Assembly (NCBI GenBank): GCA_024398515.1
Contig: JAKSIZ010000030.1
Location: forward strand, 1 to 33,058
DNA: 33,058 nucleotides
Direction: 5' to 3'
Source: Bacteroidaceae bacterium
GTDB taxonomy: Bacteria > Bacteroidota > Bacteroidia > Bacteroidales > Bacteroidaceae
This document shows positions 1-33,058 of this stretch, one piece after another. The number at the start of each line of letters is the position of its first letter. Within the stretch, counting starts at the first letter, position 1. The position numbers were made by a program, and so were the translations under genes. The notes under the pieces were generated by a model, which had not been told where the DNA came from, did not search any database, and was given only the letters and a program-made list of their open reading frames with translations.

Positions 1-962
1 ACTTCATGGACGTAACGTCATACGGAGACGTGAAGTATCCATACGGAGCATATCAGGAAATGCTGTTCCAATACAAAGAACCGGAAGGCATTCGCCTTTG
101 CGACATATATTGTCCGCCATCATGCGGCGGCGACCGTCTCGGCGGTTTCATCTACTGGGACCTTTGCGAGGCGTTCCCAATGGCAGACGGCAAGGCAATC
201 GACGACCCTTCAGGCAAATACTATAGCAAGTACAACCCTGTATTTCCAAAGGTTAACCGCGATCCACGCTTTGGCAACGTCGTAACCGTCAACGCAATGC
301 AGCAGATGTCGGCAGGCGATAAAACCCACTGGGTGTTCACTTGCCTTGGCGACGGAGCAACAGAGGACGCTATTTATAGCGGAACACCAACAGGAGTGTA
401 TATAAAGAAATTCATCAACCGTAACTGTGCAGGCAATTACTTCGTAGCACCACCAATGTCGCGCGGACTTATTCGCTTTGCAGAGATATTGCTCAACTAT
501 GCTGAGGCAGTAAATGAATACTATGGTCCTAACCATGAGGATTATGTATCTGCAGCAGAGACTATAAGTCCTTACACGGCATTGAAGAAGATTCGCAGCC
601 GTGCAGGTATAGAGGCGGGTGAAGACGGAATGTTTGGATTGAAGGCAAATATGACCCAAGATGAGATGCGTGAAGCAATTCGCCTTGAACGCAGACTTGA
701 ACTATGCCTCGAAGGTTTCCGCTTCTTCGACGTACGCCGATGGATGATAGCAGAGGAGACTGATAACAAGATGATGCACGGATTAGAGCTGACGCACACA
801 GGCAAGGACATGACAACGGGCTACACTTGGCGCATTGTCGATGTGCGAAAGCATGTATTCCGCAAGTCAATGTATTTTTGGCCGATACCATATAATGAAA
901 CTATGCGTATGCCAGAATTGCAACAGAACCCATATTATGAAATGACAAACGGGTCGCTGTGA
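1..962 (+). CDS. SusD/RagB-family outer-membrane nutrient-binding lipoprotein, C-terminal part only
   Basis: The reading frame is open from the window edge to TGA at 960-962, so the N-terminus with signal peptide and lipid-anchor cysteine lies upstream. About 319 residues are visible. They carry the typical SusD C-terminal signatures: LIRFAEILLNYAEAVNE, then a KIRSRAGIEAG stretch, then ERRLELCLEGFRFFDVRRW, and an aromatic end (YFWPIPYNE...QQNPYYE). SusD proteins are surface lipoproteins that bind glycans or peptides and form a lid on a SusC TonB-dependent transporter. Its own SusC probably lies upstream of the window. The lipoprotein gene that follows starts 20 bp after the stop, which suggests one transcript. 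The substrate cannot be inferred. Confidence 0.93.
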   Translation, partial: FMDVTSYGDVKYPYGAYQEMLFQYKEPEGIRLCDIYCPPSCGGDRLGGFIYWDLCEAFPMADGKAIDDPSGKYYSKYNPVFPKVNRDPRFGNVVTVNAMQQMSAGDKTHWVFTCLGDGATEDAIYSGTPTGVYIKKFINRNCAGNYFVAPPMSRGLIRFAEILLNYAEAVNEYYGPNHEDYVSAAETISPYTALKKIRSRAGIEAGEDGMFGLKANMTQDEMREAIRLERRLELCLEGFRFFDVRRWMIAEETDNKMMHGLELTHTGKDMTTGYTWRIVDVRKHVFRKSMYFWPIPYNETMRMPELQQNPYYEMTNGSL

Positions 963-982
963 CCCTTCAAATAAGAATTGCT

Positions 983-1423
983 ATGAAGATACAAATTAAA
1001 TATACATTAATACTGTTGATGATATTCACGGTGATGTCGTGCAGGACAAATGATGTCTATGACATAGAGGAATCAGTGAAGGATATCAGCGGTGTGTGGA
1101 AACTGCAATCGGTTTCCCGCAATGGTATTGACATTACAGAGTCAATGGATTTCAGCCAGTTTGCCCTCAACCTGAATAGCGATGGCACATACACTATGGA
1201 CAATTATTTGCCTTTCGTGGTAAAAGAAAATGGCATCTGGAGCACCGATAATCCTACAATGCCTTTCCTTATATCGTTCAAGGAAACGTCGAAGAGCGAA
1301 CCTGTTAATGTTGAGTTGAACTATCCTACAGTCAATGGTTCACGTTCTCTTACCATCAAGCTATCGCCAGGATGTTATAGCAATACATATACGTACCAAC
1401 TGAAACGTATAACCGATAAATAA
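983..1423 (+). CDS. Small lipoprotein, DUF5004-like (lipocalin-type) domain
   Basis: This encodes 146 residues from the ATG at 983. A GTG eight codons earlier (959) would overlap the SusD stop and place residues ahead of the signal peptide, so I prefer the ATG. The N-terminus MKIQIKYTLILLMIFTVMSC is a lipoprotein signal peptide with the lipidated cysteine at residue 20. The mature part begins with a DISGVWKLQSVSRNGIDIT segment, a glycine-tryptophan pattern typical of small lipocalin-like beta-barrels, followed by short strands (FALNLNSDGTYTMDNYLPF, GIWSTDN). I recognise this as resembling DUF5004, often found beside Sus genes. No catalytic residues are evident. A ligand-binding or accessory role in the Sus complex is inference from context. 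Confidence 0.72.
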   Translation: MKIQIKYTLILLMIFTVMSCRTNDVYDIEESVKDISGVWKLQSVSRNGIDITESMDFSQFALNLNSDGTYTMDNYLPFVVKENGIWSTDNPTMPFLISFKETSKSEPVNVELNYPTVNGSRSLTIKLSPGCYSNTYTYQLKRITDK

Positions 1424-1439
1424 TAGGAGTACAACAACA

Positions 1440-2510
1440 ATGAAATTATCAAAAATACTAAGAATAAAAGGCACGTATATTGCAATTGTTGCAGCTATGA
1501 CAATGGTAACAATTGCCAGTTGTGTCTATATCAACTCCTTTGACGTACGCCAATACAGCGAGGAGCATCCCGATGGCGTGTTGTATGCATACGCCGGAAC
1601 TGAAGCCACTTTTGTAATCGATGGACACATCGAATGTCATGAAGAGCATAGCGGAGTACAGTTTATAGCTGCGTTTCTCGTTCCGAAGTGCTGGAATGTG
1701 GCAGTCAATGGCAAGGTCACCTATAAGTGCACCTTGGCTGAAGACCATGACCAACTATACTCGATGTCGATTATCCCTGCATCATCATTGCCAAAGAATG
1801 GCGATGGACGTACGTGGGTAGAATGTCTCACACAGGAATACGGAGTAGGAACAAACGTGCTTGACGATATGGAATGGGTGGTTTACCAGACCGATGACAA
1901 GTATAATATCATCAACAATCAGGCACCAAACTATACGATTTACCTTAAGACAACAGTCGGCGACAAAAACCTCAAATGCCATTTGGGCGCATTCGTGAAC
2001 CATACCGACGATGGTTTCAGTGGAGGAACAGACCATAAGAAGTGCGTATTCTCCACCGATTGTTTCGAGGTTAAAGGCGGCAGTGGCATGACACTCGACT
2101 TTTGCCAGAACCACTATAATAAGGTATCGCCTATGTCAGCCTTGCAGGATGACTACATCACATTCTATTTTAATGGAGATGCAGCCGACAACGCTCTCAA
2201 GGATGCCGAAAACGTATATATCCAAGGCGCAGCCTATACCGCTGAAGGAAACAAATACCTTCTCACCGAGAAGAGCCCACGCACACTTATGAAACGTGCA
2301 AGTGAATACGACGGTACATACAGCATCACAATATGGTCAATGAAACTGTTCAATGTTCCACTCAATGAGCATATTGAGCGTATCGAATACATGTTCAGCA
2401 ATGCAGACGGTTCTGTAACCATTACACAGACCGATGATGACTTTGCTATGCAAGGCATCCCGATGCCAGAAGCAAAACAACCATTCACGTTCGTGTTTGA
2501 ATGCCAATAA
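1440..2510 (+). CDS. Surface lipoprotein, DUF4961-like
   Basis: This encodes 356 residues. The N-terminus has a positive patch, a hydrophobic stretch and the lipobox TIASC with cysteine 28, so a lipoprotein is expected. The mature region looks like all-beta modules: an early cysteine-containing Ig-like segment around residues 45-115 (HIECHEEHSGVQFIAAFLVP), then a long segment with paired cysteines and a C-terminal extension ending in PFTFVFECQ. It resembles DUF4961, a Bacteroidetes family of unknown function that occurs next to DUF5004 proteins and SusC/SusD pairs. It starts 16 bp after the preceding gene and 35 bp before the SusC gene, so it belongs to the same operon. A glycan- or protein-binding accessory role is likely but unproven, and the family assignment is from memory of its appearance. 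Confidence 0.7.
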   Translation: MKLSKILRIKGTYIAIVAAMTMVTIASCVYINSFDVRQYSEEHPDGVLYAYAGTEATFVIDGHIECHEEHSGVQFIAAFLVPKCWNVAVNGKVTYKCTLAEDHDQLYSMSIIPASSLPKNGDGRTWVECLTQEYGVGTNVLDDMEWVVYQTDDKYNIINNQAPNYTIYLKTTVGDKNLKCHLGAFVNHTDDGFSGGTDHKKCVFSTDCFEVKGGSGMTLDFCQNHYNKVSPMSALQDDYITFYFNGDAADNALKDAENVYIQGAAYTAEGNKYLLTEKSPRTLMKRASEYDGTYSITIWSMKLFNVPLNEHIERIEYMFSNADGSVTITQTDDDFAMQGIPMPEAKQPFTFVFECQ

Positions 2511-2545
2511 ACAGAGCAAGAACCTACTAAAAGAATTGACAGATT

Positions 2546-5392
2546 ATGAATACAAATAAATTTTCAAAGCTTATAGCAGCCCTCCTGATTGCCCATGCCT
2601 CTCACGCTTTGGCGCAGAACGACACTATTATCGGGCCTTACGGAGAGAAGACTGCTATAAATGCAAGTCTTGGAGCTGTTAGCACAGTGAAGGGTACCGA
2701 CTTGGAGAAATATCTTTCCACAGACATCCTCACAGGATTGCAGGGACGTATGGCGGGGTTTAACGTGTCGCAATATCGCGGTTTCTTCCTCCCACATACA
2801 AACAACAACGTACAGTCTGCACTCATAGGTTCAATACCTACAGAGTTTGGACATGGTTCTTACAGTGACAATACGCGTTTCAACCTCAAGGCACGTGGCA
2901 ATGCGCCAGTAGTAATCGTTGACGGTATAGAACGTGACATTTTCGATATCGACCCAGAAGCCATTGAGTCTGTGTCGTTGCAGCAGGATGCCCTTTCGTC
3001 ACAATTCTTGGGAATGAGAAGTTCACGAGGTGCTCTGATCATCACCACCAAGAACCCTACAAAAGGCAAGATGCGTCTCTCTCTGACAGGTAAGCTCGGC
3101 GTACACAGCAGCGTGCGCAGCATTAAGCCATTGTCGTCGGCACAATACGCATATTTGCTCAATGAGGCAATGCAGAACGGTGGCAAGTCGGCTATCTATA
3201 ATTACAATGACTTTCAGGCTTATCTCAACGGAAACAGTCCTTACACCCATCCGGACATCAACTGGGAAGATGCCCTGATGAGGGATAATGCGATAACGCA
3301 GTCGTATAACCTCAACGTGTCGGGCGGCAGCAACGTGGCGCAGTACTTTGTCTCCATCGGCTATATGAACGAGGAAGGACTGTTTCGTCAGAGTTCTGCC
3401 AACAACTACAACACAAACCTCACGTACAACAGATACAGCATTTCCTCGAAGGTAAACATCAACGTGCTTGAAGGACTGACGGCATCGCTCACGGCGTATG
3501 GTCGCGTAATAGAAGGAAACCAGCCTGGCGGCTCGGGAACTGGCTACAGCGATTTGCTCGATGCTATATTCACCACGCCGAACAATGCTTACCCTATAAG
3601 GAACGAAAATGGATCGTTTGGCGGCAACTATGCCTTCCAGAACAACCTTTACTCGCAGACTATGGAGAGTGGATACATATCAGACAATACCCGCGACATT
3701 ATGGCATCAGCCAAGTTGCGCTATGAGTTCGCGGGCAGCCTGAAAGGACTTGCTATGCAGTTCATAGGCAGTGTAGCCAATCAGACAAGAACGACGATTA
3801 CCCGAGTGAAACGTAATCCTGTGTATGAGTTGAACTACGACGACAATGGCAAGCCATTCTATAATATGTATGGTTCGCCACAGTCGCAGAGCAATGACTT
3901 TACGGCAGTTACCAATTACCAGAACCTATACGGTCAGTTGTCGATAGAGTATGGCAAGCAGATAGGCTTGCACAGTTTCATGGGTAAAGTAGTGGGCGAC
4001 ACTCATGAAGAGATTGACGATTATGACCTGCCTATTGTTCCGTCTAATATAAAGGAAAGCATAGTCTATAACTATGATAAGAAGTATTATGTAGAAGGAG
4101 TGTTGACACAAAGCTATTTCAACCGTTATGCTAAGGGCAACCGTTGGGGCAATTTCTATGCCGTTGGTTTAGGATGGGACATCAGCCGCGAACAGTTCCT
4201 ATCATCCACCTCATGGCTTAACCAACTGAAGGTTCGAGGCGTGTATGGACTTACGGGCAACGGCATTGACAATGCAGGATATTTCATATACCGTCAGGCA
4301 TTCGAGAACAACATGGTGTCGCTCTATCCTCTTGGCACAGATTTTACTAATGGCTATTGGACTTATGAAACTACACCACTTGCCAATCCATATATCACAT
4401 ACGAGAAAGCCCATAAACTAAACGTGGGTGTAGATATGTCGGCATTCGGCAACCGACTGCAGGCAACGGTGAATTACTATAACGACAAGTATTTCGACCT
4501 GCTGCAGGAAAGGGGTAAGAGCATAGAGATGATAGGAATAGAATATCCAACGGAGAACATTGGGAAATCGCGTCGTACAGGCGCTGACATATCGCTCACT
4601 TGGCAGGACAAAAAAGGAGGGTTCGGCTACTTCGTAACAGGCAACTGGAGCATAGCCAAGACAAAACTACTCTTTATGGATGAGCAGAGGACACCTTATA
4701 ACTATCTGCGTCAGACTGGACGACCAGAAGGCGTAATCTTTGGTCTGCAGGCAATAGGCTTCCTCTCGGCCGACGACATTGCTGCTGGCTATCCTAAGAT
4801 GGATGGATACGATGTGCAGCCTGGCGACGTCAAGTATGCCGACTTGAACAACGACGGAGTAATAAATGAATGGGACCGCACCGTAATAGGAGGCGACAAA
4901 CCAGAACATATATTCGGTTTTGAATATGGCATAGAGTACAAGGGGATTGAATTCAGTATGTTGTGGCAAGGAGTGACAGGACGTGACCTCTATGTAAACA
5001 ACCGCACACTGGTAGAAGGATTTCAACCAATAGGCAACTCGTACGGACAGGCATATCAGAACCTCCTTGCACGATGGACACCCGAAACTGCTGAAACGGC
5101 AACATATCCTCGCCTCACAGTGGGTGGCAATACATATAACTATGGAGGTTTCTACAACTCGTCGCTTTGGGTTGAAGACGGCAGTTTCGTGCGTCTCAAG
5201 AATCTATATCTCGCATATACTTTGCCTTCGGATTTCTGCAAGAGTAAGTTAGGAGGCATACATCCTAAAATCTTTATTGAGGCACAAAACCTGCTGACAT
5301 TTGCCAAGACGAGCATTGTAGATCCAGAGGTCACATTTACCTCGTCGCCACTCCAGCGCACCATAGCATTTGGCATTAACATTAAGTACTAA
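2546..5392 (+). CDS. SusC/RagA-family TonB-dependent outer-membrane transporter, short form
   Basis: This encodes 948 residues with a cleavable signal peptide ending near HALAQ. Unlike most SusC proteins it has no N-terminal carboxypeptidase-regulatory-like beta-domain: the mature protein goes almost directly into the plug (residues about 30-175). The plug has GLQGRMAGFNVSQYRG, a VVIVDGIERDIFDIDPEAIESVS segment split by short turns, and SRGALIITTK. A roughly 770-residue 22-strand barrel follows. It contains the common SusC marker YADLNNDGVINEWDRTVIG and ends in an aromatic residue (AFGINIKY), as expected for BAM-assembled barrels. It imports a substrate handed over by a SusD partner, powered by TonB-ExbBD. 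The SusD that follows starts 16 bp downstream and is the obvious partner. Confidence 0.95.
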   Translation: MNTNKFSKLIAALLIAHASHALAQNDTIIGPYGEKTAINASLGAVSTVKGTDLEKYLSTDILTGLQGRMAGFNVSQYRGFFLPHTNNNVQSALIGSIPTEFGHGSYSDNTRFNLKARGNAPVVIVDGIERDIFDIDPEAIESVSLQQDALSSQFLGMRSSRGALIITTKNPTKGKMRLSLTGKLGVHSSVRSIKPLSSAQYAYLLNEAMQNGGKSAIYNYNDFQAYLNGNSPYTHPDINWEDALMRDNAITQSYNLNVSGGSNVAQYFVSIGYMNEEGLFRQSSANNYNTNLTYNRYSISSKVNINVLEGLTASLTAYGRVIEGNQPGGSGTGYSDLLDAIFTTPNNAYPIRNENGSFGGNYAFQNNLYSQTMESGYISDNTRDIMASAKLRYEFAGSLKGLAMQFIGSVANQTRTTITRVKRNPVYELNYDDNGKPFYNMYGSPQSQSNDFTAVTNYQNLYGQLSIEYGKQIGLHSFMGKVVGDTHEEIDDYDLPIVPSNIKESIVYNYDKKYYVEGVLTQSYFNRYAKGNRWGNFYAVGLGWDISREQFLSSTSWLNQLKVRGVYGLTGNGIDNAGYFIYRQAFENNMVSLYPLGTDFTNGYWTYETTPLANPYITYEKAHKLNVGVDMSAFGNRLQATVNYYNDKYFDLLQERGKSIEMIGIEYPTENIGKSRRTGADISLTWQDKKGGFGYFVTGNWSIAKTKLLFMDEQRTPYNYLRQTGRPEGVIFGLQAIGFLSADDIAAGYPKMDGYDVQPGDVKYADLNNDGVINEWDRTVIGGDKPEHIFGFEYGIEYKGIEFSMLWQGVTGRDLYVNNRTLVEGFQPIGNSYGQAYQNLLARWTPETAETATYPRLTVGGNTYNYGGFYNSSLWVEDGSFVRLKNLYLAYTLPSDFCKSKLGGIHPKIFIEAQNLLTFAKTSIVDPEVTFTSSPLQRTIAFGINIKY

Positions 5393-5408
5393 ACAAAAGG
5401 ATAAAACA

Positions 5409-7190
5409 ATGAATAAAAGAATATTATCAGGCGTATTACTGACTATTACATTGTCAATAATATCATGTACTGACAGTTATGAGGAACTGCCTGTGGATCA
5501 ATTTACCCAGGAGTACGTGTTTTCTACAACCGATTCCATCGGTGAACAGGCTTCATATTTCCTGAACGCTATCTATGGTGCACTGCCAAACGGGTATAAC
5601 CGTGTTGACAAGGATTTCCTTGATGCTGCAACCGACGATGCCATCTCGCTCTATTTTGACAGCGAACCAGGTGTGGCTCGTCTGCAGATGGGACGCTATA
5701 CGGCAAGCAATCTTGTGGCAGACGATATGACATGGGGAACATGGTATAAAGCCATCAGGAAGTGTAACTATTTTATCAATAACATTGATGTGGTGCCATA
5801 TCGTGAGACTTACACCAATGCCCTCGGTGAGGTGAAACCTATAAACTATACAAAGAAGGCAGAGGCACGATTTCTTCGCGCATTCTTCTATTTCCAACTG
5901 CTTGAGCGTTATGGAGGCATACCTTTGCTCGGCGATAAGGTTTATGATTTGAATGACGACATGGAACTGCCTCGCAATACGTTTGCGGAGAGCGTTGACT
6001 ATATCGTCAGTGAACTTGACTCGATAAAGAACGACTTGCGCGAGACATCTACTTCTGACCCTAATTATGTGCATGCGGCAACCACTGTAGCATGTGAGGC
6101 ACTGAAGATAAGGGTGCTGCTTTATGCCGCTTCACCACTGTTCAATGGTCAGACGTTAGAGAAAGGCAACCCATACGTAGGCTATGTGGATTATGATCCG
6201 AATCGCTGGAAACTCGCCGCTGATGCTGCACGCGAGTTCATTGAGAAACGTGGCAAGACTGGCACATCAACCTCACCGAACGTGAAGTTCTTCCAACTCA
6301 AGTCTTCGTTTACAAGCACTTTCCTAAATCATCAAGGTTCAAGTAACTATGAGACGATATTCTTCCGCAATAACGGAAAGGAAAGCAAGAGCATGGAAAC
6401 AAATAACGGCCCTCTCGGCTTTACGGGTTCAAAACTTGGTAATGGGCGTACAAACCCTACACAAAACCTTGTTGACGCATTCCCTATGAAGGATGGAAAG
6501 AAAATAGGAGAGAGCACGAAGTACAAGTATGACCCACAAAAGCCGTACGAGAACCGTGACCCACGACTCGATTTCACAATCCTTCATAATGGTTCGCAAT
6601 GGCTCAACAGCATTCTCGATACACGTATTGGCGGAGCAAATAACCCAGCAAGCACAGGCCGCTATTCCATGACAAGCTACTACACATGTAAGTTCATGGG
6701 GGAGAATAAGACAACGACGGAATATGGCAACCATAAGGACCTATGGGTATATTTTAGGTATGCCGAGGTGTTACTCAACTTTGCAGAAGCTGAAAATGAG
6801 GTTAACGGACCTACTGACGATGTGATAAACGCCATCATCCACATACGCAAACGTGCCGGAATTGAAGCTGGTTCGGACAAGAAGTACGGAATAGATGTCA
6901 ACATGACAAAGGATGAGATGCGCGAATTGATACATAACGAACGACGCATTGAGATGGCATTTGAAGAGCAGCGCTATTATGACATTCGCCGATGGCGCGA
7001 AGCTGAAAAGATATTTGCGGAGCCTCTGAAAGGCATGAACATCATAAAGGGCTCTAACACAACAGTATATTCGGTTGTCGATGTGCTTAAGGTTAACTGG
7101 ACTAATAAGATGTATCTGTACCCGATACCATATACTGAAGTTAATAAAAACGACCAGATGGTTCAAAACCCTTATTGGGAGGTAAGGTAA
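5409..7190 (+). CDS. SusD/RagB-family nutrient-binding lipoprotein
   Basis: This encodes 593 residues from ATG 5409. The frame extends 13 codons further up into the SusC end, but the start at 5409 gives a clean lipoprotein signal (MNKRILSGVLLTITLSIISC, cysteine 20). The N-terminal SusD-like region contains KKAEARFLRAFFYFQLLERYGGIPL, the conserved TPR-like helical segment, followed by the variable ligand-binding part. The C-terminal RagB region has YFRYAEVLLNFAEAENEV and NERRIEMAFEEQRYYDIRRW. It should form the lid of the SusC encoded immediately upstream. The stop at 7188-7190 touches a hexanucleotide repeat that fills the gap to the next SusC gene. The substrate is unknown. Confidence 0.95.
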   Translation: MNKRILSGVLLTITLSIISCTDSYEELPVDQFTQEYVFSTTDSIGEQASYFLNAIYGALPNGYNRVDKDFLDAATDDAISLYFDSEPGVARLQMGRYTASNLVADDMTWGTWYKAIRKCNYFINNIDVVPYRETYTNALGEVKPINYTKKAEARFLRAFFYFQLLERYGGIPLLGDKVYDLNDDMELPRNTFAESVDYIVSELDSIKNDLRETSTSDPNYVHAATTVACEALKIRVLLYAASPLFNGQTLEKGNPYVGYVDYDPNRWKLAADAAREFIEKRGKTGTSTSPNVKFFQLKSSFTSTFLNHQGSSNYETIFFRNNGKESKSMETNNGPLGFTGSKLGNGRTNPTQNLVDAFPMKDGKKIGESTKYKYDPQKPYENRDPRLDFTILHNGSQWLNSILDTRIGGANNPASTGRYSMTSYYTCKFMGENKTTTEYGNHKDLWVYFRYAEVLLNFAEAENEVNGPTDDVINAIIHIRKRAGIEAGSDKKYGIDVNMTKDEMRELIHNERRIEMAFEEQRYYDIRRWREAEKIFAEPLKGMNIIKGSNTTVYSVVDVLKVNWTNKMYLYPIPYTEVNKNDQMVQNPYWEVR

Positions 7191-7225
7191 CGAAAACGAT
7201 AACGATGACGATAACGAAAACGAAA
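7190..7225 (+). repeat. Hexanucleotide tandem repeat in the SusD-SusC gap
   Basis: The triplet ACG recurs every 6 bp at 7190, 7196, 7202, 7208, 7214 and 7220, with purine/T-rich triplets between (AAA, ATA, ATG, ATA, AAA). This period-6 tract takes up most of the 47 bp between the susD stop and the susC start at 7238. Copy-number change would alter the spacing between the two genes without touching either reading frame, because the period is a multiple of three. Confidence 0.8.
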
Positions 7226-7237
7226 CCTGAAATGGTT

Positions 7238-10200
7238 ATGAAAAGATTATTTGCGATATTAACAATATGTATCTGCGTTGCTCTTGGCACATACGCGCAG
7301 AATGTGATTACTGGCGTTGTTATCTCGGCTGATGACAACGAGCCTATGATAGGAGTGACTGTAAAGGTTAAAAACACTTCCACAGCCACTGTAACTGATA
7401 TTAACGGACATTTCTCTATCAATACGACAAAGGGTAAGACGCTCTTGTTCTCGTATATTGGATATAATAACAAGGAAGTAACAGCTACTGGTGAGAATCT
7501 GAGGATTGTCATGAACCCTGAATCAAATGCCATTAATGAAGTGGTAGTTGTAGGATATGGTCAAGCGAAACGCATCACGATGACTGGTGCCGTAAGTGCT
7601 ATCAATGGTACTGAGGTGCAGAAGGTTCCTGTGAGCAATGTGCAGAACGCTTTGGTTGGCAAGTTGCCTGGCTTTTTCTCGCAGCAGCGTTCGGGACAGC
7701 CAGGTAAGGACGCATCCGACTTCTTTATCCGCGGCGTATCGTCGCTTAACTCGGCAGGAAACCAACCTCTCATCATCGTTGATGATGTGGAATACAGCTA
7801 CGAACAGTTAGCGCAAATTAACGTTAATGAAATAGAGTCCATCTCAATCCTTAAGGATGCATCCACAACAGCCATTTATGGTATCAAAGGTGCCAATGGC
7901 GTTCTCGTCGTAAAGACAAGACGCGGCGAGAATGGACGCCCTCGCATTAACGTACGAGTAGAAAGCGGCTTGCAGATGCCTGTTCGCACTCCTAAATTCC
8001 TTGGTTCATACGAGACTGCCCAATTGGTTCGACAAGCATACGAGAACGACGGACTTGTAAACTATGATGCCAATGGCGTGGCAACTGGATATCCAGAGAA
8101 AGTGTCTGATGTCGCTCTTGAGCATTATCGTCTCGGAGATGACCCGTATGCATATCCAGACGTTAACTGGTATGACGAGATATTTAAGAAAACAGCGCAG
8201 CAGAGCAATGCGAACGTTGATATTTCTGGAGGTACCGAGCGGTTGAAATACTTCGTGTCTGTAGGCTACTTTACGCAGAACGGACTTGTGCGCGACTTTG
8301 GCGTAAAGAACGACGATGTAAACTCAAACTATTTCTATCGCAGGTTTAATTACCGTTCGAACCTCGACTTCCAAGTGACAAAGAACCTCTCCATGAGACT
8401 CGACATCACATCACGTTTCATGAACATCAACGAACCCTATGGATTGAATGCTACTGGCACAATCTATTCATGGGATGAAATGCACCCATATTCTGCACCT
8501 GTAGTCAATCCAAACGGAACGGATGCCTACCTCTATGACACCAACCTGAAACGACCTACGCTGAATGCACGTTTGGCAAACTCTGGTTACAAGCGTACAA
8601 GGCGAGTTGACAACAACTTGCTCTATAATGTTAACTGGGATATGAACTCCATCACTGAAGGTCTTTCGAGCAATGTGCGTATAGCCTATTCCACGATCGA
8701 TGAGAATTATCGTTCTGTTTGGAGGGGTAGTTTCCCTACGTATCATGCCACTCAAGCTGGCACAGACGAAAACGGAAATCCTATTTATGCCTATAACATC
8801 AATCCTGACAACGTGTTCACGAAAGGAACATACGCTGTTACCGCAGGCACTAACACCGCCAGAAAAGACCTTAACTTGCAGGCAGCCCTACAGTATGCAC
8901 GTGTGTTTGATGATGTACATGATGTCAGCGCAATGTTCCTTTACAACAGGGAGTCAACAACTTTGGAGAGTTCCGGACAAAAGATTCCTGAGAAATTTTC
9001 TGGATTGACTCTCAAACTTAGTTACAAGTATGCCAACCGCTATCTTGCAGATATAAACATGGCATATAATGGTTCTGACCGCTTTGCAGCAGGACATCGC
9101 TATGGTCTCTTCCCAGCAATAGGTCTTGGATGGGTTATCAGCGAAGAACCGTGGTTTAAGAGAACTTTTGGCGAAAAGGTTGATATGCTGAAACTCCGTA
9201 CGTCGTACGGCTTGGTAGGATCTGACGTTGCTATGGGCGACCGCTATCTCTACAATCAAGTCTATGAGGTAGGCAGCAGCTACTACTTTGGCGACCGTGC
9301 TGTTGAGCATATTGGTTACAAAGAAGGTGCGTTGGGCAACGACAACGTGACGTGGGAGAAGGCAAAGAAGTTCGATATAGGTCTTGACTTCTACTTGCTC
9401 AACCGCATAACTTTCAGCATTGACTATTTCTACGACAAACGCTATGACCAGCTTGTATATCGCTCTGACATTCCTCTCATCCTAGGCATTGGAACGTCGC
9501 CTATCAATGTGGCACGTACACGCAACCAGGGTTTCGATGGACAGTTGGGCTACCATGACAAGTGGGGTGACTGGCAGTTTAACACAAATTTCGTCTTCTC
9601 ATACGCTAAAAACAAGATAGAGTATCAAGCCGAGGCACAACAGCTTTATCCGTGGCTCGCATCTACAGGCAAGTCAATAGGTCAGCAATTCGGCTATCAT
9701 ACGATAGGGTATTATACTCCAGAGGACATTGCATTGATTAATGCTGGTGACGCAAATGCACCAGCCGTGCCGAACACTGACATCGCCGTGCAGGCAGGCG
9801 ACCTGAAGTATGCCGACCTCAATGGCGACGGCACCATCGACGACTACGACAAATCGGCCATCGGTAAGCCAAACCTTCCTAATACCACTTTAGGACTTAC
9901 GCTTGGTGGCAGTTGGAAAGGTCTTTCATTGAGCGTTTTGTTCCAGGGATCATTCAATTATAGTTTCTCCGTCGTTGGTACAGGTATAGAGTCGTTCAAG
10001 TCGCAGTTCCAGCCACTGCACCAGCAGGCATGGACGCTTGACCGCTATAACTCTGGCGCAATGATTAATTTCCCACGTCTCACTACCAACCCTTCAACGG
10101 TCAATAGTGCCGAAGCATACATGTCTGACTTCTGGCTTATTGATGCGTGGTACGTACGTTTGAAGACCATCGATCTCAGCTATACGTTCCCTCGCAAAGC

Positions 10201-10369
10201 TACGCCACGATTCATGGAAAGTCTGAGATTGTATATGAACGCCTATAACCTATTCACATGGACAAGTTACGACAAATATCAACAAGACCCTGAAATTTCT
10301 ACCAACACTGCTGGCGATGCCTACATGAACCAGCGCGTACTCAACTTCGGTGTATCTATAGGATTTTAA
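7238..10369 (+). CDS. SusC/RagA-family TonB-dependent outer-membrane transporter, full length
   Basis: This encodes 1043 residues from ATG 7238. The frame is open further upstream through the hexamer repeat, but 7238 gives the proper signal peptide (MKRLFAILTICICVALGTYAQ). The mature protein starts with a carboxypeptidase-regulatory-like domain (about 22-100: ITGVVISADDNEPMIGVTV, FSYIGY), then a TonB-box-like EVVVVGYG. The plug follows (about 115-235: NALVGKLPGFF, LIIVDDVEY, IESISILKDASTTAIYGIKG, GVLVVKT), then the barrel, with the SusC marker YADLNGDGTIDDYDKSAIG and a terminal VSIGF. It imports an unknown substrate with a SusD partner. It has no SusD directly downstream; the next gene is the CotH protein. 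The SusD candidates are the one just upstream or one outside the window. Confidence 0.95.
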   Translation: MKRLFAILTICICVALGTYAQNVITGVVISADDNEPMIGVTVKVKNTSTATVTDINGHFSINTTKGKTLLFSYIGYNNKEVTATGENLRIVMNPESNAINEVVVVGYGQAKRITMTGAVSAINGTEVQKVPVSNVQNALVGKLPGFFSQQRSGQPGKDASDFFIRGVSSLNSAGNQPLIIVDDVEYSYEQLAQINVNEIESISILKDASTTAIYGIKGANGVLVVKTRRGENGRPRINVRVESGLQMPVRTPKFLGSYETAQLVRQAYENDGLVNYDANGVATGYPEKVSDVALEHYRLGDDPYAYPDVNWYDEIFKKTAQQSNANVDISGGTERLKYFVSVGYFTQNGLVRDFGVKNDDVNSNYFYRRFNYRSNLDFQVTKNLSMRLDITSRFMNINEPYGLNATGTIYSWDEMHPYSAPVVNPNGTDAYLYDTNLKRPTLNARLANSGYKRTRRVDNNLLYNVNWDMNSITEGLSSNVRIAYSTIDENYRSVWRGSFPTYHATQAGTDENGNPIYAYNINPDNVFTKGTYAVTAGTNTARKDLNLQAALQYARVFDDVHDVSAMFLYNRESTTLESSGQKIPEKFSGLTLKLSYKYANRYLADINMAYNGSDRFAAGHRYGLFPAIGLGWVISEEPWFKRTFGEKVDMLKLRTSYGLVGSDVAMGDRYLYNQVYEVGSSYYFGDRAVEHIGYKEGALGNDNVTWEKAKKFDIGLDFYLLNRITFSIDYFYDKRYDQLVYRSDIPLILGIGTSPINVARTRNQGFDGQLGYHDKWGDWQFNTNFVFSYAKNKIEYQAEAQQLYPWLASTGKSIGQQFGYHTIGYYTPEDIALINAGDANAPAVPNTDIAVQAGDLKYADLNGDGTIDDYDKSAIGKPNLPNTTLGLTLGGSWKGLSLSVLFQGSFNYSFSVVGTGIESFKSQFQPLHQQAWTLDRYNSGAMINFPRLTTNPSTVNSAEAYMSDFWLIDAWYVRLKTIDLSYTFPRKATPRFMESLRLYMNAYNLFTWTSYDKYQQDPEISTNTAGDAYMNQRVLNFGVSIGF

Positions 10370-10370
10370 A

Positions 10371-10414
10371 TTATTGGTTATTGGTTTTAGGCTGAAAACC
10401 CAGAACCAATAACC
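10371..10414 (+). repeat. Inverted repeat with heptamer duplication after SusC
   Basis: GGTTATTGGTT (10376-10386) pairs perfectly with AACCAATAACC (10404-10414) across a 17-base loop, and TTATTGG is duplicated at 10371-10384. It starts just after the SusC stop and precedes cotH by about 20 bp. There is no T-tract after the stem, so a standard intrinsic terminator is not supported. A transcript-processing or partial-attenuation stem is possible. Confidence 0.6.
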
Positions 10415-10435
10415 TTAATACCTCATAGCCTTACA

Positions 10436-13400
10436 ATGATTACTTTCAGATATATTGTTTTTATTATATGTGTATTGTGTTCATGCACCATATTTGCCAA
10501 TGAGGAATGGGCAGATGTGACAGGTCTATACATCAAGAACTCCACTTACGCTAACAATAATAACGATTCTTGGCTTGGTACAGAACTGAATTTTGACGGA
10601 GCTGTGTCGAATGCCTCTCACTTCCAGAAGACATACGACACTTACCAGCCGATATTCAAATTGCCAGCAGGACGCTACCGTTTGTTGGTGCAAGGCTTCT
10701 ATCGTGCAGGCGATGCCAGTAAGGACTATTCCCGTTTTAATGAGGATGGCGATGGTTGGCGACTTGCTACGATGTATGCCAAATGTGCAGACACCACTTT
10801 CTCTGCAAAACTTGTGCATTGCAGTTCGGGTGCGGTTGCTCGCAGCTTTGGAGGCAGCACGGCAAAGGTCGAAGGCAAGTATCTGCCTAATGACATGGTT
10901 GCTGCTCACAAGTGGTTTGAGGCAGGGTATTATAACAATATGTTGGAGTTTGAACTCACAAAGGAAGAGAACATAACAATAGGTATAGGCAAAAACAAGT
11001 TCGTTGGAGGCGACTGGACTTGCATTGCTAATTGGCGACTTGAGTATTGGACTGACAACATACACGTTGAAAGCATAACGTTTGATTCTCCATCGATGTT
11101 TATGGCTCTTGGCGAGGAGAGGCAGTTGCGCCCAGAGGTGAAACCAGACAATGCCGTAAACAAGTTGATAAGATGGCAATCGGGGAATACACGTGTAATC
11201 ACTGTCAGCGAAGACGGACTGGCAAAAGCTATGAGCGAAGGTTCTGCTGTGCTGACTGGCATTGCCGTTGATGGCAGTGGCTGTAAAGTGGAATGCAACG
11301 TGACGGTGCGCAAGGTTGCTGGCACTCGACAGAACATTGTTATGAACGAGATCATGCCATCCAATATAGACATGTTCATCGACATGTCGTACAATTTTGG
11401 TTCATGGATAGAATTGTACAACCCAACGGACACGGCTGTCACACTTGCTGGGTTGTACATTACTGACGATGCGACGAATTTAAGGAAATATGGATTTACA
11501 CAGAACCACGGTGCTGTTCCCGGAAAGGGCTACAAAGTTATTTGGTTTGACCATTATGACGAGTATGCACCGCAACAGGTGAATTTCAAGCTTGAGTATG
11601 AAGGTGGCACAATAACCATATCCAACGGCAATACTGTGCTGGCACAGTTTACTTACCCCGAGACTCCTGCCCGAGCATCATACGCTCGCACAGAGGATGG
11701 TGGTGCTAAATGGAGATTTACAGCCATGCCAACCCCTGGGGCATCAAACACTACCAGCGTGTTCGCATCCAAACAACTGAACCCACCTACCGTTGACAGG
11801 GAAGGACAGTTGTTTACTGGAGCGCTGACTACTCACGTTGCGATACCTGACGGTACGACATTGCGCTATACACTTGACGGAACTACACCTACCGATGTTA
11901 ATGGAATGACATCCGAGAGTGGCGAATTCACATTTTCAGAAAGTGCCATGTTGCGTCTAAGACTCTATCGTGACGGCTATTTGCCAAGTAAGGTCGTGTC
12001 GCATTCCTATATATTAAAGACACGTGATTTCGTATTCCCGATAATTTCAGTCATCACCAATGATGATTTTATCAACAGCAAGGAATTGGGACTCTTTCAG
12101 CGAGGACCGCACGGTGCACCAGGGCGTGGCGAGACAACTCCATGTAACTGGAACCGCGATTGGGACCGTCCTGTCAACATGGAATACTTTACGCCTGATG
12201 GTAACGGACAATATACTCTGGCACATAATCAGGAAGTAGATTTCTCTATGGCTGGTGGATGGAGCCGCAATTGGACACCACATTCATTTAAGCTTAAGGC
12301 CGACAAGCAGTACTATGGCGAGAACTTCCTGTCGTACCCGTTCTTTAAGGATAAGCCATTCAACAAGAACAAAACCCTGCAGATGCGCAATGGTGGCAAC
12401 GACACACAGTGTCGCATAAGGGATGCCGTCATTCAGGAAGTAGCACGTCGGGGCGGATGGTATGTCGATGGGCAATGTTGGCAACCTACCCATATAATAT
12501 TGAATGGCAAGTACTATGCCACTCTGAACATGCGTGAACCAAGCAACAGGCACTTCGCCTATGCCAACTATGGAATAAGCAGCGATGACATTGACCAGTT
12601 TGACCTCAGCCCTGATTCAGGATTGATATGCATGGAAGGTAACTTCGACGCACTTAACCGCTGGACAGAACTGTCGAAGTCTGCCACAAAGCAGTCGTCG
12701 TATGACGAGATTTGCGAGCTTGTAGATATTGATGAATATATCAACTACCTGTGCGTAGAACTATACTTTGGTTGCAACGATTGGCCACAGAACAACTGCA
12801 AGTACTTCCGCAAGAAGGATGGCAAGTTCCACTTTGTCCTTTTTGATCTCGACTCAGCACTCTCGACAAACGATCCTTTCGGATGGTTTGCAGGTCGCAA
12901 GAGTGCATCTTACAATAAGTATGATCCTATTACCGGACAACGAAAGCAGGTGACTGAAGAAATTCCCCACGTGGCAAACTTCTTGAGAATGTTGGACAAC
13001 GCTTCGTTCCGCAAAAGGTTCATTGATGCGTTTTGTGTCTTTGGCGGTTCTGTTGCTACGGCAGAAAGGTTTAAGGATGTTGTAAATGATGTTGCAAACA
13101 TCGAAGGTTTGAATGGCTTTGTAAATCCATCTGCTACAGCCGAGAGTATGTTGAAGGCCGTTGGCGATTCCTACAACGGCACCATGACAAATGCTCTTAA
13201 AAACTATTCCGCATTCAAACTATCACAGACTCCGAAGCAGACTCTCCACCTATCAACCAACATTGACAATGCAAAACTTTCACTCAATGGCATAACCATT
13301 CCTACTAATACCTTTGACGGAGTATTCTTCGGACCTGCTACACTGAAGGCTGAGGCTCCTGCAGGCTATCGCTTTGCTGGATGGTTAGGTAATGGCGTAT

Positions 13401-15046
13401 GGAAGACAACACCGATTTTCACATCCGACAGCGAATGGAAATACTACACCAAAGGCTCTCTTAATAGCAAAAACTGGTATTCAACGGATTATTCAGATGC
13501 CCGATGGAGCACGGGCAAAGCACCTTTAGGGTATAATCAGAATGGACTCAACACTACTATTCCATACGGAGGCAACCCTGACAAAAAATATCCTACCTAC
13601 TATTTCCGCAAGGTATTTGAGATTAACAACGTCCCCGACGATGCCGATTTTATACTCAATTATTCTGTTGACGATGGATTTGTCGTATATGTAAATGGTG
13701 TAGAAGCCGGACGCTACAACATGCCTTCCGGCGACATCTCTTACTCGACTTACGGACAGTTGGCTTCAAACAATCCTGACGTTGGTTCGCTCACATTGGA
13801 TAAAAACCTTTTCCATATAGGCGAAAACCTTATTGCCGTCGAAGTGCATAACTACTCTGCTGCTTCAACCGATGTAGTATGGAGCGCAGAATTGGGACTG
13901 CTGACACCCGACAACGACATTTCGCAGTATGATTCCACTGAACCCGAGTTTACTCTGAACTTTGATTCCTCCATAACCCTGAAAGCCGTGTTCAAGCCTC
14001 TGGCAAAGATGGACAAAAAGACAAGGGAAATAACTCCTGTCGTAATCAACGAGGTAAGTGCCAACAACGAGATATTTATAAACGAATACTTTAAGAAAGG
14101 CGATTGGATAGAACTCTATAACACGACCGACGAGAATATTGATGTGGCTGGTATGTATGTCAGCGACAATGCTTCAAAACCAACGAAATACCAAATTCCT
14201 GCATCTGCCGGCACTACCAATACAATTATACCGGCACATGGATTCCTTGTAGTGTGGTGTGACCAAACAACCAAACAACCAAACGACCAAACGGCCAACC
14301 AATTGCACGCATCATTCAAACTTGATGCTGACGGAGGCGACGTATTGCTCACCGCAAGTGACCTCTCATGGACTAACACCTTGAACTATCCGCCGCATGA
14401 TGGCTGGCACTCCGTAGGACGTTTCCCTGACGGAGCAGAAAATACATACATGTTTGCAATGCCGTCAATAAACAAGACCAACCGCTTGATATTTGCCGAC
14501 AACATTGTCTATTCACCTACATCAACAAAGGATTTGTGTCGTGAAGTGGAAACCACCAATCTCACCGTTCCTGTAAGTCAGAATGAGCTCAATGTCCCCT
14601 TCTCCAAACTCTCTGAGATTGCCGACGCCATCGAATCCAACGACCTGCTTACGGGCGAACACCTTCGCGGGCTTATGGACGATGGCTACTGGAGCAATCC
14701 TGTAGCAGCAGTCAACAATTCGCTCACGTTCAATCAGCAAGGCTACTGTAGCAACGGCGCAGACATCACACTGCGGTTCGATGATAGCAAAATCTACACA
14801 CGTGCCAAGGTCGCACCTGACGACCACTGGACTGCAAACGCACTCGTCTGCTTCCAGAATGCGTTCAAGCGTTACACCATCCACCTAACCCTCATGTCGG
14901 AAGAGGAATACACCGCGGGCATCACAACCTTAAAACCTCTTAACCCTACAATCTCAAGCAATGCCTACAACCTCGCAGGGCAGCGTATCTCAACCTCATA
15001 TCGAGGCATCCAAATCATCAATGGACGTAAGGTTATAAAGCCGTAA
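10436..15046 (+). CDS. Large secreted CotH-kinase-family protein with lamin-tail and Ig-like domains
   Basis: This encodes 1536 residues with a signal peptide ending near residue 21 (TIFA-NEEW). Approximate order of domains: an N-terminal beta-sandwich (25-205); a bacterial Ig-like group 2 domain (212-292, RWQSGNTRVITVSEDGLAKA); a lamin-tail domain (303-410, NEIMPSN and GSWIELYNPTD); a chitobiase-C-terminal-like domain (448-525, TTLRYTLDGTTPTD); a CotH kinase domain (534-900); a beta domain (about 1000-1165); a second lamin-tail domain (1202-1310); and a short tail, YNLAGQRIS...IINGRKVIKP, like the sorting tails common in Prevotella secreted proteins. The kinase domain has the conserved SFKLKA (K619, K621), IRD (D663) and the metal-binding-type LFDLDS (D804, D806), so activity is plausible. 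CotH proteins are atypical protein kinases. Its acceptor here is unknown. It is last in the Sus operon. Confidence 0.88.
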   Translation: MITFRYIVFIICVLCSCTIFANEEWADVTGLYIKNSTYANNNNDSWLGTELNFDGAVSNASHFQKTYDTYQPIFKLPAGRYRLLVQGFYRAGDASKDYSRFNEDGDGWRLATMYAKCADTTFSAKLVHCSSGAVARSFGGSTAKVEGKYLPNDMVAAHKWFEAGYYNNMLEFELTKEENITIGIGKNKFVGGDWTCIANWRLEYWTDNIHVESITFDSPSMFMALGEERQLRPEVKPDNAVNKLIRWQSGNTRVITVSEDGLAKAMSEGSAVLTGIAVDGSGCKVECNVTVRKVAGTRQNIVMNEIMPSNIDMFIDMSYNFGSWIELYNPTDTAVTLAGLYITDDATNLRKYGFTQNHGAVPGKGYKVIWFDHYDEYAPQQVNFKLEYEGGTITISNGNTVLAQFTYPETPARASYARTEDGGAKWRFTAMPTPGASNTTSVFASKQLNPPTVDREGQLFTGALTTHVAIPDGTTLRYTLDGTTPTDVNGMTSESGEFTFSESAMLRLRLYRDGYLPSKVVSHSYILKTRDFVFPIISVITNDDFINSKELGLFQRGPHGAPGRGETTPCNWNRDWDRPVNMEYFTPDGNGQYTLAHNQEVDFSMAGGWSRNWTPHSFKLKADKQYYGENFLSYPFFKDKPFNKNKTLQMRNGGNDTQCRIRDAVIQEVARRGGWYVDGQCWQPTHIILNGKYYATLNMREPSNRHFAYANYGISSDDIDQFDLSPDSGLICMEGNFDALNRWTELSKSATKQSSYDEICELVDIDEYINYLCVELYFGCNDWPQNNCKYFRKKDGKFHFVLFDLDSALSTNDPFGWFAGRKSASYNKYDPITGQRKQVTEEIPHVANFLRMLDNASFRKRFIDAFCVFGGSVATAERFKDVVNDVANIEGLNGFVNPSATAESMLKAVGDSYNGTMTNALKNYSAFKLSQTPKQTLHLSTNIDNAKLSLNGITIPTNTFDGVFFGPATLKAEAPAGYRFAGWLGNGVWKTTPIFTSDSEWKYYTKGSLNSKNWYSTDYSDARWSTGKAPLGYNQNGLNTTIPYGGNPDKKYPTYYFRKVFEINNVPDDADFILNYSVDDGFVVYVNGVEAGRYNMPSGDISYSTYGQLASNNPDVGSLTLDKNLFHIGENLIAVEVHNYSAASTDVVWSAELGLLTPDNDISQYDSTEPEFTLNFDSSITLKAVFKPLAKMDKKTREITPVVINEVSANNEIFINEYFKKGDWIELYNTTDENIDVAGMYVSDNASKPTKYQIPASAGTTNTIIPAHGFLVVWCDQTTKQPNDQTANQLHASFKLDADGGDVLLTASDLSWTNTLNYPPHDGWHSVGRFPDGAENTYMFAMPSINKTNRLIFADNIVYSPTSTKDLCREVETTNLTVPVSQNELNVPFSKLSEIADAIESNDLLTGEHLRGLMDDGYWSNPVAAVNNSLTFNQQGYCSNGADITLRFDDSKIYTRAKVAPDDHWTANALVCFQNAFKRYTIHLTLMSEEEYTAGITTLKPLNPTISSNAYNLAGQRISTSYRGIQIINGRKVIKP
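14261..14300 (+). repeat. Octanucleotide tandem repeat inside cotH
   Basis: Four consecutive 8-bp units of the form (G/A)ACCAAAC occupy 14261-14292, followed by a degenerate fifth (GGCCAACC). They encode residues 1276-1288 (DQTTKQPNDQTAN) in a loop of the second lamin-tail domain. Because 8 is not a multiple of 3, gain or loss of one unit would shift the frame and remove the C-terminal region of about 250 residues. Confidence 0.82.
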
Positions 15047-15121
15047 AAAGTTTGTCTGCACTCAAAACGTAAATAACGCACAAAAGATTGGCTCTACAGG
15101 GGTGTCTGTTGGGGGTGGAAA

Positions 15122-15181
15122 AAAGTTGTACAACTTTCGCGCGAATGTTGTACAACTTTCGAGTGAAAGTTGTACAACTTT
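15122..15181. repeat. Array of three palindromes, 22-bp period
   Basis: Three 16-bp units lie at 15122-15137, 15144-15159 and 15166-15181, with spacers of exactly 6 bp (CGCGCG and CGAGTG). Units 1 and 3 are AAAGTTGTACAACTTT, a perfect palindrome. Unit 2 is AATGTTGTACAACTTT. The palindromic core GTTGTACAAC starts at 15125, 15147 and 15169. The last copy runs into seven Ts (15179-15185). It lies 75 bp after the cotH stop and 88 bp before the ABC-F promoter. Confidence 0.95.
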
Positions 15182-15202
15182 TTTTCGAGTTAAGCGTTCA
15201 AT

Positions 15203-15313
15203 CTGAAAAAGCCTTGCGCTCACGTTGCAAAAAGATTACGCTCTTACCTGACGAAAGCACGGCATTTGTTTTGCCATGTCATAGAAAATTGCTAACTTTG
15301 CAAGGCTTTTCAG
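15203..15313. repeat. Inverted repeat flanking the ABC-F promoter
   Basis: CTGAAAAAGCCTTGC at 15203-15217 is the reverse complement of GCAAGGCTTTTCAG at 15300-15313 except for one extra A. The right arm begins at the last base of the -7 box and spans the expected transcription start. The arms are separated by 82 bp that contain the whole -33/-7 promoter. Confidence 0.7.
15270..15300 (+). promoter_or_regulatory. Bacteroidetes-type promoter for the ABC-F gene
   Basis: The -33 box TTTG (15270-15273) is followed by a 19-bp spacer and the -7 box TAACTTTG (15293-15300). This matches the primary-sigma consensus of Bacteroidetes (TTTG, 19-21 bp, TAnnTTTG). Transcription would start near 15305-15308. 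The genes downstream as far as folC could all be read from here. Confidence 0.85.
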
Positions 15314-15389
15314 CAGCAACCTTTCATCCTCACTTTAGGAAACAGAGGGGAGCTTCCAGATTAAAAGATTACATTATATATATTAATAA

Positions 15390-17006
<1,617 letters not shown>

Positions 17007-17058
17007 GTTTGGCAAGGTTTTTGTATGATATCTGGCAGGACATTATCAATCAAGTATT

Positions 17059-17628
17059 ATGAGTAAGGAAAATAAAAATAAGGAGAAAGAGGAAATAAAA
17101 GTAGAGAACGAAGCCGCACCCGAGGCAGTCAACGAGGAGACTTCAGCAGAAGAAACCAATGAAGTTGACGAAGAAGAAAAAGACCCTGTGGCAGAACTTA
17201 CGGAGCAATTGGCTGAGTATAAGGACAAATATCTGCGTTCAGTAGCCGAGTTTGACAACTATCGTAAGCACACTCTGAAGGAAAAAGCCGAACTCATACT
17301 CAATGGCGGAGAGAAGACTATCGTGGCAATACTGCCAGTAATTGACGATATGGAGCGTGCCATTGCCAACAACAGCAAGTCGGACGACATTGAAGCAATA
17401 AAGGAAGGCTTTAATCTTATACACCAAAAATTCCTGAAAATACTCGAAGGAATGGGCGTGAAACAGATTGACACAACCGATGCAGACTTCGACACCGAGT
17501 ATCATAATGCAATAGCAATGTTGCCAATGGGCGAGGAAAAGAAGGGTAAAGTGATAGATTGCGTCAAGACAGGATACACATTAAATAATAAGGTAATACG
17601 TCACTGCGACGTAGCCGTGGGAGAATAA
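17059..17628 (+). CDS. grpE: GrpE, nucleotide exchange factor for DnaK
   Basis: This encodes 189 residues. The first 45 are highly acidic and low in complexity (runs of Glu and Lys), followed by the long dimerisation helix (about 45-90: [36 protein letters not shown]). The C-terminal beta-domain follows, with [12 protein letters not shown] and [13 protein letters not shown], ending CDVAVGE. GrpE releases ADP from DnaK and acts with DnaJ in protein folding. It begins 52 bp after the ABC-F stop with no clear promoter in that gap, and dnaJ starts 1 bp after its stop, so grpE and dnaJ are translationally coupled. dnaK is not in the window. Confidence 0.97.
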
Positions 17629-17629
17629 T

Positions 17630-18823
17630 ATGGCAAACAAAAGAGATTACTACGAGGTTTTAGGCGTCACGAAAGACGCTTCAGCCGACGACATAAAGAA
17701 GGCATACCGCAAGCTTGCCATCAAATATCACCCTGACCGTAACCCTGGCGACAAAGAAGCCGAGGAAAAGTTCAAGGAGGCAGCCGAGGCTTATTCGGTG
17801 CTTTCCGACGAAAAGAAGAAGCAACAGTACGACCAGTTTGGCTTTGAAGGACTGAACGGATTTGGTGGTGCAGGAGGTTTCGGCGGTGCCGGAGGCTTCA
17901 GCATGGACGATATCTTCTCGATGTTTGGCGATGTCTTTGGCGGTCGCATGGGCGGAGGATTCAGTGGATTCGGCGATTTCTTCGGCGGCAGAAGTGGCGG
18001 CGGTGCTCGCAGACCAGTTCAGAAAGGTAGCGACCTGCGCATGAAAGTACGCCTGAACTTGCAGGAAATTCAGAACGGAACGACAAAGAAGTTCAAGGTA
18101 CGTCGCGACGTTACGTGCTCACATTGCCACGGAACAGGAGGCGAAGGCGCAAATGCAACCGAACAATGCCCTACATGTCACGGCACAGGATACGTCACTC
18201 GCACCTCAAACAGCATATTCGGCGTGATGCAAAGCCAGAGTGTCTGCCCTACATGTGGCGGCGAAGGCACAGTGATAAAGAATAAATGTAAGGAGTGTAA
18301 CGGCACAGGCGTTGTCAAAGGCGAGGAGGTTGTTGAGGTAAATATACCTGCCGGCGTAGAAGAAGGAATGGTGGTAACAGTTTCCGGAAAGGGCAATGCA
18401 GGTCGCCACAACGGTATAACCGGCAATCTTCAAGTGCTGATTGAAGAAGAACCAGACAAGGAACTCATCCGTGATGGCAATGATGTCATATACAATCTTA
18501 TACTTGATTTCCCAACTGCAGCACTCGGCGGAACAGCAGAAGTGCCTGTTATCGGCGGATCAAAAGTGAGGATTAAAATTGCTCCAGGCACCCAGTCGAA
18601 CAAAGCATTGCGTCTGCGTGGCAAGGGATTGCCTACAGTCAACCAGTATGGATATGGCAGTCAGATGGGCGATGAGATTGTAAACATCACCGTCTATGTG
18701 CCAGAGAACCTAAGCGAAGAAGAGAAAAAGATACTCGAAAAGCTGAAAGGCCACGAAAATTTCCAAGGAAACGAAAGCGTGAAGAGCAGCCTTTTCGATA
18801 AGTTCCGCAACTATTTCAAATGA
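17630..18823 (+). CDS. dnaJ: DnaJ, Hsp40 co-chaperone of DnaK
   Basis: This encodes 397 residues, a full type I DnaJ. The J domain (1-70) has the HPD motif at residues 34-36 ([10 protein letters not shown]). A Gly/Phe-rich stretch (about 75-130) follows, then the four zinc-finger CxxCxGxG repeats [24 protein letters not shown] and CKECNGTG, then the two C-terminal substrate-binding beta-domains. DnaJ delivers substrates to DnaK and stimulates its ATPase. It follows grpE by one base and overlaps the folC start by four bases (ATGA at 18820-18823), so all three genes are likely one transcript. Confidence 0.98.
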
Positions 18824-20112
18824 CTTACAAGGACGCTATTGACTATCTTTTCGAGAGTGCGCCACTATTTCAGAACATAGGTGCGGATGCCTATAAGGAC
18901 GGATTAAGCAATACTTACCTCCTCGACAGGCACTTTAATCATCCACATAGGAATTACAAGACCATTCATGTAGCAGGAACCAACGGCAAGGGTTCCTGCT
19001 CTCATACTATTGCCGCCTATCTGCAATGCCGCGGTTACAAGGTAGGACTATATACATCGCCACACCTGATAGACTTTCGTGAGAGGATAAGAGTGAATGG
19101 TCGCCAGATAGACGAGCAGTCGGTCATAGATTTTGTTGAGGAAATTCAAGCCACTTACGGCAAAGATATTGAGGAAAAAAGATTGGGGTTTTCATTCTTT
19201 GAACTTGCCACAGCAATGGCTTTCAAGCACTTTTCAGATGAACGAGTTGACTTCGCCGTAATCGAAGTAGGGCTTGGAGGCAGACTCGACTGCACAAACA
19301 TCATCTCCCCTATCCTATCAATAATCACAAATATCAGTTTCGACCATACCCAGTTTCTCGGCAATACCCTTGAAAAGATTGCCGCTGAGAAAGCTGGTAT
19401 TATCAAGAAAAACACGCCTGTAGTCGTTGGTGAAACGTTGCCAGAAACAAAAAGCGTGTTCCAGAAAAAGGCAAAGGAGATGGATGCTCCGATATATTTT
19501 GCCGAGGACTATGACTGTGATGAGATTGTCGCAACGCTCAATCCACAGCTAAAAGGCTATTGTCAAGAGAAAAACACAAAGACAATTCTACGAGCGATAG
19601 AGGAGATTTCTCCTGCCCTATCCCAAGAAAAAGGAGAAATCGAGGGAGAAAAGAGAGATGTTTTAAGGAAAGCTTTTGCCGAGGTCTGCGACTTGACAGG
19701 ACTCATGGGGCGTTGGCAAAAGATACAGGAAAAGCCGCTTGTGATTTGTGACACTGGTCATAACATAGGCGGTTGGCAATATCTTGCACGGCAAATAGCC
19801 GACACACCATGCAAACGACGACACATAGTGCTCGGATTTGTGAACGATAAAGACATAAGCGGCATACTTCAACTTATCAGTCAGACAGTAGCAAAGGATG
19901 AAGTGACATTCTATTTCACCCAAGCATCAGTGCGACGAACACTCCCAGCAACCGACCTAAAGGCAATAGCGTCACGTTTTGATCTTATTGGTAATGCATA
20001 CGACAACGTCAATGAAGCATACATCGCTGCACTGTCAAACGCCTCAGACAAAGACTTTGTTTTTATCGGCGGCAGCAACTTTATCGTAGCAGACCTATTG
20101 GCAGCATTATGA
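18820..20112 (+). CDS. folC: Folylpolyglutamate synthase / dihydrofolate synthase
   Basis: This encodes 430 residues of the Mur-ligase-related FolC family. The ATP-binding P-loop is [13 protein letters not shown] (G53 to C60). The family motif around the metal-binding and ligase core is present ([17 protein letters not shown], then [23 protein letters not shown]), and the C-terminal domain has [15 protein letters not shown]. FolC adds glutamate to dihydropteroate and to folates, in the cytosol. It overlaps the end of dnaJ by four bases, giving translational coupling. No intrinsic terminator is obvious after it. The next gene has its own promoter. Confidence 0.95.
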
Positions 20113-20151
20113 TTTTCTCACATTTTTTGTTGGAAAAATCTTTTATTTTAT

Positions 20152-20182
20152 TTTGTTTTGTGTCGGGTTTGCTGTAACTTTG
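20152..20182 (+). promoter_or_regulatory. Bacteroidetes-type promoter for map
   Basis: The -33 box TTTG (20152-20155), a 19-bp spacer and the -7 box TAACTTTG (20175-20182) match the consensus exactly. The predicted start of transcription is near 20189, giving a leader of about 25 bases before the ATG at 20215. Confidence 0.85.
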
Positions 20183-20214
20183 CACTCCGATAGCAAAAGA
20201 TAAAAGATTTTGAA

Positions 20215-21075
20215 ATGATAAAGTTCAAGAAAAGGCGCTGGACAATACTCAAAAACCAACCCGTTACGGATATGGATCGTACCATTATGTACTGGGAAAA
20301 TCATGGGCGACTTGTACCAACGAGAAGTCTGATAAAGACCGAGGAACAGATTGAAGGCATACGAGAAAGCGGTAAGATAAACACAGCGGTACTCGACCTT
20401 GTAGCAGAAAACATACATGAAGGAATGAGCACAGAGGAGATAGACAAATTGTGCTATGACTTCACCATTGCGCATGGTGCCGTTCCAGCCTGCCTTAACT
20501 ATGAGGGATTTCCAAAGAGCGTTTGCGTCAGTATTAACGAAGAAGTATGTCACGGCATTCCATCGCCTGACGTAATCCTCGAAGAAGGAGACATTGTAAA
20601 TGTTGACTACACAACTATAAAGGACGGATATTTTTCCGATGCCTCGCGCATGTTTATTATTGGAAAGACATCGCCTGAAAAGGAACAGCTCGTGCGAGTG
20701 GCAAAGGAGTGCCTTGAGATAGGCATGGAAGCAGCAGCAAAACCATATTGTTTCGTTGGCGACATAGGCAATGCAATACAGAAACATGCACATAAGTTCG
20801 GTTATGGTGTTGTACGTGATCTTTGTGGGCATGGCGTTGGGTTGAAGTTCCATGAAGAGCCAGAGGTTTGCCACTACGGAAGGAAAGGCGACGGAATGCT
20901 CATTGTGCCAGGCATGGTATTCACCATCGAACCGATGATTAACATGGGAACATGGAAGGTATTTGTCGATGCAGACAACAAATGGACGGTAATAAGCGAC
21001 GACTACAAGCCATCAGCACAATGGGAACATACGTTCCTAATGACAGAACATGGACTTGAAGTCATAACATACTAA
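20215..21075 (+). CDS. map: Type I methionine aminopeptidase with N-terminal extension
   Basis: This encodes 286 residues with the pita-bread fold signatures. The five metal ligands are in place: D131 (NVDYT), D142 (YFSDASR), H206 (CGHGVG), E239 (TIEPM) and E271 (QWEHT); the substrate-side histidine is H113 (VCHGIP). It removes the initiator methionine from nascent proteins. About 35 residues precede the usual start of the domain (LIKTEEQIEGIRESGKI). They are basic at first (MIKFKKRRW) and contain no Cys-type zinc motif. It has its own promoter and stands outside the large ribosomal-protein operon where Bacteroidetes usually carry another map, so it may be a paralogue. tsaD begins 8 bp after its stop. 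Confidence 0.94.
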   Translation: MIKFKKRRWTILKNQPVTDMDRTIMYWENHGRLVPTRSLIKTEEQIEGIRESGKINTAVLDLVAENIHEGMSTEEIDKLCYDFTIAHGAVPACLNYEGFPKSVCVSINEEVCHGIPSPDVILEEGDIVNVDYTTIKDGYFSDASRMFIIGKTSPEKEQLVRVAKECLEIGMEAAAKPYCFVGDIGNAIQKHAHKFGYGVVRDLCGHGVGLKFHEEPEVCHYGRKGDGMLIVPGMVFTIEPMINMGTWKVFVDADNKWTVISDDYKPSAQWEHTFLMTEHGLEVITY

Positions 21076-21083
21076 GTTTGACA

Positions 21084-22109
21084 ATGAACGACATATATAT
21101 ATTAGGAATAGAAAGCAGTTGCGACGATACATCGGCAGCGGTGTTGAGAAATGGGGAACTGTTGAGCAATGTCACAGCTTCACAGCAAGTTCACTTTGAA
21201 TATGGTGGGGTTGTTCCTGAACTTGCATCGAGGGCACATCAGCAGAACATCGTGCCTGTTGTAGATGCTGCGTTAAAGAAAGCCGGTATCAGTCGCGAGC
21301 AACTGTCTGCCATAGCTTTCACAAGAGGTCCAGGATTACTCGGCTCATTACTTGTAGGCACAAGTTTCGCAAAAGGGCTTGCACTTTCACTTGGTATCCC
21401 TCTTATTGATGTCAACCACTTGCAAGGGCACGTGCTCGCACATTTCATAAAAGAACCCAATACGGAATCAAACCAGCCACCACTCCCATTCCTTTGTCTT
21501 TTGGTTTCAGGCGGCAACTCACAAATTGTGAAAGTAAACGCATATAATAATATGGAGGTGCTCGGTCAGACAATAGACGATGCAGCAGGCGAAGCTATTG
21601 ACAAATGCTCAAAGGTCATGGGACTTGGCTATCCAGGCGGTCCTATCATTGACAAACTTGCAAGGCAGGGAAATCCACACGCATATAAGTTTGCCGAACC
21701 ACATATTCCTGGCTATGATTATAGTTTCAGTGGATTGAAGACCTCGTTCCTCTACTCTCTTCAAAAATGGATAGAAGAAGAACCAGACTTCATTGAAAAC
21801 CACAAGCAAGACATTGCAGCAAGTTTGGAATACACGGTTGTTGACATACTAATGAAAAAACTGAACAAAGCCGTGGTTGATACAAAGATAAAGCATGTTG
21901 CCGTTGCTGGCGGAGTGTCGGCAAATACAGGATTGAGGAATGCCTTCCATGAATATGCCAAGAAGTATGGCTGGAAGATTTACATACCTAAATTCTCATA
22001 CACAACCGACAACGCAGCCATGATAGGAATAACAGGTTATTATAAGTTCCTTGACAAGGAATTTTGCGACATAGATGCGCCATCATTCTCAAAAGTAACA
22101 TTCCAATAG
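21084..22109 (+). CDS. tsaD: TsaD, tRNA N6-threonylcarbamoyladenosine transferase subunit
   Basis: This encodes 341 residues from the ATG at 21084. A TTG two codons earlier is possible but less likely. Kae1/TsaD signatures: ILGIESSCDDTSAAV at the start; metal-binding HLQGH (H112, H116); the nucleotide-binding FLCLLVSGGNSQIV; CSKVMGLGYPGGP; and GGVSANTGLR with TTDNAAMIG near the C-terminus. TsaD transfers the threonylcarbamoyl group from TC-AMP to A37 of tRNAs that read ANN codons, working with TsaB and TsaE, which are not in this window. It follows map by 8 bp and is probably cotranscribed. It is functionally linked to mtaB at the other end of the window. Confidence 0.97.
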   Translation: MNDIYILGIESSCDDTSAAVLRNGELLSNVTASQQVHFEYGGVVPELASRAHQQNIVPVVDAALKKAGISREQLSAIAFTRGPGLLGSLLVGTSFAKGLALSLGIPLIDVNHLQGHVLAHFIKEPNTESNQPPLPFLCLLVSGGNSQIVKVNAYNNMEVLGQTIDDAAGEAIDKCSKVMGLGYPGGPIIDKLARQGNPHAYKFAEPHIPGYDYSFSGLKTSFLYSLQKWIEEEPDFIENHKQDIAASLEYTVVDILMKKLNKAVVDTKIKHVAVAGGVSANTGLRNAFHEYAKKYGWKIYIPKFSYTTDNAAMIGITGYYKFLDKEFCDIDAPSFSKVTFQ

Positions 22110-22172
22110 TTAAAAAATATAAAAATTATAATAAAATCATCATCGATAACGTGAAAAGTTATAAAAAATTTG

Positions 22173-22180
22173 TACCTTTG
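22173..22180 (+). promoter_or_regulatory. Probable -7 box for the rpmB-rpmG-DUF4295 operon
   Basis: TACCTTTG fits TAnnTTTG. At the expected -33 position (19 bp upstream, 22150-22153) the sequence is CGTG, only a half match to TTTG, so the promoter is less certain than others here. Transcription would begin near 22187, about 48 bases ahead of rpmB. Confidence 0.55.
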
Positions 22181-22234
22181 CACCCCAGTTTGAGATAAGT
22201 ATATAAATAATAACTAATACAATACATTAAAGAG

Positions 22235-22498
22235 ATGTCAAAGATTTGTCAGATTACGGGCAAGAAGGCCATGATTGGAAACAATGTTTCCCACTCAAAG
22301 CACCGCACAAAGCGCAGTTTCGACATTAACCTCTTCACAAAGAAATTCTTCTATGTAGAGGAAGATTGTTGGATTAGCCTTAAACTCTGTGCACAGGGTC
22401 TTCGTTTGATTAACAAGGTTGGCTTGGATGCAGCCTTGAAACAGGCAGTTAACAAGGGTTACTGTGATTGGAAGGATATTAAAGTAGTAGGAGAATAA
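22235..22498 (+). CDS. rpmB: Large-subunit ribosomal protein bL28
   Basis: This encodes 87 residues. The N-terminal [20 protein letters not shown] and the following [13 protein letters not shown] are characteristic of bL28, and the length is within the range for Bacteroidetes. There is no zinc-binding Cys pair pattern. It is the first gene of a three-gene ribosomal cluster and is separated from rpmG by 4 bp. Confidence 0.97.
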
Positions 22499-22502
22499 CA
22501 CT

Positions 22503-22691
22503 ATGGCAAAGAAAGTTAAAGGCAACAGAGTACAGGTTATCCTTGAATGTACTGAGATGAAGAATAGTGGACTCCCAGGAACAAGCCGCTACGTTACAGT
22601 AAAGAACCGCAAGAACACTCCTGAGAGACTTGAGTTGATGAAGTATAATCCTATCTTGAAGAAGATGACTCTTCACAAGGAGATTAAATAA
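22503..22691 (+). CDS. rpmG: Large-subunit ribosomal protein bL33
   Basis: This encodes 62 residues: [20 protein letters not shown], then [23 protein letters not shown], the standard bL33 pattern. The paired CxxC motifs of zinc-binding bL33 are missing (only one Cys), so this is the zinc-independent form. It sits between rpmB and a DUF4295 gene with short spacers, in an arrangement I recognise as conserved in Bacteroidetes. Confidence 0.96.
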
Positions 22692-22707
22692 TAAAACGTA
22701 TTAGACT

Positions 22708-22860
22708 ATGGCAAAGAAAACCGTCGCAACCCTCCAGACAGGTAATGAGGGTCGTACATACACCAAGGTTATCAAGGTTGTAAAGAGCCCAAAGACAGGT
22801 GCATACTGTTTTGATGAGAAAATGGTTCCTAACGATGACGTTAAGGCATTCTTCAAGTAA
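22708..22860 (+). CDS. DUF4295 small basic protein, probable ribosomal protein
   Basis: This encodes 50 residues from ATG 22708 to TAA 22858-22860. It starts MAKKTVATLQTGNEGRTYTK and ends VPNDDVKAFFK, and is basic and compact. It is the conserved third gene after rpmB and rpmG in Bacteroidetes and belongs to DUF4295. From memory, a protein of this type was seen in the Flavobacterium johnsoniae 50S structure and named bL38. Position and size fit a structural ribosomal protein. It is followed 25 bp later by a bidirectional terminator. Confidence 0.88.
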   Translation: MAKKTVATLQTGNEGRTYTKVIKVVKSPKTGAYCFDEKMVPNDDVKAFFK

Positions 22861-22884
22861 GATATAGTTTGATTTGACACATAT

Positions 22885-22915
22885 AAAAAAAGACTCGCAA
22901 ATGCGAGTCTTTTTT
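22885..22915. terminator. Bidirectional intrinsic terminator between rpm operon and rng
   Basis: GACTCGCA (22892-22899) pairs with TGCGAGTC (22902-22909). A-run 22885-22891 and T-run 22910-22915 extend the stem and supply U-tracts on both strands. The T-run overlaps the last bases of the rng stop codon (22914-22916), so both convergent operons end here. Confidence 0.93.
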
Positions 22916-24488
22916 ATTTTGTCTCAATCTCTTCTTTCATGTCAATAATGTTTCGTTTATGGTCAACGAGTTCATATTGTAGAAAGGCGAGTTTCTGCGA
23001 CGGAACTACCTTCAGTCCCAGCCCATACTTCATTTGCCATTTGTTTTTCAACGAGAAGAACCCCTGATTTATATACGCATTCACGTATGGGTGAACATAA
23101 AGGGTGATTCTTTTCATCTTCAAAGTGTTGACAACGTAATCAATCTTGCTTTCCAACTGGTCGGTAAACAAAATGCTTGGTCTAATCTGGCCCTTTCCGA
23201 AACATGTTGGACACATTTCCTCAACATCCAAGTCCATTGCTGGGCGCACTCTTTGACGTGTAATCTGCATAAGTCCGAACTTCGACAAAGGCAATATATT
23301 ATGTTTTGCCCTGTCCTTTTCCATGTTTTTACACATTCTCTCATAGAGTGCCTGTCTGTCCTCAGCCAAGTCCATGTCAATAAAATCGACAACGATGATT
23401 CCTCCCATGTCACGCAGTCTTATCTGACGTGCCAATTCATCTGCTGCACCTAAATTCACTTCAAGTGCATTGCCTTCCTGACCTTTTTCTGATTGTGTTC
23501 TGTTACCGCTGTTGACATCTACGACATGCAATGCCTCAGTATGTTCGATAATTAAATAAGCACCTCGCTTGATACTGACCACCTTGCCAAAAGATGACTT
23601 TTGTTGCTTTGTGACATTAAAATGGTCAAAGATTGGTTCTGCAGCATCATAGTATTTTACGATACCCTCTTTCTCTGGCGCAATCTCTGCCACATAATTT
23701 TTAATTTCCTCGTAAACTTGCTTGTTGTTTACGTGAATGCTCTCATACGAAGGATTGAACAAATCCCTAAGCAGACTAACAACTCTACTTTGCTCTTCAT
23801 AGACCAGAGAAGGATACTTTGAAATGGAATGCACCTTTTCAATTGTTTCTTCCCATCTGCCAACAAGGCTTTTCAGTTCTCGGTTGAGTTCTGCAACCTT
23901 CTTACCTTCTGCAGCAGTTCTTACAATAATTCCGACATTGCCTGGTTGAATGCTGGCAACGAGTTGTCTAAGTCTTGCCCTTTCCGCTTTGCTCTCAATC
24001 TTCGTGGAGACAGAAATCTTTTTCCCGAAAGGCACCAGTATCAGATAACGCCCTGTGAATTCCAATTCACCTGTAATGCGTGGGCCTTTTGTCGAGATAG
24101 GTTCTTTCTGAACCTGAACCAATACGACCTGATCCCTTTCTACTGTGCCTTGTATTGTCCCACTCTTCGGCATTTCAGCTGAACGGCCGAATTTATTGAA
24201 TGGAGCAATTTTTTTCTTGTCACTCGTTAATTGGGCAACATACTTGGCGTAAGTGCTAAATTGATTACCTAAGTCAAGATAATGAAGAAAAGCTTCTCGT
24301 TTGTAACCGACGTCAACGAAGCATGCATTCAATCCTGGCATAAGTTTCTTAACTTTTGCCACAAACACATTGCCCACTGCGTAACTATCCTCTAACTTCT
24401 CTGTTTGATACTCGACTAACTTGTCATCCTCAAGCAGGGCTATGGATATTTCCGCGGTTTGGACATCAATAACAACTTTGCTTGTCAT
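22914..24488 (-). CDS. rng: Rne/Rng family endoribonuclease (RNase G type)
   Basis: This encodes 524 residues, close to RNase G length rather than RNase E. An S1-type RNA-binding domain (about 38-130) has GNVFVAKVKKLMPGLNACFVDVGYKREAFLH, with an insertion. The catalytic DNase-I-like subdomain carries metal-binding aspartates D324 (HVVDVNSG) and D368 (GGIIVVDFIDMD). The zinc link is CPTCFGKG (C426, C429). It cleaves single-stranded A/U-rich RNA in rRNA maturation and mRNA decay. No long C-terminal degradosome scaffold is present. It is the third gene of the HU, small basic protein, rng set; the 104-bp gap before it has no promoter match I can see, so readthrough from the HU promoter is likely. 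Confidence 0.95.
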   Translation of the reverse strand: MTSKVVIDVQTAEISIALLEDDKLVEYQTEKLEDSYAVGNVFVAKVKKLMPGLNACFVDVGYKREAFLHYLDLGNQFSTYAKYVAQLTSDKKKIAPFNKFGRSAEMPKSGTIQGTVERDQVVLVQVQKEPISTKGPRITGELEFTGRYLILVPFGKKISVSTKIESKAERARLRQLVASIQPGNVGIIVRTAAEGKKVAELNRELKSLVGRWEETIEKVHSISKYPSLVYEEQSRVVSLLRDLFNPSYESIHVNNKQVYEEIKNYVAEIAPEKEGIVKYYDAAEPIFDHFNVTKQQKSSFGKVVSIKRGAYLIIEHTEALHVVDVNSGNRTQSEKGQEGNALEVNLGAADELARQIRLRDMGGIIVVDFIDMDLAEDRQALYERMCKNMEKDRAKHNILPLSKFGLMQITRQRVRPAMDLDVEEMCPTCFGKGQIRPSILFTDQLESKIDYVVNTLKMKRITLYVHPYVNAYINQGFFSLKNKWQMKYGLGLKVVPSQKLAFLQYELVDHKRNIIDMKEEIETK

Positions 24489-24592
24489 TTTCTTGATTTT
24501 TTGTTTTAATAGTAAAGGGCATACCAGAAAAGTTCCCCTTCCATGATATACCCTTCAAATCTCCCAGAAATGACTCCGAGCAATTATTTTTT

Positions 24593-24682
24593 TTACTTGC
24601 TCTTATGTCTATTCTTTCTCAGTCTTTTCTTACGTTTATGAGTAGCCATCTTGTGGCCCTTCTTCTTCTTACCGTTTGGCAT
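24593..24682 (-). CDS. 29-residue Lys/Arg-rich protein, probable ribosome-associated
   Basis: On the minus strand, ATG at 24682 to TAA at 24593 encodes 29 residues: it starts MPNGKKKKGHKMATHKRK and continues KRLRKNRHKSK. More than half the residues are Lys, Arg or His, with no acidic residue. It lies 42 bp after the HU stop and 104 bp before rng, in the same direction. I recall a nearly invariant short protein of this kind next to HU and rng in Bacteroidetes. The KRKKRLRKNRHK block resembles the AURKAIP1/COX24 (bS22-like) motif of very small ribosomal proteins, so a ribosomal-subunit role is likely but inferred. It is short enough to be missed by gene callers. Confidence 0.78.
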   Translation of the reverse strand: MPNGKKKKGHKMATHKRKKRLRKNRHKSK

Positions 24683-24724
24683 AATGTTATTTATTAAATG
24701 TTAAACCTTTTATATCCCTCGTTT

Positions 24725-25003
24725 TTACTTCTCAAGCATCTTGCCTGCAAAACTCTTTGCTGGTTTGAAAGTTGGATAGTTATGTGCCGGAACTATTATT
24801 GTTGTATTCTTCGAGATATTGCGAGCAGTCTTCTGAGCTCTGCGCTTTACTACGAATGTTCCGAAACCTCTGAGATATACATTTTCGCCATTAATCATTG
24901 ACTGACGAATCTCTTCCATAACAGCCTCTACTGCTGTCAACGCTGTCTTTTTGTCAATACCGGTATTCTTCACGATATTGTTTACAATCTCTGCTTTTGT
25001 CAT
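24725..25003 (-). CDS. HU/IHF family nucleoid DNA-binding protein
   Basis: This encodes 92 residues, the standard HU length. It starts MTKAEIVNNIVKNTGIDKK, has the dimerisation core VEAVMEEIRQSMINGENVYLRGFGTF, and the beta-arm region VVKRRAQKTARNISKNTT-IIVPAHNYPTFKPAKSF. The arm tip reads VPAHNYP rather than the usual IPA-x-x-xP arrangement. It bends DNA as a dimer. Expression is driven by a very good Bacteroidetes promoter 44 bp upstream. It is the first gene of an operon with the 29-residue basic protein and rng. Confidence 0.96.
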   Translation of the reverse strand: MTKAEIVNNIVKNTGIDKKTALTAVEAVMEEIRQSMINGENVYLRGFGTFVVKRRAQKTARNISKNTTIIVPAHNYPTFKPAKSFAGKMLEK

Positions 25004-25046
25004 TGTTTTAATTATTTTAATAATCTATTAATCCGAATTTGGAGTG

Positions 25047-25077
25047 CAAAGTTAATGTTTTTTTCTTGATTATCAAA
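25047..25077 (-). promoter_or_regulatory. Bacteroidetes-type promoter for the HU operon
   Basis: Read on the minus strand, TTTG (25077-25074) is followed by 19 bp and TAACTTTG (25054-25047). The predicted transcription start is near 25040, giving a leader of about 37 bases before the HU ATG. The surrounding DNA is extremely A/T-rich. Confidence 0.87.
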
Positions 25078-25264
25078 AAAATGTTTGTTTTTTTTTCAAT
25101 AAATCTTTATTTATGCTTTATTTATGCTATACTTTTGCTGATTTATGGTCCTTCCGCTTTTCTCGTTGGATGTATTTTGGACTATTTGAACTGTTGACCT
25201 TCTTGCGTTACTGCTTTGACAAGCGACAAAGTTGATGTCTCAAGACGTACGTTATACTTGACAG

Positions 25265-25327
25265 AAAACTGCTACAGTTTTCAAGTCAAAACTGCTACAG
25301 TTTTCGATCCAAAACTGCTACAGTTTT
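25265..25327. repeat. Array of three near-palindromes, 23-bp period
   Basis: Three identical 17-bp units AAAACTGCTACAGTTTT lie at 25265-25281, 25288-25304 and 25311-25327, with 6-bp spacers (CAAGTC and CGATCC). Arms AAAACTG and CAGTTTT are perfectly complementary around a central CTA. The third copy runs into a six-T tract (25324-25329). The array lies 103 bp beyond the 3' end of the upstream enzyme gene and 187 bp ahead of the HU promoter. Confidence 0.95.
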
Positions 25328-25374
25328 TTGCAGCCGCTATGCTTTGTGCTCATCGCCTCTTAGGCTATTCTTCA

Positions 25375-25414
25375 ACAAGCAAAGCGCTTAGCGATAATTT
25401 CGACAAGCAAAGCG
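25375..25414. repeat. Short direct repeat
   Basis: ACAAGCAAAGCG occurs at 25375-25386 and again at 25403-25414, 28 bp apart. The region between and to its left also holds a loose inverted match (CGCTATGCTTTG with CAAAGCGCTTAGCG). Its role is unknown. Confidence 0.6.
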
Positions 25415-25430
25415 TTCGTGTCATGACAGA

Positions 25431-26381
25431 CTACAATGCTGGAAGTACAATCGAATTGTACTCGCTTATCATCTCGTCGATAATCTGTTTGCAAGGTTTC
25501 ACTTCCTTTATGGCAGATGCAATCTGACCTATTTCGAGTTCTCCTTCAACGAGGTCGCCATCGAAGATTCCGAGTTTCGGGCGACCTGCACCTATTATCT
25601 CAAGCAGTTCCTCGGCAGAGGCGCCACGGTTCTCGGCTTCGAGTATCTTGTCGAAAAATTCGTTTTTCACAAGTCGTGTAGGCGATAGTTTCTTCAACAC
25701 CAACAGCGTGTCGCCCTCTTGCAAACTGATACAACGTTGCTTGAAAGCGTCGCACGCACCACTCTCCTCGGCTAATGCGAATGCTGTTCCGACCTGTACT
25801 CCTTCAGCTCCGAGAGCAAAAGCGGCTGCCATTGCCCTACCCGACGCAATACCTCCGGCAGCAATCAACGGCACGCATCCGTTTAAAGCATCTGCCACCT
25901 GAGGGATAAGTGTCATGGTGGTCGTCTCCTCCTTGCCGTTGTGCCCACCTGCCTCAAAGCCTTCTGCCACAACTGCATCAACGCCAGCCTCAGCACTCTT
26001 GAGGGCAAACTTGCTACTCGAAACTACGTGTGCCACCTTTATTCCAAGGTCGTGAAACGTCTGCGTGAACTTCTTTGGGCTTCCTGCTGAGGTAAATACC
26101 ACGGGTGGAAGTTCCTGCTTTATCACCTCGACAAGTTCTGCTGCATTGGGTTTCATCAGTGGGAGATTGACTCCCCACGTACCGGTTTCATCACCCGAGA
26201 GCGATGCTTTCAGCTTTTGCATGTGCTCGCGCAGCACATCAGCAGTCATTGATCCTGCTCCGATAAGTCCTAAACCTCCTGCCTTGCACACGGCAATAGC
26301 AAGTTTCCAACCACTACACCAAACCATGCCACCGGCTATGATTGGGTATTTTACGTTAAATGTTTTACAAATTCTGTTCAT
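25431..26381 (-). CDS. Nitronate monooxygenase / FabK-like FMN-dependent oxidoreductase
   Basis: This encodes 316 residues forming a TIM-barrel flavoprotein of the 2-nitropropane dioxygenase superfamily. Signatures: the N-terminal YPIIAGGMVWCSG; VNLPLMKP; the flavin-site loop AEGFEAGGHNGKEE (G141 to G149, with H147); and AAGGIASGRAMAAAFALGAEGVQVGTAF, the phosphate-binding part. Members either oxidise nitronates or, as FabK, reduce enoyl-ACP in fatty acid synthesis. The sequence alone does not decide between these, though the AEGxExGGHxG loop is shared with FabK. It starts 2 bp after the stop of the deiminase gene and is the last gene of that operon. The link between the two activities is unexplained. 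Confidence 0.88.
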   Translation of the reverse strand: MNRICKTFNVKYPIIAGGMVWCSGWKLAIAVCKAGGLGLIGAGSMTADVLREHMQKLKASLSGDETGTWGVNLPLMKPNAAELVEVIKQELPPVVFTSAGSPKKFTQTFHDLGIKVAHVVSSSKFALKSAEAGVDAVVAEGFEAGGHNGKEETTTMTLIPQVADALNGCVPLIAAGGIASGRAMAAAFALGAEGVQVGTAFALAEESGACDAFKQRCISLQEGDTLLVLKKLSPTRLVKNEFFDKILEAENRGASAEELLEIIGAGRPKLGIFDGDLVEGELEIGQIASAIKEVKPCKQIIDEMISEYNSIVLPAL

Positions 26382-26383
26382 AA

Positions 26384-27862
26384 TTATTGTAATACTTTAA
26401 TATATGGAGATTGTTTTGTTGTTTTTATTTTTAAGTCTCCACGTGTCGATTGACCTCGTTGTGCCACGGTGAATGTGTGTGGTTCAAGGTCACCGAACAC
26501 TGGTTGCAGGCTCTTGTTGCCCAAGATGTCCTCACCCGATAGGTAATAATCAATCTTCGATTTCTCATTGAAGCCAGTGATTTGGGCTATAAACGTATCA
26601 CCTTCCGTCTGTATCATCTGCACGTTTTGCCATGCGCCGCCGTCTATTCTGTAGTGCAACAATAGCGAATCCTTTCGAAGCTGTGCGCCACTATAGGCAA
26701 TAAATCTGGTCGAAATGACGTATTCGCTTTGCCAAGGTTGCTCCCCGAAAAGCACATCACGATGGTCAATGAAGAGCATATTGAAATCTGGAATCTCATG
26801 CGTTCTGCAATGAAGAGCATCGGTATTATACCAGGAAAGACTGCCTTCGACCTGTTGTATCTCGTCGCTTACATATTTATCCATGCCTTCTACTCCTATC
26901 ACTTCATATCCTGGCAGGGCATTCCGATATACGTCGAGAGCTTTCTTATTATACGAAGCATCCGTTCCAAGCGGCATATAGAGGCGTTTGTTTATTATAA
27001 GCGCATTGGTATATGGTGCCAAAACCGATGCATCGGGTTCATCTATGCGATACACCTTATAAGGATAACCCCAGCAACATGGAGTGTTTTCGAAGTATGA
27101 GGCAACTTCTTCATAGTATTGATACTTGGGAGAAGTCTTGGGGATTCGTGCTATCACGACCTTGTCTGGCGCAAGAAACTTGCCCCAACAATCTACGTGT
27201 GCTATGTATTCTTTCTGTGGATCTATCGTTATCAGGTACTTGTCTATACCGAGGTATCGCCTCATTTCTTCACGTACAAACGATTCGTCATGCCTGTTTT
27301 CCTGCAACACCAAGTCATCACTTACGGCTGTTCCTCTACCGTCTTGCATAAGGTTTCCACCAGTATGAACCAACAAAGTCGAGTAGTATGGCAGGCCCAT
27401 CTTCACAGCCATACGTATGGCGAGGCTATCATCGGCTGTTCTGTTGCGGTTGTATTTGAAGTCGATTACGGCAGGTTTTCTGTCCTTGAACACAAACCAA
27501 GGACCACAGTCGCGCACCCAACAGAAGTAGTGCCACGTTGTGTGAATGTCGTCGCAGAAGTGTATGCGGTTCAACGTGACGCCTGCCATGCTCAGTATTG
27601 GGATTGCATTCGTGCCGAGTGTGTCGCCAACAAAATAGACATCAACATCCTCAGTCAGCATTCGGATGAAGTCGAGAGGCACATTGTTTGGCCAAGCAAG
27701 CATCACTCCCTGCATTTGTTCAAATTCACCAGGGAATCTTATCTCAGCATTTTCGTCAATGGGATGGTCTCGTACAATGCTATCCTCATCGTCGCTACAA
27801 GCCACAACAAGCATTGCCACACAGCACAACGCCACAACAATCTTCAATCCTTTTGCAATCAT
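26384..27862 (-). CDS. Peptidylarginine-deiminase-like lipoprotein (PPAD/agmatine deiminase superfamily)
   Basis: This encodes 492 residues from the ATG at 27862; six more are possible from 27880, and the residue numbers here count from that longer start. Lipobox LVVAC (C28) is followed by SDDED, which fits the Bacteroidetes surface-export signal. The catalytic domain (about 47-385) has WVRD (W121, D124), YNRNR (R145, R147), HTGGNLMQDG, YIAHVD (Y225, H228, D230) and ALHCRTHEIPD (C358). These line up with P. gingivalis PPAD residues W127, D130, R152, R154, Y233, H236, D238 and C351 as I remember them. An Ig-like C-terminal domain follows (about 387-472), as in PPAD, but no type IX secretion CTD. 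PPAD converts C-terminal peptide arginine to citrulline. The Arg pair argues against a plain agmatine deiminase. Second gene of its operon. Confidence 0.88.
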   Translation of the reverse strand: MIAKGLKIVVALCCVAMLVVACSDDEDSIVRDHPIDENAEIRFPGEFEQMQGVMLAWPNNVPLDFIRMLTEDVDVYFVGDTLGTNAIPILSMAGVTLNRIHFCDDIHTTWHYFCWVRDCGPWFVFKDRKPAVIDFKYNRNRTADDSLAIRMAVKMGLPYYSTLLVHTGGNLMQDGRGTAVSDDLVLQENRHDESFVREEMRRYLGIDKYLITIDPQKEYIAHVDCWGKFLAPDKVVIARIPKTSPKYQYYEEVASYFENTPCCWGYPYKVYRIDEPDASVLAPYTNALIINKRLYMPLGTDASYNKKALDVYRNALPGYEVIGVEGMDKYVSDEIQQVEGSLSWYNTDALHCRTHEIPDFNMLFIDHRDVLFGEQPWQSEYVISTRFIAYSGAQLRKDSLLLHYRIDGGAWQNVQMIQTEGDTFIAQITGFNEKSKIDYYLSGEDILGNKSLQPVFGDLEPHTFTVAQRGQSTRGDLKIKTTKQSPYIKVLQ

Positions 27863-27913
27863 CCTTATATGTTCACACATACATTATCACACAATCTTCT
27901 ACCCTCTTCTCTC

Positions 27914-29071
27914 CTATTCTTCTTCCTTTGTCTTGCCAGTGAGGATTATACTTGCTACTCTGGTAATATCTGCTACGTCAACAACGCCATCATCATTCGT
28001 GTCGCCCTTTGGCTGGTTGTCGTATTCTACATAAATCTCACTGTTGCCTGTGATTTTTGGAGTAGTGTATTTGCCGTCTGCCACATCAGCCGTAACATCT
28101 TCACCATTGAAAGTCACAGCAACTATTTTACCATTTTTCTTGTTGTCTAAAAGATATTTATACGTTTTTCCTATTTCAACGGCTTGCTGAAGAATAGCAC
28201 CATTCACCCCCATAATTGTCAAATAAATATCTTCCTCTGGTTCATCTGAGAATTCTTCAATATTAACAAACTCCATCCACACAGGAGCAGAGCAAAACAT
28301 TGACCATGTTCCTTCAGGCACATATAACACACATTTTTTCTTATCCACACCATACCATACACCATCTTCTATGTTTAGCGGTCTTTTCCAATGTACCTTT
28401 ATGCTTGCCAAACTATAACATTGCATAAAAGCAGCATAGTCAATCGAAGTCACTGAATTAGGTATTGTCACACTTGTCAAGCTTGAACAGCCGTCAAAAG
28501 CAGAACCGCCAATTGATGTCACGGAATTAGGTATTGTCACACTTGTCAAGCTTGAACAGCCAGAAAAAGCAGCATTGTTAATCGAAGTCACGGAATTAGG
28601 AATTGTCACACTTGTCAAGCCGTAACAGCCAGAAAAAGCATAACTTCCAAGCGAAGTCACGGAATTAGGAATTGTCACACTTGTCAAGCTTGTACAATTC
28701 ATAAAAGCATAACTTCCAATCGAAGTCACTGAATTAGGGATTGTAACACTTGTCAAGCCGTAACAGTAACCAAAAGCATAATTTCCAATCGAAGTCACTG
28801 AATTAGGTATTGCCACACTTGTCAAGTGATCACATATATAAAAAGCAGCCTCGCCAATCGAAGTCACATCTTTGTCGAATGTAATTATTCCCTGACCATT
28901 TGAATATTTATTACTTACGATAGTAGCGCCACCGAATGCATGGCTATCGTTTGGATTTACAACTTTGCCATACAATGATGTGTAATAGATAGTGTTGTTT
29001 GGGATAGCCCTTGCTCCAATGCTTATCATCCCGAATATGCAGAGCATAAAGAAAATTTTTATCTTAATCAT
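27914..29071 (-). CDS. BspA-like leucine-rich repeat secreted protein with dockerin-like C-terminus
   Basis: This encodes 385 residues. A signal peptide (cut near ARA-IPNN) precedes seven tandem 23-residue LRR_5/BspA repeats (69-229) of the form VTSIGxxAFxxCxxLTSVTIPNS, each with a cysteine at position 12. A linker follows (KVHWKRPLNIEDGVWYGVD, a common BspA tail), then a segment with a MGVNGAILQQAVEIGKTYKY start. The C-terminus is GDTNDDGVVDVADITRVASI, a calcium-loop, dockerin-like motif frequent in Prevotella surface proteins. BspA proteins bind host matrix proteins and mediate adhesion or coaggregation. It is first in an operon with the PPAD-like gene, which begins 51 bp (or 33 bp) later. 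The N-terminus has no lipobox. Confidence 0.92.
   Translation of the reverse strand: MIKIKIFFMLCIFGMISIGARAIPNNTIYYTSLYGKVVNPNDSHAFGGATIVSNKYSNGQGIITFDKDVTSIGEAAFYICDHLTSVAIPNSVTSIGNYAFGYCYGLTSVTIPNSVTSIGSYAFMNCTSLTSVTIPNSVTSLGSYAFSGCYGLTSVTIPNSVTSINNAAFSGCSSLTSVTIPNSVTSIGGSAFDGCSSLTSVTIPNSVTSIDYAAFMQCYSLASIKVHWKRPLNIEDGVWYGVDKKKCVLYVPEGTWSMFCSAPVWMEFVNIEEFSDEPEEDIYLTIMGVNGAILQQAVEIGKTYKYLLDNKKNGKIVAVTFNGEDVTADVADGKYTTPKITGNSEIYVEYDNQPKGDTNDDGVVDVADITRVASIILTGKTKEEE
28446..28928 (-). repeat. 69-bp tandem repeats encoding BspA leucine-rich repeats
   Basis: The motif GAAGTCAC (or GATGTCAC) recurs with an exact 69-bp period at 28446, 28515, 28584, 28653, 28722, 28791 and 28860. In each unit about 36 bp is nearly invariant (coding LTSVTIPNSVTS) and about 33 bp varies. 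The exact period and high identity suggest repeat gain or loss by recombination. Confidence 0.92.
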
Positions 29072-29121
29072 AAATTCTTATTTTATTCTATTGGTATATC
29101 CATACATTTTGACATCACTTG

Positions 29122-29153
29122 CAAAAGTAAAGATTATTTTTCTTTCTGCCAAA
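29122..29153 (-). promoter_or_regulatory. Bacteroidetes-type promoter for the BspA-deiminase operon
   Basis: On the minus strand, TTTG (29153-29150), a 20-bp spacer and TACTTTTG (29129-29122) fit TTTG-N19/21-TAnnTTTG. Transcription would start near 29115, about 44 bases ahead of the ATG at 29071. No operator is obvious. Confidence 0.75.
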
Positions 29154-29230
29154 CTTTTTCAACGGTTATTCTTGCCTTTTCCGTGGTAAGAGTAATTTTG
29201 CTGGAATAAGTATAAAAAGTCAAAAGGGAG

Positions 29231-30448
29231 TTACTCAACCTTTACCACTACAGGATTGTCGAGTTCTTTCTTCCACGACTGCATCCACTTGTACCAGTCT
29301 TTATCCGTGTGGAAGCCGAAATTCTCGTTGTCGCTACAGAAGGCTATGTGATAGTTTATCATGCCTTGCTTTGGTGAAACGAGCACAGGATAGTTGTCCT
29401 TGTCTGAAGGTAAGTCTTGCTTGAAGTTGTCTTTTGCTATACAAACAGCCAGACCGACGGTTTCGCGCTTATGTCCTGCCGAGTCCTTTTCGCTTACAGG
29501 CCAGTCTGTACCCCAACAACCACGCAGACCTTTCTTGTCGGTATATTCGGTTGAGTTCTTCACATTGATAACTCCCGTACAGAAAGTATAGTCGTCAGTT
29601 GGCTGAAGGAAACGTGCCTTGACTTCCAAGTCGCGATGTCCTGCATATAATATATATAAGGTGTGAAGGTCAACACGAGGCTTGCCGGCATTGTAAGTGT
29701 CCCAATTATTATCTACGACCTCAACTACTGTACGCAATGGTCCACGGGAAAGGATGCGTTCGGTGCGATGACTAACCTTGTCGAGCAACTGTGGTTTGCT
29801 GCCATCCCATCCGCGAAGAGAGCCAACGCCAAGCGTACTGCCTACCCAAAGGCAATCATCGCCAAAGCCAGATGCAAGTTCATCCTTCGTTGGATAGAAC
29901 TGTGTCTGCTTTATCTCCATGCCTTTGCGATACTTGCCATAGATGTCAACCGTCTGTCTATTGTCGAAATAGATGCGGTAAGCCACCAGTTCTGTTTCAA
30001 ACGCAGGACCATGATGCTGCAGTAGATTGTATGGATTAACATCGTCATCGACCGTCAATCCTGAGATATAACTTGTCTGTCGTTTGCCTTTTTCCTTTGG
30101 ATTGTTGAGCAGCATCTCGGCATAAACGCGGTTGCTTGGGAACGTTGTGAACTCGCCATCGTCGGACAGCGTCACTGTAAATGTCTTTGTTTCCTTCTTA
30201 CCGAAGTCAGCAAGGAAGCACAGTTCGTCAACCTTTCCATCACCATTCAGGTCGTCTGCCTGATAGATTTGTTCGGTTCCATTAAGTTCTACCTTCGCAG
30301 AATGTACGTCTTTTCCACGCACATCAATCACAACAGGAACGTCTGTACGACTGATATTCATCGGGTTCTTACACGTAACTGTCAATGTCTCTGCATTAAC
30401 ATTAGCACAACAAGCAATCAATACAAGCGTAATCAAGTTCTTTTTCAT
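29231..30448 (-). CDS. DUF4861 family secreted protein
   Basis: This encodes 405 residues with a signal peptide (MKKNLITLVLIACCANVNA). The start resembles an Ig-like strand domain (TLTVTCKNPMNISRTDVPVVID), including a calcium-loop-like DDLNGDGKVDEL at about 65-76. The main body has conserved aromatic and polar patches such as NPYNLLQHHGPAFETELVAYRIYFD, GDDCLWVGSTLGVGSLRGWDG and LRGCWGTDWP. I recognise it as DUF4861, a Bacteroidetes family common in polysaccharide-utilisation loci, with no enzyme activity that I can assign from sequence. It lies 23 bp after the glycosyltransferase gene and could share the mtaB promoter. A carbohydrate-related periplasmic role is inference. Confidence 0.82.
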   Translation of the reverse strand: MKKNLITLVLIACCANVNAETLTVTCKNPMNISRTDVPVVIDVRGKDVHSAKVELNGTEQIYQADDLNGDGKVDELCFLADFGKKETKTFTVTLSDDGEFTTFPSNRVYAEMLLNNPKEKGKRQTSYISGLTVDDDVNPYNLLQHHGPAFETELVAYRIYFDNRQTVDIYGKYRKGMEIKQTQFYPTKDELASGFGDDCLWVGSTLGVGSLRGWDGSKPQLLDKVSHRTERILSRGPLRTVVEVVDNNWDTYNAGKPRVDLHTLYILYAGHRDLEVKARFLQPTDDYTFCTGVINVKNSTEYTDKKGLRGCWGTDWPVSEKDSAGHKRETVGLAVCIAKDNFKQDLPSDKDNYPVLVSPKQGMINYHIAFCSDNENFGFHTDKDWYKWMQSWKKELDNPVVVKVE

Positions 30449-30471
30449 AATTAGAAGTTTTTAATATTTTG

Positions 30472-31512
30472 TTATTGTATTTGCGAAAACTTTCTTATTC
30501 CTTTTATATAATACTTAGTCAGGATGCTGTATGGGGCGAGTAGCGAGGCGGAGTTCAGAGCATCAGCGACCTGTCTTCTTGCGTTGGCGCGGATGGAAGG
30601 GTTCGTTTTTGTTATCTTCCGGAACGCACATCGGGCACGATATATTGCCTTGAAGTCGCCGAGATTACGGTTAAGGATCAACGTCTGCCACGCTGCAACA
30701 TAGTCAAGGAACCACCTAACACGCATCACATGCTTCAGTTCCTTGTCGGGAAGGTTCTTGTAAAGCATCGTGAGATTATTGCGGAAGTTGAGAAAAGTCT
30801 TCATAGGATTGCTTTTCGACAACGTTGCTCCACCTACGTGAAAGACCATACTTTGCGGTACGACGGCTATTTTCCTGCCCATGAGCCTCAGTCGCCAACA
30901 CAAATCTATCTCTTCGTTATGGGCAAAGAAAGAGCCATCGAAGCCTCCAGCCTTCGTCCAATCCTCACGACGTATCATCAATGCTGCACCCGTAGCCCAC
31001 ATCACCTCACACGTATCGTCGTATTGTCCTTCGTCTTTTTCCACTGTATCAAACAGTCGTCCACGGCAAAAAGGATAGCCATACTTATCAATAAAGCCTC
31101 CACTTGCACCTGCATATTCAAACTCATCACGCTTTCGCAAGGCACGAAGCTTGGGTTGACAGGCGGCAAACTCGGGGTTTGTATCCATGAAATCCTCCAA
31201 TGGTTTGAGCCAACCGTGCGTTACTTCTATGTCGGAATTGAGCAAAAGATAGTAAGAGTAACCCTCCTTCTCCCCGAAAAAGGACGTTTTTCCCAACGCA
31301 ACATTGTATCCTCCTGCGAAGCCATAGTTCTTGTCGAGGGCTATTACCTTCACTTGCGGGAACTCTGACGCGAGCATTTCTGCACTGCCATCAGTGGAAG
31401 CATTGTCTGCCACAAACACATCTGCGCCTTCAGTGCAGGCAAAAAGTGTAGGCAGATATTGCCTGAGCATGTCCTTGCCGTTGTAATTCAATATGACGAT
31501 TGCGGTTTTCAT
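30472..31512 (-). CDS. Glycosyltransferase family 2, rhamnosyltransferase-like
   Basis: This encodes 346 residues of an inverting GT-A enzyme. Motifs: AIVILNYNGKD at the nucleotide-binding start; VFVADNASTDGSAEML; NYGFAGGYNVAL; the metal-binding LLLNSDIEV; and the C-terminal acceptor-site region GGFDGSFFAHNEEIDLCWRL. These match the WbbL/RfbN-like rhamnosyltransferase subgroup, which adds sugars to lipid-linked or cell-surface glycans on the cytosolic face of the membrane. The C-terminal part has hydrophobic and basic helices (VRWFLDYVAAWQTLILNRN) that may associate with membrane. The ATG follows the mtaB stop by one base, giving tight coupling. Donor and acceptor are not determined. Confidence 0.92.
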   Translation of the reverse strand: MKTAIVILNYNGKDMLRQYLPTLFACTEGADVFVADNASTDGSAEMLASEFPQVKVIALDKNYGFAGGYNVALGKTSFFGEKEGYSYYLLLNSDIEVTHGWLKPLEDFMDTNPEFAACQPKLRALRKRDEFEYAGASGGFIDKYGYPFCRGRLFDTVEKDEGQYDDTCEVMWATGAALMIRREDWTKAGGFDGSFFAHNEEIDLCWRLRLMGRKIAVVPQSMVFHVGGATLSKSNPMKTFLNFRNNLTMLYKNLPDKELKHVMRVRWFLDYVAAWQTLILNRNLGDFKAIYRARCAFRKITKTNPSIRANARRQVADALNSASLLAPYSILTKYYIKGIRKFSQIQ

Positions 31513-31513
31513 A

Positions 31514-32800
31514 TTATGATATTTTGCACGGAGATTCCGAAAGTTCCGTGGTTTCCGTGAGTTCTTGGAGCCTTTCTCCTATCAAAGCTGACTTATCTTC
31601 ATTGAAGTCGCCAAGCCTGACGCGTACGATTTTATTATCAAGTTCTGGGCGCGACGGCATTTCAACTCGGATATAATTCTCGGTAAAACCGCTCATCGGC
31701 TTGCCTCTGCGTGCATGTTCCATCAATACAAGTGCCTCGCTGCCTATATGTGAACGATAGAAATCTTCTGTTTTCTTTCGGCTCAACTCAAGCAAGAGTT
31801 GGCTTCGACGCTTCTTTTCCTTCTCGTCAACGACGTATGAAATGCGCAAGGCCTTGGTTCCTGGGCGCTCGGAATAAGGGAAAACATGCAGTTGGGTGAC
31901 GTCAAGCGAGTCGATAAACCTATATGAATCCTCGAAAAACTCAGGCGTCTCTCCCCTACTCCCTACCATTACGTCAACGCCAATGAAGGCATTAGGCATA
32001 CGGAGTTTAATGCGATGAATCTTGTCGGCAAACAGTTGCGAGTCGTAATGACGGTGCATAAGTCGCAGCACATCATCGCTTCCACTCTGCAAAGGAACAT
32101 GAAAATGCGGCATGAACCTCTTGCTCTCGGCAACGAAATCTATGAGTTCGTCGCTTATCAGGTCTGGTTCAAGACTGCTAATCCTGTATCGTTCTATGCC
32201 TTCAACATCGTCAAGAGCCCTCACGAGGTCGATAAACTTCTCGCCTGTTGTCCTGCCGAAGTCGCCTATGTTTACGCCAGTAATCACTATTTCCTTGCCT
32301 CCCTCCTGCGCAGCTGTGCGTGCTTCTGCCACAAGACTTGCTATCGTGCCGTTGCGGCTCCTGCCTCTGGCAAACGGAATCGTGCAGTATGTGCAGAAAC
32401 AATTACATCCATCCTGCACCTTGAGGAAGTATCGTGTACGGTCGCCTCGGCTGCAGCTTGGAGTGAATTGGTCCAAATCCTTCACCCACACTTCGCTTAC
32501 GCCTGGTATCGCCCTTACTTGTTCGGGCTGCAACTGAGCGTAACAACCGGTGACTATGACGCATGCGCCTGGGTTCTGACGCACTAATCGGTTTATTGCC
32601 TGACGGCATTTATGGTCGGCAACGTCGGTTACGGAGCAGGTGTTCACATAGCAGATGTCGGCAACTTCGCCCGTCTTTGCCTTCACTGCTCCATGCTGTT
32701 CCATGGTTTGGGCAAACGTTGAAGTTTCCGAGAAGTTGAGCTTGCACCCCAAGGTGTAATATGCAACCTTCTTTCCCTTAACTGTTGAAAAGTCTATCAA
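31514..32800 (-). CDS. mtaB: MtaB, tRNA t6A37 methylthiotransferase
   Basis: This encodes 428 residues, starting at TTG 32800. An in-frame TAA lies three codons upstream and the first internal ATG falls inside the conserved N-terminal domain, so the TTG start is forced. The UPF0004 domain carries cluster-binding C19 (YYTLGCKLN), C55 (VNTCSVTD) and C86 (TGCYAQ). The radical SAM motif CxxxCxxC is C132, C136, C139 (GCNCFCTYC). A C-terminal TRAM-like part (about 360-415) has MSGFTENYIRVEMP. MtaB converts t6A37 of tRNA to ms2t6A37. The substrate base is made by the TsaBDE system, and tsaD is in this window. Its promoter is 22 bp upstream. A GT2 gene follows one base later. Confidence 0.95.
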   Translation of the reverse strand: MIDFSTVKGKKVAYYTLGCKLNFSETSTFAQTMEQHGAVKAKTGEVADICYVNTCSVTDVADHKCRQAINRLVRQNPGACVIVTGCYAQLQPEQVRAIPGVSEVWVKDLDQFTPSCSRGDRTRYFLKVQDGCNCFCTYCTIPFARGRSRNGTIASLVAEARTAAQEGGKEIVITGVNIGDFGRTTGEKFIDLVRALDDVEGIERYRISSLEPDLISDELIDFVAESKRFMPHFHVPLQSGSDDVLRLMHRHYDSQLFADKIHRIKLRMPNAFIGVDVMVGSRGETPEFFEDSYRFIDSLDVTQLHVFPYSERPGTKALRISYVVDEKEKKRRSQLLLELSRKKTEDFYRSHIGSEALVLMEHARRGKPMSGFTENYIRVEMPSRPELDNKIVRVRLGDFNEDKSALIGERLQELTETTELSESPCKIS

Positions 32801-32822
32801 TGTACTTTATTTTAACAAGCCA

Positions 32823-32854
32823 CAAAGTTATAAAAAATATACTTCACCACCAAA
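32823..32854 (-). promoter_or_regulatory. Bacteroidetes-type promoter for mtaB
   Basis: On the minus strand, TTTG (32854-32851), a 20-bp spacer and TAACTTTG (32830-32823) match the consensus. Transcription should begin near 32816, leaving only about 16 bases ahead of the TTG start. A small inverted repeat (CATG-GTGTA-CATG, 32860-32872) just upstream could be an operator. Confidence 0.83.
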
Positions 32855-32907
32855 TTTTTCATGGTGTACATGCAAAAATCCGTGTTATCAAGAAAGAAAA
32901 AAAAATG

Positions 32908-33034
32908 ATATGATGTATGGTGTGCTTCATTCTGAAGCCCATGCCTGTGTGTGGTGTTGCAGTGCTAAAGAACAAGTTCTTGCGCTGCAATACCACACAC
33001 AGGCACCACTGTCGTGGCCATCCATACATCATAT
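32908..33034. repeat. 127-bp imperfect inverted repeat able to form a three-armed cloverleaf
   Basis: Outer arms ATATGATGTATGG (32908-32920) and CCATACATCATAT (33022-33034) are perfectly complementary over 13 bp. Inside are three hairpins. The first is GCTTCA-TTC-TGAAGC at 32924-32938. The second is a long central stem (13 bp 32943-32955 with 32992-33004, a G/T pair, 6 bp TTGCAG with CTGCAA, then AAGAAC with GTTCTT at the tip). The third is CCAC-TGTC-GTGG at 33006-33017. On the minus strand the structure is followed by nine Ts (32905-32897 read in reverse). It lies upstream of mtaB at the window edge; its right-hand neighbour is unknown. Confidence 0.9.
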
Positions 33035-33040
33035 AAAAAA

Positions 33041-33054
33041 TATGCTAACGCATA
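33041..33054 (-). other. Small hairpin at window edge
   Basis: TATGC (33041-33045) pairs with GCATA (33050-33054) around TAAC. On the minus strand it is followed by six Ts (33040-33035), so it could be a weak terminator for a minus-strand transcript entering from the right. The stem is only 5 bp. Confidence 0.35.
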
Positions 33055-33058
33055 AAAA

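Follow-up and report, generated by a model that had tools for sequence, protein, structure and literature searches.

Among described systems, the closest to the gene analyzed here is the peptidylarginine deiminase of Porphyromonas gingivalis (PPAD; PDB 5ak7, 4yt9 and 4ytg), which three papers call the sole known prokaryotic enzyme of its kind (PMC4487231, PMC4585897, PMC6367333). As described in PMC4487231, D130 and D238 of PPAD hold the guanidinium group, and C351, H236 and N297 carry out catalysis. The C-terminal carboxylate of the substrate is held by R152, R154 and Y233, with W127 and I234 lying against the side chain. According to the same paper, R152 is indispensable and an R154A variant retains ∼30% activity. 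PPAD carries a type IX secretion system (T9SS) tail (PMC4487231), and the solved chains are without this tail. In a further paper, the only species listed with PPAD besides P. gingivalis are P. gulae and P. loveana (PMC12599369), and a 2021 report describes pPAD genes as more widespread than thought (PMC8826395). Our literature search, which left out most subscription papers and all preprints, turned up no description of a PPAD that is a lipoprotein, of a PPAD from Prevotella or of a fusion between Rgp and PPAD. Agmatine deiminases, cytosolic enzymes made of a single PF04371 domain (e.g., 2jer and, putatively, 1xkn), share with the protein described below the catalytic Cys, His, Asp and Asn residues and the propeller and, unlike it, have no Ig domain.

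The PPAD-like gene examined here lies in a 33,058-nucleotide stretch of DNA from a Bacteroidaceae bacterium, referred to as the window (Table 1). Its reading frame also contains an earlier, alternative first ATG at position 27880 (ORF 26384-27880, minus strand, 498 aa). Residues are numbered according to the 492-aa form, which starts at the second ATG (27862), unless stated otherwise. The two arginines that the original prediction labeled R145 and R147 are real, but those labels count from the first ATG and its coordinates from the second, in whose numbering they become R139 and R141. The gene may be co-transcribed with the flavoprotein gene downstream. Upstream lies a gene for a BspA-type leucine-rich repeat protein (27914-29071, minus strand), whose C-terminal stretch we take to be dockerin-like. 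Elsewhere in the window, a further gene (10436-15046, plus strand) adjoins SusC/SusD-type genes; its 1536-aa product combines CotH kinase, lamin-tail and Ig-like domains.

Table 1. Features of the PPAD-like locus in the window.
Feature	Position	Strand	Evidence
PPAD-like lipoprotein gene, 492 aa	26384..27862	-	ORF, domain and structure-model evidence
Signal peptide (residues 1-21) with lipobox LVVA at its end	27800..27862	-	Sequence, read by eye
Cys22, predicted lipidated +1 residue	27797..27799	-	Codons read in sequence
SDDED at +2 to +6, resembling the B. fragilis surface-lipoprotein consensus SDDDD	27782..27796	-	Sequence; motif per PMC5080379
Catalytic alpha/beta-propeller domain, about residues 41-372	26747..27742	-	Pfam, phmmer, structure model
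W115-V-R-D118 (PPAD W127, D130)	27509..27520	-	Alignment with PPAD
R139-x-R141 (PPAD R152, R154; C-terminal carboxylate binders there)	27440..27448	-	Alignment; PMC4487231
Y219-I220-A-H222-V-D224-C225 (PPAD Y233, I234, H236, D238, C239)	27188..27208	-	Alignment; PMC4487231
N286 (PPAD catalytic N297)	27005..27007	-	Alignment; PMC4487231
T347-D348-A-L-H-C352 (PPAD T346, D347, nucleophile C351)	26807..26824	-	Alignment
Ig-like domain, about residues 378-467, aligning with PPAD IgSF; no T9SS tail after it	26462..26731	-	Pfam, phmmer, structure model
Nitronate-monooxygenase/FabK-like flavoprotein gene, 2 bp downstream of the PPAD-like stop	25431..26381	-	Pfam/NCBIfam; FabK score under NCBIfam cut-off

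The window protein matches the Pfam family PAD_porph (PF04371) at 9.3e-30. In a phmmer comparison with solved structures, P. gingivalis PPAD accounts for all of the top five distinct sequences, the best of them at 1.2e-78 over residues 41-467, a match far beyond chance that spans both the catalytic and the Ig-like domains. Plant and bacterial agmatine-type enzymes come next in rank, at 1.3e-11 or weaker. The window protein and PPAD are ∼35% identical. All 15 site residues checked in the alignment are the same in both, namely those of Table 1 together with T167 (T180 in PPAD) and G169 (G182). The catalytic Cys, His and Asn and the two guanidinium-binding Asp residues are therefore all present, including the equally required Asn that was missing from the original list of catalytic residues. 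The predicted structure adopts the PPAD fold, with the carboxylate-site residues in register. Thus, the Asp, His, Asp and Cys set and the Arg-x-Arg, Tyr and Trp residues that were proposed to appear in PPAD-like order are real, and the proposed Ig-like domain behind the catalytic domain is recovered by both the phmmer alignment and the structure model. Pfam also calls a CBM_56 domain inside the Ig-like part (residues 399-440), at 27.3 bits against a cut-off of 27. Together, the alignment and the model argue strongly for a PPAD-type enzyme whose carboxylate-binding set is intact.

In 18 agmatine-deiminase-type rows, drawn from the 29 genus loci L004-L032, the Cys, His, Asn and both Asp residues are kept, whereas Arg is found at the R152 position in 1/18, Arg at R154 in 3/18 and Tyr at Y233 in 0/18; the set of such weak rows returned by BLAST varied between runs. 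Among PPAD-like rows the corresponding counts are 66/68, 65/68 and 61/68, where the 68 rows include the window gene twice (L003, L100), the identical pairs L050/L076 and L054/L088, and three contig-cut rows, and where the repeats L002 and L117 had been removed before counting. The conservation of R154 is only partial evidence, because PPAD remains partly active when this residue is changed to Ala. With these residues and a score of 59 bits against a cut-off of 381.8 for the NCBIfam agmatine deiminase model TIGR03380, identity as an agmatine deiminase was rejected. A related explanation is that the protein is an exported deiminase of small guanidines, such as agmatine or free arginine, in which the peptide pocket is idle. 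The Pfam family does match, the NCBIfam agmatine models match weakly, the window's own genome yielded no ordinary agmatine deiminase (the sole other PAD_porph match there is an atypical 452-aa protein), and PPAD can also deiminate free arginine (PMC12599369). We nevertheless consider this explanation unlikely, given the low model score, the presence of the Arg/Arg/Tyr set that nearly all of the 18 agmatine-type rows lack, and the combination of an Ig-like domain with a lipoprotein signal. The weak matches in the genus, moreover, are mostly frames of ∼315-440 codons whose alignment breaks off around residue 326, short of the Ig domain.

The second PAD_porph protein of this genome (L001:1489-2847, 452 aa) has an N-terminal hydrophobic stretch, and the gene adjoining it presumably resembles an AbiEii-type nucleotidyltransferase. 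Two other genus genomes carry frames of 686 and 692 codons (L006 and L019) in which a deiminase-like region starts at about codon 207-216, behind an unassigned N-terminal part.

The PPAD-type window protein departs from PPAD at its two ends. Its N-terminus reads MIAKGLKIVVALCCVAMLVVAC-SDDEDS, in which we recognized by eye a lipobox, LVVAC, containing Cys22. We take the general lipobox rule to mark this Cys as the predicted lipidation residue. The Cys is followed by a polar and then by acidic residues (CSDDED), as in the surface-lipoprotein motif of Bacteroidota, again as judged by eye. According to PMC5080379, surface lipoproteins of B. fragilis share the consensus SDDDD behind their Cys, and in C. 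canimorsus this motif directs proteins to display on the surface. The window SDDED fits this B. fragilis consensus, which was defined in genera other than that of the host. At the other end, only 25 residues follow the Ig domain, and scans with NCBIfam and sorting-domain profiles found no T9SS sorting domain in the protein. A type A sorting domain is present at E 0.01 or better in 53/61 PPAD-like proteins (60 relatives and the window protein, which is among the rest; this alignment, A1, excludes L100, L076, L088, the contig-cut L116, L118 and L122, and L092). Among the 68 rows, the window gene and L071 are the only ones not cut by a contig end that have fewer than 50 residues after the Ig domain. 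The proposal of a lipobox and an SDDED export motif in place of a type IX tail is consistent with these observations, and the predicted lipoprotein route is well supported by the sequence. What is odd about the protein is its export, in that it looks like a lipoprotein without a tail where most relatives are T9SS-tailed. Judged by its enzyme domains it would work as PPAD does, yet it stands outside the class of T9SS-exported PPADs.

Surface position is a further step, and the motif suggests it. The same enzyme could instead be a periplasm-facing lipoprotein acting on imported peptides, since a lipobox alone leaves the side undecided and the export motif comes from work on other genera. We regard this arrangement as improbable, because Ser at +2 with a run of four acidic residues behind it agrees with the B. 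fragilis consensus (PMC5080379) and the T9SS-tailed relatives would act outside the cell. Absence of a T9SS as the cause of the lipoprotein form was rejected, as the window genome encodes SprA (2591 bits), PorU (969.9 bits; cut-off 420) and six sorting-domain matches above the cut-off (24-44 bits), one of them in the PorU frame.

PPAD-like genes are common in the order Bacteroidales and almost absent from the family of the window genome. At E 1e-15, 143/393 Bacteroidales genomes have a match, the window's own included, and 107/392 other sampled genomes of the order score 207 bits or more (PPAD itself scores 268 bits). The original prediction treated a PPAD-like gene outside Porphyromonas as a surprise, a view that these counts do not support and with which PMC8826395 also disagrees. 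Within the family, the gene was found at E 1e-20 in 1/349 genomes from 30 genera. A PPAD-level match occurs in 1/200 genomes of the genus, which is the window's own (the next best reaches 50.6 bits), and in 1/398 at E 1e-20 in a larger draw that overlaps the first, so that the two are not additive. A phylum draw gave matches at E 1e-50 or better in 4/394 other genomes, all of one genus. By their titles, 31 loci on named contigs belong to Bacteroidales or Bacteroidia, Flavobacteriia, Cloacimonadota (5), one Fibrobacterota and one Firmicutes MAG. A contig titled Prevotella (L066) carries a gene that clusters with genes from a different family, f101. Titles of the nearest relatives name buffalo or cattle gut (L063, L067, L069) and horse feces (L072). 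Carriage by a phage or plasmid was rejected: a viral-contig scan with a reach limited to close relatives gave no match to the window gene, and 0/24 plasmid records with matches cover 80% of the query.

Such a rare gene might sit on a misbinned contig from another Bacteroidales lineage. Besides its presence in 1/398 genus genomes, the flavoprotein gene downstream has other neighbors in 7 genus members, so that the empty-site comparison defined no site; near that gene, only weak SusC-type matches were seen, in one of the 7. We consider misbinning very improbable, however. The RNase E/G encoded on the contig is 62-71% identical to those of the 21 genus genomes with a match (of 23 others) and at most 60% identical in the 14 genomes of other families with a match (of 16), and therefore the contig belongs to its genus. 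Furthermore, the six best of 15 matches to the flavoprotein gene in other genomes come from the genus, GC and GC3 of the PPAD-like gene are inside the range of its neighbors, and the assembly (87.8% complete) has a contamination estimate of 0.25%. The description of the host as Prevotella-like is compatible with these data.

Longer Bacteroidales PPAD-like proteins (e.g., L033-L036 and L062-L069) are 48-53% identical to the window protein over both domains and have the same key residues, but they differ from it in their ordinary-looking signal peptides and C-terminal extensions. In a careful tree of 62 rows, the sister of the window protein is instead L071 (bootstrap 100, SH-aLRT 99), although plain identity is higher for L033 (53%) than for L071 (∼44%), which sits on a long branch (1.36). 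The sisters share 13 residues found in at most three other rows, compared with at most seven for any other row. Trees exclude L100, L076, L088 and the contig-cut L116, L118 and L122. L071 (4876-6234, in the Bacillota MAG UBA3738) is likewise lipoprotein-like, with a lipobox and no tail; unlike the window protein, it has no acidic run directly after the Cys and is without equivalents of W127, R152 and R154. This loss shows drift of the branch in its peptide pocket, which weighs against a peptide substrate for the window protein, and the substrate of L071 has probably changed. Its flanks, read by eye, encode a PhoB/PhoR-like pair and a Na/Pi cotransporter-like protein, which fit the Bacillota label. 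The presence of the gene in a single family genome, with a sister in another phylum, suggests lateral transfer. When PPAD was added in a quick tree, whose outgroup included only L009 of four named agmatine rows, it was placed within the family, next to three proteins of Cloacimonadota (98), to one of which it is 52% identical. This grouping hints at a lateral origin of PPAD itself.

At 6/31 named loci, a lower bound because flank lengths differ, a protease of the gingipain family C25 is encoded in the flank or in the same frame, and Pfam confirmed it in 6/6. In two MAGs titled Bacteroidales (L062, 1774-14534; L067, 345-15264), a Kgp-like C25 protein lies upstream (4.3e-104 and 8e-108 against Lys-gingipain) and a more Rgp-like one downstream. 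A third MAG so titled (L084) has an Rgp-like C25 frame (4349-7822; 2.3e-106) followed by the PPAD-like frame (7836-9539), and other C25 proteases occur at L076 and L080. In a Cloacimonadota MAG (L092:215-5266, plus strand, contig JAIORR010000111.1), a single open frame of 1684 codons encodes an Rgp-like prodomain, catalytic and Ig part (9.7e-105) and then a full PPAD-like part (1.1e-113). The fusion of a protease that should leave C-terminal Arg to a presumed modifier of C-terminal Arg strongly supports a C-terminal-Arg substrate at the level of the family. The Kgp-like neighbors add nothing to this case, because Kgp would cut after Lys. Beyond C25 proteases and synteny inside small groups (L063/L069/L077, partly with L074 and L070/L073; L064/L065; L075/L078), no neighborhood common to the relatives was found. 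Unlike in P. gingivalis, neither Rgp nor Kgp was found in the 87.8% complete window assembly, where the sole C25 match proved to be the sortase PorU and was rejected as a gingipain. That genome also encodes a C11 clostripain-like protease.

From the homology, the identity of site residues, the model fold, the signal motif and the missing T9SS tail, we consider it likely that the window protein is a PPAD-type exo-peptidylarginine deiminase lipid-anchored on the outer face of the outer membrane; we infer its activity, substrate, surface position and substrate source. Once exported by Sec and lipidated at Cys22, the protein would be routed to the surface by SDDED. There, the five-bladed propeller would bind a peptide ending in Arg, with R139, R141 and Y219 of a closing loop holding the C-terminal carboxylate and D118 and D224 the guanidinium. 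Attack by C352, with H222 and N286, would release ammonia and leave a C-terminal citrulline. Its substrates may be supplied by other proteases, on the surface or in the environment, that cleave peptides after Arg.

More tentatively, and with slightly less than even confidence, we propose that citrullination of C-terminal Arg at the cell surface is ancient and widespread in Bacteroidota and Cloacimonadota, operating in two steps with Arg-cutting gingipains, as the neighbors and the one fusion would indicate. A side branch would have dropped type IX secretion, become a lipoprotein and crossed phyla, and would work here beside type IX parts in a genome where no gingipain was found. PPAD is studied for a link with rheumatoid arthritis, and the relevance to host autoimmunity raised in the original prediction would be conjectural for the window protein. 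Because the family is widespread and seems to have a second route of export, Porphyromonas alone would not reveal who can citrullinate. The gingipain neighbors and the fusion would permit a direct test of the role of the pair in bacteria remote from disease in humans. For enzymology, the lipoprotein branch may offer a small, tail-free form.
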